DNA of 64,000 bases, taken from positions 2,633,001 to 2,697,000 of the forward strand of contig NZ_CP092832.1 in the NCBI RefSeq assembly GCF_022532105.1, given 5' to 3'. The stretch is from Flavobacterium sp. HJ-32-4 (GTDB taxonomy: Bacteria > Bacteroidota > Bacteroidia > Flavobacteriales > Flavobacteriaceae). Each line of letters opens with the position of its first letter. Position 1 is the stretch's first letter. The notes below the pieces were generated by a model. It searched no databases, was not told where the DNA came from, and was given only the letters and a program-made list of their open reading frames with translations. The translations under genes and the position numbers were made by a program. Shown here piece by piece: positions 1 to 64,000 of this stretch.

Positions 1-782
1 TCGTCGGCCGGTGGCACCGATCCGTCGCCGTAATATTCCTTTTTATAACTGATGATGGCGTTGGCAATGGCACGTGCGAGGTTCGTCTGGCCTTCCTCTG
101 AATCAAGGTACGCTCCTTCCGTAGGGTTGGATATGAATCCCATCTCAATCAAAACCCGTGGCATAAAGGTCTGGTTCAAAACCAAATACGGTGCTTGTTT
201 TACACCTCTGCTTTTACGTCCGACCTCGTCGATGAAACGATTTTGGATCTTTGCCGCCAGGGCGATGCTGTTCTCCAGGTATTGTTCCTGAATGATGATC
301 GCTCCCATATCATTGAGATCGAAGCCCTGGTAGGTTTCCTTATAATCCTTCTCCATTTCGATTACCTCGTTCTCCTTTTTCGCCACTGAAAGGTTCGAAG
401 CCAATTTCGTCATACCCATTACGTACGTTTCCGTACCAAAGGCCGCTGCATTGGGATTGGCGTTGCAGTGCAGCGAAACAAATATGTGGGAATTGGAACG
501 GTTGGCGATACGTGAACGCTCGATGAGTTCGATGAAAACATCGGATTTACGCGTGTAGACGACTTCGAAGCCCGGTGTCGACTCCAGTATCTTCCCCACT
601 TTCAGTACGACGTTGAGCGACACGTTCTTCTCCACGTGCCCGTTATAGGAGGCACCCCAGTCCTTTCCGCCGTGTCCGGCGTCTAACGTTACCTTGAACT
701 TCCCGTTCTGCCCGAAAAGAAGCGTCGGGAAAACGAATGCAAAGAACACTAAAAATGCGTTGTTTCTGTATGCAGAAGCCAT
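1..782 (-). CDS. N-acetylmuramoyl-L-alanine amidase (partial, C-terminus beyond window)
   Basis: Zinc-dependent Amidase_3 enzyme that cleaves the amide bond between MurNAc and the stem peptide, probably in the periplasm during cell separation. About 260 residues are visible; the gene runs off the left edge. Residues 1-25 look like a signal peptide ending LLFGQ. The zinc ligands are recognisable as H37 (DAGHGGKD), E51 and H105 (SLHCNAN), with the catalytic glutamate E213 in IEMGFISNP. The start ATG (minus strand, 780-782) is preceded by a good promoter at 896-926. It is divergent from the LptD-like gene. Family assignment is confident; the exact paralogue (AmiA/B/C-like) cannot be told. Confidence 0.93.
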   Translation of the reverse strand, partial: MASAYRNNAFLVFFAFVFPTLLFGQNGKFKVTLDAGHGGKDWGASYNGHVEKNVSLNVVLKVGKILESTPGFEVVYTRKSDVFIELIERSRIANRSNSHIFVSLHCNANPNAAAFGTETYVMGMTKLASNLSVAKKENEVIEMEKDYKETYQGFDLNDMGAIIIQEQYLENSIALAAKIQNRFIDEVGRKSRGVKQAPYLVLNQTFMPRVLIEMGFISNPTEGAYLDSEEGQTNLARAIANAIISYKKEYYGDGSVPPAD

Positions 783-859
783 GTAGTCAGCTAAAAGTTA
801 ATTTTAATAAAATCCGTCTCCTTTGATAGTGAAATGTGCTTATTTTGGTGAAAAATACG

Positions 860-867
860 TAGTTTTG
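860..867 (+). promoter_or_regulatory. -7 box TAGTTTTG, likely promoter of the LptD-like gene
   Basis: A perfect TAnnTTTG box with only a weak -33 partner (GTG, 836-838). If used, transcription starts near 873. This would exclude the upstream TTG/GTG starts of the reading frame at 823/829 and favour the TTG at 916. Confidence 0.4.
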
Positions 868-895
868 ACACCTCCCGGAGCGGGCCTCATCTGTA

Positions 896-926
896 CAAAA
901 GTAGCATTAAAACCTTTGCGGACAAA
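896..926 (-). promoter_or_regulatory. Bacteroidota-type promoter of the amidase gene
   Basis: On the minus strand TTTG (923-926) is followed after 19 bases by TACTTTTG (896-903), matching the TTG-N19/20-TAnnTTTG consensus of the Bacteroidota primary sigma factor. It predicts transcription starting near 890, giving a leader of about 105 bases. Confidence 0.6.
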
Positions 927-3531
927 CTTATTTCATATCGTTTTATCAGCAACGTTCTTAACACTTTGTCTGACAAAATCATATGCCCAGAACCCCACCT
1001 CACCCCTCGCTCCTGACTCGACGAAAGTCACGTTGAAGCCCAAGGATACGAGCCAGGTTTTTCTGGAAGGCATCGCCAGGCGGAAAGCCGTCGGGTATGA
1101 GCGGATGAACCAGAAAAAGAAGCTCCTCACACTGTATGACAAGGCGGAACTCTATTACCTTGATATGGAACTCAAGGCGGGGATCATCGTCATGGACTAT
1201 GAAAAGAACGAGGTATATGCCGGGCGGATCAAGGATTCAACGGGAAAACTGACCCAACGTCCGTATTTCAAGCAGGGCGGTAATATCATCGAACCCGACT
1301 CCATCAAATTCAATACCAAGACCAAAAAAGCGATCATCTGGAATTCGCAGACGAAACAATCGGATGTGATGATCCTCGCCTACCGTACCAAACGGGAAAA
1401 CGACTCGCTTTATTTCATGGACCGTGCGCGTTTCACGACGTCCGATAACCCCGATGACCCCGAATATTGGTTCCAGGCGACGCGCGCCAAGATGGTGCCA
1501 AAAGGAAAAGTGGTAGTCGGTCCTACCAATATGTATATTTACGGCGTCCCGACACCGATCGGCGTCCCGTTTGCGTTTTTCCCCGTCACCAATAAAGCAC
1601 AATCCGGTATCATCATCCCGACGCCGGGCGATACGCAGCGACGCGGGTACTTCCTCCAGAACGGCGGTTACTACTTTGCCCTTAGCGATCATTACGACCT
1701 TACTACTCTGGTCGATTACTACACGAATGGGAGTTATGCACTACGAGCCGAGACGAATTATGCCTGGCGCTATCGTTTCCGCGGTAACCTGAACCTTCGG
1801 TATGAAAACCAGGTGAACAGCGAGCGGGGTTTTCCGGATTACTCGCGCACCAAGGTCTACAACATCCAATGGACGCACTCGCAGGATGGGAAATCGAACC
1901 CGAACTCGCGTTTTTCTGCCTCGGTCAACCTAGGAAGTTCGACCTTCTTCCAAACGTCGCTCAACCAGATCAATGCCGGCGCGCGACTGAACAACACCCT
2001 GACCTCGTCGGTATCCTATAACCGTACCTTCACTTCGACGCCCCAGGTAAACATTGCCCTGACGGCCACGCACAGCCAAAACACACAGACCAAATCGATT
2101 ACGATGACGCTTCCTACCTTCACGGGGAGCGTAGACCGGATTTTCCCGTTTGCTTCTGAAGACGAACCCAAGAAAGGCCTCATCAAAAACATCAACTTCC
2201 AGTATAATGTCATCGGGGAAAACCGCATCAACACCACCGATTCGCTGTTTTTCAAACCCGAGATGTTCCGCGACGCCCTGACCGGTTTCAAGCACTCGAT
2301 TCCGCTTACGACCAATTTTAAGATTGCCAAATACTTCTCGATTCCGTTATCAGTCAACTACACGGAGGTCTGGACGTTCAAAACCTTCGAGAAAGTGTTT
2401 GATACGAGCACCAATCGCGTCGTTACCAACGAAGTAAACGGATTTGACTCGTACCGAACCTATAGTTTTTCAACCGGTGTGGGAACAACCATCTACGGAA
2501 CGTTCAATTTCGGGAAAGACAAGAAAATACAGGCCATCCGCCATATCATCAAGCCGACGATCAGCTATAGCTACCAGCCGAGCTTCAGTAAGTATTACGA
2601 CACCTATGCTACGGATGCGTCGGGCAACATGCGGACGGAATACAGCCGGTTTGACGGCACGCTTTACGGTGCACCCAGCAAATCGAATTCCAATTTCATC
2701 GGCCTGAACATCAACAACACTTTCGAGGCCAAAGTGACCGAGCGCGATTCAACCAAAACAGAACCGCGTAAAGTGATGCTGCTCAACAGTTTCAACATCC
2801 AGACGAGTTATGATATCTCGGCGGATTCGTTGCGCCTGGCCCCAATCCGGATAAGCGGTGGTACGACCTTGTTCAAAGACAAGATGAACATCAATTTCGC
2901 TACTACACTCGATCCCTATGCCATTGATGCGTCGGGCAACCGTATCGATACGATGAATTCAGCCGTAGGGGGAAGTCTGGTGCGTATGACCAGTTCCAAC
3001 CTTACCATGAACTATTCGTTCTCAAGCCGTGACCAAACCAATAAGGAAACCGATTCGAACGACCAGTCGCAGCGAAACGGCGGGCGTGACGACGATTTAT
3101 TTGGTAAGGCAACCGACCTGAGCGACATGCGGCAAAGCCAGTTTGACGATGAACCGGAAGACGATAAAGATAAGGTCGCGGAATTCTTCAAAACCGAGAT
3201 TCCGTTTGACCTCACTATGGCATACTCGCTGACGTATTCGAATGCGCGACGGGAGAGTAAGATATCGTCGAACTCCCTTATGGCCTCAGGAAACGTCGAT
3301 TTGGGCAAACGCTGGAAAGTTGGTATCTCGTCGGGTTACGACTTCGTTCAGAAAGGCGTGACGTTTACGCAGTTTCGTTTTGAACGCGACCTCCTTAGCT
3401 GGCGAATGGATTTCACCTGGGTGCCCCTCGGTCCTTATAATTCATGGGGCTTTTTCATCGGTATCAAATCCGGGATGTTCAGCGATGTCAAATGGGAAAA
3501 ACGCCGACCACCTGATAGTGTCGTTCGATAA
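916..3531 (+). CDS. LptD_2-family LPS-assembly outer-membrane protein
   Basis: Large outer-membrane beta-barrel of the Bacteroidota LptD-like family, expected to insert lipopolysaccharide into the outer leaflet at the end of the Lpt bridge. An N-terminal OstA-like region with PFGVP-style 'GVPFAFFP' turns precedes a long barrel with alternating aromatic strands, and the protein ends in a strand-like segment before an acidic, charged insertion (about residue 730-770). No ATG starts the frame. Candidate starts are TTG 823, GTG 829 and TTG 916; 916 is chosen because it begins directly at a signal peptide (ending KSYAQ) and lies downstream of the -7 box. About 871 residues from this start. ridA follows after one base, so the two are co-transcribed. 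Confidence 0.85.
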   Translation: MRTNLFHIVLSATFLTLCLTKSYAQNPTSPLAPDSTKVTLKPKDTSQVFLEGIARRKAVGYERMNQKKKLLTLYDKAELYYLDMELKAGIIVMDYEKNEVYAGRIKDSTGKLTQRPYFKQGGNIIEPDSIKFNTKTKKAIIWNSQTKQSDVMILAYRTKRENDSLYFMDRARFTTSDNPDDPEYWFQATRAKMVPKGKVVVGPTNMYIYGVPTPIGVPFAFFPVTNKAQSGIIIPTPGDTQRRGYFLQNGGYYFALSDHYDLTTLVDYYTNGSYALRAETNYAWRYRFRGNLNLRYENQVNSERGFPDYSRTKVYNIQWTHSQDGKSNPNSRFSASVNLGSSTFFQTSLNQINAGARLNNTLTSSVSYNRTFTSTPQVNIALTATHSQNTQTKSITMTLPTFTGSVDRIFPFASEDEPKKGLIKNINFQYNVIGENRINTTDSLFFKPEMFRDALTGFKHSIPLTTNFKIAKYFSIPLSVNYTEVWTFKTFEKVFDTSTNRVVTNEVNGFDSYRTYSFSTGVGTTIYGTFNFGKDKKIQAIRHIIKPTISYSYQPSFSKYYDTYATDASGNMRTEYSRFDGTLYGAPSKSNSNFIGLNINNTFEAKVTERDSTKTEPRKVMLLNSFNIQTSYDISADSLRLAPIRISGGTTLFKDKMNINFATTLDPYAIDASGNRIDTMNSAVGGSLVRMTSSNLTMNYSFSSRDQTNKETDSNDQSQRNGGRDDDLFGKATDLSDMRQSQFDDEPEDDKDKVAEFFKTEIPFDLTMAYSLTYSNARRESKISSNSLMASGNVDLGKRWKVGISSGYDFVQKGVTFTQFRFERDLLSWRMDFTWVPLGPYNSWGFFIGIKSGMFSDVKWEKRRPPDSVVR

Positions 3532-3532
3532 T

Positions 3533-3916
3533 ATGGAAAAACAAATCATCACCACACCAAACGCCCCTGCCCCCATCGGGCCGTATAGCCAGGCTGTAAA
3601 AATGGGCAATTTCGTTTTCACCAGCGGGCAAATCGCGCTGGATCCCCATACGATGGAACTACGAACGGGCGATATCGCGACGGAAACCCGGCTCGTGATG
3701 GAGAACTTAAAAGCGGTATTGCATGCGGCCGGCACCGACTTTCCAAACGTGGTCAAAACGTCTATTTTCCTGATGGACATGCAGGACTTTACCGCCGTCA
3801 ACACCGTGTATGGTGAGTACTTCGACGACGCTACGGCACCCGCCCGTGAAACCGTGCAGGTAGCCGGGCTGCCGAAAGGCGTGAACGTCGAGATTTCGAT
3901 GATTGCGGCCATCTGA
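3533..3916 (+). CDS. ridA: RidA family enamine/imine deaminase
   Basis: 127-residue cytosolic protein of the YjgF/YER057c/UK114 family, which hydrolyses reactive 2-aminoacrylate and related enamines produced by PLP enzymes. Diagnostic pieces are the N-terminal APAPIGPYSQA, TSGQIALDP and the C-terminal PARETVQVAGLPKG with the substrate-binding arginine, followed by VEISMIA. The ATG at 3533 gives the usual family length; an upstream extension in the same frame only overlaps the preceding gene. It sits one base after the LptD-like stop. Confidence 0.95.
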   Translation: MEKQIITTPNAPAPIGPYSQAVKMGNFVFTSGQIALDPHTMELRTGDIATETRLVMENLKAVLHAAGTDFPNVVKTSIFLMDMQDFTAVNTVYGEYFDDATAPARETVQVAGLPKGVNVEISMIAAI

Positions 3917-3931
3917 TTACCTGACAGATAG

Positions 3932-3962
3932 TTCGGCGGTGTGCAGGTTTTCCTTACATTTG
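3932..3962 (+). promoter_or_regulatory. Promoter of the CotH-domain gene
   Basis: TTCG (3932-3935), 19 bases, then TACATTTG (3955-3962). It predicts a start near 3969, only about 8-14 bases before the ATGATGATG cluster at 3977, and argues against the earlier TTG in the frame. Confidence 0.5.
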
Positions 3963-3976
3963 GAGCAAAGCTCCTT

Positions 3977-6040
3977 ATGATGATGCGCCTTCGATTTTTC
4001 ATGCTTCTGATAGCCAGTAGTTTTGCTACGGCACAAACCTTTTCCGGCACTACCGGCGCGATTTCTGACGATGGGACGCTTACTACCTACACCGTTGCCG
4101 TAACTGGGGTACCTGCCGCACTCGGAGGTAATTACGGTATCCAATCGGTTTGTTTGGACATCACGCACACCTGGGACAGCGACCTTGATGTACGCCTGGT
4201 TTCGCCGGACGGTACCGAAATCACGCTTTTTTCCGGTTTAGGGGGCGATGGTGACGATTACACCGATACGTGTTTTTTACAGACCGCCGCCGCCGGTATC
4301 GTAACGGCTAGCCCTCCGTTTACGGGTAGTTTCCGGCCGCAACAGTCGATCGGAAACCTCAATGACGGCGGAAATGGAAACGGCCTATGGACACTCAAGG
4401 TACTGGATACGTATGCCTTTGCCGATACTGGTAGCCTGAATTCCTGGAGTATTGAATTTGGTCCGGATGCCCCTACCCCTTTCGTTTTTTCTTCGTCTAA
4501 CCTTCCTATCGTCATCATCAATACGAATGGCGTTGACATCCCCGACGAGCCGAAAATAGACGCCCTGATGGGAATCATTGATAATGGTCCAGGGCAGGAA
4601 AATCATCCTTCAGACATTCCAAACGGATACAACGGACACATCGGCATCGAACGACGTGGCAGTTTTTCCCAGGGACTTCCTCAAAAACCCTATAACCTCG
4701 AAACGCGCGATGCGGCCGGTGCCAACCTCAATGTCTCGCTGTTGGGAATGCCCGACGAACACGATTGGTGCCTGCTGGCCACTTATAACGACAAGGTATT
4801 CGTGCGTAACCGACTGGCTTTCGAACTGTTTTCGATGATGGGACATTACGCCACCCGTACGCGATTCTGTGAGGTTGTACTTAACGGCGATTACCAGGGG
4901 ATTTACCTCCTCGCTGAGAAAATCAAGCGCGACAACAACCGCGTCGACATCGCGAAACTGACACCGGATGAAAATACCGGCCTCAATGTCACCGGAGGCT
5001 ATATCATAAAAAACGATTATTGGTCGGATGACGACAGTTGGCAATTGGGCTTCCACCCGATCGACCATCCGGAAGTAGATGTGCGTCTGGTGTACGACTA
5101 TCCGAAGCCAGCCGATATTTCAACACAGCAGAAAGCCTATATACAGGGATTTATCCAAAATATGGAAACCGCGTTGTATTCAGATGACTTCGCCAATCCC
5201 CTGAATGGCTATCAAAAGTACCTCGATGTCGATTCCTTCATCGATTATTTTATCGTGAACGAACTCTCGCGAAACGTGGACGGTTTCAAGAAAAGTTGGT
5301 ACTTCAGTAAAGACAAGGACAGTGCATCGGAGATGGCGAAACTGATGGCCGGACCTGTTTGGGATTTCGACTGGGCATGGAAAAACATTTGGGATTGCGA
5401 GACGTTTCAGGCCACCGACGGATCGGGTTGGTCGCACCTGATCAATGACTGCGGGCCGGATGTGAGTTCGAACGGCTGGTTCGTGCGTTTACTGCAGGAT
5501 CCTTCCTTCGCCGACCGGCTGCGGTGCCGATGGGAAACCCTCCGCGGGACCTTCCTTGCAGAAGATACACTCGACACCTGGATTGACGAACAAGCAGCAC
5601 TGCTTGACGGTGCCCAGCAACGCCACTTCGAACGCTGGGGGCATCTCGGCGTCAATACCGGTACGCCGGAAATCGAACCTGACCCCGCAACATTCGAGGC
5701 ACAGTTGGCCCAATTCAAGAATTGGATCCATCTCCGACTCGTGTGGCTCGATGCCAATATCCCTGGAAACGCAGAAAGTTGTGCTCTTTCTACAGCGACA
5801 ACCGCTGCGCATCCGGTGGTCGCGTTTCCCAACCCCTCTTCCTCTGTTGTGAACTTCCGCTTTGGCGAGGGCGTACACCCGCGCCGGGTAGCACTTTTTG
5901 ACGTTACAGGGAAAGTGATAGAGACGATATCGATGGAAACCTCTTCCCTAAATGTCAGTGCATTGGCTCCCGGACTTTATTTCGTCCGGTTTTCCGACGG
6001 AATCACACCGACGACCGTTAAGATTACCGTCGCCCATTAA
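3977..6040 (+). CDS. CotH kinase-family secreted protein with P-domain and T9SS sorting domain
   Basis: About 687 residues in three parts. After a signal peptide (ending FATAQ) comes a proprotein-convertase P/Homo-B-like beta domain (roughly 20-155; features 'DITHTWDSDLDVRLVSPDGT' and 'GLWTLKVLD'). Then a CotH spore-coat-kinase-like domain (about 180-560), with the typical RRGSFS, EKIKRDNNRVDIAKL and GPVWDFDWAWKN blocks. The last 75 residues are a type A T9SS C-terminal domain (PNPSSSVVNF ... VRFSDG). So it is exported by type IX secretion and anchored or released at the surface. CotH proteins in Bacillus phosphorylate spore coat proteins; the substrate here is unknown. Three consecutive ATGs (3977, 3980, 3983) make the exact start ambiguous. 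Confidence 0.88.
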   Translation: MMMRLRFFMLLIASSFATAQTFSGTTGAISDDGTLTTYTVAVTGVPAALGGNYGIQSVCLDITHTWDSDLDVRLVSPDGTEITLFSGLGGDGDDYTDTCFLQTAAAGIVTASPPFTGSFRPQQSIGNLNDGGNGNGLWTLKVLDTYAFADTGSLNSWSIEFGPDAPTPFVFSSSNLPIVIINTNGVDIPDEPKIDALMGIIDNGPGQENHPSDIPNGYNGHIGIERRGSFSQGLPQKPYNLETRDAAGANLNVSLLGMPDEHDWCLLATYNDKVFVRNRLAFELFSMMGHYATRTRFCEVVLNGDYQGIYLLAEKIKRDNNRVDIAKLTPDENTGLNVTGGYIIKNDYWSDDDSWQLGFHPIDHPEVDVRLVYDYPKPADISTQQKAYIQGFIQNMETALYSDDFANPLNGYQKYLDVDSFIDYFIVNELSRNVDGFKKSWYFSKDKDSASEMAKLMAGPVWDFDWAWKNIWDCETFQATDGSGWSHLINDCGPDVSSNGWFVRLLQDPSFADRLRCRWETLRGTFLAEDTLDTWIDEQAALLDGAQQRHFERWGHLGVNTGTPEIEPDPATFEAQLAQFKNWIHLRLVWLDANIPGNAESCALSTATTAAHPVVAFPNPSSSVVNFRFGEGVHPRRVALFDVTGKVIETISMETSSLNVSALAPGLYFVRFSDGITPTTVKITVAH

Positions 6041-6068
6041 AAAAGCCACCCCTGAGGATGGCTTTTTA
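6041..6068. terminator. Bidirectional terminator between convergent genes
   Basis: Stem AAAGCCaCCC/GGaTGGCTTT with a CTGA loop and one mismatch, flanked by A and T runs, lies between the stops of the CotH gene (plus) and the kinase gene (minus). Confidence 0.7.
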
Positions 6069-6085
6069 GTCGGTTTGCCCATAGG

Positions 6086-6940
6086 CTATTCAGGCGGAAT
6101 CGAATGGTACGCGATCAATCCGTCAATCGGACGGCGCAATACATTTCCGAGCTTGATGCCGTGCGCATCGAGAACTTCCTTAAGTTCTTCCCGTAGGTAA
6201 AAGGCGATGGATCCGATGAAATGCACCGGCACGTCTTTGTGATTCGGGTATTGCTTGATATAGAATTCCGTGAAGTCTTCCATACACGAACGGATGATCC
6301 GCTGGCACCATTCATGGTCTTTGTGTTGGATGAGGAATTTCGCGAACGTCGCCAGATAGGCATTCGGGTTCGGTTCCTTATACAGATGGTGCTTGATGGT
6401 ATCCGGTTCGAGATCGTAAGCCTTTTCGAATTCGGTAGCAAGTTCCTTCGGCATCTTGTTAAAGTAGTAGCCGCGGATGAGGTGGCGTCCGAATTGGTTG
6501 CCTGAGCAATCATCCATGGCGATATAGCCGAGCGACTGCACTTTCTGGTGCAACACGACACCGTCGAAATAACTGCAATTCGATCCGGTTCCGAGAATCG
6601 ACACGATGGCCTGTTGTCCGCGGGGTGTCGTTGCGTATACCGCAGCATAGGTGTCTTCCTGTACCGATATATCCGCATTCGGGAAATACTCCTTGAAGAT
6701 ACCCGCTAAAAAGTCGCGCATCCGGTCGGTGCCGCAGCCCGCGCCGTAGAAATACAGGTTGGAAACGCTCTTGCGGTTGTGTGAAATGTCGAAACGGTCT
6801 TCCAGGCGGGCGATGACCTGATCTTTACCCAATACTTCCGGATTGATCCCGAGTGATTGTGTGGTAAAGAGTACTTTGCCGGCGTCGTCGATGGCGATCC
6901 AATCTGCCTTGGTCGAGCCGCTGTCTACTAATAACTTCAT
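6086..6940 (-). CDS. BadF/BadG/BcrA/BcrD ATPase family protein, N-acetylglucosamine kinase-like
   Basis: 284-residue protein of the ASKHA fold. The start at 6940 opens directly with MKLLVDSGSTKADW, the phosphate-binding loop of this family, and a second phosphate motif, SILGTGSNCS, lies in the middle. Members of this length in Bacteroidota are usually annotated as N-acetylglucosamine kinase-like and phosphorylate sugars with ATP. It follows pfkA and gapA on the same strand, though a terminator separates it from gapA, so it may have its own promoter. Substrate is inferred only from family. Confidence 0.8.
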   Translation of the reverse strand: MKLLVDSGSTKADWIAIDDAGKVLFTTQSLGINPEVLGKDQVIARLEDRFDISHNRKSVSNLYFYGAGCGTDRMRDFLAGIFKEYFPNADISVQEDTYAAVYATTPRGQQAIVSILGTGSNCSYFDGVVLHQKVQSLGYIAMDDCSGNQFGRHLIRGYYFNKMPKELATEFEKAYDLEPDTIKHHLYKEPNPNAYLATFAKFLIQHKDHEWCQRIIRSCMEDFTEFYIKQYPNHKDVPVHFIGSIAFYLREELKEVLDAHGIKLGNVLRRPIDGLIAYHSIPPE

Positions 6941-7021
6941 TTGTTTTGGTTGGGTTAGTCGGTTGGGATTCCCCTTCCGCCCGAGGCCGAATAGGACGGC
7001 ATACGATAGGCGAAACGGCAG

Positions 7022-7064
7022 AACGATAAAAAGAATCCCGCCGTGTGACATGCACCGACGGGAT
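7022..7064 (-). terminator. Rho-independent terminator after gapA
   Basis: On the minus strand a 9-bp stem (7056-7064 with 7035-7043, one mismatch) is followed by TTCTTTTTATC, directly after the gapA stop. Confidence 0.75.
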
Positions 7065-7075
7065 CCTGTTTTTGG

Positions 7076-8110
<1,035 letters not shown>

Positions 8111-9097
8111 TTATGTTGACATGATGTCGGAAACGCGAAGCAGTTCGCGGTCGATCTCACTTTTGCCTTTGATGGCCTGTTCAAGCGGGGTAAGGGCAAT
8201 TTTGTCTTCGAGTACGCCTACCATGTAGCGGGTCTTGCCTTCCAGGATCGACTCCACAGCCTTCACACCGAGTCGGCTCGCCAATACCCGGTCGTAGCAC
8301 GAAGGGGCACCACCGCGTTGCATGTGGCCCAATACGGACACGCGCACGTCGTATTCCGGCATGTTCTCATCGACGTAATCCTTCAGTTCGAATACGTTCT
8401 TACCGATCTTGTCTCCTTCGGCGATGACGACGATGGAGGACGATTTTCCCGATGCCTTGCTTTTCTTAAGGGAATCGAGCAAGCGGTCGAGTCCGAGATC
8501 TTCCTCCGGGATGAGGATTTCCTCCGCTCCCGCCCCGATACCGGCGTTAAGCGCAATATGCCCCGCGTCGCGGCCCATGACTTCCACAAAAAAAAGACGG
8601 TTGTGGGAACTGGCCGTATCGCGAATTTTGTCGATGGCCTCCACAACCGTGTTGAGGGCGGTGTCATAACCGAGGGTATGACTTGTACCGTAGATGTCGT
8701 TATCGATGGTACCCGGTATCCCCATTACAGGAAAATCAAATTCAGAACTGAAAACCTCGGCGCCGGTAAAGCTGCCATCCCCGCCGATGACGACAAACGC
8801 GTCGATGCCGGCTTTTTGGAGGTTTTCGTAGGCTTTCTGGCGTCCTTCCGGCGTACGGAAGTCTTTGGAACGGGCTGATTTCAGGATGGTACCGCCTTTG
8901 TTGACGATGTTGTTGACGCTACGGGGGCCCATTTCTTTGAAGTCGCCTTCGATCATCCCCTGGTAGCCACGGTAAATGCCGACGCATTCGACGCCATGGA
9001 ACGCACACGTACGAACCACGGCACGGATAGCGGCGTTCATTCCCGGCGAGTCGCCACCGGAGGTCAGGACACCAATCCGTTTGATTTGTTTTGACAT
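8111..9097 (-). CDS. pfkA: ATP-dependent 6-phosphofructokinase
   Basis: 328 residues. It phosphorylates fructose 6-phosphate, the committing step of glycolysis. Visible motifs are the ATP-binding LTSGGDSPGMNAAIR near the start, GGDGS (105-109), the catalytic PGTIDNDI (D132), and MGRDAGH. First gene of the pfkA-gap unit. Upstream on the minus strand a near-consensus TACTTTAG box (9117-9124) may be its -7 element, but the -33 partner is poor. Confidence 0.97.
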   Translation of the reverse strand: MSKQIKRIGVLTSGGDSPGMNAAIRAVVRTCAFHGVECVGIYRGYQGMIEGDFKEMGPRSVNNIVNKGGTILKSARSKDFRTPEGRQKAYENLQKAGIDAFVVIGGDGSFTGAEVFSSEFDFPVMGIPGTIDNDIYGTSHTLGYDTALNTVVEAIDKIRDTASSHNRLFFVEVMGRDAGHIALNAGIGAGAEEILIPEEDLGLDRLLDSLKKSKASGKSSSIVVIAEGDKIGKNVFELKDYVDENMPEYDVRVSVLGHMQRGGAPSCYDRVLASRLGVKAVESILEGKTRYMVGVLEDKIALTPLEQAIKGKSEIDRELLRVSDIMST

Positions 9098-9240
9098 TTT
9101 TTTGGTGTTGAAAATGCTAAAGTAGCAAATATTGTATACGTCACATGTTGCATTTTTCCCAAATCGGCAATGCGGCGCATTTCAATCGTTTTCGTTGATA
9201 AGTTTTTGGAATTGCCTTATTTAGTAAGGGATTTCACGAA

Positions 9241-12200
9241 TCAGTTACGCTTTGTTTCCTTCTTTTTACGGCTCTCTTCCGGCGTATTGAAGTGCATGCC
9301 TTCCGGCACTTTTGGTTCCTCTTCCTCTTCTTGTTTTTTGGCCGGCGCCTTCTCGACGGTTTTGGTACCGAAAATCCGCTTGACCAATTCCTGGAAGGTG
9401 TCGAAATCGACCTGGTAGGTCACACCGACGCCCTGCGTATACCCAATGCCTTCCCCTAAATAGTTAATATCGTTCTCACGGTTGAAGAAGCGCAGGTTCA
9501 TGGTACCGTCTTCGTTCACCCGGTATTGTACTTCCACATCGCCTACAACCGCCGACTGGTTCAGGCCTCCTACCGGCACACCCACCTTGCCGTTCACCGT
9601 AATCCGGTCGTTGATCTGTGACGATACCGTAAAGCCCACCGCACCATTCGATTCGTAACCCGGCGTACGCTCGGCCGTTTCGAGGAAGGGGTTTACGCGG
9701 AACTTATCATCTTTGCTCTGGAAAATGTCACCAAACAGCCCCGTTCCGGTTTCGACGACGTTGTTCACGATCGCGCTCTGGTTGACACCATCACTACTCA
9801 TGAAGCCGCCCGTACTCAAAAGCGTCAGGGCCTGCGTCTGCCGGATGTCTTTATCGCTCAGTTTGCTTTCGATTTCACTGCGAAGCACCGAATTCATGTT
9901 GGGGAAGTTGATGGAGAAATCGGGTTCCGGACTCGCCAAATTTCCGGTGATGATGATGCCCACCAATACGTCTACTTTCCTGTTTACCGATGGGTTCTCC
10001 AATAATATAGAGGGGTTGGCGGATGTTTTGTACGTCGCTTCCAGGTTGAGGCGCGCCCGCATCGGATCACCTTCCCATGTAATCGAGCTATATTTCTTCA
10101 CCGTAAACCGTTTGTCGAACAGTCCTTTATATTTAAAGTTGTATTCGCCTTCATACACCTGGTAGTCACCATACATATTGAACTTACCCAGCGTATTGAT
10201 CTCGAGCAACAGTGTTCCGTTCCCCCTGCCCCGCATACCGTGACCGGTTTCCCGATCGAGGATCACTTCAATCTCGGCGTCGGGCGTAATGTCGAGGTCG
10301 AACTGCAATTCGAGGCCGTCGTAGCGCCTCGTGCTGCCTAAGCCGTTTTGCAGGTTGTACTTTTCTTTCGGACTCAGGAAATGGATAAACGAACGACTGC
10401 CGACGTTTTCGGTGTTGCTGATCGGGATGCCGATTTTTGTTCCTTTGGCCGACTTGGCTGCCATTTCTATAAACAGGGAACTTGTAGGCCCGGTAATAGA
10501 CGCCTTCCCGTCGATGAAGGCTGTTCCGAAATAGGCCGCATCGTCGTGATCCTCGGTGTCAAGCGCCAGGAAGCGGTCGCTCGTCACATTGAGGTCGAGC
10601 GCCCAGTCGGAGAAATTCTTGTGCCGTATGAAACCGTTCAGTTTTCCTTCCGTTTTATACTTCGTGTCGGTTAACGTGTTGTTCCGGAACGCAAAGCGGT
10701 TATCAGCGATATCGACGATGGAATAGTTTCGGATGGCGTAGTCGGTATTCAGGTACGGAATCCGGAAACCGGCTTCTTCCAGGAAGAGCTTACCAAAAAT
10801 GTCGGGTTCGCGGAACGGACCCGTGACCCGCGCCGTACCGGATACATAGCCCCTTATATTCGACAGGATGTCTTTACCCAACGGACTGAAAGGCGCGATG
10901 TTGAACCGTTCAAAGTTGACGTGGAGGTCCATGGTGGTTTCACGGTTCTCGACATTGAAGGTACCGTCTACGAGGAACGACTTGACGTTGTCGTTTTCAA
11001 GCGATGAATCTACCTTGAAGGTTTTGAAACTGTTGTCGCCTTCGATAGACAAGTCCAGATTTCCCAACCCGATATCATTGACCGCCAGTCCAGAAACCGT
11101 GAGGTGCGACGTCGGTTGGTAAATGGACTTTTCTTGCTTGAACCGCACGTCACCGTCGAGTCGTCCGGCAATACGGAGGCTGTCAATAGACGGAAGGATC
11201 CGGGCCAGGTCGACTTTCTCAAAATCGAGATCGAGGTCTTTGTAGGTCGAGTCGCGCATGGCACCGTGCAGGGAAACGCGCTGGTCTTCATGCGACATGG
11301 CGATGTTGTCGAAATCGAACCGCTGCAGTTTCTTATCAAAAACGACACGGTTGTTCGGGCCGTCCAGTTCGTTGAGGAACCAGGTGAAATCACCGAAACG
11401 CAACTCCGACTTCTGGATGCCGACGACGTTGTTGTTGTTTTTGTCGATCGTATGATAGAGGTTCAGCGTAAAGGCGTCGGTCGCTTTCGGGCCGCCTTTG
11501 AATTCCGAGCGCACATACATCGTATCTTTTTTCGTGACGTTAATGGCGCTGAAATCAGAGAACTTATAGTATTTCGTTCGGATGGTATCCGTTTCGATAT
11601 ACGCGTTGAACAACGGGTTCTTGTTATCAACCGTCAGTGAGATCCGCTCGAATTCATTGTCATAGGCCTTGATCTCAGGCGACGAAAAGTTCAGGCGGAA
11701 TTCGTTGGTATCCGAGTCTATGTTGCCTTTCACAAACGTGTTGGTCGACACTTCAATACCGGGAAGGAACACTTCCACGATCTTATTGTAAATACTGAAG
11801 TCGAAACGCAGGAACTGCCCTTTGCTGACTTTATTCGGTTTGTAATTGGTGTAAAGGCTCCCGATGGAATTCTCGAGCATCTTCCGAAGTTCCCCAAACC
11901 GGAAGCGTCCCGTCACTTTTCCTTCGATGATATCCGGTGAGACGATGGTCAGCGTCCGCACACCCGCCGGATCAAATTCCGACGTCAGTCGCAGGTCCTC
12001 AAATAAATAGGTGTCTTTCTGGTTCTGGTAGGACGTATCGGTCATACCAATCGTACCACGCATGTTATCAATGGTGCTTCCCACCACATCGGCGCGGATT
12101 TCCCCTTTAAAGACGGAAATGGGGTCGCTGCTGAAATGCAGCTTATTGAGATTGGCGAAGTCAATATTCGCGTGGAGGTCGTAGCGGTTCTGCTTCTTCG

Positions 12201-13737
12201 ACATATCCACCAATCCGTCGAAATCCATGAAAAGATTCGGGTCGTTGATCACGAGTTTCCCTTTGAACATCGGGCTTCGCAAATCACCGTCGACGATGAT
12301 ATTCGAGTAATTGTAGCGGTTGTAGTAAAACCGGTCGATGGAACCTTTCACACTGGAATGGAGACTTGACTGTGTAAAGCCGCTTCCGTCTACCGCCAAC
12401 GCCAGCGAAACGGGGCCTAATTCCTTTCGGGAAAGAAAACGTCCAAGATTGAAGTTCTCCAACTCGACATTCCCTACATACGACGCCTTCTCACGGTTGG
12501 ACATGTTGGCCATGACGAAATCGGTTTTGACGTTGCCGATGGCCGATGTCATGAATACGTCAGTTTTAAGCGTCCGGGCCGTGACTTCCACCGATCCTTT
12601 CAGGTTGGCCTGTCCGAGTGTTTTGAGGTTTTCCGGCAGCGAGCTCCCCAGGACGCGCGGCAAAATCGAGACCAGGTGTCCGTAATTTGTACTCATTTGC
12701 CCTAGTTGTGCATCCATCCGGAACGGCATTCCTTCCTTACCCCACATATTGCGAAAGTGGAGGTCGCCCCGTATCTGCGTGGCCGTACCTTCCGTAATGG
12801 TTGCGCGGCGCAGGAAAAGGTTGTTGAGCGTACCCGTCACATCCGAATCGACGCGGAAGGAATGACCCCGCGCGATCTCATTGTAAAAACACCGCACGTC
12901 GTCGCTGCCGATCTGCGTCGAATCCAACCGCACCTTGAAAAGCACTTTGTTGTTGAAGTCCATGAAATCTTTCCGGTCGTAGTACATTCGCACAAAACCA
13001 TAGATCTTCGAGTGACGCGTTTCCACCGACAAATCCTCCATCAGGATGTTCTTCTTGGTGTAGGTAAACCGCGAACTGAGGTTCTTCACCCGCACACCCC
13101 GATAATCGGTGAAAGCGAGTTTGTTGATCTTGGCCGTGATATCCGGTCCGAGGATGCGGAAATTATTGAGTGACGCCGACAGGTCAGAGAAATACACATC
13201 CTTCGGGCTCTGGCGGTTGTCGTTGAACAGCATGAAACGGCTGTTGGTAAAATACGCATTCTTCGCTTCCAGGCGAAACTTGTGGCTGGAGGGTTTCTGT
13301 GGTTCCGTCTCAAAACGGGCGATGAACACATCGAGATTGGTATCGGCTTCCCCTTTGTAATTGCGCAGGTTGAAAACCATGCCATCGATTGTAACATCGC
13401 CGAACATCAAGTCGCCGTTATACAACTTTCGAAAGCTGAGGATGTCGGTCTGGATGCGTTTGGCGTAGACCAGCGTATCCCGGTGATGGTCACGAATCAT
13501 CACGTCGCGAAACTTGACGCCACCGAACAGGGTGAGCGCCACGCTGTTGATTTTGATATCGGTGTGGTAGTCGGCGTTGATGCGGTCGGTAGCATAGGCC
13601 GCGAGCCGCGTTTGCACCGAAGGGATAGACAGCACTATGGCCATCGTCAACAGCAACAGGATGAGTGTCAGCAGCGTGCGGAACACGACTTTTCTAGCCT
13701 TACGCAGGCGCAATCTGGTTTTGCTGACTTTTTCCAA
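9241..13737 (-). CDS. TamB-like translocation/assembly module protein (DUF490)
   Basis: 1498 residues, mostly repetitive beta structure. A short cytosolic basic N-terminus and one membrane anchor (about 18-40) are followed by AsmA-like sequence and the C-terminal TamB/DUF490 domain (roughly 1100-1450; LLEINTLGKFNMYGDYQVYEGEYNF region, then GLFGDIFQ and a final KRIFGTKTVEK tail). TamB-like proteins span the periplasm as a hydrophobic groove and help deliver lipids or barrel proteins to the outer membrane. The gene is divergent from tsaD with about 115 bases between starts, an arrangement that leaves a shared promoter region. Highly charged K/E tail at the end. Confidence 0.88.
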   Translation of the reverse strand: MEKVSKTRLRLRKARKVVFRTLLTLILLLLTMAIVLSIPSVQTRLAAYATDRINADYHTDIKINSVALTLFGGVKFRDVMIRDHHRDTLVYAKRIQTDILSFRKLYNGDLMFGDVTIDGMVFNLRNYKGEADTNLDVFIARFETEPQKPSSHKFRLEAKNAYFTNSRFMLFNDNRQSPKDVYFSDLSASLNNFRILGPDITAKINKLAFTDYRGVRVKNLSSRFTYTKKNILMEDLSVETRHSKIYGFVRMYYDRKDFMDFNNKVLFKVRLDSTQIGSDDVRCFYNEIARGHSFRVDSDVTGTLNNLFLRRATITEGTATQIRGDLHFRNMWGKEGMPFRMDAQLGQMSTNYGHLVSILPRVLGSSLPENLKTLGQANLKGSVEVTARTLKTDVFMTSAIGNVKTDFVMANMSNREKASYVGNVELENFNLGRFLSRKELGPVSLALAVDGSGFTQSSLHSSVKGSIDRFYYNRYNYSNIIVDGDLRSPMFKGKLVINDPNLFMDFDGLVDMSKKQNRYDLHANIDFANLNKLHFSSDPISVFKGEIRADVVGSTIDNMRGTIGMTDTSYQNQKDTYLFEDLRLTSEFDPAGVRTLTIVSPDIIEGKVTGRFRFGELRKMLENSIGSLYTNYKPNKVSKGQFLRFDFSIYNKIVEVFLPGIEVSTNTFVKGNIDSDTNEFRLNFSSPEIKAYDNEFERISLTVDNKNPLFNAYIETDTIRTKYYKFSDFSAINVTKKDTMYVRSEFKGGPKATDAFTLNLYHTIDKNNNNVVGIQKSELRFGDFTWFLNELDGPNNRVVFDKKLQRFDFDNIAMSHEDQRVSLHGAMRDSTYKDLDLDFEKVDLARILPSIDSLRIAGRLDGDVRFKQEKSIYQPTSHLTVSGLAVNDIGLGNLDLSIEGDNSFKTFKVDSSLENDNVKSFLVDGTFNVENRETTMDLHVNFERFNIAPFSPLGKDILSNIRGYVSGTARVTGPFREPDIFGKLFLEEAGFRIPYLNTDYAIRNYSIVDIADNRFAFRNNTLTDTKYKTEGKLNGFIRHKNFSDWALDLNVTSDRFLALDTEDHDDAAYFGTAFIDGKASITGPTSSLFIEMAAKSAKGTKIGIPISNTENVGSRSFIHFLSPKEKYNLQNGLGSTRRYDGLELQFDLDITPDAEIEVILDRETGHGMRGRGNGTLLLEINTLGKFNMYGDYQVYEGEYNFKYKGLFDKRFTVKKYSSITWEGDPMRARLNLEATYKTSANPSILLENPSVNRKVDVLVGIIITGNLASPEPDFSINFPNMNSVLRSEIESKLSDKDIRQTQALTLLSTGGFMSSDGVNQSAIVNNVVETGTGLFGDIFQSKDDKFRVNPFLETAERTPGYESNGAVGFTVSSQINDRITVNGKVGVPVGGLNQSAVVGDVEVQYRVNEDGTMNLRFFNRENDINYLGEGIGYTQGVGVTYQVDFDTFQELVKRIFGTKTVEKAPAKKQEEEEEPKVPEGMHFNTPEESRKKKETKRN

Positions 13738-13852
13738 CGATCTTAAGCTATCGCGTAACGTGTTCCTTACAAAAGCGGTATCTTCGCAACGTGGTAAAAA
13801 TAGCTATTTTTATCGCGTTTTATTTAAAAAATACCTAAAATTCCCTCGTCCC

Positions 13853-14875
13853 ATGGCCGCCCAGACGCACTATTTACTCGCCATCGAAAGTTCCTGTGAC
13901 GATACCGCCGCCGCTGTCCTAGAAAATGACCGCGTGTTGTCGAACGTCATTGCCGGACAAGCCGTGCACGAACAGTACGGCGGCGTCGTGCCCGAACTGG
14001 CCTCGCGTGCGCACCAGCAAAACATTGTGCCGGTGGTCGATACTGCCTTGAAACGGGCCGGAATTACCGCTGAACAGTTATCGGCGGTCGCCTTTACAAA
14101 GGGGCCGGGTTTGCTCGGATCGCTGCTGGTCGGCACGTCTTTCGCGAAATCGCTGGCACTGGCGCGCGGCATTCCATTGATTGCGGTCAACCACATGCAC
14201 GCCCACATTTTGGCGCATTTTATTGATGAGGAAGGATACGACAAACCGCAGTTCCCGTTTTTGGCCTTGACCATTTCAGGTGGACATACGCAGATCGTGC
14301 GGGTCGATGGTTTCTTCGACCTGACCATCATAGGGGAAACCACCGACGATGCGGTCGGTGAAGCTTTTGACAAAACAGCCCGTGTGTTGGGACTTCCCTA
14401 TCCGGGCGGCCCGCTGGTTGACCGGCATGCGAAAAATGGCAACCCGAAAGCATTTCCGTTTACGAAACCGAAGGTGCCCGGACTCGACTTTAGTTTCTCC
14501 GGACTTAAAACGCAGATACTGTATTTCGTCCAGAAGAATGTAGAAAAAGACCCTGACTTCCTGCAACGCACTATCGACGATGTATGTGCCTCCGTGCAAT
14601 ATACCATCGTAGAAATATTGATGGAAAAACTGAAGATGGCCGTCGAACAAACGGGCATTCGGCAAGTGGCGATCGGAGGCGGTGTTTCGGCCAATTCCGG
14701 CATACGCGATGCGATACGTCAGGCGGAAGTCGATTTGGGTTGGAAAACCTTCATTCCCAAGTTTGAATATACTACCGACAACGCGGCCATGATTGGCATC
14801 GTCGGCTACCATAAATTCCTGTCAGGCCAATTTGAAACCGCCGATACCGTGTCATCGGCCCGCATTGCTTTTTGA
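13853..14875 (+). CDS. tsaD: tRNA N6-adenosine threonylcarbamoyltransferase
   Basis: 340 residues, Kae1/Qri7/YgjD family. It transfers threonylcarbamoyl to A37 of tRNAs reading ANN codons, working with TsaB and TsaE. The start IESSCDDTAAAV, the metal-binding histidines H114 and H118 in NHMHAH, and GGGVSANSGIR are all present. The ATG at 13853 gives the family length; a longer frame upstream overlaps the tamB-like gene on the other strand and is unlikely. A TATCTTCG box at 13779-13786 could be its -7 element. rsmE starts one base after its stop. Confidence 0.96.
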   Translation: MAAQTHYLLAIESSCDDTAAAVLENDRVLSNVIAGQAVHEQYGGVVPELASRAHQQNIVPVVDTALKRAGITAEQLSAVAFTKGPGLLGSLLVGTSFAKSLALARGIPLIAVNHMHAHILAHFIDEEGYDKPQFPFLALTISGGHTQIVRVDGFFDLTIIGETTDDAVGEAFDKTARVLGLPYPGGPLVDRHAKNGNPKAFPFTKPKVPGLDFSFSGLKTQILYFVQKNVEKDPDFLQRTIDDVCASVQYTIVEILMEKLKMAVEQTGIRQVAIGGGVSANSGIRDAIRQAEVDLGWKTFIPKFEYTTDNAAMIGIVGYHKFLSGQFETADTVSSARIAF

Positions 14876-14876
14876 T

Positions 14877-15581
14877 ATGCAACTGTTCTACGATCCGGCG
14901 CTGCAACCGTCTACCGAGGTGTTTTCCTTTGAGAAGGAAGAAAGTCGCCATATAGCTAAAGTATTACGAAAGAAGGAAGGTGATATCCTGTTTGTTACGA
15001 ATGGTTTAGGCAGCTTATTCACCACGGAAATCATCGAATGTCGGGAAACAAAATGTACAGCGCGCATCGTGTCGGTAACGACGGAAACGCCACGACATCC
15101 GCGACTGCACCTGGCGGTGGCCCCGACCAAAATGAACGAACGCTACGAGTGGTTCCTCGAGAAGGCGACGGAAATCGGCATCGAGGCCATTACCCCTATT
15201 ATCTGTGACCATTCCGAGCGCACGGTGGTAAAGCCGGAACGACTTGAGAAAATCGTGGTAGCTGCGATGAAACAGTCGAACCAAACGTACCTACCAAAAC
15301 TACATCCGGCGATGCCCTTCAGCCAGTTTATCAGCCAGGCCCGGGAAGGCGCCCGCTTTATCGCCCACTGCGAGGACGACGAGAAACATCCGTTGAAAAA
15401 TGCCCTGAAACCGGGAGAAGACGCCGTCATCCTGATCGGACCCGAAGGCGATTTTTCCCCTAAAGAAATACAACTCGCGCTGGCAAACGGATATCTTCCC
15501 GTATCTTTGGGCAACACCCGCCTGCGCACCGAAACGGCTGCATTGGTCGCGTGTCACACTTTTACGGTTTTGAACGAATGA
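14877..15581 (+). CDS. rsmE: 16S rRNA (uracil(1498)-N(3))-methyltransferase
   Basis: 234-residue SPOUT methyltransferase that modifies U1498 of 16S rRNA near the decoding site. Characteristic blocks: ESRHIAKVLRKKEGD in the N-terminal PUA-like part, ERYEWFLEKATEIG, and the knot-forming IGPEGDFSPKE followed by LGNTRLRTETA, which binds SAM. It starts just after tsaD and overlaps the next gene by ATGA. Confidence 0.95.
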   Translation: MQLFYDPALQPSTEVFSFEKEESRHIAKVLRKKEGDILFVTNGLGSLFTTEIIECRETKCTARIVSVTTETPRHPRLHLAVAPTKMNERYEWFLEKATEIGIEAITPIICDHSERTVVKPERLEKIVVAAMKQSNQTYLPKLHPAMPFSQFISQAREGARFIAHCEDDEKHPLKNALKPGEDAVILIGPEGDFSPKEIQLALANGYLPVSLGNTRLRTETAALVACHTFTVLNE

Positions 15582-16222
15582 AAAAAAGGCTTTTTGTTGC
15601 GCTGTTCCTATTAGTAGCCGGCCTCTCGTCGGCACAGGAAGTCGCACTGCTCAAATACAGTGGCGGTGGTGATTGGTACGCCAATCCTACGTCGCTTCCC
15701 AATTTGGTCAAATTCTGCAACCAGTCAATCGGTACGCGACTGAAGGCGAAACCCGCTACGGTCGAATTGTCAAGTCCGGATTTGCTGTCGTATCCTTTTG
15801 TGCATGCAACCGGGCACGGAAACATTGTGTTTTCCGACGCGGAAGCGCAGAACCTGAGGGCCTTTCTCCTCGGCGGAGGCTTTATCCACTTTGATGACAA
15901 TTACGGCATGGACCAATACATCCGTAAGGAATTCAAAAAGGTGTTCCCCGATCGCGAATTGGTGGAACTTCCGGCCAACCATCCCATCTTCCAGAAACCC
16001 TTTTCCTTTCCAAACGGGCTCCCGAAAATCCACGAACACGACGGCAAACGCCCCCAGGCCTTCGGGATCATCATCGACGGACGGCTGGCGTTGTTGTATA
16101 CGTATGAATGTGACCTCGGCGACGGTTGGGAAGATCCTGAGGTGCACAACGACCCGCGCGAGGTGCGGGAAAAAGCACTGAAAATGGGCGCTAATATCAT
16201 CAACTACGCCTTTACGAACTGA
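15578..16222 (+). CDS. DUF4159 domain-containing secreted protein
   Basis: 214 residues with a signal peptide (cleavage after GLSSAQ). The rest is the DUF4159 domain, a glutamine-amidotransferase-like fold without a known reaction, seen here as VALLKYSGGGDWY, HATGHGNIVFSD and GGGFIHFDDNYGMD. In other bacteria the domain is often near MoxR/vWA genes; here it sits inside a translation-related run, joined by 4-bp overlap to rsmE and 1-bp overlap to the transporter. Function unknown. Confidence 0.82.
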   Translation: MKKRLFVALFLLVAGLSSAQEVALLKYSGGGDWYANPTSLPNLVKFCNQSIGTRLKAKPATVELSSPDLLSYPFVHATGHGNIVFSDAEAQNLRAFLLGGGFIHFDDNYGMDQYIRKEFKKVFPDRELVELPANHPIFQKPFSFPNGLPKIHEHDGKRPQAFGIIIDGRLALLYTYECDLGDGWEDPEVHNDPREVREKALKMGANIINYAFTN

Positions 16223-17316
16223 TGGCACCACAGGCTAAACATATCGCAAAGGGCATCGTCATGGCAGTCGGTATACTGGCTGCGGTATCCCTGCTCCTCT
16301 ATTTAGTCTGGGAATTGCAGACGGTCATATTGTATCTGTTCGTCGCCCTGCTGCTGTCGCTGATCGGAAAACCGATTGCCCGCTTCTTCCGTACGAAGTT
16401 GAAATTGCCGAATACGGGGGCGACCATCGCGACCCTGGCGATTTTCCTTTTATTTGTGGCCCTGTTTGTCTATATGTTCATTCCGCTGATCTCATCGCAG
16501 GGTAAAAACCTGTCGGCGTTGAGTCCGTCCGAACTGCAACAACGCGCCACCCTGCTGTGGACACAGTTCAGCGCTTTCCTTGAAGGATATGGCATTGACG
16601 GGTCGAAGCTCGCCAGCCAGACGGGTGTGGCATCGAAACTCAACCTGGATTTTGTGCCGGATTTCCTCAATGGCGTGCTGGGCGCTGTCAGCGGCTTTAG
16701 CGTCGGACTTGCCTCGGTTATGTTCATCACTTTCTTTTTCATCAAAGACCGGGTGTTGTTCGTAAACGCAGCGAAAGCGTTCATACCCGAATCGCATGAA
16801 GAGCAGATCCTCAATTCGGTTGAGAAGATCAACGACATGCTGAGCCGGTATTTCCTCGGATTGCTGCTGCAATTGCTGATTATCTTTGTCATGTACTTGA
16901 TCGTACTGCTGATTTTTGGCATCGAAAATCCGGTTATCATCGCGTTTATCTGTGGTATTCTCAATATCATCCCGTATATCGGTCCGGTCATCGCGTCGAT
17001 ACTGGCTGCGTTACTGACGATGCTGAGCCATATCGGTAATGACTTCCGTTCGGAGACACTTCCGATTACGATTTATGTGCTGATCGCCTTCTCCGTCGTC
17101 CAGTTCATCGACAACAATATCAGCCAACCGATCATTTTCTCCAAATCGACCAATGCGCATCCGTTGGAAATTTTCCTGGTGATTTTGGCTGCCGGCTTCC
17201 TGTTCGGTATTTTGGGAATGGTATTGGCTGTTCCGCTGTACACGGCGCTTAAAGTCGTGGCGAAGGAATTTTTCCCCGATAACCAACTCGTACAACTTCT
17301 CACCCGACGGCTATGA
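16222..17316 (+). CDS. AI-2E family transporter (PerM-like)
   Basis: 364-residue inner-membrane protein with about eight hydrophobic segments: two at the N-terminus, one near 55-90, then a soluble stretch rich in coil (about 95-145), and five more from 150 on. The conserved C-terminal block NIIPYIGPVIA and the FSKSTNAHPLEIFLVILAAG segment identify the family. Members export autoinducer-2-like or other small solutes or act as Na+/H+ antiporters; the substrate here is unknown. Overlaps its neighbours on both sides, so it belongs to the tsaD operon. Confidence 0.88.
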   Translation: MAPQAKHIAKGIVMAVGILAAVSLLLYLVWELQTVILYLFVALLLSLIGKPIARFFRTKLKLPNTGATIATLAIFLLFVALFVYMFIPLISSQGKNLSALSPSELQQRATLLWTQFSAFLEGYGIDGSKLASQTGVASKLNLDFVPDFLNGVLGAVSGFSVGLASVMFITFFFIKDRVLFVNAAKAFIPESHEEQILNSVEKINDMLSRYFLGLLLQLLIIFVMYLIVLLIFGIENPVIIAFICGILNIIPYIGPVIASILAALLTMLSHIGNDFRSETLPITIYVLIAFSVVQFIDNNISQPIIFSKSTNAHPLEIFLVILAAGFLFGILGMVLAVPLYTALKVVAKEFFPDNQLVQLLTRRL

Positions 17317-18494
17317 CCGATTTCGGTGCGTTACTTCGCCCGGACGTGCAGGCGTACATCCACCTTCACACGGGTACGGACCCCGCTGCGTTGGCACTGA
17401 AACCCAATCCGTTTCCGGACGTCGATCATCCTTCGCTGGTGCAGCAGGTTACGGCCCGGACCAAAGCCAAAGACAAACTGCCGACTTGGTTCAATGCCGC
17501 GGATATCGTATATCCGTCGCGCATTTCGGTTGAGCAAACGTCGTCTGAAGCCACCGCACAGTACAAAGCGTCACTGGTAAGCGGGCAGCGTTTGGCCGAT
17601 TTGACAGGCGGTTTTGGTGTCGATTCCTTTTTCTTTTCGCAGCGGGTCGCTACCGTGGTGCATGTCGAGAAAGACGCCTATCTGTCAGCCGTGTCTGCCC
17701 ACAACTTCCGGCAATTGGGAAGTGCCGTTCAATGCGTCAATCGCGACAGCACCGAGTGGCTGGCGGAAGCCGGAACGTTCGACTGGCTTTACATCGATCC
17801 GTCAAGACGGCATGACCTAAAAGGAAAGGTATTTCTCCTGAAGGACTGCCTGCCCGATGTGCCCGCCCTACTCGATTTTTACTTTACGCACACAGAGCGT
17901 ATCCTGATCAAAACGGCACCGTTACTGGATATTTCGGCCGGACTCTCCGAACTGCACGCCGTTACCGATATCCATGTCGTCGCCGTGGGGAATGAAGTAA
18001 AGGAAGTACTTTGGGTACTGCAAAAAAACGTATCGGGTACGCCGCGGGTGCATGCCGTTACACTGGGTAATCCAACACCATCGTTTACATTTCCGTATGG
18101 CGAGGCGGTCCCTATCACCTATGCCGACCCGCTCACATACCTATATGAACCCCACGCCGCTGTGTTGAAATCGGGTGGGCACGACCGTTTAGCCGTCGAT
18201 CTGAGTCTTATGAAACTCGCACCCCATTCGCATTTGTATACGTCGGATACGCAAGTGCCTTTTCCTGGCAGGACGTTTACGCTACGGGCTATACTGCCGT
18301 ATTCCAAAACCGACATGGCGGCCCTGAAAGGACGGAAAGCCAATGTAACGGTACGTAACTTTCCGGAAACCGTCGAGGTGTTGCGAAAGAAATGGAAGAT
18401 TGCCGACGGTGGTGCCGACTATTGGTTTTTCACCACGGATAAGGCAAACCGGAAAATTGTGTTACTTTGCGCCAAAATCGAGACGCCTCTATGA
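17313..18494 (+). CDS. THUMP-like domain class I SAM-dependent methyltransferase
   Basis: 393 residues. The SAM-binding motif RLADLTGGFGVD lies near residue 95, followed by VVHVEKD and the motif IV region DWLYIDPSRRH, typical of the Bacteroidota PG_1098-type family. The C-terminal third is the THUMP-like ferredoxin fold (RTFTLRAILPYSK ... VTVRNFPETVEVLRKKWK). Expected to methylate RNA, but the target is not established. ATGA overlap with both neighbours. Confidence 0.82.
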   Translation: MTDFGALLRPDVQAYIHLHTGTDPAALALKPNPFPDVDHPSLVQQVTARTKAKDKLPTWFNAADIVYPSRISVEQTSSEATAQYKASLVSGQRLADLTGGFGVDSFFFSQRVATVVHVEKDAYLSAVSAHNFRQLGSAVQCVNRDSTEWLAEAGTFDWLYIDPSRRHDLKGKVFLLKDCLPDVPALLDFYFTHTERILIKTAPLLDISAGLSELHAVTDIHVVAVGNEVKEVLWVLQKNVSGTPRVHAVTLGNPTPSFTFPYGEAVPITYADPLTYLYEPHAAVLKSGGHDRLAVDLSLMKLAPHSHLYTSDTQVPFPGRTFTLRAILPYSKTDMAALKGRKANVTVRNFPETVEVLRKKWKIADGGADYWFFTTDKANRKIVLLCAKIETPL

Positions 18495-19060
18495 AACGTA
18501 TACTTGCCGCTTTTTTGCTCCTGCTACCCCTCGCCGTATTCGCCCAGAACGATTGTACGTATACACAGAACGCGACCGACAGCCTCGGGACGTATAAGTC
18601 CTTGAAGGAGTATGTCATGCACGAACGCAACTTCGGTTCGTCATCCGCTTATCTCTTCTTTTCGCTGGCGCAGGACAATGGTACGCCCGTGGTTAACGTG
18701 CAATACATCCAGAAAAGCAGCGACTTTATGAAGGCAGCCTGCTTCGATAAAAGCTCAAAGATTTACCTGCAACTCGACAACGGCAAGATTGTCACCCTGC
18801 TTCATGCCGGTCCTGAGGCATGCGGCACCATGATTCCGATTCCGGAAGAAGGAAAGAACACACGGGTATTGACGGGAAGTTTTGTATTCCTGAAAGGAAA
18901 TTTCGAAGACCTCGAGGCCTCACCCCTCAATATCGTACGGATTAAATTTACGACCGAAACGATTGATTTCCCGATGAAGAAAGTGCTGGTATCGGAATTG
19001 ACGAAAGAAGCATACGGTCCTTCCTCTTACTTCATCGATTACCTCAAGTGCGTAAAGTAA
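18491..19060 (+). CDS. Secreted protein of unknown function
   Basis: 189 residues with a clear signal peptide (MKRILAAFLLLLPLAVFAQ). The mature part has two cysteines (C at about 22 and in EACGTM) and a beta-rich pattern, ending near SYFIDYLKCVK. I do not recognise a named domain. Last gene of the tsaD run, overlapping the methyltransferase by ATGA; its stop abuts the stop of the convergent dipeptidase gene at 19061. Confidence 0.75.
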   Translation: MKRILAAFLLLLPLAVFAQNDCTYTQNATDSLGTYKSLKEYVMHERNFGSSSAYLFFSLAQDNGTPVVNVQYIQKSSDFMKAACFDKSSKIYLQLDNGKIVTLLHAGPEACGTMIPIPEEGKNTRVLTGSFVFLKGNFEDLEASPLNIVRIKFTTETIDFPMKKVLVSELTKEAYGPSSYFIDYLKCVK

Positions 19061-19714
19061 TCACGGACACGGCCACCGGAAATCGGAAATCGGAAGTTCA
19101 CGGGCGCCCTTGAGGTTGAAATGCCACCACTCCGACGGTAGTTGGCGAAAGCCCGCTTTTTTCATGATACGCCTTAGTTTGCGGCGGTTCTCTATAACCT
19201 CCTCCGATAATTGGTCATAAGACGGAGAGGCTTCCGGCCCAAAATGGTCAAACGCCGTTCCCATATCAAGCGGCACGCCGGTACTGTCACACAACGTCAG
19301 GTCGAGCGCTCCACCCCTATTGTGTATCGACCCCTTTGCGGGATCCGCCACATAATCAGGATTTGGCACGAGCTTCCACATTTTCCGTTGCACGGAATGC
19401 GGGCGGTAACAGTCGAAAACCCGGAGCCTGTAGCCGTAACGTCCTGCCTGCGACTGCGCTTTCAATAGGGCTTTGACCGTCGCATACCGCAGGTAACACT
19501 CGGCGCAGTCATACACTTTCTCTTTCAGGAAATTGTCATCAGACGCATATTTCATGTCGAGTACGATGCCGCTTACGTATTCCGAAACGTTTACGAGCGT
19601 GGTGTCGGCAGGTTCGCCCGTTTCTGCTGCCCGGACGTCAGGAGGCAATGCCACGCGGGTCGCACAGGAAGAGAGTAAAAAGACGGATAGGATACAGAAA
19701 AAAGGAAGCCGCAT
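19061..19714 (-). CDS. M15 family D-Ala-D-Ala dipeptidase (VanX/DdpX-like) lipoprotein
   Basis: 217 residues. The start at 19714 gives a lipoprotein signal ending LLSSC (C17). Zinc-site motifs of the M15D family are present: SIHNRGGALD with the first His and Asp, and SEWWHFN near the end. It hydrolyses D-alanyl-D-alanine, either to recycle peptidoglycan-derived dipeptide or, in resistance clusters, to deplete vancomycin targets; there are no vanA/vanH genes nearby, so a recycling role is more likely. Confidence 0.9.
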   Translation of the reverse strand: MRLPFFCILSVFLLSSCATRVALPPDVRAAETGEPADTTLVNVSEYVSGIVLDMKYASDDNFLKEKVYDCAECYLRYATVKALLKAQSQAGRYGYRLRVFDCYRPHSVQRKMWKLVPNPDYVADPAKGSIHNRGGALDLTLCDSTGVPLDMGTAFDHFGPEASPSYDQLSEEVIENRRKLRRIMKKAGFRQLPSEWWHFNLKGARELPISDFRWPCP

Positions 19715-19793
19715 GAAATAGAATAAAAAATCCGCCGTTATACTATAAAAGGATACCAAATTAAATGGCTATCTTGGAGGAAAATACAAAGCT

Positions 19794-20045
19794 ATGAAAA
19801 AACTCTTCTTTCTCGGTCTCTTGCTTTGCGCGTCCGTGACCCACGCCCAGTCGAAGGAAAAATCAGATCGAAAACCGGCTGCTGTGAACAAGTCGGAAGC
19901 CGTTTCCGATAGCCGTGAAGAGGATAAGAAAGCGGCCCGAAAAGGGAAACGCGAAGCCCGTAAGGAAGCCCGCGACAAAGCAGTTAAAGGGCGCCGCTAC
20001 TATATTGATGCGAACGGCACCAAGACGTATATGGACGAAGCCTGA
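19794..20045 (+). CDS. Small exported basic protein
   Basis: 83 residues: a signal peptide (MKKLFFLGLLLCASVTHAQ) followed by a highly charged, lysine/arginine/glutamate-rich stretch (about 40-65) and a short tail, YYIDANGTKTYMDEA. No known domain; small charged secreted proteins like this are common in Flavobacteriaceae. A strong terminator follows, supporting a real single-gene transcript. Divergent from the dipeptidase. Confidence 0.7.
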   Translation: MKKLFFLGLLLCASVTHAQSKEKSDRKPAAVNKSEAVSDSREEDKKAARKGKREARKEARDKAVKGRRYYIDANGTKTYMDEA

Positions 20046-20066
20046 TTTTCAGCGCGCTCCACTGCT

Positions 20067-20091
20067 CCGCCTTCCGGCGGTTTTTTTTTTT
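20067..20091 (+). terminator. Strong intrinsic terminator
   Basis: Perfect CCGCC-TTCC-GGCGG hairpin followed by eleven T residues, 21 bases after the small basic protein gene. Confidence 0.9.
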
Positions 20092-20170
20092 GCCCTTTTG
20101 CGTCGGTCATACCCTATACTTTTGATTGTTAACGTTTTTGGTCGTAACCTCCAAAAAAAGCCCCGTTTTG

Positions 20171-20202
20171 TTTGGGAAATCGATACTGAACACTTACATT
20201 TG
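20171..20202 (+). promoter_or_regulatory. Promoter of the tRNA cluster
   Basis: TTTG (20171-20174), 20 bases, TACATTTG (20195-20202): a full consensus match. Transcription would start near 20209, 35 bases before tRNA-Ser. Confidence 0.75.
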
Positions 20203-20243
20203 CAACCGCTTTAAAACAGAATGTCTGTTTGAAAAGCAGGAAT

Positions 20244-20327
20244 GGAGAGGTGCCGGAGTGGTAACGGAGCAGATTGCTAATCTGTCGGCGGGTAACCGTC
20301 GCCTGGGTTCGAGTCCCAGTCTCTCCG
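20244..20327 (+). tRNA. tRNA-Ser (GCT)
   Basis: Acceptor GGAGAGG pairs with TCTCTCC, discriminator G. Long variable arm typical of class II serine tRNA, TTCGAGTCC T-loop, and anticodon GCT in the loop between CAGAT and its partner. CCA is not encoded. Confidence 0.93.
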
Positions 20328-20336
20328 CTCTTTTTT

Positions 20337-20411
20337 CGGGGTGTAGCGTAGCCCGGTTATCGCGCCTGGTTTGGGACCAGGAGGTCGCAGGTTCGAATCC
20401 TGCCACCCCGA
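20337..20411 (+). tRNA. tRNA-Pro (TGG), copy 1
   Basis: Acceptor CGGGGTG/CACCCCG, discriminator A, anticodon stem CCTGG/CCAGG around TTTGGGA (anticodon TGG), T-loop GGTTCGAATCC. The non-canonical first base pair C1-G72 is usual for bacterial proline tRNA. CCA not encoded. Confidence 0.95.
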
Positions 20412-20461
20412 CAAAATGCCGGTTTATCCGGAGGCAGCAATGCCACTTTACTGATTTCCTT

Positions 20462-20536
20462 CGGGGTGTAGCGTAGCCCGGTTATCGCGCCTGGTTTGGG
20501 ACCAGGAGGTCGCAGGTTCGAATCCTGCCACCCCGA
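20462..20536 (+). tRNA. tRNA-Pro (TGG), copy 2
   Basis: Base-for-base identical with the copy 125 bases upstream, including a flanking base on each side, so a recent tandem duplication. Same anticodon TGG. Confidence 0.95.
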
Positions 20537-20555
20537 CTAAGAAATGGAAATTAAA

Positions 20556-20592
20556 AAACTCCCTGACACCTGTCGAGGGAGTTTTTGTTTTT
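20556..20592 (+). terminator. Terminator of the tRNA cluster
   Basis: AACTCCCTGACA/TGTC-G-AGGGAGTT hairpin followed by TTTGTTTTT. Confidence 0.85.
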
Positions 20593-20606
20593 ACTACCTA
20601 TTGCGT

Positions 20607-21617
20607 TTACTTCGAGAAGGTCACGCGTATGTCGTCGGCATATAGCGTGCCGGTAGCACTGCTGAGCGCGAGCAGGAGACGGAATTGCTCGGCGCCTGCC
20701 GGCAGGTCTAGTTCTTTTTCAAAATAGGTCCAATCGCTATCACCGACCACCGATCCGATCATCTGGTCATCGATGGCTTTGTTCGTGCCATCTTTGGTCA
20801 GTTCGATGATGAAGACACCGTTGTTCCAGGTTTCTTTTCCGCGAACGATCGACTGCGCGCGCAGCCAACCCGACACCTTTACCCTTTTACTTCCTTCCGG
20901 GACAAAGGCCGGCTGGTCGATACCCGCCCACACTGGTTGTGACGACGTGATCGACACGGCCGCAGCGCCTTCCTTCACCGGATTGTTGACAATGGTGGCC
21001 CCGCCGCGCCATCCTTCCATTCCCATTTCAAAACTGCCGTTGCGGAACGATTGTGCAGCCAGTTTCGCCGCTTTCCGTTCTTCCTCCTTCATCTTCTCGA
21101 ATTCCGCCACCGAATAGCTTACGGCACTTACGTTGTCGAATAACAACGAGCCATTGGTTTGCGCGAGTGCCAGTATAATACGGATCTTTTTGGCCTCGGC
21201 GGGAAGCACCAGGCTTTTGTGGTAATATACCCAGCCGGTAGAACCGAGCGCCGTTGCGACCCCTTCATAGCGGATACTTGTCTCCCCTGCCGTGAGTAAC
21301 TCCACCGTCATGACGCCGGCATTCCACGGGTCTTTACCGCCTTCGATGTTGTCGGCTTTCATCCAGACGCCAAAATCCATGGCGTAGCAATCCTTTGGCA
21401 CCGTGAGGATCTGGTCGATGCCCTTCCACTCGCCGCCGGTAAACTGGTTGATCATGCCGGCACTGTTGCCGTCGTGGCGGTCAAAAGAGTTGATGATGAC
21501 GCCTTCTCCGCGCCAATTGTCGGCCGATCCTTCAAAACCGCCGTTCCGAACCAGGTTTTTCTGGCCCCACGACCACGCACTGGTGAGGGCAAAAATAACT
21601 GCAATACTACGTTTCAT
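20607..21617 (-). CDS. Secreted protein with two carbohydrate-binding-like modules
   Basis: 336 residues. A signal peptide ends near SAWSWGQ, then two homologous beta-sandwich modules: residues about 20-165 (VRNGGFEGSADNWRG) and about 190-336 (FRNGSFEMGMEGWRG). Each continues with a GIDQ block, a W/K-rich 'GW(L/M)(R/K)A' strand and 'LLLALA' strands. The pattern resembles CBM4/9-type modules, suggesting glycan binding at the surface or in the periplasm. No catalytic domain is attached. Binding specificity cannot be read from sequence. Confidence 0.72.
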   Translation of the reverse strand: MKRSIAVIFALTSAWSWGQKNLVRNGGFEGSADNWRGEGVIINSFDRHDGNSAGMINQFTGGEWKGIDQILTVPKDCYAMDFGVWMKADNIEGGKDPWNAGVMTVELLTAGETSIRYEGVATALGSTGWVYYHKSLVLPAEAKKIRIILALAQTNGSLLFDNVSAVSYSVAEFEKMKEEERKAAKLAAQSFRNGSFEMGMEGWRGGATIVNNPVKEGAAAVSITSSQPVWAGIDQPAFVPEGSKRVKVSGWLRAQSIVRGKETWNNGVFIIELTKDGTNKAIDDQMIGSVVGDSDWTYFEKELDLPAGAEQFRLLLALSSATGTLYADDIRVTFSK

Positions 21618-21739
21618 GATACTAGATTAGGTTGGTTAAATAGCTGATAACGAACTTACGAAGAGCACAACAATCGCCCGCATAGTATTTTGTCAATTCT
21701 GAGTAGTATTCTGGCGGAAGGCGGAAAATACCCCGCAGG

Positions 21740-21770
21740 TTGCGGCATTCGATTAATCCGCTTATATTTG
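21740..21770 (+). promoter_or_regulatory. Promoter of tRNA-Arg
   Basis: TTG (21740-21742), 20 bases, TATATTTG (21763-21770). It predicts a start near 21777, seven bases before the mature tRNA. Confidence 0.75.
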
Positions 21771-21783
21771 CACCACTTTTTTC

Positions 21784-21857
<74 letters not shown>

Positions 21858-21863
21858 CGAATG

Positions 21864-21928
21864 AATCAAAACAAGGCTCCGCAATAGAGAAAGTGTACTT
21901 TCGAATATTGCGGAGCCTTGTTTTGATT
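21864..21928 (+). terminator. Very long perfect hairpin after tRNA-Arg
   Basis: Arms 21864-21886 and 21906-21928 are a perfect 23-bp inverted repeat; the loop holds a second small hairpin GAAAG-TGTA-CTTTC (21889-21902). The second arm ends in TTGTTTTGATT. It probably terminates the tRNA transcript, but the arm is much longer than terminators need. Confidence 0.6.
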
Positions 21929-21967
21929 CTCAAAGCGGAGCTTTGAAGGATGGGCGTAGTGGGGAGT

Positions 21968-22086
21968 AACTGAGCAACTGAGCAACTGAGCAACTGAGCA
22001 ACTGAGTAACTGAGTAACTGAGTAACTGAGAAACTGAGTAACGGAGGAACTGAGAAATTGAGGAACTGAGGAACTGAGGAATTGAG
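21968..22086 (+). repeat. 8-bp tandem repeat, about 15 units (AACTGAGC-like)
   Basis: Fifteen units of AACTGAG followed by C, T, A or G, drifting at the end. The apparent open frames across it (SVAQLLSC-like on the minus strand) are repeat artefacts. Confidence 0.95.
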
Positions 22087-22225
22087 CTCCACTGACCACT
22101 GTCTACTAACTACTGACTAGTGCAAACTGCCCACTCCTGCGACTGCGACTGAGACTGAGACTGCTACTGCTCACTGCCAACTGCCCACTGCCAACTGCCC
22201 ACTCCTGCGACTGAGACTGCGACTA
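22087..22225 (+). repeat. Low-complexity CTGCGACTG / CCCACTGCC repeat tract
   Basis: Irregular repetition of CACTG, CTGAC, GACTGCGACTG and CCAACTGCC words. The same words recur at 35.8, 36.5-36.9, 40.6, 47.6-47.9 and (reversed) 52.9-53.2 kb. Confidence 0.85.
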
Positions 22226-22239
22226 AACTATCCCATAGC

Positions 22240-22271
22240 TTGGAAGCATCCACGATTCTACCGTATCTTTA
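22240..22271 (+). promoter_or_regulatory. Promoter of the ABC exporter
   Basis: TTG (22240-22242), 21 bases, TATCTTTA (22264-22271; last base off consensus), 13 bases before the ATG. Confidence 0.5.
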
Positions 22272-22284
22272 CAAAAAACTACCC

Positions 22285-24063
22285 ATGCCACCTCGTCGTG
22301 TCGACAATGACCTCCCTAAAGCGAAGGTCACTTCTTCTTCCCTGAAACATACGTTCCGCATCTTCCGCTACTCTGGATCGCACCGCTGGAAATTCTACGT
22401 CGGATTGGTCTTCCTGTTGCTAACCGGAGGCTCGGCCCTCGCCTTCCCCTGGTTTTTTGGCAAACTGGTGAACTGTATTTCGGAAAAAGATGCCGATATG
22501 GCCAATACCATCGGATTGACGTTATTGGGCATTTTGGTGCTGCAGTCGTTCTTTTCGTTCTTCCGGTTGTCGTTGTTCGTCAACTTTACCGAGAATACCC
22601 TCGCGAACATCCGTATTTCGCTTTACAACCGCCTGATCCGTTTGCCGATGGCGTTCTTTTCACAAACCCGTGTGGGTGAACTCAATTCGCGGATCAGCGC
22701 CGATATCACGCAGATACAGGATACCCTGGCGACAACCATCGCCGAGTTCCTCCGGCAATTCATCCTTATTATCGGAAGTGTGATCCTGCTGGTTATCCTG
22801 AACCCCCGACTGACGCTCATGATGTTGTGCATCGTGCCGGTAGTGGCAGTGGCTGCGGTCATCTTCGCGCGCTTCATCCGGAAATATGCGAAGAAAGCAC
22901 AGGACGCGGTGGCCGACAGCCAGGTCATCGTGGAAGAGACCCTTCAGGGCATCAGCATCGTCAAGGCCTTTGCCAACGAAGTCTATGAGGCCGCACGCTA
23001 TGCCGGGAAGATCCGGGAAATCGTGCGCATCGCGATAAAGGGCGGACAGTACCGTGGGTATTTCGCCTCCTTCATCATTTTCTGCCTCTTCGGATCGGTC
23101 GTGGCCGTGGTGTGGTATGGCGTCATCCTGAGTATATCGGGTGATGGCGGCGTAGGAGACCTGGTAACCTTTGTTTTGTATTCCAGTTACCTTGGCGTGG
23201 CCTTTGGCGGGATTGCAGAGTTATATGCCCAGATCCAGAAAGCGATTGGTGCCACCGAACGGGTTTTTGAACTGTTGGAAGAAACACCAGAGGAAAGTTC
23301 CGTTGCGGAAGGCATACGCCTGCGGGGCGATGTTACTTTTGAAAACGTCCGTTTCCATTATCCTTCCCGGCCCGAGATAGAGGTGTTGGCGGGCGTAGCC
23401 TTCGATGCGCGTTTCGGACAGAAGATCGCGTTGGTCGGACCCAGCGGCGCGGGCAAATCGACGATTTCGTCGCTGCTGCTGCGCTTTTACGATGTAACGG
23501 GCGGCACCATCCGGATCGACGGCAAAGACATCCGCGAGTACAGCCTTGAAGATTTGCGCGGCAATATGTCGATCGTACCGCAGGATGTCATCCTCTTTGG
23601 GGGAAGCATCCGTGAGAACATCGCGTATGGCAAACCCGGTGCGTCAGACGAAGACATCATCGCGGCAGCAAAAAAAGCCAACGCCTATTCGTTTATTGAA
23701 TCCTTCCCTGAAAAACTCGACACCCTGGTGGGCGAACGCGGCGTAAAACTTTCGGGTGGACAACGTCAGCGTATCGCGATTGCGCGCGCCATCCTCAAAG
23801 ATCCGGCCATCCTGATTCTGGACGAAGCCACCTCTTCGCTCGACAGTGAAAGTGAAAAACTGGTGCAGGAAGCGTTGGAAACCCTGATGGAAGGACGTAC
23901 CAGCCTCATCATCGCACACCGGCTTTCGACCATCCGCACGGCCGACCAGATACTCGTACTAGACAAAGGCACAATCGTCGAGCAGGGCACACACAGTGAA
24001 TTGATGGCGATTGAAAACGGACTCTACCAAAACCTAAGTAAACTTCAGTTCGCAGAATTTTAA
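22285..24063 (+). CDS. ABC transporter, fused permease/ATPase (lipid A exporter/MsbA-like)
   Basis: 592 residues: six membrane helices (about 35-315; type I exporter fold) then an ATPase domain (about 345-585). Walker A is GPSGAGKST, the signature LSGGQRQR, Walker B ILILDEATSS, and the switch histidine lies in IIAHRLS. Half-transporters of this kind dimerise and export lipids, peptides or drugs; nothing nearby defines the cargo. ATG 22285 chosen because it lies downstream of a promoter; the frame's earlier start would precede it. A secreted-protein gene follows after three bases. Confidence 0.92.
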   Translation: MPPRRVDNDLPKAKVTSSSLKHTFRIFRYSGSHRWKFYVGLVFLLLTGGSALAFPWFFGKLVNCISEKDADMANTIGLTLLGILVLQSFFSFFRLSLFVNFTENTLANIRISLYNRLIRLPMAFFSQTRVGELNSRISADITQIQDTLATTIAEFLRQFILIIGSVILLVILNPRLTLMMLCIVPVVAVAAVIFARFIRKYAKKAQDAVADSQVIVEETLQGISIVKAFANEVYEAARYAGKIREIVRIAIKGGQYRGYFASFIIFCLFGSVVAVVWYGVILSISGDGGVGDLVTFVLYSSYLGVAFGGIAELYAQIQKAIGATERVFELLEETPEESSVAEGIRLRGDVTFENVRFHYPSRPEIEVLAGVAFDARFGQKIALVGPSGAGKSTISSLLLRFYDVTGGTIRIDGKDIREYSLEDLRGNMSIVPQDVILFGGSIRENIAYGKPGASDEDIIAAAKKANAYSFIESFPEKLDTLVGERGVKLSGGQRQRIAIARAILKDPAILILDEATSSLDSESEKLVQEALETLMEGRTSLIIAHRLSTIRTADQILVLDKGTIVEQGTHSELMAIENGLYQNLSKLQFAEF

Positions 24064-24066
24064 GTG

Positions 24067-24765
24067 ATGTCGCGTCACCTTTCCCTGTATTTCCTGCTTT
24101 TATCGATATCGTTTTTGGGATTCTCGCAAAGCGATAAACAAATAGACTCGCTCGCTACGGCCATGTGCAAGAGCTTCGATAACATCCACCACTATGACGA
24201 TTCGACGAAGGTGCAGGTACTCATGGAACGCCATATACCGAACTTTCTACGCCAGCAAAAACTCCGTACCGACGAACAGGCACAAGCCGCTTTCAACCGC
24301 GTGTTCCTGCGACTTCAGAAGGTATGTCCTTCTTTCCAGAAGGCGCTTGCCGGGTTTGACAAACGGAGCCTGAATGGTGAATGGGAGCGCGTTCAGGGAA
24401 TTCCTCCTACCCAATTGTCGTCTGCCGAAATACAGACGTTCTTTAAAGGAGGCGATTTCTATTATATGGACCTTGGCAGTACACCACCCAGCCCCGTCAA
24501 CGTTCGTATTACCTCTGACCGATGGACGGAGACCTTTTCTGACGGCACCACTTCCCAGTGTGAGCTCAAGCCTATGGGAGACGGCACCTTCCGGCTGTAT
24601 TTCATCAAAAGCAATAACGAGGTGCGCAAGAACCTCAGTCGCAAAGGCGATGTGTACTATTACGGCCTGGTTTCCTTTACGGGAGATTACTACTCGATTT
24701 GGAGCGGTGAACCCGACCATCCGGATGCGCTTGTGAGCATTTTCAAACTACACAAACGGCCATAA
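24067..24765 (+). CDS. Secreted protein of unknown function
   Basis: 232 residues with a signal peptide (cut after LGFSQ). The N-terminal half is helical and charged, with KVCPSFQKAL near residue 85. The C-terminal half is beta-rich with an 'NGEWERVQG' strand and 'YYYGLVSFTGDYYSIWSG', reminiscent of lipocalin-like folds. No named family recognised. It starts right behind the exporter stop, so it is probably in that transcript, and a terminator closes the unit. Confidence 0.7.
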   Translation: MSRHLSLYFLLLSISFLGFSQSDKQIDSLATAMCKSFDNIHHYDDSTKVQVLMERHIPNFLRQQKLRTDEQAQAAFNRVFLRLQKVCPSFQKALAGFDKRSLNGEWERVQGIPPTQLSSAEIQTFFKGGDFYYMDLGSTPPSPVNVRITSDRWTETFSDGTTSQCELKPMGDGTFRLYFIKSNNEVRKNLSRKGDVYYYGLVSFTGDYYSIWSGEPDHPDALVSIFKLHKRP

Positions 24766-24766
24766 C

Positions 24767-24799
24767 AAAAAAACTCCGGAGTCGCCTCCAGAGTTTTTT
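24767..24799. terminator. Bidirectional terminator
   Basis: AACTCcGGAG/CTCCaGAGTT stem with A run before and T run after, between the secreted-protein gene (plus) and the cysteine-synthase-like gene (minus). Confidence 0.8.
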
Positions 24800-24819
24800 C
24801 AACTATCTATCAGGAAAAA

Positions 24820-25861
24820 TTATTTGATAAACTCGATTTTCTGCGCTTCTTCCGCGTTGACGCTGTCGAAGAACCCCTGTTCGCTCATCCACTCGTCTGA
24901 GAAGACTTTGCTCATATAGCGCGAACCGTGGTCAGGGAAGATGGCAACGACATTACTGTTCTCGTCGAAAGCGCCTTCTTCTGCATACTGTTTGATGGCC
25001 TGCATGACGGCACCTGAGGTATAGCCGACAAACAACCCTTCTTTCTTCGCGATGTCGCGTGCCATGTGGGCACTTTCTTCATCGCTTACTTTGGTGAACT
25101 GGTCGATGATGTCGAAATCCGTTGCCGTGGGAATCAGGTTTTTACCCAACCCTTCGATGCGGTACGGATAAATCTCATCGGCGTCGAATTCTTTGGTTTC
25201 GTGGTATTTCTTCAATACCGAACCAAAGGCATCAACACCCAGGATACGGATATTCGGGTTTTGTTCTTTCAGGTACTTCGCCGCACCAGAAATCGTACCG
25301 CCGGTACCACTGCACGCCACCAAATGGGTGATCTTGCCGTTGGTCTGTTCCCAGATTTCAGGACCGGTGGTTTTGTAGTGGGCGTCGATATTGAGTTGGT
25401 TGAAATACTGGTTGATGTAGATCGAACCCTTAATTTCTTCGTGCAGCCTTTTGGCTACGCTATAATAGGAACGCTCGTCATCGGCCGACACGTTTGCAGG
25501 GCAAACATATACTTTGGCGCCGAGGCTGCGCAACATATCGATCTTGTCTTTGGAGGACTTTGAGCTTACCGCCAGGATACAGTTATATCCCTTGATGATA
25601 CTCACCATAGCCAAGCTGAAGCCTGTATTGCCCGAAGTGGTTTCAATGATGGTATCGCCTGGTGTGAGGATCCCTTTTTTTTTCCGCTTCTTCTATAATG
25701 TACAGGGCAATCCTGTCTTTGGTGGAATGTCCCGGGTTGAAGGCTTCGACCTTAGCGTAGAAGTTTCCTTTATACGGGCTGGTGATAGTGTTCAGGCGTA
25801 TAAGGGGTGTATTGCCAATCAAAGCCAGAACGTTATCGTAAGCTCTTATCTCTTCTTTCAT
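24820..25861 (-). pseudogene. Cysteine synthase / CBS-like PLP enzyme, interrupted by +1 frameshift in an A9 run
   Basis: Read on the minus strand from ATG 25861, the protein begins [19 protein letters not shown] and reaches EEAEKK. A run of nine A (25675-25683) then shifts the frame; removing one A gives ...[21 protein letters not shown] and continues without further defect to the stop at 24820, for a 346-residue product. The PLP lysine would be K48 (GHSTKDR), the substrate loop TSGNTG, and the glycine loop [12 protein letters not shown]. Intact family members make cysteine from O-acetylserine or act on cystathionine. The rest of the gene is well conserved, so the shift may be a sequencing error, slippage-tolerant expression or recent loss. 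Confidence 0.85.
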
Positions 25862-25915
25862 ACATAAAGTTAAAAAAGCATGCCGCGAACGGTTTCGACC
25901 CAATTCGGAACCTCG

Positions 25916-25923
25916 CAAAGGTA
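25916..25923 (-). promoter_or_regulatory. -7 box TACCTTTG for the cysteine-synthase-like gene
   Basis: Perfect TAnnTTTG on the minus strand, about 55 bases before the start codon and just after the S9 peptidase stop. No clear -33 TTG. Confidence 0.4.
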
Positions 25924-25938
25924 ACAATTATTTTTATA

Positions 25939-28062
25939 CTATCCCTTTATTCCCTCCAAATCTAACAAAAAACTGAATTCCTTGGCGAGCTCTTTCAGGG
26001 CTTCAAAACGACCGGATGCACCGCCGTGCCCGGCGTCCATATTGGTGTCAAGATACAACTTATTATGGTCTGTTTTCAGCGTTCGCAATTTCGCCACCCA
26101 TTTGGCGGGCTCCCAATACTGCACCTGCGAATCGTGCAGGCCGGTCGATACATATAAATTGGGATACGCCTGCGCGCGAACATTGTCGTAGGGCGAATAC
26201 GACTTCATATACTCGTAGTACTTCTTCTGGTTCGGATTGCCCCATTCGTCATACTCCCCGGTGGTCAGCGGGATACTGTCATCAAGCATGGTGGTCACGA
26301 CATCCACAAACGGCACCTGGGCGATGACACCGCGGTACAGTTCCGGTGCCATATTGATGATTGCGCCCATCAGCAGTCCGCCTGCCGAACCGCCTTCCGC
26401 ATACAAATGGTCAGCCGAGGTATACTTTTCGGCAATCAGGAATTTCGAACAGTCGATAAAGTCGGTGAAGGTGTTTTTCTTTTTGAGCAACTTCCCGTCT
26501 TCGTACCAACGGCGACCCAACTCTTCCCCACCCCGGATGTGCGCGATGACATAGATGAAGCCACGGTCAAGCAACGACAACCGCGTTGACGAGAAATACG
26601 GATCCATCGAGTAGCCATAGGAACCGTAGGCGTATAACAGGCACGGGTTCTTACCATTCCGTTCGAGTCCCTTGCGATAGACCACCGACATCGGAATACG
26701 GGTTCCGTCGGCCGCCGTCGCCCACAGCCGTTCTTCGTGGTAGCGGTTCTTGTCGAAGTCGCCCAACACCGGTTGCTCTTTCTTAATGACCTTCTCGTGA
26801 GTGCGCATGTTGAAATCGATCACCGAAGAAGGCGTGGCCATCGACTGGTAGCTGTAGCGCAGTATTTCCGTATCGAATTCCGGATTGGTACTGCTCGATG
26901 CGGTATACGTTTCATTGTCGAAGGGCAGGTAATACGGTGTACCGTTCCAGGGACGGATCTGCAACATCGCGAGTCCGTTCGTGCGTTCCTCGACCACCAG
27001 GTAATCCCGGAAAATCAGGAAACTCTCGAGCAGGGTCTCGGCGCGGTGCGGAATGACTTCTTTCCAATGGTCACTGCCCGTGGCGGTTTCGGGCGTCTTC
27101 ATCAGTTTGAAGTTCTCGGCTTTATCTTTATTGGTACGGATGTAAAACGCATCCCCATAATGAGAAATCTCATATTCGACGCCGCGCACCCGCGGTTGGA
27201 ACACGCGAAACGTCCCTTCCGGATGGTCGGCTTCAAGGATACGGTATTCGCTCGTGAGCGTGCTCTCCGATTCGATCATCAGGTATTTACGCGATTTCGA
27301 CTTCGCAATATCAAGCGAAAAGGTCTCGTCTTTCTCCTGATAGACCATTACTTCCTCATTCGTGTCGAGCCGGTAGCGGAACACACGGTCCGACCGCAGG
27401 GTCTGTTCGTCCTGGCGCGTAAAGAAAACCGTGTTGTTATCGTTCGCCCAAACCGCGCTTCCCGTGGTGGTAGTGATCTCCTGCGGCAGGATGGCACCGG
27501 TTTCGAGGTTTTTGAAACGGATGGTATAAATCCGGCGTCCGACGACATCGGTGGCGAAACAGACGGTTTTGTTATCCGGACTCACGGTCACCACGCCCAT
27601 CTGGAAAAAACTGTGGCCTTTGGCCAGTTCGTTGCAGTCAAACAGAATTTCCTCGGGTGCTTCGAGGGTTCCCTTGCGACGGGCATAAATAGGATAGTCT
27701 TTTCCTTTCTCGAAACGGGTGATATACCAATAGTCATTATAGAAATAAGGTACCGACGCATCGTCTTCCTTTATACGCGCTTTCATTTCCTCGAAAAGGC
27801 GCTGTTGGAATTCTTTGGTGTGGGCGGTTTCGGCTTCGTAATAGGCGTTTTCCTGTGTGAGGTAGTCAATCACCTCGGGGTTTTCGCGGTCGTTCAGCCA
27901 ATAGTAGTCATCGATTCGGACATCTCCGTGTTTCTCAAGCCGGTGTGCGATGCGTTTTGCAACCGGTGCAGGGGTTTTCTGTGGCATGTAAGTGGATATT
28001 TGTTGCGCCTGGCACGGGGCGAAAATACATAAAAGAAGGGTGCAATATAAAATACGGTTCAT
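25939..28062 (-). CDS. S9 family peptidase, oligopeptidase B-like
   Basis: 707 residues from the ATG at 28062, which begins a signal peptide (ILYCTLLLCIFAPCQAQ), so the enzyme acts in the periplasm or outside. An N-terminal beta-propeller (about 90-430) precedes the alpha/beta-hydrolase domain. The catalytic serine is in EGGSAGGLLMG, the aspartate in the GLHDSQV block and the histidine in AGHGGASGR. Oligopeptidase B cuts short peptides after Arg or Lys. Divergent from ybaB. Confidence 0.92.
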   Translation of the reverse strand: MNRILYCTLLLCIFAPCQAQQISTYMPQKTPAPVAKRIAHRLEKHGDVRIDDYYWLNDRENPEVIDYLTQENAYYEAETAHTKEFQQRLFEEMKARIKEDDASVPYFYNDYWYITRFEKGKDYPIYARRKGTLEAPEEILFDCNELAKGHSFFQMGVVTVSPDNKTVCFATDVVGRRIYTIRFKNLETGAILPQEITTTTGSAVWANDNNTVFFTRQDEQTLRSDRVFRYRLDTNEEVMVYQEKDETFSLDIAKSKSRKYLMIESESTLTSEYRILEADHPEGTFRVFQPRVRGVEYEISHYGDAFYIRTNKDKAENFKLMKTPETATGSDHWKEVIPHRAETLLESFLIFRDYLVVEERTNGLAMLQIRPWNGTPYYLPFDNETYTASSSTNPEFDTEILRYSYQSMATPSSVIDFNMRTHEKVIKKEQPVLGDFDKNRYHEERLWATAADGTRIPMSVVYRKGLERNGKNPCLLYAYGSYGYSMDPYFSSTRLSLLDRGFIYVIAHIRGGEELGRRWYEDGKLLKKKNTFTDFIDCSKFLIAEKYTSADHLYAEGGSAGGLLMGAIINMAPELYRGVIAQVPFVDVVTTMLDDSIPLTTGEYDEWGNPNQKKYYEYMKSYSPYDNVRAQAYPNLYVSTGLHDSQVQYWEPAKWVAKLRTLKTDHNKLYLDTNMDAGHGGASGRFEALKELAKEFSFLLDLEGIKG

Positions 28063-28089
28063 GTGCGACAGGCTAAACGCGCAATTTAG

Positions 28090-28097
28090 TAATTTTG
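28090..28097 (+). promoter_or_regulatory. -7 box TAATTTTG for ybaB
   Basis: Consensus TAnnTTTG ending 18 bases before the ATG at 28116. It overlaps the TTG that would extend the frame upstream, so the ATG is preferred. -33 partner weak. Confidence 0.45.
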
Positions 28098-28115
28098 GAA
28101 GCAAAACAACGTACT

Positions 28116-28430
28116 ATGTTCGGTGAGCTTATGGGAATGATGGGCCAACTGCAGGACGCCCAAAAAAGAGTGGAGGCAACCAAGAAACGCCTTGACACGG
28201 TAATGGTCGAGGAAAAGAGCGCTGACGGACTTCTCAGCGTTACGATTACCGCCAACCGGGAGATCCGATCGGTGTCTGTCAATGATGCGTTATTGGAAGA
28301 TAAGGAGCAGTTGGAAGATTACCTTGTATTGGTATTGAATAAAGCCATCGCAAAAGCCACCGCTATTCATGAATCGGAAGTGGCCGCTGCTGCAAAAGAA
28401 GGCCTTCCTCCTATTCCGGGTCTGTTTTAA
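28116..28430 (+). CDS. YbaB/EbfC family nucleoid-associated protein
   Basis: 104 residues. Starts [13 protein letters not shown], has a long N-terminal helix ([13 protein letters not shown]), a beta-sheet dimerisation core ([20 protein letters not shown]) and a C-terminal helix ending PPIPGLF. Dimers bind DNA with little sequence preference. The stop overlaps by four bases the stop of the convergent aldolase gene. Confidence 0.93.
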
Positions 28431-29467
28431 GCAGGATGGGAACGGATGGATATCCGTTTAAACGTCTCTAACACATAATCGTGCATAACCTGTTTGTAAT
28501 CAAGGTGTGTTACGATGCGTAATTTTCCTTTTCCCAATGAGCTGATGTGGATATTGCGCTCTTTCAATACCTGCAGGAATTTCGTTTCATCCAGTCCGTT
28601 TGCCAACGAAAAGATGACGATGTTCGTCTCCACCGGCTCTACCTTCCCTACCCAGTCTACCGTGCCCAATAAGGTCGCGATTTCCCGCGCGCGCCGATGG
28701 TCTTCCGCCAGACGGGCCACGTGATGGTCGAGTGCGTAAAGTCCGGCTGCGGCCAGATAGCCTGCCTGCCGCATCCCGCCACCGAGTACTTTCCGGATGC
28801 GAAGGGCCCGCTGTATGGTGTCGGCATCCGATACCAACAACGACCCCACCGGTGCGCCCAATCCTTTTGACAGGCAAACCGAAATCGTATCAAACAAAGT
28901 ACCGTATGTCTTAGGATTGTCGCGTTTCACGACAAGGGCGTTCCACAAACGGGCACCGTCGAGGTGGAACTTCAGCTGGTGTTCGTCGCATACCTGTCGT
29001 ATCCGCACGAGTTCCTGCATATCGTAGCAGGCGCCACCGCCTTTGTTGGTGGTATTCTCCACACATACCAACCGTGTGAACGGGCTGTGGTAAAAGTCGG
29101 GTGGATTGATGGCTTCCCGCACCTGTTCGGCCGTGATCATACCCCGGTGTCCGTCGACCAAACGACACGACACCCCACTGTTGAACGCCACGCCACCCGC
29201 TTCGTAATTGAAGACGTGGGCGTATTTATCCGCAATGAGTTCATCTCCCGGCTGGGTCAGGAGTTTGATAGCCGCCTGGTTGGCCATGGTGCCGGAGGGA
29301 AAGAAGAGCGCGGCTTCCATCCCGAAAATAGCGGCCACACGCGCTTCGAGTTCGTTGACAGTAGGATCTTGTTTGTATACGTCATCCCCTACCTTCGCCC
29401 GAAACATGGCTTGCAGCATGTCGGGAGTAGGCCGGGTTACGGTGTCGCTTACGAGGTTGATTTCCAT
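28427..29467 (-). CDS. ltaE: Low-specificity L-threonine aldolase (GntG-type PLP enzyme)
   Basis: 346 residues, fold-type I PLP enzyme that splits threonine or allo-threonine into glycine and acetaldehyde. It begins with the family signature [10 protein letters not shown] and [15 protein letters not shown]; the cofactor lysine is in [14 protein letters not shown], and the aspartate contacting the pyridine nitrogen is in [10 protein letters not shown] minus-strand TACTTTTG box (29572-29579) may be its -7 element, about 105 bases upstream. Confidence 0.93.
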
Positions 29468-29557
29468 TTAGGGGTCACATCGTCCGATTATCGTGTGAAG
29501 CGCCGTCGGTTTGGGAAAAACACGCGAACGCCTGTCGGATAATCGCCTTATTAGTGC

Positions 29558-29565
29558 TATTTTTG
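29558..29565 (+). promoter_or_regulatory. -7 box TATTTTTG for prfB
   Basis: Perfect consensus box 23 bases upstream of the prfB ATG; no clear TTG at -33. Confidence 0.45.
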
Positions 29566-29588
29566 CACCCACAAAAGTACGTGAATTT

Positions 29589-30687
29589 ATGACAAATACC
29601 GAACAAGTCAAAGGTATTGTAGAGCGCCTCGGAGCGCTGAGGAGGTATCTTTGACGTAGATGCCAAACGCATCGAAATCGCCAACGAAGAAGAAAAAACG
29701 CTGGCACCCGATTTTTGGAACAACCCGAAACAGGCGGAACTCCATGTCAAAACCCTGAGGTCGAAGAAACAATGGGTCGACGACTATGAAAAAGCGGTCA
29801 TGCTGGCCGACGAGTTGCAACTGGCCTATGATTTCTTCAAGGAAGGCGAACTGTCGGAAGAAGAACTCGACGCCACCTATGACGCCGCCAATTCCCATAT
29901 CGAAAACATCGAATTCCGGAACATGCTTTCGGATGAAGGCGACAGTATGAGCGCCGTATTGCAGATCACAGCCGGAGCCGGTGGCACCGAAAGCTGCGAC
30001 TGGGCGAGTATGCTGATGCGGATGTATATGATGTGGGCTGAAAAGAGCGGCTATAAAGTCAAGGAACTCAACTACCAGGAGGGCGAAGTTGCCGGTGTGA
30101 AAACCGTGACGCTTGAAATAGAAGGCGATTATTCGTTTGGGTACCTGAAAGGGGAAAACGGGGTACACCGTCTGGTGCGGATCTCGCCTTTCGACAGCAA
30201 CGCCAAGCGGCACACGTCGTTTGTGTCGGTGTATGTATACCCGCTCGCCGACGACACCATCGAAATCGAGATCAACCCGTCGGATATTTCATGGGAAACC
30301 ATGCGTTCGTCGGGGGCAGGCGGGCAGAACGTCAACAAGGTGGAAACCGCGGTACGTCTCCGCCACCACCCTACCGGTATCATCATCGAGAACTCGGAAA
30401 CGCGTTCGCAGCTTGACAACAAAACAAAAGCGATGCAGCTCCTGAAATCGCAGCTCTATGAAATTGAGTTGAAGAAGAAGCAGGCGTTGCGCGATGAAAT
30501 CGAGGCCAATAAGAAGAAAATCGAATGGGGCTCGCAGATCCGGAACTACGTCCTGCATCCGTACAAACTCGTGAAAGACGTGCGTACGAGTTATGAAACC
30601 AGCGACACCGAAGGCGTGCTCAACGGGGAGATAGACGAATTCCTGAAGGCATATCTCATGATGATGGGCCAAAAAGAAGAGGCGTAA
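29589..30687 (+). CDS. prfB: Peptide chain release factor 2, with programmed +1 frameshift
   Basis: Translate 29589-29651, skip T29652, and continue 29653-30687 to get about 365 residues, the usual RF2 length. RF2 reads UGA and UAA stops. The zero frame hits TGA at codon 22 (29652-29654) in the classic shift site CTT-TGA-C, three bases after an AGGAGG Shine-Dalgarno-like stimulator (29640-29645); low RF2 favours shifting, so the gene autoregulates. The stop-recognition SPF is in RISPFDSN, and the catalytic GGQ in [12 protein letters not shown] frame search from ATG alone would call only an internal start at 29800. Confidence 0.97.
29640..29655 (+). promoter_or_regulatory. prfB programmed frameshift signal
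   Basis: AGGAGG-TAT-CTT-TGA-C: internal Shine-Dalgarno-like element, 3-base spacer, slippery CTT and in-frame UGA, the same arrangement as in most bacterial prfB genes. Confidence 0.95.
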
Positions 30688-30709
30688 ACGCCCCTTGTCT
30701 TATACCAAA

Positions 30710-30741
30710 AAACTCCGGCCGTCAAGCCGGAGTTTTTTTTT
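30710..30741. terminator. Terminator of prfB, bidirectional
   Basis: Perfect 10-bp stem AAACTCCGGC/GCCGGAGTTT with a six-base loop, followed by a T run; A run on the other side serves the convergent gene. Confidence 0.88.
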
Positions 30742-31276
30742 AAGGTGCCAGGCTTCCCTGCACCGAATCATCGGACGTCTGTCCCGTCAACGCCCCAAAC
30801 GCAATCTTCGCAAAGGCCACGAGGCTGCCATTTTGGGTGTCCCAGTAATAGCCTTCGGTAGGCACGAATTCCAACACGGTAATGCGTGGATCATCCTTGC
30901 CGCCGGTAAACCAGTTCTTCATGGTGGCGTCCCACAGCGCCTCGATACGGCTACGGTCGGTAGAGATACGGGTGTGTCCGTAAAGGGTCATAAACGGTGT
31001 ATAATCGCCGCCCTGGAAGAGCAACTGCGTGGCCGGATCGGCTTCGAGTTCGGCGTTTTTGTGGCTGTCAGACGCGCTCAGGAACCAGAGGTGTCCGTTT
31101 TCGTCAATCTCCTCCTGCCCCATCGGGCGAACCGAAAAAGCCTGTCCGGAACGGATGTTCGTACAGAAAAAACAAACGCCCGCTTTCTTGGCGAGTTCGC
31201 GTATTTTTTCGCGGGCTTCCTTTCCGGCGAGGTCGTCAAATTTGGCGTCGGTAGTTTGGGCATCGATACTGTTCAT
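30740..31276 (-). CDS. Pyridoxamine 5'-phosphate oxidase-like (general stress) protein
   Basis: 178 residues from the ATG at 31276. Split-barrel FMN-binding fold of the Pyrid_ox_like/general-stress-26 group: AFSVRPMGQEEIDENGHLWFLSA, then HKNAELEADP and a W/F-rich C-terminal strand (LEFVPTEGYYWDTQNG). Members bind flavin and are linked to stress rather than to vitamin B6 synthesis. A longer upstream frame exists but lacks similarity and a sensible start. Confidence 0.83.
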   Translation of the reverse strand: MNSIDAQTTDAKFDDLAGKEAREKIRELAKKAGVCFFCTNIRSGQAFSVRPMGQEEIDENGHLWFLSASDSHKNAELEADPATQLLFQGGDYTPFMTLYGHTRISTDRSRIEALWDATMKNWFTGGKDDPRITVLEFVPTEGYYWDTQNGSLVAFAKIAFGALTGQTSDDSVQGSLAP

Positions 31277-31438
31277 AGGATACGTATTTTTCTGCAAATT
31301 ACCCGAATAGCGGCGACCGTCCTTTACAACTTCCCCCGCGGATCTTACATCTGCCACGCCCGCCGGATGGAAGCATCGCAGCGGATTGTATAACAGCATC
31401 CGGAGCCGTCGGGCGTACTTTCATACCAAAACAACGCC

Positions 31439-31813
31439 ATGAATGCGACCTCTTTCAACTTTGCGCGTGACCAGCTCTTCAACGACCTGCAACTGAAATG
31501 CCTACAGGGGCCCGGCGAACTGTATATCTTCCAGGATCGGGAGGAGGGTGCGCTGCATTTCCTTTCGGATGAGGCCGACTTCCGTGAGCGCGTGCGGAAA
31601 CTCGAAACCAACGGCGTGCATTTCAGCCGGGCGTTCTCGATTGATCCAGAGGTGCTGGAGGCGTATGGCTTTCGTGCCGGCGTGCTGATGGTCTTTGATA
31701 TTGAACTTGAGGTGTGGCGTCCGGAAGACCTGTATACCAGCACGTACGTGGCAATGTCATTTGAATACGAACGCCTGTCCGATCAGTTTCTCGTGGCCAA
31801 GGTTATGCTGTAA
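31439..31813 (+). CDS. Hypothetical protein
   Basis: 124 residues, acidic, no signal peptide or membrane segment. The pattern of alternating strands (LYIFQDREEGALHFLSDE, GVLMVFDIELEVW) suggests a small alpha/beta fold. The frame is open at its full length, shares the composition of its neighbours, and overlaps the convergent methyltransferase by 11 bases. No family recognised. Confidence 0.6.
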   Translation: MNATSFNFARDQLFNDLQLKCLQGPGELYIFQDREEGALHFLSDEADFRERVRKLETNGVHFSRAFSIDPEVLEAYGFRAGVLMVFDIELEVWRPEDLYTSTYVAMSFEYERLSDQFLVAKVML

Positions 31814-32447
31814 TCTTCCGCGCCACGATCGCGCAATCACTGGTGGTCGTGCCATCACCTGCCGGGTAATAATCAACGGTTTGGAAGGTGACATGGAAAC
31901 CGCTTTCCTGCACCCAATCCAACAGGTCCGACAATCGATGGTAATACATATATAAGACATCGCCCTGCGAATTCGTGCGCTCACCCGACTGCTGGGTGGC
32001 ATTTTCTACCATACCACTGACATAGAGCATACCGCCTGCAGGAAGCACGTCCGCTGCCTCTTTCAGGAAGGTTCGGGTGTCGGCTTCGTTCAGGTACGGG
32101 ATGACGAAACCGGAAAGGATACCTTCCACCGGGCGTTCCCAGGAAGCAAGCTGCCGCACGTCGAATACGCTCGCTTCGCAGGACGGATTTTCCTGTTGGG
32201 CCAATGCCACCATTTCCGGGGAGAAGTCGGTGGGATAGATCGTCAGATCCGCATAGCGTTCGAGCAGGAAGGCCGTGACGTTTCCGGGTCCACAGCCTAG
32301 TTCGAGCACACGCGCGCCCTTGGGTAAGGAGGCCGCAAAACACGACAACGAGCCCGCGTATCGCGATACGTCCCAGAAACGGTCGCGGTAGAGTTGGGCG
32401 TGTTGGGAAAATATCCGCTTCGCTTTCAAATAGTTGTCGTCTGCCAT
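31803..32447 (-). CDS. Class I SAM-dependent methyltransferase
   Basis: 214 residues from the ATG at 32447. SAM-binding motif I is ARVLELGCGPGNVTAFL, motif II is TIYPTDFSPEMV, followed by a VRQLASW stretch and a post-motif GFVIPYLNEAD. This is the Methyltransf_11/25 type acting on a small molecule or quinone-like substrate; the target is unknown. Divergent from the endonuclease/phosphatase gene, starts 71 bases apart. Confidence 0.87.
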   Translation of the reverse strand: MADDNYLKAKRIFSQHAQLYRDRFWDVSRYAGSLSCFAASLPKGARVLELGCGPGNVTAFLLERYADLTIYPTDFSPEMVALAQQENPSCEASVFDVRQLASWERPVEGILSGFVIPYLNEADTRTFLKEAADVLPAGGMLYVSGMVENATQQSGERTNSQGDVLYMYYHRLSDLLDWVQESGFHVTFQTVDYYPAGDGTTTSDCAIVARKITA

Positions 32448-32517
32448 AGCGCTAAAATACAGCTTCTTCAACTTTAGCACTCGATTTTCGTTATTTTTAC
32501 ATGCCAAATCCAATACA

Positions 32518-33357
32518 ATGAAAACGTTCTTTTACCGTATACTGCTCGTGTTGTGCGGCCTTTCCGTTCAGGCACAGGATGTAAAAGTGATGACCTACAA
32601 CCTTCGTCTTGACATTGCGTCGGACGGTGAAAACCGATGGGACCTGCGAAAGGAGTTCCTGGCCCGGCAGGTGAAGTTTTACCATCCTGACTTTATGGGC
32701 ACACAGGAGGGCAAAATCCGGCAGTTGATGTACCTCGACAGTACGTTGGTGGAATACAACTACATCGGACGCGGGCGCGACAATACGCCTACACAGGGCG
32801 AATTCAGTGCGATTTTTTACGATGCCTCGAAATACCGCGTACTGCGCGAATCGACCTTCTGGCTGTCGGAAACACCCGAGGTTGCCTCCAAGGGTTGGGA
32901 TGCGGCCCTCGAACGGATTTGTACGTACGGGCTCTTCGAAAACCTGAAGACCAAGAAAAAAGTCTATGTATTCAATACCCACCTAGACCACATCGGCGAG
33001 GTGGCCCGCGACAACAGCGTGAAGCTGATCTGGAAAACCATCCGCGAGGTCAATGTCGAGAATTATCCGGTGATCCTGACGGGTGATTTCAATTCCGAAA
33101 CCAAATCGAAGGCGTATCGTTATATTTCCTCCAAAATGAACGATTCGAAAGCCGTGTCGGAGACCCTTCCGTTCGGACCCGATGGGACGTTCAACAACTT
33201 CGAGTTCAACAAACCGGTTACACTGTTGATCGACTATATCTTCACCAGCATGGAGGATATTGCGGTTAAGAAATATGCGGTGTTGAGCGATTCGAAGAAC
33301 TGCCACTACCCTTCCGACCACTTACCGGTTTACGTCGAATTATTCCTGCGGAAATGA
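32518..33357 (+). CDS. Secreted endonuclease/exonuclease/phosphatase family protein
   Basis: 279 residues. Signal peptide (cut after SVQAQ), then the EEP fold: KVMTYNLRLD with the metal-binding Asn, GTQEG with the catalytic Glu, NTHLDHIG, LTGDFNSE with Asp/Asn, and the final YPSDHLPV with Asp-His. Export argues for a phosphodiesterase or extracellular nuclease role rather than DNA repair. Overlaps the next gene by ATGA. Confidence 0.9.
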   Translation: MKTFFYRILLVLCGLSVQAQDVKVMTYNLRLDIASDGENRWDLRKEFLARQVKFYHPDFMGTQEGKIRQLMYLDSTLVEYNYIGRGRDNTPTQGEFSAIFYDASKYRVLRESTFWLSETPEVASKGWDAALERICTYGLFENLKTKKKVYVFNTHLDHIGEVARDNSVKLIWKTIREVNVENYPVILTGDFNSETKSKAYRYISSKMNDSKAVSETLPFGPDGTFNNFEFNKPVTLLIDYIFTSMEDIAVKKYAVLSDSKNCHYPSDHLPVYVELFLRK

Positions 33358-33884
33358 CCCGTTTCGTAGCCCTGCTGCGCGCGGTGAACGTAGGCGGCAC
33401 CGTCCTGAAGATGGACGCGCTTCGTGGGGCGATGCAAACCCTCCCTGTTTCAGGGGTGACTACGTATATCCAAAGCGGTAATGTGCTGTTCTCGGCAGAA
33501 GGTACCGCGTTGGACTGGCAGGAGCGCATCGCGCAATTGATACGTGACCATTTTAGTTTGGATGTCGCGGTGATGGTCTTGACAGCGGCTGATGTAGCCC
33601 AGGCTCTGGCGGCAAATCCGTATCATACGGAACCGGACGATGTGAATCCGTATTTCGGTTTCCTGCTGACATTACCTGACGATGCGGGTGTATCGGCGTT
33701 GGCGGAAATCGACTTCGGTCGCGATGAATATACACTTCAGGGCAAGGTGATCTATGTCTGCTACGCGGAAGGAGCCGGCAGCACCAAACTGACCAATGCC
33801 GTCATCGAACGCAAGTTGGGTGTTAAGGGAACGATGCGCAACCAGAAAACCGTCCGGCGCCTGTTGGAATTATTGCAGGCATAA
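33354..33884 (+). CDS. DUF1697 domain-containing protein
   Basis: 176 residues of the DUF1697 family: FVALLRAVNVGGT at the start, TYIQSGNVLFSA, and a C-terminal TNAVIERKLGVKGTMRNQKTV block. Cytosolic, function unknown. Co-transcribed with the secreted EEP protein through a 4-bp overlap. Confidence 0.9.
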   Translation: MTRFVALLRAVNVGGTVLKMDALRGAMQTLPVSGVTTYIQSGNVLFSAEGTALDWQERIAQLIRDHFSLDVAVMVLTAADVAQALAANPYHTEPDDVNPYFGFLLTLPDDAGVSALAEIDFGRDEYTLQGKVIYVCYAEGAGSTKLTNAVIERKLGVKGTMRNQKTVRRLLELLQA

Positions 33885-33907
33885 AAAAACACCGCGATGT
33901 GCGGTGT
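33882..33907 (-). terminator. Terminator of the phosphate transport operon
   Basis: ACACCGC/GCGGTGT hairpin; read on the minus strand it is followed by seven T residues, so it serves mainly the minus-strand PiT gene. The plus-strand side has only a weak T tract. Confidence 0.75.
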
Positions 33908-33934
33908 CTTCCCTATTCATTTGTTTTGGTGTGT

Positions 33935-35002
33935 TTAAAACAGGCTGATCAAACCGTAGATAACTCCGGCCAACAAAGCCGATACCGGAATCGTCAGGAT
34001 CCATGCGACCAAAAGGTTACGGGTGACGCCCCAACGGACGGCCGATACGCGTTTGGTAATCCCTACCCCGATGATAGAACCGGTGATGGTGTGCGTAGTA
34101 GATACCGGAATACCGAAATGTTCCGTGATGTATAAGGTAGCCGCACCGGCTGTTTCTGCCGCTACGCCTTCCAGCGGTGTTACTTTAGTGATCTTCGACC
34201 CCATGGTTTTGACGATCTTCCAGCCACCGCTCAGCGTTCCGAGTCCGATGACCAGGAAACTCGCCAGCGGTACCCACCACCAGAAGCCATCGGCTACGAA
34301 CATCTTGAAACGGGCGTCTGATTCTGCGGCCAGGAATGCGGCGTCGTTCTCAATCTGAACCTTATAACAAATAACGGCTGCACCGATGATACCCATTACT
34401 TTCTGGGCGTCGTTGCCACCGTGTCCGAGACTGAAGAGTGCCGACGACACCAATTGCAGGCGTTTGAACCATTGTTCGGCCTTTCCGAAGTTCGCCTTTC
34501 GGCAGATGTGCATGATAAGGACGGTGACGAAATACGCGATCACGAGTCCGAGAAGCGGTGCACAGAAGATAAACAGGAACGTCGGTACGACCTTGGCGTA
34601 ATTCACCACATCTACCCCACCTACCGACAGCGCGCCGGCGTGGGCCAGGGCGGCACCCATGAAGCCTCCGAGGAGGGTGTGTGAGGAAGAGGAAGGAATA
34701 CCGAGTTTCCAGGTAGCGAGGTTCCAGATGATCGCGGCGATGAGTCCGGCCAGGATGACCTCGAGTGTAATGAACTGTTCGTCGACTGATTTTGCGATGG
34801 TGTTGCCGATCTTGAATTCGCCGATCCAGTATTTAGAGATGAAATAAGCGGCGAAGTTGAAGGCGGCGGCCCATAATACGGCCTGGAAGGGCGTCAGTAC
34901 TTTTGTCGCCACGATCGTTGCGATCGAGTTGGCTGCATCGTGGAACCCGTTGATGTAATCAAAGACGAGTGCCAGTATGATGATGATGATGAGAATCGTC
35001 AT
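33935..35002 (-). CDS. pit: Inorganic phosphate transporter, PiT family
   Basis: 355-residue inner-membrane protein with about nine to ten helices in two inverted halves. Both PiT signatures are present: FDYINGFHDAANSIATIVATK at the N-terminus (in its first 40 residues) and FSLGHGGNDAQKVMGIIG in the second half. It imports metal-phosphate driven by protons or sodium. It directly follows the DUF47 gene (10-base gap), the usual pairing. Confidence 0.94.
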   Translation of the reverse strand: MTILIIIIILALVFDYINGFHDAANSIATIVATKVLTPFQAVLWAAAFNFAAYFISKYWIGEFKIGNTIAKSVDEQFITLEVILAGLIAAIIWNLATWKLGIPSSSSHTLLGGFMGAALAHAGALSVGGVDVVNYAKVVPTFLFIFCAPLLGLVIAYFVTVLIMHICRKANFGKAEQWFKRLQLVSSALFSLGHGGNDAQKVMGIIGAAVICYKVQIENDAAFLAAESDARFKMFVADGFWWWVPLASFLVIGLGTLSGGWKIVKTMGSKITKVTPLEGVAAETAGAATLYITEHFGIPVSTTHTITGSIIGVGITKRVSAVRWGVTRNLLVAWILTIPVSALLAGVIYGLISLF

Positions 35003-35012
35003 GCGCGGGGGA

Positions 35013-35660
35013 TTAAGAGTGCTTCACAGCGATGGACTCCATCACGTTGGCGACGCTTTTGCACTTATCGGCAGCCGTTTCGAGCACCGACAGCACCTCT
35101 TTGTACTTGATGATGTTCTTCACATCCGTTTCGTTTTCGAACAGGTCGGCGACGGCCTTGTCGTATACGGTGTCGGATTTGTTTTCGAGTTTATAGATAC
35201 GGTTGCACGCTTCTTTGATGCGCTTGACTTTCTTCAGGTTTTCGAGTTCTTTGACAGCACCGTCGATTTGCTGGCAGGCTTCGAGTACGATCTCGGTGAG
35301 CTTGCGGATCGATTTCGTGATTTTGTCGACATGGTAGAGACGCATCCGGCTTGACGCACCGTAAATGTTTCCGGCGATGTTGTCGATGGCCGAAATCAGT
35401 GCGTGGATGTCTTCCCGGTCGAATGGCGTGATGAAATTCGTGCTGAGCTGGAGGTTGACTTCCTTGGCGATATCCTCACCAATGGCTTCATACTCTTCGA
35501 TTTTCTGGAACAACGCGTTCCGTTCATTCGCCGGCAGGTTGACCACCTCGTGGAGGGCATTGGCCATCAGGATGAGGTTTGCGGTCGCTTTTTCAAACAG
35601 GGGAAAAAAGGTCTTGTCTTTCGGGACGAAGAACTGGAAAATGTTGTTAAGGGATGCCAT
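35013..35660 (-). CDS. DUF47 family PhoU-like phosphate transport regulator
   Basis: 215 residues, all-helical PhoU-like protein (Pfam DUF47). Start MASLNNIFQFFVPKDKTFFPLFEKA, a coiled central part with ALISAIDNIAGNIYG, and ENKSDTVYDKAVADLF near the C-terminus. Such proteins bind and control the Pit permease. ATG 35660 follows the -7 box at 35680; an earlier in-frame start would overlap the promoter. Confidence 0.92.
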   Translation of the reverse strand: MASLNNIFQFFVPKDKTFFPLFEKATANLILMANALHEVVNLPANERNALFQKIEEYEAIGEDIAKEVNLQLSTNFITPFDREDIHALISAIDNIAGNIYGASSRMRLYHVDKITKSIRKLTEIVLEACQQIDGAVKELENLKKVKRIKEACNRIYKLENKSDTVYDKAVADLFENETDVKNIIKYKEVLSVLETAADKCKSVANVMESIAVKHS

Positions 35661-35679
35661 ATTCAGTTTTTTGACGGGG

Positions 35680-35718
35680 CAAAGGTATCGGGGCAATGTT
35701 AAGTTAGTGTTAAGTTAA
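35680..35718 (-). promoter_or_regulatory. Promoter with PHO-box-like 11-bp direct repeats
   Basis: Minus-strand -7 box TACCTTTG (35680-35687). Ten bases upstream of it are two 11-bp direct repeats (35697-35707, 35708-35718) reading TTAACA-N5-TTAACA, with no TTG at -33. This is the geometry of activator-dependent phosphate-starvation promoters, ahead of the DUF47-pit operon. Confidence 0.6.
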
Positions 35719-35753
35719 TGTGAAACGCAGGGTTGATGTGTGGTTTGGGTCTT

Positions 35754-35874
35754 TGGAGTCCGTGAGCTTGTTAGTCCCTGAGTCCCCGAGCGCCTGAGCG
35801 CCTGAGCCGACTACAGCGAATGACTTCTGACTACTAACCACTGACTACTGACCACTGACCACTGCCTACGACTG
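35754..35874. repeat. Low-complexity CTGAG/CACTGAC repeat tract
   Basis: Runs of 'gcctgag' and 'ctactgac/ccactgac' words, no coding potential; fills the gap between DUF47 and the next gene. Confidence 0.8.
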
Positions 35875-36414
35875 TCAATGATTCATCACCCTAAACCATC
35901 CCCGATGAGACGCGAACTCGTGCAATCGTCGCCAGTGTCCTTTCTCTTTTACATACAGCAACACGGCACTTGTCATTCTGTTGGTGCGTACGGTCTCGAC
36001 GTAGATCCAACCGTACTTACGATCCGGTGAAAAGACCGGATAGGAAAAGGCAAAGTGCGTCTTGTAGGCTTGAAACTCCGGACTCCTGCTACGATCTGCC
36101 TGATACGATTCGTTGATGATCCTAACATACGGCAGGGCAAAATTTTCCCACTTGACAGTCTGAACCGCCTCAAGACCGGGAAGCAGGCCGAACGGACAAT
36201 CTGGGTATTTGTCTAACAACAGTCGCTTGTCGAGCTTTTCCATCTCGAACGTAAGACTGTCTGGGGCCAGACTTTCATTGAATACGGCCATATACTCGTC
36301 ATCGCGGTATCCGAAGTCGCGGTGTATCCCGGCCATAAATTCCGTCACAAGAGCCTCCTGACCGAAGAGCGCCTGTGTGAGAAGCCACGTGAATAGCAGG
36401 TAGTACCGTTTCAT
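35875..36414 (-). CDS. Secreted protein of unknown function
   Basis: 179 residues with a signal peptide (cut after ALFGQ). The mature domain has 'DSLTFEMEKLDKRLLLDKYPDCP' helical sequence, then a beta segment with 'FAFSYPVFSPDRKYGWIYVET', the strand order of small tetratricopeptide-free lipocalin-like proteins, ending in a WRRLHEF strand. No family recognised. Normal core composition. Confidence 0.7.
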   Translation of the reverse strand: MKRYYLLFTWLLTQALFGQEALVTEFMAGIHRDFGYRDDEYMAVFNESLAPDSLTFEMEKLDKRLLLDKYPDCPFGLLPGLEAVQTVKWENFALPYVRIINESYQADRSRSPEFQAYKTHFAFSYPVFSPDRKYGWIYVETVRTNRMTSAVLLYVKEKGHWRRLHEFASHRGWFRVMNH

Positions 36415-36947
36415 GATCCGGCTAGAGGTTGTGGATGCTAATGTACGAAATTGGAGTTCAGCAACTGAGGAACTGGGGAGCTACGAGACTGCGACTGGAT
36501 GGGATCCCTCCTGCGTCGGGATGACAAGGTAGAGCGGAATAACTAGTCCCTGAGCGCCTGAGTACTGGAGCGACTTAGACGGACTACTAAACGGGATTCC
36601 TTCGCTGCGCTCGGAATGACGATTTCCTCCTTTCAAATGGAAGGGTGGGGAAGCGCCGGGGCCTACGAACTAGCGGATGGGGACGCGTGCCACCACGGAC
36701 TACTAACTACTGACTACTGCCCGCTTCTGCGACTGCAACTTGAAAGGTCCCTCGCATAGCTCGGGATGACGGATTCATCCGAGACTAATGGATTTCTCGG
36801 CTGCGCTCGAAATACCAGTGGGCCAATCAGTTCTTTTTTGGCCCGGTGTGTGTAATGGTGCTATGTCTCGCCGGGAAGGACCACTGCCCACTTCCCACTG
36901 CCTACTTCTGCGACTGCCCACTGCCTACTAAACGGGACTCCTTCGCT
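36415..36947. repeat. Gene-free region made of mixed dispersed repeats
   Basis: No gene. It contains three versions of a GGGATyCCTyC...CGGrATGAC element (36500-36527, 36593-36620, 36746-36770), CTGCGACTG/CCCACTGCC tracts, and a 20-base word GTAATGGTGCTATGTCTCGC (36852-36871) that recurs at 47671. Short open frames here are artefacts. Confidence 0.75.
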
Positions 36948-37094
36948 GTTAGTTCGCGCTTGTTTGCTATTACTTCGTGCTTGTTTGCTTTCACTTCGCA
37001 CGTGTTCGCAATTACTTCGTGCTCGTTCGCAATTACTTCGCGCTTGTTCGCTACTTATTTGTACTCGTTCGCTAATTATTCCTGTTTGTTTGCA
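36948..37094. repeat. 21-bp minisatellite, seven units
   Basis: Seven head-to-tail 21-base units of the form ATTACTTCGTGCTTGTTTGC + one base, with some drift. Because the unit is a multiple of three, both strands stay open as heptad-repeat peptides (SNCERAR-like on the minus strand). Confidence 0.9.
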
Positions 37095-37102
37095 AATTGG
37101 TT

Positions 37103-37153
37103 TATGGTTCATGGTTCATGGTTCATGGTTCGTAGTTCGTAGTTCATAGTTCC
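37103..37153 (+). repeat. 7-bp tandem repeat ATGGTTC
   Basis: Repeats of ATGGTTC drifting to GTAGTTC. A second tract of the same unit is at 38479-38510. Both lie just upstream of copies of the 62-bp conserved element. Confidence 0.85.
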
Positions 37154-37201
37154 TTCACCAACTCTTATCTCCTGTCTCCTGTCCCCTAACTCCTAACTCC
37201 A

Positions 37202-37293
37202 CGTATTTCTACGCACCCCCATGTCATTCACCGTTGAAATGGGTGTAGTGGTCGGGAAACGTTAACAAGATGAAGGGCGGTTTTGTACGTTTG
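37202..37293 (+). promoter_or_regulatory. Conserved 62-bp upstream element (copy A) plus -7 box
   Basis: Bases 37202-37264 match 38517-38579 with about three differences. In both copies the element ends GGGAAACGTTA, and 25 bases after the G of GTTA stands a -7 box, here TACGTTTG (37286-37293). It is probably the promoter and regulatory site of the membrane protein at 37414. Confidence 0.6.
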
Positions 37294-37413
37294 AATACTG
37301 AGACTACTGGTTACATCGATTATTAAACGACGTTACCGATATTTGTTATTGATGTCTTCGTGCGTTTTGCACAGTTTGCGTTGTGCCCCTTCTTATACTG
37401 AAAAGTCTATTTT

Positions 37414-38301
37414 ATGTTCGAAAGCATCCTCATTGTTATACTAGTTGGAGCAATCACTGTCCCGTTTATTATCTACAATAATAGTCAAAGTAAAAACGCC
37501 CTGGCGTCAGGGGCGACTTTTTCACCAAGTTCAACGGATGTAAAATCTGAATCCAGCCAACCTACCAAAGAATCTGTAGAATCCGTTTTAAGGATATTAG
37601 AAAGGAAAACACAAAGTGCCAAGTTGAATGCAGTCATAATGATCTTGCTAACGCTTTTCATACTCAGTATTGGTGCAATAGTTTTTTACCATGCAGCGGA
37701 CATTGCTTTACTAGATGAGGAAAAAAAGGAAGAAACTTTCCTTCGAACAACTGAGGCTCAATTGAAGGAGCAGTATCTGAAGCAGTACTGTGAGGGAAGA
37801 AAATGGATTTATTCCGATTTAAAACGAAGATGGGACGAAACTGAATTGAAGATTGAAGCTTTGGTCAAACAAGGAAAAAAGGTAGACCCGGAACTTAATC
37901 GAATATTGGCGCAAAGAAATCAAATTGTACAAACGGTTGAAGCCACGAGTACTGATAAAATTCTACAAAGACAACAAGAAATTTCGTCTATCAGAAAGAA
38001 GAAAGACTCGTATGACTACTACGGTAAATTTACGACGATTTCCGTACGGTTGATGATTTCGATATTTGCGTTTTATATGTCGCAGATATTCTTAAAACTA
38101 TACCGCTATAACCGAAACGTTGCCGATTTTTACGAAGGGCGCTACATTGCCATCCTTGCAAAATCTGAGTTCAATTTGAACTATGAGTTTTCAATGAGGT
38201 CTTTTCATCATAATTTTGATTTTGGACGCTCACCAAGAAATCCGTTTGACATGGCCTTAGAATTTTTAAAGGCTGCGAGGGATACAGAAAGCAATAAGTA
38301 G
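37414..38301 (+). CDS. Membrane protein of unknown function with central coiled coil
   Basis: 295 residues. Hydrophobic segments at about 4-20, 72-95 and 212-232. Between the last two lies a long charged helix (about 100-195; E/K/Q-rich, likely coiled coil). The C-terminal 60 residues are soluble with 'NPFDMALEFLKAARD'. The gene is AT-richer than the genes at 23-36 kb and lies among repeats, suggesting an accessory or acquired gene. No family recognised. Confidence 0.7.
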   Translation: MFESILIVILVGAITVPFIIYNNSQSKNALASGATFSPSSTDVKSESSQPTKESVESVLRILERKTQSAKLNAVIMILLTLFILSIGAIVFYHAADIALLDEEKKEETFLRTTEAQLKEQYLKQYCEGRKWIYSDLKRRWDETELKIEALVKQGKKVDPELNRILAQRNQIVQTVEATSTDKILQRQQEISSIRKKKDSYDYYGKFTTISVRLMISIFAFYMSQIFLKLYRYNRNVADFYEGRYIAILAKSEFNLNYEFSMRSFHHNFDFGRSPRNPFDMALEFLKAARDTESNK

Positions 38302-38516
38302 ATCGCTAGTTAAGAGGTTACGATCTTCCGACATTCGCAACTCCTGCGCCAAAACTACTCCTTCCCTTATTTCATACTGGGATGCAGAAATGGATCGCGA
38401 CCATTCCGGTATACCTTTCTCCGGCGATATGAGTTGATAGTTAACGGTCATTCATCATTAGTTACGCTTCATTCATCGTTCATGGTTCATGGTTCATGGT
38501 TCATGGTTCCTTCCCC
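38302..38516. other. Gene-free spacer with a second ATGGTTC tract
   Basis: No gene seen. Contains four units of ATGGTTC at 38479-38510 just before copy B of the conserved element. Confidence 0.6.
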
Positions 38517-38608
38517 CGTATTTCTACGCACCCCTATGTTGTTCACCGTTGAAATGGGTGTAGTGGTCGGGAAACGTTAGGGAGATGGCTTGAAATGGCT
38601 TATATTTG
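38517..38608 (+). promoter_or_regulatory. Conserved 62-bp upstream element (copy B) plus -7 box
   Basis: Second copy of the element (38517-38579), followed at the same 25-base spacing by TATATTTG (38601-38608), 49 bases before the ATG at 38658. Confidence 0.6.
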
Positions 38609-38657
38609 AGAAGCTTCGGAGCGCTTGCCCCAAGCCGCTGACCTAACCAAAACCACC

Positions 38658-39053
38658 ATGTACGTACCCTTGTTTATCGCCTTGGGAGAATTTGGCGTGA
38701 AAGAACTCCTCTTACTTACGATCATCGGATTACCGCTTTACTTTATTCCCACTATCGTAGCGTTTTCGCGACAGAGTAAAAACAAGCTACCGATTGCGCT
38801 GGTCAACTTTCTTTTGGGTTGGACCGGCCTCGGCTGGATCGGGTCGTTGCTTTGGGCGTGTCTTTCGGACAACGGCTCCAACCTGCACATTTATAACAAC
38901 CAAACATTGACCCATTCGACCCAAACCACCACCGGCGCCGACAGCGGAAAGAAAGTGGAGATCCTGAAATCGTTGAAGGATTTGCACGATTCGGGTGTGT
39001 TGTCGGATGAGGAATTTGCGAGGGAAAAGGAGAAGGTGTTGGGGGGTGGTTGA
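38658..39053 (+). CDS. Superinfection-immunity (Imm_superinfect) family membrane protein with SHOCT tail
   Basis: 131 residues. Two membrane helices in the order typical of the Imm_superinfect domain: YFIPTIVAFSRQSKNK, then NFLLGWTGLGWIGSLLWA. The last 30 residues (EILKSLKDLHDSGVLSDEEF) form a SHOCT domain, a short oligomerisation motif. The family is named after phage T4 Imm, which blocks DNA entry of superinfecting phage, but most bacterial members are untested. ATG 38658 is chosen because the -7 box lies just upstream. Confidence 0.85.
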   Translation: MYVPLFIALGEFGVKELLLLTIIGLPLYFIPTIVAFSRQSKNKLPIALVNFLLGWTGLGWIGSLLWACLSDNGSNLHIYNNQTLTHSTQTTTGADSGKKVEILKSLKDLHDSGVLSDEEFAREKEKVLGGG

Positions 39054-39133
39054 GGCTTAAACTCCTCCAAAGGACGAGTTGCTAACGCCAGTGGATGGAT
39101 TTTTTTCGCGTTAACCTTTTTTAACTATCAAAC

Positions 39134-39502
39134 ATGAAAAAGTTCTTCTTCTTACTTCTGTTCGTTCTGACGATCCAGTCCGTACACTCCCAGACGGTTT
39201 ATATCACGAAAACAGGAGAGAAATACCATCGGGAAGATTGTTCGTATTTACGACAATCATCTATCAGCATTAGCCTGACGGAGGCGCTCAACCAGGGCTA
39301 CGTGGCGTGTAAAGTTTGTAAACCCGAAACAGCGCCTGTCCGTAAGTCCTCAACCACGAGTGCGCCCTCGGCCGAAACGAACGACAACGCCACCGAATCA
39401 ACGACTCGTTCGGCCGCAGTGCAATGTTCCGGCACAACAAAAAAAGGGGCACAATGCAAGCGAATGACGACGAATGCGAGTGGAAGGTGTTATCAGCATT
39501 GA
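39134..39502 (+). CDS. Small secreted cysteine-rich protein
   Basis: 122 residues with a signal peptide (cut after SVHSQ). Mature part: 'TGEKYHREDCSYLRQSS' and 'GYVACKVCKP' (a CxxC), a Ser/Thr-rich linker, then a C-terminal motif, CSGTTKKGAQCKRM...CYQH, of the kind seen in DUF5763-type proteins, which likely bind a metal with Cys/His. Function unknown. Confidence 0.75.
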   Translation: MKKFFFLLLFVLTIQSVHSQTVYITKTGEKYHREDCSYLRQSSISISLTEALNQGYVACKVCKPETAPVRKSSTTSAPSAETNDNATESTTRSAAVQCSGTTKKGAQCKRMTTNASGRCYQH

Positions 39503-39783
39503 AAGAGCGTCAGAGAATCTATTCACTCTGACTTGATTGAGTGATTTAATGAACATAAGGAATTACGAGTGTTGGGATTATACGGCGAAACTTTGAATCA
39601 AAATATAAACGCAGGGTAATCGAGGTAGTTTTCGTATCATTGACACTCACGGATTCGGTAAGAACATAAATCCGAGATGTCGCATCGGATAACATACATC
39701 GGTAAAAGCCGTTCTCAACTACACGCCATGTCCTACCGATATCCCGCGAGCCACGAGACTCTCGCTCTTACTTTCCCTCTACT

Positions 39784-40092
39784 ATGAATAACCAAAACCG
39801 ATCAAAGCTCCTTCTGTCAGGCACCGCCCTGTCTATTCTCGTGTTTTTCTCGATTTCCTTCCTGACGGTACTGGCCCAAATCATTCCGTTTCATTATTAT
39901 GGGGCGAAGGAAACCTACAAGCTTGACATCGGCTTTCCCTTCAAATTCTATGGGCAATTTTGGTTACGTGGTAATGATATTCCCAATTCAGGCTGGACCA
40001 TCCCCAACCTGTTTTATGACTGCTTGCTCACGTGGTTGGTCGTAACCGGACTTTACTATATTGCGAAACGAAAACGAGACCGTTTCGACTAA
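39784..40092 (+). CDS. Small membrane protein of unknown function
   Basis: 102 residues with two hydrophobic segments (about 9-32 and 76-93) separated by an extracytoplasmic loop containing YGAKETYKLDIGFPFKFYGQFW, and a basic C-terminus (KRKRDRFD). No known family. The 280 bases before it contain nothing recognisable. Confidence 0.6.
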   Translation: MNNQNRSKLLLSGTALSILVFFSISFLTVLAQIIPFHYYGAKETYKLDIGFPFKFYGQFWLRGNDIPNSGWTIPNLFYDCLLTWLVVTGLYYIAKRKRDRFD

Positions 40093-40188
40093 CACGGCGT
40101 TGCGAAAGCGGCCCTTGCTCCCGCGGATGCTTACTCTCTCTTACTTACCCCGCCTACCTCAGAAGGGGGCATTAACCTAAACAACCCC

Positions 40189-40551
40189 ATGACCTTCACC
40201 AAATTAATTCCCAGCGTTTTCTACACCCGCCTGTCCGATGGGCTGATCCTGTTTGTCGATTGTTTGGGGTTTGCGATCGGGCATGAAGACCGCCATACTT
40301 CGCCACCCTTTTGCGTATTGGAAAAGGACGGCCTGGTCTTGATGGTGTTCGAAGATGAGGCGTTGGCGAACGAACACTATCCGGAGTTGCGGCTTGAAAC
40401 CGAAAACATAGAAGAAGTGTATGCGAAAGTGGCAGCCTCCCACCCTCACCTGCTCCATCCCAATTTGGATAAAGTGACCCTTCGGCCCTGGGGCGCGAAG
40501 GAGTTTGCAATCAAAGACCATCAGGTCGGGATTCGGATCATGCAGTGGTAA
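40189..40551 (+). CDS. VOC/glyoxalase-like superfamily protein
   Basis: 120 residues with the beta-alpha-beta-beta-beta fold of glyoxalase/bleomycin-resistance proteins: SVFYTRLSDGLILFVDCLGF, CVLEKDGLVLMVFEDE, and a C-terminal AKEFAIKDHQVGIRIMQW. Whether it is an enzyme or a binding protein is not visible. Confidence 0.78.
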   Translation: MTFTKLIPSVFYTRLSDGLILFVDCLGFAIGHEDRHTSPPFCVLEKDGLVLMVFEDEALANEHYPELRLETENIEEVYAKVAASHPHLLHPNLDKVTLRPWGAKEFAIKDHQVGIRIMQW

Positions 40552-40555
40552 CCGG

Positions 40556-40771
40556 CGGGTAGCAGTGGCGGTGAGCAGTGGCCAGTAAGCAGTGGGCGGT
40601 GAGCGGTGAGCAGTGGGCAGTACCAAGTACTAGCGAGAAAATTTGTTCTTACGAACCAATCATACCGAAGAAAAGAAGGTCACTCACCGTCGGTCTTCCC
40701 CACTTCCCATCTCCCGATCTTCCCCATCTTCCGATCTTCCGATCTTCCCAACTCCCGAACTTCTACCCCCC
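40556..40771. repeat. Low-complexity GGCAGT and CTTCCGAT repeat tracts
   Basis: 40556-40625 is GTGAGCAGTGG-type low complexity, reverse of the CCACTGC words elsewhere; 40690-40770 is a CCGATCTTC tract. No gene. Confidence 0.75.
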
Positions 40772-41287
40772 CATTATCCCCAAATACGCCCGAAACGCGC
40801 CCACTTCCTCCTTGTATTGCCGCGCCAGGATGCGGGCGATCTGGGCCAGATGGCTGAGGTCATGGGCGACCCAGGTGGCGAGGAGTTCCCCGAGGGTGAC
40901 CTCGCCGATGCGCGGATGGCGGGCCGAACGGGTGAAGTCGGCTTCGGTGAGGGCAAACCGCTGCCATTCGGCTATACTTTCGGTGCGCAGGCGTTGGAAT
41001 TCGGCCAGCAACTCCTCCATAGAATGCTGTTGCGCAAGCGCGAAGTGCGCTTCCATGTCGATTGGTGCCAGCGTACGATCGGGCCCGTCTGACAGTATCA
41101 CACGGATACGGGGCAGCCAGTCGGTTTCTTCGCATACGATAAGGTGGGCGATGGCCTCTTTCACGGTCCAGGTGTTGGCGCCTTCGTTGCGGTGGGTCCA
41201 GTCGTCTGACAGGCCCGACAAGAGCGCGTGCAGCACACGGGGTGTGCGTTCGATGAGTTCAAAGGAGTGGGCGATGGTGGTTTTCAT
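40763..41287 (-). CDS. DinB family protein
   Basis: 174-residue four-helix protein of the DinB/YfiT-like superfamily. The three metal-binding histidines are placed as expected: AIAHLIVCEETDW, a central EAHFAL, and AHDLSHLAQIARILARQY. Members are often thiol-dependent S-transferases, otherwise undefined. Last gene of the TetR-thiolase cluster. Confidence 0.85.
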   Translation of the reverse strand: MKTTIAHSFELIERTPRVLHALLSGLSDDWTHRNEGANTWTVKEAIAHLIVCEETDWLPRIRVILSDGPDRTLAPIDMEAHFALAQQHSMEELLAEFQRLRTESIAEWQRFALTEADFTRSARHPRIGEVTLGELLATWVAHDLSHLAQIARILARQYKEEVGAFRAYLGIMGG

Positions 41288-41309
41288 AGTGTTGGATATA
41301 GGGTAACGT

Positions 41310-41762
41310 TCAGAGTATCACTTCCATTTTGGTATCAGCGCGTTTGTAGACACTTCCCACCGCAGGCACCTCCCTGAAGCCGAAGTGGCGGTAGACGTGC
41401 AGGGCAGCGGCAAGGGTCGAATTGGTAAACAATACCACCCGGGTTCCGCCCCGGCGGCGGACTTCGTCAAGGGCCGCGGCACAGAGCTGTTTCCCTACTC
41501 CCATTCCCTGGAAGCGGTCGTCGACGGCCATTTTCAGCAGTTTGAACTCACCGTCACCGACAGGCAACAGTGCAACGGTGCCGATGATCGTGCCCTCGTG
41601 CTCGGCAAAGAAAATCTGTCCGCCTTTTTCAAGGATATACACCTCGGGATCCGACAATACAGCATAATCTTCGGGTTCCATTTCAAAAAAGCGGGTGATC
41701 CAGGCGCGGTTCAGCCGCTCAAAATCGGCTCTATAGGCCGGTTGGTAGTCTACAATCGTCAT
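41310..41762 (-). CDS. GNAT family N-acetyltransferase
   Basis: 150 residues. Acetyl-CoA loop as KMAVDDRFQGMGVGKQLCAAA, preceded by IGTVALLPVGDGEFKL and followed by VVLFTNSTLAAALHVYRHFGF. Substrate unknown. Overlaps the upstream GNAT gene by four bases. Confidence 0.93.
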   Translation of the reverse strand: MTIVDYQPAYRADFERLNRAWITRFFEMEPEDYAVLSDPEVYILEKGGQIFFAEHEGTIIGTVALLPVGDGEFKLLKMAVDDRFQGMGVGKQLCAAALDEVRRRGGTRVVLFTNSTLAAALHVYRHFGFREVPAVGSVYKRADTKMEVIL

Positions 41763-42313
41763 GTGGCAAATTTCGTGTTTTGGGGATCATCTATAGCATC
41801 CAGGTGGCGGATCATGCAAAGGGCGTCAACGTAGCGTCCGTCGATCAACAGGTCGTTCGGCACCACGGGGCCCACAGCGGCAAATCCGAGGCGGGTGTAC
41901 AGGTCCACTAACGGATTGCCGTCAGGCGCGAGCACCCAAAGCTGCAGTTGTGTGAGTCCGGGTACCGCCTGTGCCATCCGGATGCCTTCGTCCATCAGTT
42001 GCCAGGCGAGTCCACGACCGCGGAACGTCGGACCCACATACAATCCGTACAGCCCCGCGCGGTGCCGTGCTTTGCTCCGACCGTCCCGCCGGAAGCGCAC
42101 GTAGCCCGACAACGTCCCGTCGGCAGCGAAGGCACCGACCACAAAAGCGTCCCACGGGAAACCGAACCCGATTTCGTCGCGGTACGCCTCGGGTGTCTTC
42201 CGTACCTCATCCTCATAACTGTCGGAGAAGGCAAACGGTGCATCCTGAAGGGCAAAGAGGCGCAACGCCCGGTAGGCCGGCGCATCGGCAGGCCGCAGTA
42301 CGCGAATCGTCAT
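41759..42313 (-). CDS. GNAT family N-acetyltransferase
   Basis: 184 residues. LYVGPTFRGRGLAWQLMDEGI is the acetyl-CoA-binding loop; LWVLAPDGNPLVDLYTRLGF completes the fold. A second GNAT in tandem with the one at 41310, not closely similar to it. Joined to neighbours on both sides by 4-bp overlaps. Confidence 0.93.
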   Translation of the reverse strand: MTIRVLRPADAPAYRALRLFALQDAPFAFSDSYEDEVRKTPEAYRDEIGFGFPWDAFVVGAFAADGTLSGYVRFRRDGRSKARHRAGLYGLYVGPTFRGRGLAWQLMDEGIRMAQAVPGLTQLQLWVLAPDGNPLVDLYTRLGFAAVGPVVPNDLLIDGRYVDALCMIRHLDAIDDPQNTKFAT

Positions 42314-42669
42314 GAGGCGTAGTGACAGAGCACACGGGTGGCCCGTCCGTGTTCGTTCAATTCAAAGACCTCAGCGGCGAGCCGTCCGTTTACAGAGACG
42401 TAATACAACACCAGCGAGTGCACTCCGACAAAACAGTGCCGATAGGCGAAAAACAGGTCGGGATAGGTGTCGAGACCGACCCGGAAGTAGGCGGCCAGTT
42501 CGGTTTTACTGCGGATGACACCTTCCTCATTGAATTTTAGTAACGGAATGAACGGGGAATAGAACGTGAGATCGTCGTCGTAATGGGCGAGGATGCGGTC
42601 GAGGTCGTGGCTGTTCCAGGCTTCGATCCATTCGTGTGCAAAGGCTTCTGCAGCAGCGGTTGTCATCAT
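42310..42669 (-). CDS. NTF2-like (SnoaL-type) protein
   Basis: 119 residues with the cone-shaped NTF2 fold pattern: FAHEWIEAWNSHDLDRILAHYDDDLTFYSP at the start and LVLYYVSVNGRLAAEVFELNEHG in the sheet. Could be a small-molecule isomerase or binding protein; no active site can be assigned. Confidence 0.82.
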   Translation of the reverse strand: MMTTAAAEAFAHEWIEAWNSHDLDRILAHYDDDLTFYSPFIPLLKFNEEGVIRSKTELAAYFRVGLDTYPDLFFAYRHCFVGVHSLVLYYVSVNGRLAAEVFELNEHGRATRVLCHYAS

Positions 42670-43244
42670 AGGTTGGGGGTTGTTGGAGGTGTTAGAAATT
42701 CGTCGGTGAAATGGGCTTTGTGTCGCTCCTGCGAAAATTTATCGGCGTTGAACTGTCCGGATCCGCCCTTCGGGATCGACAGCGACGTCCAGTGTTCGGC
42801 GCACATCTTTCCAATGAACACCATTTGTCCGATGTGGTAGGGATAATGCGCCAATTGCCGGTTGATTGCCTCTACCACGCTATGGCCCTGGTTGCGGATG
42901 TAAATGGTGGTGTCGAGGTCGTCTTCGCGCAGCGCGTCAAGGGTGTTGAGGAAGACGTTCCAGCCGTCGTTCCACTGTTTGAGAATCCCGGCCCGGTCGG
43001 TGGCATCGTCTTCAAACTCGGCATCGCGGTTGCGCCAGTCTTTCTCGCCATCGGTCGTCAGGAAATCGGTCCAACGGCTCAGCATATTGCCCGAAAGATG
43101 TTTGACAATCGTGGCGATGCTGTTGCTTTCGTCGTTGTAGCGCCAGTGCAGCGCCGCATCGGGCAATTGGTCTAAGGTCTTTTCGCCCAGCATTTTGTAA
43201 TACGCAAATTGCTTGCGTACGCTTTCAAGGTAATCGGTTTTCAT
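42666..43244 (-). CDS. DUF1572 domain-containing (DinB-like) protein
   Basis: 192 residues. Four-helix DinB-like fold with SIATIVKHLSGNMLSRWTDFL and LAHYPYHIGQMVFIGKM, in which histidines sit at the metal positions. DUF1572 proteins have no assigned function. Stop overlaps the next start by ATGA. Confidence 0.85.
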   Translation of the reverse strand: MKTDYLESVRKQFAYYKMLGEKTLDQLPDAALHWRYNDESNSIATIVKHLSGNMLSRWTDFLTTDGEKDWRNRDAEFEDDATDRAGILKQWNDGWNVFLNTLDALREDDLDTTIYIRNQGHSVVEAINRQLAHYPYHIGQMVFIGKMCAEHWTSLSIPKGGSGQFNADKFSQERHKAHFTDEFLTPPTTPNL

Positions 43245-43246
43245 GG

Positions 43247-43786
43247 CTATCGTTTGTAATAGAAAATAAGCGAGGCTTTTTCAAGGAGGTTTTGTTCGAG
43301 CATAAAGCCAACGAGCGCAGGGTTGGCGGTGGCGTCTAACCCGAGTGTGTCGGTTTTGAGGGCGTAGACGGTCACGACATACCGGTGCGGTTTGCTGCCT
43401 TCGGGCGGACACGGCCCGCCGTAACCGGTGGTGCCGAAATCGGTGCGACTTTGGATGGCTCCGCGTGGCGCGAGGCCTGCCGCTACGTTTCCGGCGTTCG
43501 TTTCTAGTGACGTGACCGTGGCCGGGACGTCGAATACCACCCAATGCCACCAGCCACTTCCGGTGGGCGCATCGGGGTCATAGACCGTCAGGGCGAAACT
43601 TTTGGTGCCTTGGGGGGCGTGCTCCCATGACAGTTGGGGCGAGCGGTTCCCGCCCTGGCAACCAAAGCCGTTGAACACCTGGGCTTCGACGGCCTGCCCG
43701 CCGAGATCGCGGCTTTTCAGGGTAAACGTCTGGGCGTTGACCGACAGAAAAGCAAGAAGTGCTGTGGTAAAGAATACACGTTTCAT
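43247..43786 (-). CDS. YbhB/YbcL family Raf kinase inhibitor-like (PEBP) protein, exported
   Basis: 179 residues with a signal peptide (cut after SVNAQ). The phosphatidylethanolamine-binding fold is shown by LTVYDPDAPTGSGWWHW and YGGPCPPEGSKPHRYVVTVYAL, the two ligand-pocket blocks. Bacterial members have no firm function; eukaryotic relatives bind phospholipid headgroups. Confidence 0.92.
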   Translation of the reverse strand: MKRVFFTTALLAFLSVNAQTFTLKSRDLGGQAVEAQVFNGFGCQGGNRSPQLSWEHAPQGTKSFALTVYDPDAPTGSGWWHWVVFDVPATVTSLETNAGNVAAGLAPRGAIQSRTDFGTTGYGGPCPPEGSKPHRYVVTVYALKTDTLGLDATANPALVGFMLEQNLLEKASLIFYYKR

Positions 43787-43790
43787 AGTA

Positions 43791-44276
43791 TTACGAATAC
43801 AAAGGTTTTACCGATTGAACGCGCTCGGCGAAGGTAGGCTGCTCCGGCAGGGGCGCCTGCACCTGCGAAAAGAACGAAAGCAACTCGTCGGAATGCGGCA
43901 GGCTTCGTTTGGAACTGATACTGAAGTGCACTAGCTTCGTCCACATGACCGCTTTGGGATGCGACTTGGCTTCGTCCCACATCAGGGCTTCGACCAGGAG
44001 ACTGGAGGATGAAAACGAGAGTAACCGCGTCTCGATCCGGACGGTTTCGAACCAAGTGGCGGGACGCAGGTAGGCGATCTGCGTTTCGGCTACGACCCAT
44101 CCGATGCCCTGTCGTGCCATGGCAGCGGTGTCGAAGTTATAGGCGTCGAGCAACTGCTCGGTTCGGGCCGCGATGAGATAGTCGATATAGCGCGAATTGT
44201 TGAGGTGGTGAAACGGATCGCAATCATGATGATGCACCCGCATGGTGCTTTCAAGGAGGGTGGGCAGGGAATTCAT
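43791..44276 (-). CDS. Acyl-CoA thioesterase, hotdog fold
   Basis: 161 residues from ATG 44276. Starts with the 4HBT-type active-site block RVHHHDCDPFHHLNNSRY (Asp and His), followed by WVVAETQIAYLRPATW and a long central helix. It hydrolyses acyl-CoA thioesters, which fits the neighbouring thiolase. A much longer reading frame upstream is open by chance and lacks domain similarity. Confidence 0.88.
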   Translation of the reverse strand: MNSLPTLLESTMRVHHHDCDPFHHLNNSRYIDYLIAARTEQLLDAYNFDTAAMARQGIGWVVAETQIAYLRPATWFETVRIETRLLSFSSSSLLVEALMWDEAKSHPKAVMWTKLVHFSISSKRSLPHSDELLSFFSQVQAPLPEQPTFAERVQSVKPLYS

Positions 44277-44316
44277 AGATGATGTATTGGTTAGGTGAAA
44301 ATTGTGTTGGTTAGTC

Positions 44317-45036
44317 TTAGTTTTCCAGGGAAATGTGTGCGAGGTCAATCGACACCAGTGGCGGATCGGATAGTAAGGATGTACCGTCGTCCTGTCGCCT
44401 ATAGGCGCGGCGTTTGGTAGCGAAGCGGAAACCGTCGACTTCAACATAATCGTCGAGGTAATGCGCGACCTTACCACCACCGGCGATATCGGCCTGGTAA
44501 TCGTGGCGGCGGATGAGGTTGTTGCTGTCCACGTAGAACGTCTGTGTGCGGCAGTGCGTCGGAAAGCCGGGCGGGAAGGTGACCGAGAGGCGTCGTCCTC
44601 CCTCCCCTCCCTCCTGCCAACTGCCGGCATCGTCCGTCTCGAATCCCGAACCGGCGAAAAGGAACGGTGTCGTAAAGTATTGCCACATCGCATAACTCGC
44701 GAAATAAACAGCCTGCAGGCGTGTCCAGGGTGTTTCGCGTAGATGTCCCTCAAACGACGAACGGGGGTCGCGCAGTTCTTCCTGAGTCGCATCCTCCTGG
44801 TGCAACGCCACTCTATGCGGTTGGTAGGACGTGAACCATTCGACGCCCGTGGGTTCGTAGGATACAAATGGCGTTCGCGTGTCGAGTGTCAGATAGGTGT
44901 CGGCAAGGAAGTCGCCCTGCCCTTTGAATTGCCACAGCAGACCACCGATTCGGGCGTGGAGCCGCACCGTATGCAGACGCTGCCAACGCGTCAGGTCACC
45001 ATGGGCTTTGACTATAGTAGACGGAAACGGTGTCAT
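44317..45036 (-). CDS. Hypothetical protein, LolA-like beta pattern
   Basis: 239 residues without signal peptide. It is rich in beta strands with aromatic residues (GLLWQFKGQGDFLADTYLTLD, RTQTFYVDSNNLIRRHDYQAD, DDYVEVDGFRFATKRRA), a layout recalling LolA/LppX-like lipid-binding proteins that lost their signal. Its stop lies 41 bases before the thioesterase start, and the thiolase stop just precedes its own start, so it is in the same operon. Confidence 0.7.
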   Translation of the reverse strand: MTPFPSTIVKAHGDLTRWQRLHTVRLHARIGGLLWQFKGQGDFLADTYLTLDTRTPFVSYEPTGVEWFTSYQPHRVALHQEDATQEELRDPRSSFEGHLRETPWTRLQAVYFASYAMWQYFTTPFLFAGSGFETDDAGSWQEGGEGGRRLSVTFPPGFPTHCRTQTFYVDSNNLIRRHDYQADIAGGGKVAHYLDDYVEVDGFRFATKRRAYRRQDDGTSLLSDPPLVSIDLAHISLEN

Positions 45037-45037
45037 C

Positions 45038-46231
45038 TTAAGCGGTATGTGAAGAGTTGGAAAGCCGTTCTATCACAAAAGCCGATGCCCCGCCCCCACC
45101 GTTGCAAATAGCGGCGACACCGTATCGGCCGTTTTCCTGTTGGAGTACGTGTAGCAGCGTCACGAGTATGCGCGCCCCACTGGCCCCGATCGGATGCCCC
45201 AGGGCGACGGCACCCCCGTAGACATTCACCCGCCCCGGATCGAACCCGAGTAGTTGTTGGTTCGACGGCACCACAGAGGCGTAGGCTTCGTTGATTTCGA
45301 AATAGTCGATGTCGGAAAGCGACAACTGTGCGCGTTGCAACGCCTTGGTAATGGCGATCGACGGCGCGGTAGTGAACCATTCGGGCGCCTGCGCGCCGTC
45401 GGCAAAGGCAACAACGCGCGCCAGTGGCGTGAGGTTGTGTTGGACGACCGCCGCCTCTGAGGAAAGTAGTAAGGCCGCCGCCCCGTCGTTGAGGTTGCTC
45501 GAATTGGCCGCGGTCAGTGCGCCGTCTTTCTCAAACACCGGCGGCAGCGTGGGCACCTTCTCCGGAATGAGGTTGTGGATGTCTTCATCCGTGTCGACGA
45601 TAACGGTGTCTTTTTTGCGATGGGCCGTTACCGCCACCATCTCCTGCCGGAACTTGCCCGCTGCCGAGGCGTCCTGTGCTTTTTGGTAGGAGGCCATTGC
45701 GTAGGCATCGAGCGCGGCGCGCGTGAGTCCGTATTTCGTTACGCCCAATTCGGCGGCGCTTCCCATGTGGAAGTCGTGGTACGCGTCCCACAAACCATCC
45801 TTTATCATGCCATCGGTCAGGGTCACCGTCCCGAGTTTGGTGCCGTTTCGCAGGAAGGCGTAATGGGGCACGTTGCTCATGCTTTCCATGCCGCCGGTTA
45901 CGACGAGATCGTCGATTCCCAGTTGAATTTGCATCGCGCCCAGTGCGGTAGCTTTCAGTCCGGATGCGCAGACTTTATTGACCGTAGTAGCATCGGCTTC
46001 GTGGCGAATGCCTGAAAAGATAGCCGCCTGTCGTGCGGGCGATTGTCCGATTCCCGCGCTTAGGACATTGCCCATGTAGACGCTGTCGACCCAATCCGGC
46101 TGCACCGAAGCGGTCTCAAGGGCACTGCGGATGGCGAGGGCGCCGAGTTCGGTAGCGGAGAAACCCGACAGACGGCCCATGAGTCCGCCGATGGGCGTGC
46201 GTTTGGCGGCTACGATAAAAACTTCTTTCAT
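45038..46231 (-). CDS. Acetyl-CoA C-acyltransferase (thiolase)
   Basis: 397 residues, biosynthetic or degradative thiolase joining or cleaving acetoacetyl-CoA. The nucleophile is C88 (VNKVCASGLKA), the base histidine is in GHPIGASGARI, and the second cysteine in AICNGGGGASA. First gene of a minus-strand cluster and starts 15 bases from the TetR operator at 46247-46266, so it is the likely target of the TetR regulator. Confidence 0.95.
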   Translation of the reverse strand: MKEVFIVAAKRTPIGGLMGRLSGFSATELGALAIRSALETASVQPDWVDSVYMGNVLSAGIGQSPARQAAIFSGIRHEADATTVNKVCASGLKATALGAMQIQLGIDDLVVTGGMESMSNVPHYAFLRNGTKLGTVTLTDGMIKDGLWDAYHDFHMGSAAELGVTKYGLTRAALDAYAMASYQKAQDASAAGKFRQEMVAVTAHRKKDTVIVDTDEDIHNLIPEKVPTLPPVFEKDGALTAANSSNLNDGAAALLLSSEAAVVQHNLTPLARVVAFADGAQAPEWFTTAPSIAITKALQRAQLSLSDIDYFEINEAYASVVPSNQQLLGFDPGRVNVYGGAVALGHPIGASGARILVTLLHVLQQENGRYGVAAICNGGGGASAFVIERLSNSSHTA

Positions 46232-46246
46232 GTTAGGTAGGATTAG

Positions 46247-46266
46247 AATATACCAATCGGTATATT
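46247..46266. promoter_or_regulatory. TetR operator O1 upstream of the thiolase
   Basis: Palindrome AATATACC-AATC-GGTATATT with perfect 8-bp arms, between the TetR stop and the thiolase start. Same core as O2 near the tetR start. Confidence 0.75.
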
Positions 46267-46281
46267 AATGGTTAAAAAAAA

Positions 46282-46884
46282 TCAGGCACGAAGGCCTTCT
46301 ATGTAACGGGTTAAAAATTTCATGGCGATCCAGAGTTCAGTAGGGCGACCCGTTGTTTTAGCCTGCATGATAGCGCCTTCAATAATCGAGGTAAGTACCA
46401 CCGCTGCTTCCGTCGGGTCACAGTCGGAACGGATTTCACCTCGGGCCACTCCCCTTTTCAACTGGTTTTCGACCGATGTCCTCCAGAAGTCGAGCGCCTT
46501 CGCCGCCCGGTCGCGCAACAGCGGATGCGTATCGTCGGCTTCGGTAGCGGTGTTCAGGATCGGGCACCCCGCTTTCAGGAACGGGATCGTAAGGAAATCG
46601 CGGTACACCTGGGGGTACACCAACAGGCGTTCGATGGCGTTTTCAGTGCGCAGCAGGCGCTCGCGGATATAAGCCGTCACGCGTTCGAAGTTGTAATCGA
46701 AAGCCGCCAGTGCCACCTCATCCTTATTGCTGAAATTCCCGTAGATGCTGCCTTTCGTGAGTCCGGTAGCTTCCGTCATATCCGACAACGACGTCCCCGC
46801 ATACCCTTTGGCATTGAACACCGGCGCTGTCTTCTCCACGATAAACTGTCGGGTGCGTTCGGCTTTGGAGAGGGATTTGTCCAT
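46282..46884 (-). CDS. TetR/AcrR family transcriptional regulator
   Basis: 200 residues. N-terminal helix-turn-helix as FNAKGYAGTSLSDMTEATGLTKGSIYGNFSNKDE, then a C-terminal ligand and dimer domain (TetR_C). Upstream of the thiolase cluster on the same strand, with matching operators both in front of itself and of the thiolase. An acyl-CoA-type ligand is a reasonable guess from the gene neighbours. Confidence 0.93.
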   Translation of the reverse strand: MDKSLSKAERTRQFIVEKTAPVFNAKGYAGTSLSDMTEATGLTKGSIYGNFSNKDEVALAAFDYNFERVTAYIRERLLRTENAIERLLVYPQVYRDFLTIPFLKAGCPILNTATEADDTHPLLRDRAAKALDFWRTSVENQLKRGVARGEIRSDCDPTEAAVVLTSIIEGAIMQAKTTGRPTELWIAMKFLTRYIEGLRA

Positions 46885-46903
46885 GTGTTGTGGGTTTCTT
46901 TTA

Positions 46904-46925
46904 CAAATATACCGATTGGTATAAT
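46904..46925 (-). promoter_or_regulatory. tetR promoter with operator O2
   Basis: The minus-strand -7 box TATATTTG (46904-46911) overlaps a second palindrome, ATATACC-GATT-GGTATAA (46907-46924), so bound repressor would block its own promoter. Confidence 0.7.
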
Positions 46926-47448
46926 ACGAAAAAAGAATTTAACAGTGGGGAGTAGTTAGTAGTTAGTAGTATGTACCAACGAGACAATTTGTTCTAACCA
47001 TCTGATATGTTACTGAACGTACTTTCTCGATATCGCCTTTTCCGAACGTACGAACTTCGGAACTTACGATCTTTCGACTTTCGATGGTCCCGCACCGACT
47101 TAAAGACCTCGGCGAATAGGGTGATGCTTGAGCTTGAGATTCTAGAACAGCCATCCGCAAGTTGAATCGTCTGTGGTAACGGCGTATTGCAACGCACTGG
47201 AAGTAGAATGTTCCTCTTATCCGAAGAGCCAAAAAGAAACGATCAAAACGTTCATCAGTTTCCTGAAGTCGGAATGGCAGGCGTATGTCAAACGGAATTG
47301 AGGGTCGGCGACGAAAGGCTTTCGATTGTCTGCCCAAGAACCGTTAGAACGTGCTTTTCCTATCGTTATTTTAGGACGGATCAGTATAGCTAAAACAGGA
47401 TTTATTTAGTAATCTGTATAGCTATTTTAGGGCGGGTCATAAAGTATA
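46926..47448. other. Gene-free region, no feature recognised
   Basis: About 520 bases. An open frame of 124 codons on the minus strand (46963-47337) has no signal, domain or plausible start context and is not called. Some sequence repeats GTACCAACGAG-like words seen at 40620. Confidence 0.5.
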
Positions 47449-47524
47449 GATACTGTATGGATACTGTATGGATACTGTATGGATAGAGTATCACGAGTGT
47501 ATCACGAGTGTATCACGAGTGTAT
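47449..47524. repeat. 11-bp tandem repeats
   Basis: ATACTGTATGG in four units, then TATCACGAGTG in three. The reverse complement of their junction reappears in the duplicated tract at 54.9-55.1 kb. Confidence 0.85.
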
Positions 47525-47886
47525 GACTATCTCCTGCTATACCTCCCCCACGACAACTTACCACCGCCTACTGTCCACTGCCCACTTCCTACTGCCTACT
47601 GCCTACTTCTGCGACTGCGACTGCCAACTGAATGGGATCCCTCCTGCGTCGGGATGACAAGGAGTGCGGGGTAATGGTGCTATGTCTCGCATGGAGGTAT
47701 CACTGCATACGGTCCGCTGCCTACTGCCTACTTCTGCGACTGCGACTGCGACTGTCCACCGCCTACTGCCCACCGCCTACTGCCCACTTCTGAGACTGCG
47801 ACTGCGACTGTCCACCGCCTACTGTCCACCGCCTACTGCCAACTTCTGAGACTGAGACTGCCCACTGCCTACTGCCCACTTCCCAG
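47525..47886. repeat. CTGCGACTG/CCCACTGCC low-complexity region with a dispersed element
   Basis: Mostly ACTGCC, GACTGCGACTG and CACCGCCTACTG words, with a GGGATCCCTCCTGCG...GGGATGACA element (47634-47660) also found at 36500. No gene. Confidence 0.8.
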
Positions 47887-47913
47887 AATCCACAATTTCA
47901 CCACCAAATTCCC

Positions 47914-47921
47914 TAACTTCG
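47914..47921 (+). promoter_or_regulatory. -7 box TAACTTCG upstream of the DUF6263-like gene
   Basis: One base off TAnnTTTG, 20 bases before the ATG at 47942. Confidence 0.3.
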
Positions 47922-47941
47922 CAGCATTATTAGTACTACTT

Positions 47942-48793
47942 ATGCCACTACGCACCACCCTGACCCGATTCCTCCTTTTACTAGCCTTTGCTTCTGCTTA
48001 CCCACAGGAAAGTATTAACTTCACGCTGCAATTCCGTCCGAAGAAGGCCTACGCCCAAACCATCCACCAATCCTACAAGACGACAATGGCCTATCAAGGC
48101 CCGGCCGACTTCCTGCAGAACCTTAAAGACAAGGGGGTCGAAAATCCGCAGTTGACCGAAAGGAGTACGGCAAGTAAGATACTGTTGAAAACCGGGGCGC
48201 AGCAGGCAGACCAGACATTCCCGCTGGTAATAGAATATACGGATTCCCCTATTATAAACGGTCGGAAAGCAGTTCCCGATGGAACGGCCATGTATGGTCG
48301 AGGGTCCACTAAAGCACCTATGGTACTCGATTCCATTGCCGCTGTCGGAATGGATCCACAATTTAAAAAGACCTTACTCGATATGTTGGGATCGACATTA
48401 AACCAAATCACTTATCCAGAGGAAAAGAGCCTGAGGATCGGCGATTCGTTTACGCAGGAAATTCCATTGAACATGCCGGTGCCGGGCGCGACCCTCCACA
48501 TGAATATCAGGATTATTTATACACTGAAGCGTATAGACGGTAACCTGGCATATTTCGACATCGCCCAGAGTTACGAAATGCAATCGGGTATGTCAAAAGT
48601 CGATATGTCTGCCACGGGAACAGGCACGGGAAAGATGGAGTACGACATCCGTCATGGCTTTTTCCGCGCGATGGACACACAAAGCATCATGCAAATGGAT
48701 CTCGCCATGAGCGGCCTCCAGCGAACGGACGTCCGGTTGAAATTCACGATGGAAATCGGGCAGAAATATGAAGTAGTGATCTCAGACCTGTAG
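47942..48793 (+). CDS. Secreted protein, possibly DUF6263 family
   Basis: 283 residues with a signal peptide (cut after SAYPQ). The mature protein is beta-rich: INFTLQFRPKKAYAQ at the start, then TYPEEKSLRIGDSFTQEIPLNMPVPGATLHMNIRIIYTLKRID and a C-terminal TMEIGQKYEVVISDL. The layout resembles DUF6263 proteins, a Bacteroidota exported family without known function. No partner genes. Confidence 0.65.
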   Translation: MPLRTTLTRFLLLLAFASAYPQESINFTLQFRPKKAYAQTIHQSYKTTMAYQGPADFLQNLKDKGVENPQLTERSTASKILLKTGAQQADQTFPLVIEYTDSPIINGRKAVPDGTAMYGRGSTKAPMVLDSIAAVGMDPQFKKTLLDMLGSTLNQITYPEEKSLRIGDSFTQEIPLNMPVPGATLHMNIRIIYTLKRIDGNLAYFDIAQSYEMQSGMSKVDMSATGTGTGKMEYDIRHGFFRAMDTQSIMQMDLAMSGLQRTDVRLKFTMEIGQKYEVVISDL

Positions 48794-48856
48794 CGTGTCA
48801 CTTGCATTTTCTAGTTATCCCCTTTCCCATTTTCAGACTTCATTGATACCCTTACG

Positions 48857-49426
48857 ATGAAAAACCTTTTCAGTGTCGCACTACTACTTCTTGGAAGTAA
48901 TTTCCTAAACGCCCAAAACCAGACATCACTTGAAGCGGATGGAAATTTAGAATCCCCGAAACCCTGTGGATGTGTTACGATTGTAGAAGTCTCAAATGAA
49001 AACAATCCTGCCGATATCCTGGCTGGCGTAGAAAAATGTGTCGAATCGAAACAATTCGACAAAGCGGCCCGGCTTTTTGCGATCGCGGCGGTGTTTGGAA
49101 GGTATGACACCTTCAGGGTGAAAGACAAAAGTGCACACCAGGCGTTGAAGGTTCTCCAAATGAGACTTGTGGGCCAAATGAATGAAACCGATAGAAATGC
49201 CCTGTTGAAGAGTATAGAAAAAGAACTTGCATCGGGTTCAAAAGAATTGGATGCGATTTGTCAGTCGATTCGGCAAGTTGGGATTCCCAAATATCATCCA
49301 AAGTATATGATCCAACACGGAATTGAGGCATTCACAAACACTAACGGAAACGGCCTCGTGGAAGATTTTAACAGTGAGGAATCGTGGAATAAGGCCCTAA
49401 AAGATTATCTCCATTGTGGAGGATAA
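48857..49426 (+). CDS. Secreted protein of unknown function
   Basis: 189 residues with a signal peptide (cut after FLNAQ). Mature protein helical, with cysteines at PCGCVTI, EKCVES and in the final HCGG. No domain recognised. Core-like composition. Confidence 0.65.
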   Translation: MKNLFSVALLLLGSNFLNAQNQTSLEADGNLESPKPCGCVTIVEVSNENNPADILAGVEKCVESKQFDKAARLFAIAAVFGRYDTFRVKDKSAHQALKVLQMRLVGQMNETDRNALLKSIEKELASGSKELDAICQSIRQVGIPKYHPKYMIQHGIEAFTNTNGNGLVEDFNSEESWNKALKDYLHCGG

Positions 49427-49523
49427 GCTGATCAGCCGTTTATAACCCACTTCCTAATTCTCTCATTTTCTAATTATCCAATTCCATTTGCTCATCCGCT
49501 CATTAACCCATTCGCTAATTCCC

Positions 49524-50090
49524 ATGATCTTCGCTTCTTCCAATCCCCACAAAATCGCTGAAATCCGCGCCATGCTGCCCGAAGGTTTTGAACTGCTCGG
49601 ACTCGCCGACATCCACTGCACCGAAGACATACCGGAAACCGCTGACACCATTGAAGGGAACGCCATCCTGAAGGCCAATTACATTACGGAGAAGTATGGG
49701 TATGATTGCTTCGCAGATGATACCGGACTCGAAGTCTACGCGCTCAATGGCGCACCCGGCGTACACTCGGCGCGTTATGCCGGCGAGCAACGAAGCGCGG
49801 CCGATAATATGGACAAACTCCTCGACGCCCTGAAAGACGCCACCGACCGCCGTGCCCGCTTCAAAACCGTCATCGCACTCAACCTAAACGGTGAACAGCA
49901 CCTCTTCACCGGCACGGTAGAAGGCCACATCCTGACGGAGAAACGCGGCAGCCAGGGATTCGGCTATGATCCGCTGTTCCAGGCCGTCGGCGACGACCGC
50001 ACCTTCGCCGAACTTTCGATGGAGGAAAAAGCCGAACGCAGCCACCGGGGCCGTGCCTTCGCGCAATTGATCGCCTTCCTGAAAAAGTAA
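49524..50090 (+). CDS. rdgB: RdgB/HAM1 family XTP/dITP pyrophosphatase
   Basis: 188 residues. House-cleaning enzyme hydrolysing dITP, XTP and ITP to monophosphates. Motifs: FASSNPHKIAEI at the start, FADDTGLEVYALNGAPGVHSARYAG with the catalytic Asp, and GSQGFGYDPLF, then ERSHRGRA. The ATG at 49524 gives the family length; the extension upstream reads through a short low-complexity tract. Confidence 0.96.
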   Translation: MIFASSNPHKIAEIRAMLPEGFELLGLADIHCTEDIPETADTIEGNAILKANYITEKYGYDCFADDTGLEVYALNGAPGVHSARYAGEQRSAADNMDKLLDALKDATDRRARFKTVIALNLNGEQHLFTGTVEGHILTEKRGSQGFGYDPLFQAVGDDRTFAELSMEEKAERSHRGRAFAQLIAFLKK

Positions 50091-50161
50091 CTTATTCTGT
50101 TTCAATACGAAATAATTTTCGCTATTCCCGAAAGACGTTAGTTATTGCGGATTATTCGCCC

Positions 50162-50169
50162 TACCTTTG
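50162..50169 (+). promoter_or_regulatory. -7 box TACCTTTG of the DEAD-box helicase
   Basis: Perfect consensus 21 bases before the ATG, with TTAG 21 bases upstream as a degenerate -33. Confidence 0.5.
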
Positions 50170-50190
50170 CGGCTATTTTTAAAACACGTA

Positions 50191-52038
50191 ATGATTACAT
50201 TTCAAGAACTTGGATTGAATGAGTCCCTGCTGCAGGCTGTGCGCGATATGGGATTTGAAAATCCTTCAGAAGTACAGGAAAAAGCGATACCGCTTTTATT
50301 GGAGCGCGACACAGACATCGTGGCGCTCGCACAGACAGGGACCGGAAAAACCGCAGCATTCGGTTTTCCTTTGATCCAGAAAATCGACGCTGACCGTCGC
50401 AACACGCAGGCGTTGATCCTCTCCCCTACGCGGGAACTTTGCCTTCAGATTACCAACGAGATCAAGCAGTACTCCAAATACATCAAGGGACTGCACACCG
50501 TGGCCGTGTATGGCGGCGCGAGTATCACCGAACAGGCACGTGACGTACGCAAAGGCGCACAGATCATCGTGGCCACACCGGGCCGTATGCAGGATATGAT
50601 CAACCGTGGGTTGGTCGACATCTCGCAAATCAACTACTGCATCCTTGACGAAGCCGATGAAATGCTCAACATGGGCTTTTACGAAGACATCGTCTCGATC
50701 CTGTCTACCACGCCGGATGAGAAATCCACCTGGCTGTTCTCGGCTACCATGCCGGCCGAAGTGGCCCGCATCGCCAAGAAATTCATGAGCGAACCGGCTG
50801 AGATCACGGTGGGCACCAAGAACTCGGGTTCGGCTACCGTTTCCCACGAATTCTACATGGTACAGGCCCGCGACCGCTATGAAGCGCTCAAACGCCTCGC
50901 CGATGCCAACCCGGATATCTTCTCGGTCGTCTTCTGCCGCACCAAACGCGACACCCAGACCGTGGCGGAGAAACTGATCGAAGACGGCTACAACGCCGCT
51001 GCTTTGCACGGCGACCTTTCCCAGGCGCAGCGCGACTCGGTCATGAAGGCTTTCCGTTCGCGCCAGATCCAGATGCTCGTTGCCACTGATGTGGCCGCGC
51101 GCGGTATCGACGTCGACAACATCACACACGTCATCAACTACCAGTTGCCTGACGAAATCGAAACCTATAACCACCGCTCCGGACGTACCGGACGCGCGGG
51201 TAAACTGGGTACCTCAATCGTCATCGTCACCAAGACCGAACTGCGTAAGATCCACGCGATCGAAAAGATCATCAAGCAGAAATTCGAAGAGAAGACCATC
51301 CCGTCGGGCATCGAAATCTGTGAGATCCAGTTGTTGCACCTGGCCAACAAAATCAAGGACGTAGAAGTAGACCATGACATCGACTCGTATCTTCCCGCCA
51401 TCACCACGGTGTTGGAAGACCTGTCGAAAGAAGAACTCATCAAGAAGATGGTGTCGGTCGAATTCAACCGCTTCCTCAACTATTACAAAAAGACCCGCGA
51501 CCTGTCGAACCAAGCGGTGGGCAAAGAGAAACGCACCTTCGAAGACACGTCTTCCGTGCGGTATTTCGTCAACATCGGTTCACGCGACGACTTCAACTGG
51601 ATGCAATTGAAGGATTTCCTGAAAGAAGTTTTGGATCTGGGCCGCGACGATGTCTACAAAGTCGACGTGAAAGAAGGCTTCTCGTTCTTCAACACCGATG
51701 CCGAGCACACCGACCGCGTATTGGAAACCCTCAACAGCATGACGCTCGAAGGGCGCCGTATCAGCGTAGAGGTGTCGAAAAACGAAGGCGGACGCCGCGA
51801 ATTCTCAAAAGAAGGACGCAGCTTCGGTAAGAAAGACTTCTCAGGCGGCGGACGTCGCGACGGCTTCGAAAAGAAAGGCTTCGAGAAGAAAACCTTCAGT
51901 TCGGAAGGCGGCTTCGCCCGCAAGAAATTCGGCGACAAGGAAAGCAGCTTCCCGAAAAAGAAATTTTCCAGTTTCGGCGATAAAAGCGGTAAACGCAGCG
52001 AAAGTCTCGGTGAACGCAAACCGCGCCGGTCGAAATAA
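50191..52038 (+). CDS. DEAD-box RNA helicase with DbpA-type C-terminal domain
   Basis: 615 residues. Motifs in order: GF-Q (GFENPSEVQ), Walker A AQTGTGKT (47-54), PTRELCLQ, DEAD (153-156), SAT, and HRSGRTGRAG near 327. The two RecA folds end near 370. A long helical linker is followed by a DbpA/CsdA-like RNA-binding fold (about 470-545: NIGSRDDFNWMQLKDFL) and a basic tail of FGKKDF/RRDGFEKKGFEKK repeats. It unwinds structured RNA, probably in ribosome assembly or mRNA decay at low temperature. A terminator follows. Confidence 0.94.
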   Translation: MITFQELGLNESLLQAVRDMGFENPSEVQEKAIPLLLERDTDIVALAQTGTGKTAAFGFPLIQKIDADRRNTQALILSPTRELCLQITNEIKQYSKYIKGLHTVAVYGGASITEQARDVRKGAQIIVATPGRMQDMINRGLVDISQINYCILDEADEMLNMGFYEDIVSILSTTPDEKSTWLFSATMPAEVARIAKKFMSEPAEITVGTKNSGSATVSHEFYMVQARDRYEALKRLADANPDIFSVVFCRTKRDTQTVAEKLIEDGYNAAALHGDLSQAQRDSVMKAFRSRQIQMLVATDVAARGIDVDNITHVINYQLPDEIETYNHRSGRTGRAGKLGTSIVIVTKTELRKIHAIEKIIKQKFEEKTIPSGIEICEIQLLHLANKIKDVEVDHDIDSYLPAITTVLEDLSKEELIKKMVSVEFNRFLNYYKKTRDLSNQAVGKEKRTFEDTSSVRYFVNIGSRDDFNWMQLKDFLKEVLDLGRDDVYKVDVKEGFSFFNTDAEHTDRVLETLNSMTLEGRRISVEVSKNEGGRREFSKEGRSFGKKDFSGGGRRDGFEKKGFEKKTFSSEGGFARKKFGDKESSFPKKKFSSFGDKSGKRSESLGERKPRRSK

Positions 52039-52074
52039 ACCGTCGGTCTGTTAATTTTCTGATAATACCATGTG

Positions 52075-52101
52075 AAAGCCCCGAAATAACCGGGGCTTTT
52101 A
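52075..52101 (+). terminator. Terminator of the helicase gene
   Basis: AAAGCCCCG/CGGGGCTTT with an AAATAAC loop and a short T tract. Confidence 0.85.
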
Positions 52102-52127
52102 CTACTTTAGCCCCTACCAAACACGAT

Positions 52128-52889
52128 ATGAGGAAGCTCGCATCTTTATTGCTTTTCCTGCTGGCCGCCACGGCCTTCGGACAACAGGTTACCGTAGCGG
52201 GCACCATCGTCAACGACGGATCGCTGGCCCCTATGGGGAACGTCAACGTCATCAACATCAACACCGTAAAAGGAACCGTTTCCGACAGCAAAGGCAAGTT
52301 CGAAATTGCGGCCTCCGTCAGCGATACGCTCCATATTACCATGATCGGCTATAAGTCGATCCGCGTGCGCGTCACCAACGACTGGGTGAAGAACCGCACG
52401 ACCACCATCCATATGACCGAGAAAGCCTACGCCCTTGAAGAAGTGGTGGTTCGACCTTACAACCTCACTGGTTACCTTGAGGTCGATGCAAAGCTGATCC
52501 CGATTCCTGAAAACTACCGGTACAGCATTTCCGGACTTCCCGCCGGTTATGAAGCCGGGGAGGCTTACTCCCCCAATGCCTTTGGTCGCGTGCTCGGTTC
52601 GATCTTCAACCCCGCCGACATGCTCTATAATTTCTTTGGTAAGAAACCGAAGGAACTACGACGGTTGCGCGAAATGAAAAAAGACGACACCGTCCGGAAC
52701 CTCCTGGAATCGAAATACGACCGTGAGATGATCTCCGTACTCCTGGGCGTCGATAAGAAAGACCTGGGCGAAATATTGCAGCGTTGCAACTACTCTGAAG
52801 CGTTCATCCGCGACGCCAACGATCTGCAGATCCTCGACGCCATCAGCGCGTGTTATGAGGAGTATAAGATTTTGAAGAAACAGCAGTAG
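52128..52889 (+). CDS. Secreted carboxypeptidase-regulatory-like domain protein
   Basis: 253 residues. Signal peptide (cut after ATAFGQ), then a CarboxypepD_reg-like beta-sandwich (VTVAGTIVNDGSLAPMGNVNVININTVKGTVSDSKGKFEI ... MTEKAYALEEVVV), as found at the N-terminus of SusC/TonB-dependent transporters. No barrel follows; the rest is helical (RLREMKKDDTVRNLLESKYD). Stand-alone versions are common in Bacteroidota and of unknown role. Confidence 0.82.
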   Translation: MRKLASLLLFLLAATAFGQQVTVAGTIVNDGSLAPMGNVNVININTVKGTVSDSKGKFEIAASVSDTLHITMIGYKSIRVRVTNDWVKNRTTTIHMTEKAYALEEVVVRPYNLTGYLEVDAKLIPIPENYRYSISGLPAGYEAGEAYSPNAFGRVLGSIFNPADMLYNFFGKKPKELRRLREMKKDDTVRNLLESKYDREMISVLLGVDKKDLGEILQRCNYSEAFIRDANDLQILDAISACYEEYKILKKQQ

Positions 52890-53206
52890 TAGAAGGAGTT
52901 GGCAGTGGGCAGTCGCAGGAGTAGGCAGTGGGCAGTCGCAGTGGGCAGTGATGCTTTCATGCTAGAACGTTGCACCCCATTAAGTTTACAGTCGCAGTCA
53001 CAGGAGTAGGCAGTGGGCAGTGGGCAGTCGCAGTGGGCAGTGAGACTTCTGTGCGAGAACGTTGCACCCCATTCAGTTTACAGTCGCAGTCGCAGGAGTG
53101 GGCAGTGGGCAGTCGCAGTTGGCAGTGATATTTTCATGCGAGAACGTTGCACCCTATTCAGTGGGCAGTAGGCAGTCGCAGTAGGCAGTGATGCTTCCAA
53201 GCGACA
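52890..53206. repeat. Tandem repeat region, about 84-93 bp units
   Basis: Three copies of AGAACGTTGCACCC (starting near 52963, 53056, 53140), each embedded in GGCAGTGGGCAGTCGCAG tracts. The tracts are the reverse complement of the CTGCGACTGCCCACTGCC words elsewhere. No gene. Confidence 0.85.
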
Positions 53207-53256
53207 AATTAGCATCATTACCCCGCACTCATTGTCATCCCCATTCCGGTGGTGGT

Positions 53257-53391
53257 ACCCAACGAGCGTTTTGCGAAATTGTGGTGTCTCGGTTGGGTTG
53301 GACGTTCGTTTTTCAATAACTTCGTTTGGGATACGATCAGCGCTCCGGTTTGGGATGGGCGCATCTTCGCAAAAGCCTTTTGACGTTCGCA
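53257..53391 (+). other. Candidate degenerate attC-like palindrome
   Basis: Starts ACCCAAC (53257-53263) and ends GTTCGCA (53385-53391), with inner arms TTTTGCGAA/TTCGCAAAA and extra bases on the right arm, as in the attC sites at 59.1 and 60.1 kb. The next gene starts 13 bases after the cut position. The right end does not match the core site consensus fully, and no matching cassette end was found downstream. Confidence 0.35.
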
Positions 53392-53398
53392 ACAGACA

Positions 53399-54019
53399 AT
53401 GAGACAACAACATACGGACGATATTATCAAATTCCTTACTGCTTATATTGAGCCGGTGGACGACAATGTGTATGGAGTTGGTTACAGAGCGGCTGTTTAC
53501 TTGAAAGACGGAACATTCTTGCCTTGCGTTATCTTTCGGAATCCAACGACAATGGTGAATTTGGCTATTAGGCGATTTAAAGAAGAACAAACACAAAAGA
53601 ATATCTTTGGCCGTCCATCGGCACGTGGTTATTATACCGTTGTAAAATCATTTGTGACAACCGGAAATTGTATTAATGCCCGCGACATTGACAGAGTCGA
53701 AAAAAGTAGGTTTGCATTTCCATTGCCAATACAAAGCCAAATTCGTGGCGAGACTACCATGGGTTGGACCGGTTTTGCTGCCCGCATGAAAGACGGAACG
53801 TATATTGGTTTTGGCACTACTTCCCATTGGGACTTTTTCGAAATGCCGGATGGCTATTCCGTTGACGATATTGAAGAAATCATCCCTCACAGCTACGTTC
53901 TAAAAACAGGAGAATTACGAAGCCATAGAGCGTCCTCCTTTGAACCCTCCGGTGCTTATAAAGACGCTGTCATCTATAGGGAGCGACCTTTTTTTGACTG
54001 CTTCATTGACAACTTATGA
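53399..54019 (+). CDS. Hypothetical protein
   Basis: 206 residues, no signal or membrane segment. Two similar beta units: GYRAAVYLKDGTFLPCVIF (near 28-46) and GWTGFAARMKDGTYIGFGT (near 122-140), then an acidic segment (DDIEEIIPHSYVL). AT-richer than the core, first of the accessory genes at the right. No family recognised. Confidence 0.65.
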   Translation: MRQQHTDDIIKFLTAYIEPVDDNVYGVGYRAAVYLKDGTFLPCVIFRNPTTMVNLAIRRFKEEQTQKNIFGRPSARGYYTVVKSFVTTGNCINARDIDRVEKSRFAFPLPIQSQIRGETTMGWTGFAARMKDGTYIGFGTTSHWDFFEMPDGYSVDDIEEIIPHSYVLKTGELRSHRASSFEPSGAYKDAVIYRERPFFDCFIDNL

Positions 54020-54084
54020 TATAGATCCGTTGCCAAAATGCACTGTGGTTATGGAGGAATGACACTATCCCTAAAGAAGACGAA

Positions 54085-54807
54085 ATGAACGGACTTGACA
54101 AAATGGAAGAGATGACAGGTAAGCAGGATACATCAGCTGAACTGAAAAAAGGAGCGATAAAACAGATCCTCATTCAGACGGCAGGTGACGTTTTGCCTGA
54201 CTTTGAGTTTGTATCCTACAAAGACAATTGTTACTCCTTTCTACGACAACGTAAACTGCACCCTTTTACAGTTTACGAAATTCTCCACCTATCCTTCACG
54301 CTCCGTGGTAAAAACGTTTCCTGCTCGATTGCATCCAGGCTCAATCCGGGATGCCTTTTTTTTAGCGAATACAACACCGGGCTGCTAAATCCGCACCGAG
54401 ACTTGAAAATGTTGAAGCCTACTTCAGGTGCTTTGCCTATCCAGGATGCCTACTATTTCCATAATGGACAAGTTGAAACCACCACACTGGTTGTGAAAGA
54501 AATCTTTGACGACTTTAAAGAATACGGTCTCCCCTTTCTTGACAAACAAATGGAACAACTAACTTCAAATTCTATTGTTAAACTGGGCTTAGCCTACATA
54601 GACGGGTTACAAATTGACAAACAGCAACTGAAAGCCGGGATCACAGAGGAACTGAATAAAGGTGGATATTTACTTTCTAGTATACAACACCCGATTTATA
54701 TTGACCTTAAAGAGAAATTGCTGTCTGTAAGCGGCCAAAGCCGTGAAGACAGACGACTCATACCGAAGACTGCACACGAGTTATTGGAGCTGTATTGGAT
54801 GAGATGA
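54085..54807 (+). CDS. Hypothetical protein
   Basis: 240 residues, cytosolic. The N-terminal half resembles the strand order of DUF4304-like proteins: DFEFVSYKDNCYSFLRQRKLHPFTVYEILHLSFTLRGKN, then a GCLFFSEYNTG strand; the C-terminal half is helical. Similarity is suggestive only. Codon use is AT-leaning. It follows the previous gene by 65 bases and may share its transcript. Confidence 0.6.
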   Translation: MNGLDKMEEMTGKQDTSAELKKGAIKQILIQTAGDVLPDFEFVSYKDNCYSFLRQRKLHPFTVYEILHLSFTLRGKNVSCSIASRLNPGCLFFSEYNTGLLNPHRDLKMLKPTSGALPIQDAYYFHNGQVETTTLVVKEIFDDFKEYGLPFLDKQMEQLTSNSIVKLGLAYIDGLQIDKQQLKAGITEELNKGGYLLSSIQHPIYIDLKEKLLSVSGQSREDRRLIPKTAHELLELYWMR

Positions 54808-54907
54808 AACGAGCACGGGTCAGGTGTAGGCCTTGGGTAGTAGTCAGCGGTTGGTGGTTTGGATATAGCTTCTCGGTTACTCAGGTACTCCGTTTGCGGT
54901 AAGCGGG
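54808..54907. other. Gene-free spacer, nothing recognised
   Basis: Lead-in to the duplicated tract at 54908. Confidence 0.5.
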
Positions 54908-55219
54908 TTTTAATACATTGATGATACTGTATCCATACTCTATCCCTACACGATCCAGGAGGGAGGTGAGGCGTGTTTGGGAGTGACCGATAACGTCGCG
55001 GAAAGTCGGAGACGTTTGCACTGCGGAGCGGGTGTGGCTGCACGCCGTTAGCTACGGGATGTGGTTTTGATACATTCGTGATACTCTATCCATACTCTAT
55101 CCCTACACGATCCAGGATGGTGAGGCGTGTTTTGGAGTGGGCGATAGTGTTGCGCAACGTCGGGGACGATTGTGCAGCGGATTTGTTCTTGGCAGGTGTT
55201 GCGGAGCGGGGTGTTTCTT
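54908..55219. repeat. 156-bp imperfect tandem duplication
   Basis: Two units (from 54908 and 55064) share TTTTrATACATT...TATCCATACTCTATCC...ACGATCCAGGA, then GGTGAGGCGTGTTT and a CGATAnyGTyGCG...GTCGG tail. A third partial copy of the tail is at 56596-56680. No coding function; a 63-codon frame at 55265 is not credible. Confidence 0.75.
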
Positions 55220-55587
55220 CGGTTTTGAATAACGGAGCGGTCCTCTGAAAAGCATTATCAGGAATTGAAAAATGTTCAGATCTGGATTCGGTACTTAAAT
55301 CGGATTTTCTGCGTTTACGGTTACACTCGTGATGCTAGTGGTATCCTACATTCGCTTATAGAAATACACACACTGATAACATTCGTGTTCTGCATTCCCG
55401 AATTGCGTAAAGGCGAAAGTAACTTGAACCGCAGAGAACAGGGGCTTCCAACGTGATATGGTGGTTAAGTCGTTGACCAGGTTTCCGTTTTTTGATTACT
55501 TTAGCCCTGGCGGAGCCGTCTCAGTTCCATAACCCAACAAACTGCGTGCGGCCGCTAAAGGTTGGCAAACATTATACTAAATGAACC

Positions 55588-56556
55588 ATGAAAATTAATG
55601 TACTATCTTTTGTAATTTTCATTAGTTGCATCTCATGTGCTCAAAATATAACAATTGTCAGCCCATGGTTAAAAGCAAACATTTTAGCAACAAATACAAC
55701 CGATTATTTAACTGCAAAGGACCTCAACGGAAATTGGCTACAGATTGACCAGAATAGTGATGGCGAAATTCAAATTGAAGAAGCCCTAAACGTGAGCTAC
55801 TATTTTGACGCCAATCTTGGTGCTGTCACTAGTTTTGAAGGCTTGAATAGTTTCGCAAATTTAGAATATCTGACTCTCGCGTATAACCAAGTGCCTACGG
55901 ATCTGGACCTGAGCGGACTAGATAAACTAAAATACTTGTTTTGTTACTACAACAGCTTAACGGGTGTAAATCTGGAAGGGTGTGTTTCTTTGGAAACAAT
56001 CAACCTGAATTTGAATTATGTAACCTCTTTAGATGTTAGCGAACTGCAGGCGCTTCAAATATTGAATTGTCAGAATAACTATTTGACGACTTTGGACATA
56101 AGTGCTTGTAGTGCATTAAATAGTTTAAGCTGTTATAATAACTCCCTTTCGAACTTAAATATTAACAACGGAGTTAACTGGATACCATTTGACGGTACGT
56201 CAGGAAATTTTATCGGATTTGGTAATACTTCCATTAGTCAAGTATGCACCAACCTGGCCTCGGTGCCACTTATAGCAGACTATTATTCGCCGTATACGTC
56301 AAACGTCACAGACTGTACAACTTTAGATTCAAAAGAAAGTATGGTGAGTGAAGTGAAATTTTATCCAAATCCAGCAAAAGATAAAATTTTTTTCACTGAA
56401 CAAATGGATGAAGTAGCCATTTATTATTTCCAGAAAAAACTTATTGTTTCCAAAAATAGTAATGAACTAGACTTGTCTGAACTCGCTTCGGGAATTTATA
56501 TAGTAAAAATGCTGGTAAGAGGGGCCACCATATACTCCAAATTAATTAAAGAATAA
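55588..56556 (+). CDS. Secreted leucine-rich-repeat-like protein with T9SS sorting domain
   Basis: 322 residues. Signal peptide (cut near SCISCAQ). Residues about 75-200 are degenerate leucine-rich repeats of about 21 residues (LEYLTLAYNQVPTDLDLSG, LKYLFCYYNSLTGVNLEGC, LQILNCQNNYLTTLDISAC). The last 75 residues form a type A T9SS C-terminal domain (FYPNPAKDKIFF ... SGIYIVKMLVRG). The protein is surface-exposed, perhaps adhesive. AT-rich relative to the core. Confidence 0.85.
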   Translation: MKINVLSFVIFISCISCAQNITIVSPWLKANILATNTTDYLTAKDLNGNWLQIDQNSDGEIQIEEALNVSYYFDANLGAVTSFEGLNSFANLEYLTLAYNQVPTDLDLSGLDKLKYLFCYYNSLTGVNLEGCVSLETINLNLNYVTSLDVSELQALQILNCQNNYLTTLDISACSALNSLSCYNNSLSNLNINNGVNWIPFDGTSGNFIGFGNTSISQVCTNLASVPLIADYYSPYTSNVTDCTTLDSKESMVSEVKFYPNPAKDKIFFTEQMDEVAIYYFQKKLIVSKNSNELDLSELASGIYIVKMLVRGATIYSKLIKE

Positions 56557-56650
56557 CGTCTGCCCACAGCCGCCGCGCTCAATCGGCCAGTTGGGAGTAC
56601 CGATAGCGTCGCGCAACGTCAGAGAAGCTTGCGCTGCGGATGTGTTATTG
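56551..56650 (+). other. Possible attC-like remnant
   Basis: GAATAAC (56551-56557, overlapping the stop of the LRR gene) and GTTATTG (56644-56650) are near-complementary ends. Inner segments CCGCCGCGC and GCGCTGCGG also pair. No matching cassette start or end nearby was confirmed. Confidence 0.3.
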
Positions 56651-57266
56651 GTAGATGTTGCGGAGCGGGGATTTTATTTGACGTTTTGGATCGGACCTTA
56701 TCCCCACTGCTGATTTTCAAACCTGAACCCTACATCTTTACCTTCCAGTCCCTTCTTTCTGCACCTATCCTTCTTTTGTCTTGACACAAACCGAGGACCA
56801 AGCAACTCGTTTATCGCTACCAATTATGGGCCGGGCCCGAAGGTTCAGCGAAGCTAAAAGAAGCAAAAAGTCAAGCGCTTGGTTCGTTCGGCGACCCGCC
56901 AATCCCTTGTTCCGGAAATAAAATAAACTCGCTGGCGCTCAGACAGTATTTTATTTCTGCGGAACCGCGGGATGGCTGGTGCCCGCCTGCCACGAACCTA
57001 TGCGCGAGGTACGCTTTGAGACCTTGTAGTAGTGACAACTTTAATCGCGTACGCATTGAAGAATGTGATCTGTCACGTTGATACGCAAAATATACGCTTT
57101 ATGTAGGTTTTCGTATAGCTATTTAAGGACTAGACAGGCGGAAACGGAGTATCCTCGCGTGTGTTCCGTACCGATTGATCACGAGCGAGGGGGCCACACT
57201 TTTCTATTATAGTGCCCTAATAGACTGATTGTAAGAGAGTACTAGTTTTTGGTAAGGCGTATTGCG
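56651..57266. other. Gene-free region with a hairpin
   Basis: About 600 bases without a credible gene. The third copy of the 55-kb tail repeat runs to about 56680. At 56915-56925 and 56947-56957 lies a perfect 11-bp inverted repeat (GAAATAAAATA / TATTTTATTTC) around a 21-base GC-rich loop. Confidence 0.6.
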
Positions 57267-57274
57267 TATATTTG
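57267..57274 (+). promoter_or_regulatory. -7 box TATATTTG
   Basis: Perfect TAnnTTTG 41 bases before the ATG at 57316; the only TTG upstream is too close (15 bases). Confidence 0.4.
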
Positions 57275-57315
57275 GGACTGAGCCAACCTATACGAACAAC
57301 CTTAACAAACTCATC

Positions 57316-57831
57316 ATGAAAACTCCCAGCACAAATTTCAACATTGTAATGATGTTGGTAATCCTCGTTTTTCAAACTACAAACTTGCTTGCACAAGCGC
57401 CTCCGCCGGGCAAATATGACACCACCAACTATCCGGAGGACCGGGCCTTCATTGCTTCCATTTCCAATATTTTTGACCCTTCGTTATCCCTGAATGATAA
57501 CTCGATCAGTATTGGGGCGGATGGTTCAATTGCGTACGGACTGGAAGAAGAGTTTCAAAAATTTGCCCGGAATGGTATGACTTTTAAATCGGTGGTTTCC
57601 GTGCCCGGTACGGAACTCATTCGAATCTTCAATGGCCAGACCGCGATCAAAACAAAAGTGGCGGATGTGGTTTTTTCCACTCCTGATGGCGATTTACATT
57701 TTAAAGTGATCCGGTCTGAAACCTACATTAAAGACAACGGAAAATGGTATTATGTGTTGGGGCAGGGCACTAACTTTATGACCCAGGAAGAATTTGATGC
57801 CTTTAAAAAAGCCCATACTACGAAAAACTAG
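57316..57831 (+). CDS. Secreted NTF2-like/DUF4440-type protein
   Basis: 171 residues from ATG 57316. Signal peptide (cut after LLAQ), then an alpha+beta fold with YPEDRAFIASISNIFD, the 'DNSISIGADGSIAYG' strand and a C-terminal YIKDNGKWYYVLGQGTNFMTQEEFDAFK, typical of SnoaL/DUF4440 proteins, in which the final strand carries a KW. No active site visible. The TTG start upstream overlaps the -7 box and is rejected. Confidence 0.7.
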   Translation: MKTPSTNFNIVMMLVILVFQTTNLLAQAPPPGKYDTTNYPEDRAFIASISNIFDPSLSLNDNSISIGADGSIAYGLEEEFQKFARNGMTFKSVVSVPGTELIRIFNGQTAIKTKVADVVFSTPDGDLHFKVIRSETYIKDNGKWYYVLGQGTNFMTQEEFDAFKKAHTTKN

Positions 57832-58173
57832 TGCCTAAAATGACGTGCGTCGGCTAACCGAACCTAAGCGCAGGGCTTGGTGTCTTCCGCTTCCCGCTTG
57901 TTGTCGCCTTTGCATTTCCATAGTAGCCGCCCGCGCGCTGCCAACCTCTGTGTACAATACGCCTGCCAAGCACAGGACGTGAGTTGTATTTCGGAATTAA
58001 TTTGTACTTTCGGATAATTTCGGGGAGTTAGGTGGAGACGGTTTTTTTTGCGGTGCATTGATGGATTGAAACTATCGGGATTGTATGGTGTACTCTTTCT
58101 GTTTCTGATTGATTTTTACCTATATGCTGAAATTCTGGGATTATAGTATGAATACTTTAGAAGTATAAATGAG
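57832..58173. other. Gene-free stretch up to the cassette array boundary
   Basis: No gene called. A GC-rich part (57850-57990) holds a short CAGGGCTTGG/CCAAGCACAGG-like inverted repeat. The last 40 bases are AT-rich with a TACTT-TAG-AAGTA palindrome just before GTTAGGC (58173-58179), the left end of cassette 1. No attC-type arms are present here. Confidence 0.55.
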
Positions 58174-58195
58174 TTAGGCGAAATAACATCAAAAC

Positions 58196-59050
58196 ATGAC
58201 GGATAATTCTCAACTTACGATAAGGTTTGGAGGCGATGGAAATATTAAAGTCGATACTCTAACTGATTTTCTTGAAATCTACAAGGAACTTATTTTCATT
58301 GTCAATCACCAACTTGGTTATAGTAATGATGATTTAATTATAGAAGTATCTCCTCCAGAAAATGGGAGCTTCAAAATCAAAATATCGCCTAAATATCAAA
58401 AATTATTGCTGCGCTCATTCGAGACAATTGTTGTGTCAACTATTGGAGGTTTACTATTATATTTTCTAACTAAAAATGACGATGGCAAAACTCTTGAAGA
58501 GATTAGAGATCTGCTACAAAAACAAACGAATGATCCAACTATCATAAACAACGTTTATAACATTTACGAAAATTCTGGTGCGGAGCAAAAAATACAGCAA
58601 TCGTTTGCAGTAGTCAATGGAGATGACAATGTCACTTCTCTAAAAATCGATCAGGATGGTCATCAAATTATTGATGTCCCAAAATCACAATTTCCTAAAC
58701 TTATCAATACTAATATTCAAGAGAATTATGTTCTCGAACCTAGAACTGACATATTAAAAGATGAAGCTGTACTTGTAATCAAAACTATTCATTTTGAAGG
58801 CAATGCAAAATGGGTTTTTGTTTTTAGAGGCTATACAATTAAAGCTTCAATAAAAGATGCTGAATTTTTGAGTAAACTCAATAATGAAGCATTTAGAAAA
58901 GGTGATAATTTGAGAGTTACTTTGGCTAGAACTAGAATATATGATGAAGATTTACAAACATACATGGTAGACGAAAGCACATATGTTATCGAGAAAGTAA
59001 TTGAACATATTTCTAAAACGGATAATCAAAGTAAACTAGATTTTAAATAG
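58196..59050 (+). CDS. Cassette 1: single-TM protein of unknown function
   Basis: 284 residues. N-terminal domain (about 1-75) with LTIRFGGDGNIKVDTLTDF and a conserved-looking PPENGSFKIKI strand; one membrane helix (about 78-93, TIVVSTIGGLLLYFLT). It is followed by a polar linker with a 'VVNGDDNVTSLKID' segment and a C-terminal beta domain (AVLVIKTIHFEGNAKWVFVFRGYTIKASI). No named family recognised. Very AT-rich, ATG 23 bases from the cassette start. The stop codon's last base is already in the attC-adjacent complement. Because the neighbouring cassette is a defence system, a defence role is possible but unproved. Confidence 0.75.
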   Translation: MTDNSQLTIRFGGDGNIKVDTLTDFLEIYKELIFIVNHQLGYSNDDLIIEVSPPENGSFKIKISPKYQKLLLRSFETIVVSTIGGLLLYFLTKNDDGKTLEEIRDLLQKQTNDPTIINNVYNIYENSGAEQKIQQSFAVVNGDDNVTSLKIDQDGHQIIDVPKSQFPKLINTNIQENYVLEPRTDILKDEAVLVIKTIHFEGNAKWVFVFRGYTIKASIKDAEFLSKLNNEAFRKGDNLRVTLARTRIYDEDLQTYMVDESTYVIEKVIEHISKTDNQSKLDFK

Positions 59051-59057
59051 TTACTTC

Positions 59058-59194
59058 GCCTAACAGCGGCTAGGCGCAATTGCCAAATTCAGAGTTTATA
59101 GAAAGTTCACGTTTTCTAATCATTTTTGGTCTTAGCGGAGAATACTCGGTTCCAAAACCTTGGCAACTGTCGCCTGAGCCGCGGAACGTTATGC
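59058..59194 (+). other. attC-like site 1
   Basis: 137 bases. Left end GCCTAAC (59058-59064), right end GTTATGC (59188-59194). Arms CGCCTAAC-AG-CGGCTAGGCG...TTGCC and GGCAAC...CGCCTGAGCCGCGG...ACGTTATGCG pair with unpaired extra bases on the right arm, as in integron attC hairpins. The central part is AT-rich and not conserved with site 2. Confidence 0.8.
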
Positions 59195-59241
59195 GTCAGC
59201 TTAAAAGACAACATTCACAAAAGAAAACATAAATCGACAAT

Positions 59242-60069
59242 ATGAATTTATCAATATCAGAGCAACTAACATACTCAACAGTTCGAATTGAATGCGAACT
59301 AAAAACAGGTGGAATTTCTACTGGAACGGGTTTCTTCTTCAACTTTCTTGAGGACAAAACGAATAATACTCATGTACCTGTGGTTGTAACAAACAAACAC
59401 GTAATAAAAAACGCTTCCAAAGGAAAACTTATTATTACTAAGGCTAATGAAAATGGAGAACCAATCGACACGCAACATTTTACAATTGCATTTGACAATT
59501 TTGAAAGTTTTTGGCGGCTTCATCCCGAAGCTGACGTGGATTTATGTGCTATGCCCATTGCTCCTTTCGTAAATGAAGCACAAAAAAGGGGAGACAAATT
59601 GTTTTATATACCTTTCACAAAAGACCTATTGTTAACCGAAAAACACAAAGACGAATTAACGGCAATTGAAGATGTTCTTATGATTGGGTATCCAAACGGT
59701 ATCTGGGACTCTGTAAATAATATGCCCATTTTTAGAAAAGGAACAACAGCGACAAATCCTTTAATCGACTACAATGGGAAAAAAGAAATAATGATTGACA
59801 TCGCTGCTTTTCCTGGTTCAAGTGGCTCACCTGTTTTAATTTTCAACGAAGGTGGTTACAGAGATAAGAAAGGTAATATGTATATGGGGGTGAGCAGAAT
59901 AATCTTGTTAGGTGTTTTGTATGCTGGACCACAAGCAACAGCGACAGGCGAAATTGTTATGACACCAAATCTGCAAAGACCAATCGCGGTATCACAAATT
60001 CCAAACAATTTGGGTCTTATAATTAAATCTGAAAGGATAATAGAAATGGAAAAATTATTCAAACAATAA
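59242..60069 (+). CDS. Cassette 2: trypsin-like serine protease
   Basis: 275 residues, no signal peptide, so probably cytosolic. The chymotrypsin-fold triad is visible: H53 (VVTNKHVI), D100 (EADVDLCAM) and S194 in FPGSSGSPVL, with VLMIGYPNG before it. The oxyanion region and the C-terminal strand are in place, so it is likely active. Length and order match bacterial trypsin-like peptidases without PDZ domain, which sometimes occur in defence loci as effectors. Substrate unknown. AT-rich like cassette 1, ATG 53 bases from the cassette start. Confidence 0.85.
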   Translation: MNLSISEQLTYSTVRIECELKTGGISTGTGFFFNFLEDKTNNTHVPVVVTNKHVIKNASKGKLIITKANENGEPIDTQHFTIAFDNFESFWRLHPEADVDLCAMPIAPFVNEAQKRGDKLFYIPFTKDLLLTEKHKDELTAIEDVLMIGYPNGIWDSVNNMPIFRKGTTATNPLIDYNGKKEIMIDIAAFPGSSGSPVLIFNEGGYRDKKGNMYMGVSRIILLGVLYAGPQATATGEIVMTPNLQRPIAVSQIPNNLGLIIKSERIIEMEKLFKQ

Positions 60070-60079
60070 AAAGCCGAAC

Positions 60080-60211
60080 GCATAACAGGCGTTTGGCAAA
60101 AAAGCGGGTTTAGTGCTTAAAAGAAGCTTTGTGCTTCGTATCAAATTTAGTGCTGTTAGACAGTTTAGTGCTTCGAAATCCGCTTCTTCGCCAAGCGCCA
60201 GACCGTTAACA
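60080..60211 (+). other. attC-like site 2
   Basis: 132 bases. Left end GCATAAC (60080-60086), right end GTTAACA (60205-60211). Arms CATAACAGGCGTTTGGC...AAAGCGG and CCGCTTCTTCGCCAAGCGCC...CGTTAAC pair with an asymmetric bulge. The loop region contains TTTAGTGCTT three times. Confidence 0.8.
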
Positions 60212-60256
60212 GAGGTTCTAAAACCAACCTAGTCGACAATTTACAAAGCTTAATAA

Positions 60257-61042
60257 ATGAATATTGACATACTAACTCATTTTGAAGAATCGGCAAGTGA
60301 AAATGGTATAACTATTTTCACTTTAAGAAATGCTGAAAGAGATGCTTTTTTTAATAAGCTACCTCAACCTTTTAGATGTTTATATTTGACAGATGAGGAC
60401 TTAGAATGGCGTACTAATGAATTTGGAACATCGAGAGCGGAAGAAATATTTGATAAGATCCCAGACAATCCGACTATCCAATCTGGGGAATTTTCTGAAA
60501 TTCTATGTTATTACATTATCCCTGAAAAATATTTGCCTTCCGCCCATTTAAGACCACCTAAATGGAAATGGAAAGAGAGTAAAAATAATCCTGCACATTT
60601 TACCGATGTTATTCTTTTTTGTCAAAATGACCTCGATAATCCAAGTACTGAAGACAGCTTAATATCAATTGAGTCAAAAGCAAGAGCTTCAAGACCAACC
60701 AGTACAGAAAGCTCTCTTCAAAAAGCAATTGATGATGCTCATAAAGATTATGTAAGTCGCTTAGGGGAAAGTTTATTTCATTTAAAAACTCGCTATAAAG
60801 ATGATAAAAACGCAGAAGCTGTAAATAGACTAAGTCGTTTCATGGATGTGGCTAATTATCCTACTTTCGTTAAACACTTTAAAGCAATTGCAACGGTTGA
60901 CAGGTCATTTGCGGACACTCATTTAAATAATGTTACTGAAATTCCTGATGATATCAGAGATACGTTTGAAGTAATACTTATAAGAATTGAAAACTTGAAG
61001 GGAGCTTACGAGCATACTTTCACTGCAATTTTAGCAACATGA
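60257..61042 (+). CDS. hamA: Hachiman defence protein HamA (DUF1837 nuclease)
   Basis: 261 residues. HamA is the nuclease effector of the Hachiman anti-phage system, held inactive in a complex with HamB and released when HamB senses damaged or phage DNA. A PD-(D/E)xK-type core can be read: E81 in GEFSEILCYYII, D117 in HFTDVILF, and E139-x-K141 in ISIESKARAS, the spacing of DUF1837 proteins. Normal length. It begins 51 bases into cassette 3 and overlaps hamB by ATGA. AT-rich, unlike the core genome. Family call rests on motif order and the hamB partner. Confidence 0.85.
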   Translation: MNIDILTHFEESASENGITIFTLRNAERDAFFNKLPQPFRCLYLTDEDLEWRTNEFGTSRAEEIFDKIPDNPTIQSGEFSEILCYYIIPEKYLPSAHLRPPKWKWKESKNNPAHFTDVILFCQNDLDNPSTEDSLISIESKARASRPTSTESSLQKAIDDAHKDYVSRLGESLFHLKTRYKDDKNAEAVNRLSRFMDVANYPTFVKHFKAIATVDRSFADTHLNNVTEIPDDIRDTFEVILIRIENLKGAYEHTFTAILAT

Positions 61043-63978
61043 TTTATCAGGAACTTAAACGGTGGATTGCTCAATCTGAATCATGGCAGGCATTTATAGA
61101 TTATAAGATAGCTAATGAAGAACAGGCGAATTATACTTTCTATAATCGACCTCAGGATTTTTACATTTCGCTTTTAACCAAATTGCAGGATATTCTTGAT
61201 CGGTTTGATGAAGAAGAATCACCTGATGTGAAAAGAGATTTGATTTCTTTAGCTAAGGGGTTAGAGATATATTCATTAAGAGGGAAAAGGGAAAATTTTT
61301 CTGGTGTGAACTATAGCAGGAATATGTTATATGTCGCTTCATTGTATTATTTAGCAGATTTTCCCGCAACTTCAGTTTTATTACTCAAACAATTTCAGGA
61401 GGAAGAATTTCAAACTGAAATTGAGAAATTTGTTTATTATTTTCTTTCAAGAAATTATACAAGAAAACAAGGTCTAGAAAATCCCTATTTCAGATATATA
61501 ATAGAGTATCTAAGATTAGGAAATGACGAATTAATCAACACACTTCGAAGTATTTTTGAGAACATACTCTCTCCAGATAATCAAATAGAAAGTCATTTAT
61601 TCGTATTAACCTATATCGCTAAGTCTATCCTGAAAAAATTCTCAACCAATAATCTTTGGTACGATTTAAAAGAGTATGCAACAGAGGTAGATTGGAAAAC
61701 TTATGTCAGGTTTAATATAGGGAAAAGCCCTCAGATATGGAGTTTCTTTCCTTCTCAGCAAACAGCAATCAGGCGTGGTTTGTTAACTTTTGATAGAGCA
61801 TTTAGCTTACAGACACCTACAAGCTCTGGGAAAACGTCAATTGCTGAATTAGTAATTTACAATGAGCTATCCAGAAACCCGGAAAGTAAAATACTTTATT
61901 TAGCTCCATTCAGAGCTCTTGCATCCGAATTAAAAAATAATTTAGGTAGGAATCTCAGCACTCAGTTAGGAATAAAAGTTAAGACCATTTATGGTGGTAA
62001 CATCGTCACGGATTCTGACCGATTAAGTATCGAACAATCAAATGTTTTAATATCAACTCCTGAAAAGTTTATGGCTATAGAATTGGGGTTGTCAGGAATT
62101 CTTGATGATTTTCGAACGGTGATTTGTGATGAGGGGCATTTAATAGATAACACGACAAGAGGAATTAGTTATGAATTATTGCTTTCAAGATTGAAAAATA
62201 CTGAATTCGTAGAACGAAGATTTGTCTTCCTATCTGCAATTATTCCAAACATAGAAATAATAAACTCTTGGCTGGGAGGATCGGATGATGATATCGCGCG
62301 ATCAAACTATAGACCTACTGAAATAGAATTAGCATTTTTGAATCAAGTTAGTGCGAGTCACTTTAACTTAGAAATAAATCCTAATGATGAATTTCCAACT
62401 AAATATATCCTTAATCGTTTTTTATCTCCCCAGGATTTTAGCACCCAAAATGGTACTTATAATATTAATTCATTTAAATCCAAAACGGTTGCCGCAGCTC
62501 TTAAATCATTAAATTCAGGAGCTGTTGCCATTTTTTCGCCAACCAAAGACAATAAAAGAGGAGTATCAGGTCTAGCTCTTGAAGTAATCAAACAGCTTGA
62601 AACTTCACTACCGAAACCTATTGCTTTTTGCGATACATCAGAAATAGAAAAAGTAGTAGAATATTTTAAGTACATTTTTGGAACAGAATATTTATTGACT
62701 ATTTGCGCTGAAAATGGTTTTTTATATCATCACGGAGATTTGCCCCAATTCATCAGAGAATTAGTAGAAACTACTATTAGAAATGAAAAAGTAAAATTTC
62801 TTATTTGCACAAGTACTTTAGCCGAAGGAGTTAATTTACCAATTAAGACCCTTATTATCAGTAACGCCAGACGTTATGTTAGCCAACAACAACCAAATGA
62901 ACCTTTACCATTAAGGGATTTAAAAAATCTAATCGGAAGAGCTGGGAGAGCGGGAAAAGAAACTAAGGGCACTGTGATAGTAGTCAATCCTAATGATCAA
63001 TCCATACTATCTGACGTAATAGCAAATAGAAATTTAGAAACTGTGAAAGGCTTTCTCTATTATGTTGTCCAAGTAATTGAGAGGTATATAACCAGAAATT
63101 CAACTCATTTAAGCAATGAACTATTAGATCAATTAAAAGAAGCGGATTATATCGATAATTCAATAATACAGTTATTAGCCGAAGATGCCCCTGTTGAAAA
63201 TCTGGAACAAGAAATAAATACTTTAATTGAAAATACTTTAACCTATTACCAAAGTGATGATGCCTTAAAAACAAGATTAAGGGAACTCTTTGCTTTAAGA
63301 GCAGAAAGAGTAAGGCCGATAGTCGAAGGTGGAAGTCTTGATTTAATAAGATACACTGGTATTCCTCTAAGATCATTTAGTAGAATAGAGGGATTGGTCG
63401 ACTATGAGCAAGATTTTTTATCTGAAATAGAGAACCCATTGGATAGTCGTTGGATAAATTTTCTATTTGACATTCTTTATGAAATTGAAGATTTCAATAA
63501 TAGTATTCCTTTCGGTATATCAAAAGAGAGATTCATTGACGCATTAGCTATATGGATTGAAGGTGGATGGTATCATGATGTCGCAGAAAGTTTGAATTTA
63601 ACAGTTGATGAAACTCTAGTCTTCATAAGATTCTTAGAATACGGGTTGCAAAATTCTGCTGGTTCAATAGTTAAGTATATTGACTATAAGCGTACAGAGA
63701 ATGAAGAAGAAACATCTGACATTATATTGAATTGGTCTAACTACGTAATTTACGGAGTAGATCATAGATTGAAATTAGATTTAATGGAAATTAATATTCC
63801 AGACCGTATAATGGTTCAGCAAATAGCCAATTGGTTTATAGAAAATGAAATGGAATATAATGATCAGGACAACCTGAGAAACTTAATTTCAATCCATCAA
63901 TTGGATATATCTAAATTTATTGAAAATAAAGCCCCAAATATATCGGTTGATTTATTTGAAAGATATATAAAACAATAA
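61039..63978 (+). CDS. hamB: Hachiman defence protein HamB (DEAD/DEAH-family helicase)
   Basis: 979 residues. The N-terminal 240 residues are helical and family-specific. A superfamily 2 helicase core follows: Walker A TPTSSGKTS (259-267), DEGH (364-367), LSAI (398-401), TSTLAEGVNLP near 590 and LIGRAGRAGKE near 632. The remaining 340 residues are helical with repeated acidic segments and end ERYIKQ. HamB binds and unwinds DNA and restrains HamA until activated. All catalytic motifs look intact. The stop is followed within ten bases by the next attC-like end, so hamA and hamB form one cassette. Confidence 0.88.
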   Translation: MIYQELKRWIAQSESWQAFIDYKIANEEQANYTFYNRPQDFYISLLTKLQDILDRFDEEESPDVKRDLISLAKGLEIYSLRGKRENFSGVNYSRNMLYVASLYYLADFPATSVLLLKQFQEEEFQTEIEKFVYYFLSRNYTRKQGLENPYFRYIIEYLRLGNDELINTLRSIFENILSPDNQIESHLFVLTYIAKSILKKFSTNNLWYDLKEYATEVDWKTYVRFNIGKSPQIWSFFPSQQTAIRRGLLTFDRAFSLQTPTSSGKTSIAELVIYNELSRNPESKILYLAPFRALASELKNNLGRNLSTQLGIKVKTIYGGNIVTDSDRLSIEQSNVLISTPEKFMAIELGLSGILDDFRTVICDEGHLIDNTTRGISYELLLSRLKNTEFVERRFVFLSAIIPNIEIINSWLGGSDDDIARSNYRPTEIELAFLNQVSASHFNLEINPNDEFPTKYILNRFLSPQDFSTQNGTYNINSFKSKTVAAALKSLNSGAVAIFSPTKDNKRGVSGLALEVIKQLETSLPKPIAFCDTSEIEKVVEYFKYIFGTEYLLTICAENGFLYHHGDLPQFIRELVETTIRNEKVKFLICTSTLAEGVNLPIKTLIISNARRYVSQQQPNEPLPLRDLKNLIGRAGRAGKETKGTVIVVNPNDQSILSDVIANRNLETVKGFLYYVVQVIERYITRNSTHLSNELLDQLKEADYIDNSIIQLLAEDAPVENLEQEINTLIENTLTYYQSDDALKTRLRELFALRAERVRPIVEGGSLDLIRYTGIPLRSFSRIEGLVDYEQDFLSEIENPLDSRWINFLFDILYEIEDFNNSIPFGISKERFIDALAIWIEGGWYHDVAESLNLTVDETLVFIRFLEYGLQNSAGSIVKYIDYKRTENEEETSDIILNWSNYVIYGVDHRLKLDLMEINIPDRIMVQQIANWFIENEMEYNDQDNLRNLISIHQLDISKFIENKAPNISVDLFERYIKQ

Positions 63979-63980
63979 TA

Positions 63981-64000
63981 AGAACCTCTGCTAACAGGCG
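63981..64000 (+). other. attC-like site 3 (left end only)
   Basis: TGCTAAC (63989-63995) followed by AGGCG, the same start as site 2. The preceding AGAACCTCTG is the reverse complement of the beginning of cassette 3. The rest lies outside the window. Confidence 0.65.

Follow-up and report, generated by a model that had tools for sequence, protein, structure and literature searches.

The presence of an ordered run of gene cassettes in a Flavobacterium chromosome in which no integron integrase could be found leads us to ask which kind of recombinase assembled it. The window, i.e., the whole stretch of 64,000 nucleotides analysed here, holds three consecutive plus-strand cassettes at 58174-59188, 59189-60205 and 60206-64113, the last of which (3.9 kb, window-equivalent numbering) ends 113 bases beyond the window edge. 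The original prediction of an integron-like array proved right: an attC site follows each gene, the first cassette meets an attI-like box at G58173|T58174, and the cassette ends are complementary, so that the locus is a genuine integron array of attC-bounded cassettes. It had also placed the array at 58173 to 64000 with G|TT at every junction. The array begins at the attI-like box, which the prediction did not mention, and runs on for 1.2 kb past the window through two further degenerate cassettes (4 and 5), to about window-equivalent 65235; likewise, cassettes 1 and 2 have G|TT junctions but cassette 3 ends at C|TT. The palindromes of cassettes 4 and 5 gave no match to the attC covariance model at E 1, and these two cassettes, like the C|TT junction, fit poorly with the explanation proposed below. 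The start of each cassette is complementary to its own R'' at 14/16, 11/16 (nine consecutive positions, then a gap) and 14/16 positions, scores reached 3, 13 and 4 times per 100,000 by random 16-mers drawn from 52-66 kb, draws that can include the true site. Across 44 consecutive attC pairs, 5.75 of nine positions matched, as compared with 3.89 on average and 4.57 at most in 2000 shuffles. The prediction regarded this relation as its most telling point; the relation holds, but it is also visible by eye when successive sites of this phylum's classical IntI integrons are compared and, being general to integrons, is not surprising in itself.

The attC sites were delineated with a covariance model, R1, built without window sequence from 24 sites of other genomes (less than 80% alike, picked from 96 distinct attC sites, 110 in total) and showing compensatory changes in 7 of its 16 pairs. 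All three palindromes were matched, with the bottom strand as the modelled one: 59055-59196 (65.2 bits, E 2.9e-14), 60077-60213 (107.6 bits, E 2.3e-25) and, in window-equivalent numbering, 63986-64121 (L006 7987-8122; 75.3 bits, E 6.4e-17). A search of the whole genome for further sites had been advised, and R1 finds 13 in total at E<=0.0041, those of the window included. When palindromes were scanned for generically, with GTT/YAAC as strict anchors, one window site only was caught, for which reason the covariance model was preferred, and an Rfam scan of 54-64 kb matched no family. The bottom strand was expected to fold into a stable hairpin with extrahelical bases. The fold is stable, equal to or slightly better than that of the top strand (-28.5/-25.3, -22.9/-22.8 and -17.5/-16.9 kcal/mol, bottom/top, for the three palindromes in order), but the extrahelical bases are absent in this attC type. 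In relatives, where attC sites measure about 137 nt and stand one per cassette at the cassette end, at least two bulges in the double-prime arm were found in 4 of 123 Bacteroidia-type sites (32 of 43 loci) against 58 of 83 classical sites (16 of 20 loci) by the same method, the integrase strand being set by hand for the 43 Bacteroidia loci and both sets expected to contain some chance palindromes. At a stricter score the contrast becomes 2/83 against 33/38; at least one bulge is still seen in 34/123 Bacteroidia-type sites, as compared with 73/83 classical ones. The initial analysis of the attC arms retained 50 of 56 matches. The Bacteroidia-type stems mostly lack single-base bulges in this arm and show in their stead a G.T wobble, conserved in the bottom strand and read as A.C in the top one.

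A CALIN is a cluster of two or more attC sites that lacks an integron integrase in its neighbourhood, and the window falls under this definition. No integron integrase was found elsewhere in the genome either: IntI gave no match over the cut-off, Arm-DNA-bind_3 gave none, and the insert-less type described below was found neither immediately 5' of the array nor anywhere in the window or genome. An IntI with its extra domain, sought genome-wide on the advice of the original prediction, is therefore not to be expected as the partner of these sites, as the recombinase beside intact arrays with this attC type in relatives has no such domain. A piece of a recombinase gene lying 1 kb beyond the end of the array (L006 10234-10656) was rejected as a candidate; it is truncated and weakly like this family (28-40% identity over 47-99 aa among the matches listed).

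What remains in the genome are attI sites. The box of the window (TATAAATGAG|TT, 58164-58175, plus strand) matches at 12/12 positions the box behind integrase stops in relatives and is the sole perfect copy on either strand in 76 kb. Seven perfect boxes occur in the whole genome; an R1 attC match follows four of them. One fair reading would be that these four are secondary chromosomal sites filled in trans instead of decayed integrons, as three of the seven boxes stand without cassettes and, at three of the four cassette-bearing ones, no integrase remnant can be recognised, the window attI included (compared with 67 integrases). We nevertheless regard this reading as unlikely. Blastn and alignment of the four flanks delimit a conserved stretch 5' of the window box (58110-58163, plus strand), which together with the box shows about 80% identity, over 69-73 nt, with two further attI sites of this genome that bear cassettes; three of the four have about 52 to 212 nt of upstream sequence in common. 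The fourth aligns over 100 nt to one of these three and is directly preceded, at about the usual distance, by the decayed 3' end of an integrase gene, which has 71-75% identity with integrase ends over 81-100 nt.

The search for the missing enzyme leads to the relatives. A tyrosine recombinase devoid of the roughly 41-residue insert of classical IntI is present in 115 of 199 genus genomes and 199 of 395 class genomes, so that it or a close homologue occurs in about half of the class genomes sampled. It has a short form of about 350 aa and a long one of about 580 aa, the latter with an N-terminal extension, and sits 5' of co-directional attC arrays. The spacing between its motifs is 58-59 residues in 140 loci and 66-67 in three (143 measured of 144), against 100 in all 29 classical IntI measured, a value taken on all 30 loci without selection by any motif inside the insert. 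The related integrases thus lack the insert that characterises the integrase of a classical integron, and no match to the latter over the cut-off was found in the genome of the window. The AlphaFold2 model of the integrase was mediocre (pLDDT 77, pTM 0.48), and Foldseek ranked XerA 5hxy first and IntI4 2a3v fourth; for this reason we relied on spacing in the sequence and not on the fold. In a tree of 53 rows, the insert-less integrases of the short form make up one clade, while those of the long form (plus L219) fall into a group closer to IntI; with two long Xer branches as its only outgroups, this tree gives no verdict on ancestry.

This recombinase is linked to the attC sites. Among 20 loci chosen by integrase score, a set that omitted attC-rich genomes, attC sites lie downstream in 17 (one of which has one upstream also), and in the other three the contig ends just 0.7-2.9 kb away. 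Among 80 loci of named genomes, 41 have an R1 match, and 151 of 152 same-orientation matches fall downstream (besides five shadow matches on the opposite strand), despite the fact that more bases were available upstream than downstream (518 kb against 264 kb at 77 measured loci); of the 38 named loci for which 2 kb or more of downstream sequence was available, 5 gave no R1 match. Across the genus, the association between the integrase and a strict attC pattern is significant despite discordant genomes, namely 14 with the pattern but no integrase, our own included, and 59 with the integrase but no pattern. A plasmid of Chryseobacterium sp. SNU WT5 carries the integrase, an attI 105 nt after its stop and five attC sites; a second Chryseobacterium plasmid carries the integrase and attI, with no attC match below E 0.68. 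The attI box, with the consensus TATA(A/T)A(C/T)nAG|TT, lies mostly 90-105 nt 3' of the integrase stop, or about 35-46 nt for the long form. At a threshold of at least 10/12 positions it is present at 56/67 loci and at 66/70 named loci (80 loci, 77 with a readable stop, 70 with at least 140 nt behind it) against 137/2000 random stretches; these counts are to be read knowing that the definition of the box came from the first of the loci later counted, that the locus sets overlap and that related sequences are not independent. A promoter -7 box, TAnnTTTG, occurs in 74 of 108 stop-attI intervals against 7.9 in shuffled ones, and in none of the four attI flanks of our genome. In its 12/12 box at the start of the array, the window agrees with this proposed Bacteroidia-type arrangement.

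How does this compare with what is already known? Classical integrons of the IntI type (TIGR02249), also those in other classes of Bacteroidota, likewise have a tyrosine recombinase, an attI, the G|TT cut, the same attC layout (R''/R' boxes and a variable centre) and cassette-specific complementary ends. They usually have intI divergent from the array, whereas the Bacteroidia integrase lacks the insert, lies upstream of its array in the same direction, has its attI after the integrase 3' end and is associated with attC stems mostly without double-prime extrahelical bases. XerA, XerC and XerD (NF040815, PDB 5hxy, 4a8e) are nearest in sequence and fold, with similar motif spacing and no insert; the Bacteroidia integrases differ from them by the N-terminal extension, the SP(F/L)D end and the linkage to attI and attC arrays. 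Some relatives bear the NCBI label 'site-specific tyrosine recombinase/integron integrase', and Bacteroidota appear in passages of PMC8618304 and PMC9668308 among the integron-bearing phyla. A search of open-access titles and beginnings of abstracts, with subscription papers and preprints outside its scope, found no description of Bacteroidia integrons with an insert-less integrase; the variant is apparently undescribed so far.

It could be argued that the window is an ordinary CALIN whose classical, insert-containing IntI acts in trans or has since been lost, the insert-less recombinase beside such arrays being a coincidence. CALINs without integrase are common, according to a passage of PMC9024848, and other parts of the phylum often carry classical IntI (105 of 395 genomes over the cut-off), so that exchange is possible. 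We consider this improbable. None of 299 sampled family genomes matches full classical IntI at E 1e-40, and the two family genomes that reach 1e-41 in the phylum sample do so over model positions 4-179 only, short of the whole IntI. Furthermore, the insert-less recombinase stands 5' of the arrays with attI at an almost constant distance, the classical attC sites of the phylum mostly have double-prime bulges whereas sites of the window type mostly have none, and R1 scores classical attC sites at only 16-29 bits. That the sites are dispersed REP- or MITE-like repeats between genes, without cassette recombination, is hardly credible: they are indeed palindromic repeats, found both singly and in arrays, but the match of gene starts to the complement of their own ends exceeds that of shuffled pairs, orientation and placement relative to the integrase are uniform, array starts carry an attI box, and a relative of the cassette 2 gene is flanked by attC sites in another genome.

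We favour, with a probability of roughly 85%, the view that the window array is an integrase-less remnant, a CALIN, of an integron type common in the class Bacteroidia. As in other CALINs, attC sites (three or more) stand without an integron integrase, none having been found in the genome; unlike them it retains an attI box and its attC sites are of the Bacteroidia type. From the sequence evidence we infer that the Bacteroidia integrase acts on attC and attI. It would recombine the folded bottom strand of the attC of a circular cassette with attI at G|TT, strand choice being set by the wobbles and unequal spacers and not by extrahelical bases, and a Bacteroidota-type promoter about 11 nt 3' of the integrase stop would drive transcription of the cassettes. 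Our genome would have lost the integrase and kept four cassette-bearing attI sites and 13 attC model matches, the defence-gene array among them.

The cargo of the array is likely made of phage-defence genes. The cassette 1 gene (58196-59050, plus strand, 284 aa) matches the PADLOC candidate defence family PDC-S42 over part of the protein (E 3.1e-16, 57.7 bits), and its product had no match in a Pfam search. The cassette 2 gene (59242-60069, plus strand, 275 aa) belongs to the PADLOC candidate defence family PDC-S45 (E 3.3e-117) and has a trypsin-like peptidase domain (PF13365); its 80%-identical relative in another genus genome is likewise flanked by two attC sites. Cassette 3 encodes a Hachiman system, HamA (60257-61042, plus strand; PADLOC HamA1 E 2.4e-52, PF08878) and the 979-aa DEAD-box helicase HamB (61039-63978, plus strand; HamB1 1193 bits), whose genes overlap in one operon. 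PADLOC assigned none of eight further cassette or neighbouring genes to a known defence family. Defence genes as integron cassettes have been reported for Vibrio and mobile integrons; here, the array is of the Bacteroidia type, and a single cassette contains both genes of a Hachiman system.

Beyond this locus, we think it rather probable that there is a second, class-wide kind of integron, in which an insert-less integrase would act on folded, bulge-free attC sites, with the strand chosen by G.T wobbles and with attI and promoter 3' of a co-directional integrase; it may represent the ancestral state before the insert was gained, or a Xer-like recombinase may have been recruited independently. 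The insert of IntI, which binds the bulges of attC, has been regarded as essential. In this widespread system insert and extrahelical bases are both missing, in step; nature thus provides a double mutant of the textbook mechanism, with which the true requirements for attC strand choice can be tested directly. A further suggestion is that many integrons of Flavobacterium, Pedobacter, Chryseobacterium and their relatives have escaped searches in which the insert is a requirement. Finally, since a whole Hachiman system is found among the cassettes, such arrays may serve as a pool of defence genes for the Bacteroidia.

The array that the original prediction read as three successive cassettes in one orientation is present on the + strand at 58174-64000, and the complement relations proposed for the cassette starts are right (14/16, 11/16 with a gap, and 14/16). 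The array extends past the window, to about window-equivalent 65235, where cassettes 4 and 5 have degenerate palindromes and encode small proteins matching no known family in family searches. The protein of cassette 1 is a partial match to the candidate defence family PDC-S42, that of cassette 2 belongs to family PDC-S45 and has a trypsin-like domain, and cassette 3 carries the Hachiman pair HamA and HamB. It is also worth recording that the truncated C-terminus of a tyrosine recombinase, weakly similar to integron integrases, lies about 1 kb beyond the array (10234-10656 of L006, the locus holding the array end). A strict attC pattern derived from the second and third window sites is present in 70/199 genus genomes (reversed control, 0) and often forms long arrays, as on one contig with 19 matches listed over 24-54 kb. 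From genus loci L064-L173 we took 96 distinct attC sites and aligned the bottom strands of 24 dissimilar ones, whose consensus stem has 16 pairs with compensatory changes in 7. The resulting covariance model, R1, is free of any window sequence, although the pattern that seeded it came from the window; where integrases were chosen independently, the neighbouring sites nevertheless agree with it. R1 detects all three sites of the window, with E from 2.9e-14 to 2.3e-25, and finds 13 sites at E <=0.0041 on the whole chromosome, these three among them. Elsewhere on the chromosome (L221 and L222, 2.90-2.93 Mb), near-identical duplicated segments hold two attC each; the cassette gene of L222 is open (300 aa, with a SIR2-like match just under the Pfam cut-off) and its L221 copy is interrupted.

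Which integrase serves such sites? A genome-wide search for the IntI with its extra domain that the original prediction envisaged found no integron integrase among the tyrosine recombinases of this genome, namely XerC, XerD, one further full-length protein (349-codon open frame) and one fragment. Likewise, none of 299 family genomes gave a classical IntI match at E 1e-40. The same search placed 105/395 genomes of a phylum sample above the cut-off, indicating that it works, and integrons of the classical IntI type are frequent in the phylum's other classes (L044-L063). Within this sample, G333 alone of the rows at class level or closer exceeded the cut-off, and two family genomes reached 1e-41, though along just part of the model. 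In 20 genomes where the new attC type abounds, no IntI exceeded it. Another tyrosine recombinase, without the insert of classical IntI, occurs in 19 of these 20 (the exception is G688), and in ten it lies 5' of listed attC on the same contig and in the same direction. Intact copies are mostly 345-349 or 552-584 aa long. Its profile matches 115/199 genus genomes and 199/395 class genomes, some of the weaker class matches possibly being other recombinases. Of 546 loci 80 were kept, and their named carriers are, among others, species of Flavobacterium, Kaistella, Pedobacter and Pelobium and many MAGs; the protein is also found on Chryseobacterium plasmids. Plasmids of Klebsiella, Aeromonas and Salmonella hold partial relatives (49-67% over 46-72% of the query), and one integrase locus (L311) is in a MAG that bears the label Azoarcus, to which its contig was probably misassigned in binning.

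The evidence is comparative throughout, and matches from related genomes are non-independent. When 20 loci were selected by integrase score, attC-rich genomes being excluded, attC lay downstream in 17, one of which also has one upstream. R1 matched 41 of the 80 named-genome loci, or 33/38 of those having at least 2 kb downstream, and 151/152 same-orientation matches fell downstream of the integrase, while upstream bases exceed downstream ones 2:1 in the 77 loci measured. Mostly 90-105 nt past the integrase stop stands a putative attI box, TATAWA(C/T)nAG|TT, at 10/12 or better in 56/67 loci (perfect in 38) and at 66/70 named loci (perfect in 48), counts to be read knowing that the earliest of the loci counted had served to define the box and that the locus sets share genomes; random 180-nt stretches reach 10/12 in 137/2000 and 12/12 in 5. 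The sequence 3' of the box varies between genomes, as expected of attI. The same layout is seen in several other families of the class and on a plasmid from Chryseobacterium sp. SNU WT5, where five attC accompany the integrase and its attI; on a C. oryzae plasmid integrase and attI are both present, but nothing there is convincing as an attC. Inside the SNU WT5 array, a group II intron (L319, 18722-20464) lies antisense to the cassettes near an attC, recalling the attC-targeting group II introns of classical integrons. TAnnTTTG, the Bacteroidota -7 box consensus, occurs in 74/108 stop-to-attI intervals (shuffles, 7.9), typically 11 nt after the stop, with TTTG most frequently 20-23 nt 5' of it and a second peak at 14; we take this box as the putative cassette promoter. 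It also occurs on the sense strand in 26/96 attC variable centres (antisense, 1; shuffles, 4.5), many of these sites being closely related, and some attC may drive the next cassette from there.

Compared with classical integrons, the Bacteroidia integrase lacks the IntI insert, is co-directional with its array and has attI 3' of its gene. Two catalytic-domain motifs are 58-59 residues apart in 140/143 insert-less integrases and 66-67 in the rest, against 64 and 66 in the XerC and XerD of this genome and 100 in all 29 classical IntI measured (30 loci); residues 184-240 of IntI4 (PDB 2a3v) are unmatched in the alignment. In the 2a3v work this insert reportedly contacts the extrahelical bases of attC. 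By one method applied to both sets alike, at least two single-base bulges in the double-prime arm were counted at 58/83 classical sites versus 4/123 downstream of the insert-less integrase (33/38 versus 2/83 at a stricter score), and at least one at 73/83 versus 34/123. That insert and bulges are missing together is mechanistically sensible, but a correlation; the insert is described as essential, yet incompletely conserved within its subgroup, in PMC8138268. Beside one classical IntI (L061, rc 4795 and 5699) lie palindromes of another type, TACAACGGT...ATTGTTGTATGC. Searches of an open-access library gave no description of Bacteroidia integrons with an insert-less integrase, in which sense the variant is apparently undescribed.

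The window array itself looks like a remnant of this system. It starts at TATAAATGAG|TT (58164-58175), the only perfect attI box within 76 kb and one of seven in the genome. Four of the seven are followed at cassette distance by an R1 match (E 5.6e-20, 2.5e-15 in the window, 2.4e-5 and 0.005, the last weak and partial); no R1 match lies behind the perfect boxes at 581074, 926656 and 2051302. The cassette start complements R'' at 8-9 of 10 positions at three of the four, but not at L231. The flanks of these four boxes are related to each other, and the -7 box is absent from all of them. No integrase remnant was found 5' of the window's own attI. About 86 nt upstream of attI at one of the other boxes (L223/L231), a decayed integrase end still reads KEYSNSKRPFDDL-stop and aligns to the ends of relatives' integrases at 71-75% over 81-100 nt; so this chromosome formerly carried an integrase of this kind. 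Since a gene related to that of cassette 2 (80% identity) sits between two attC sites in another genome of the genus, that cassette has probably circulated among genomes.
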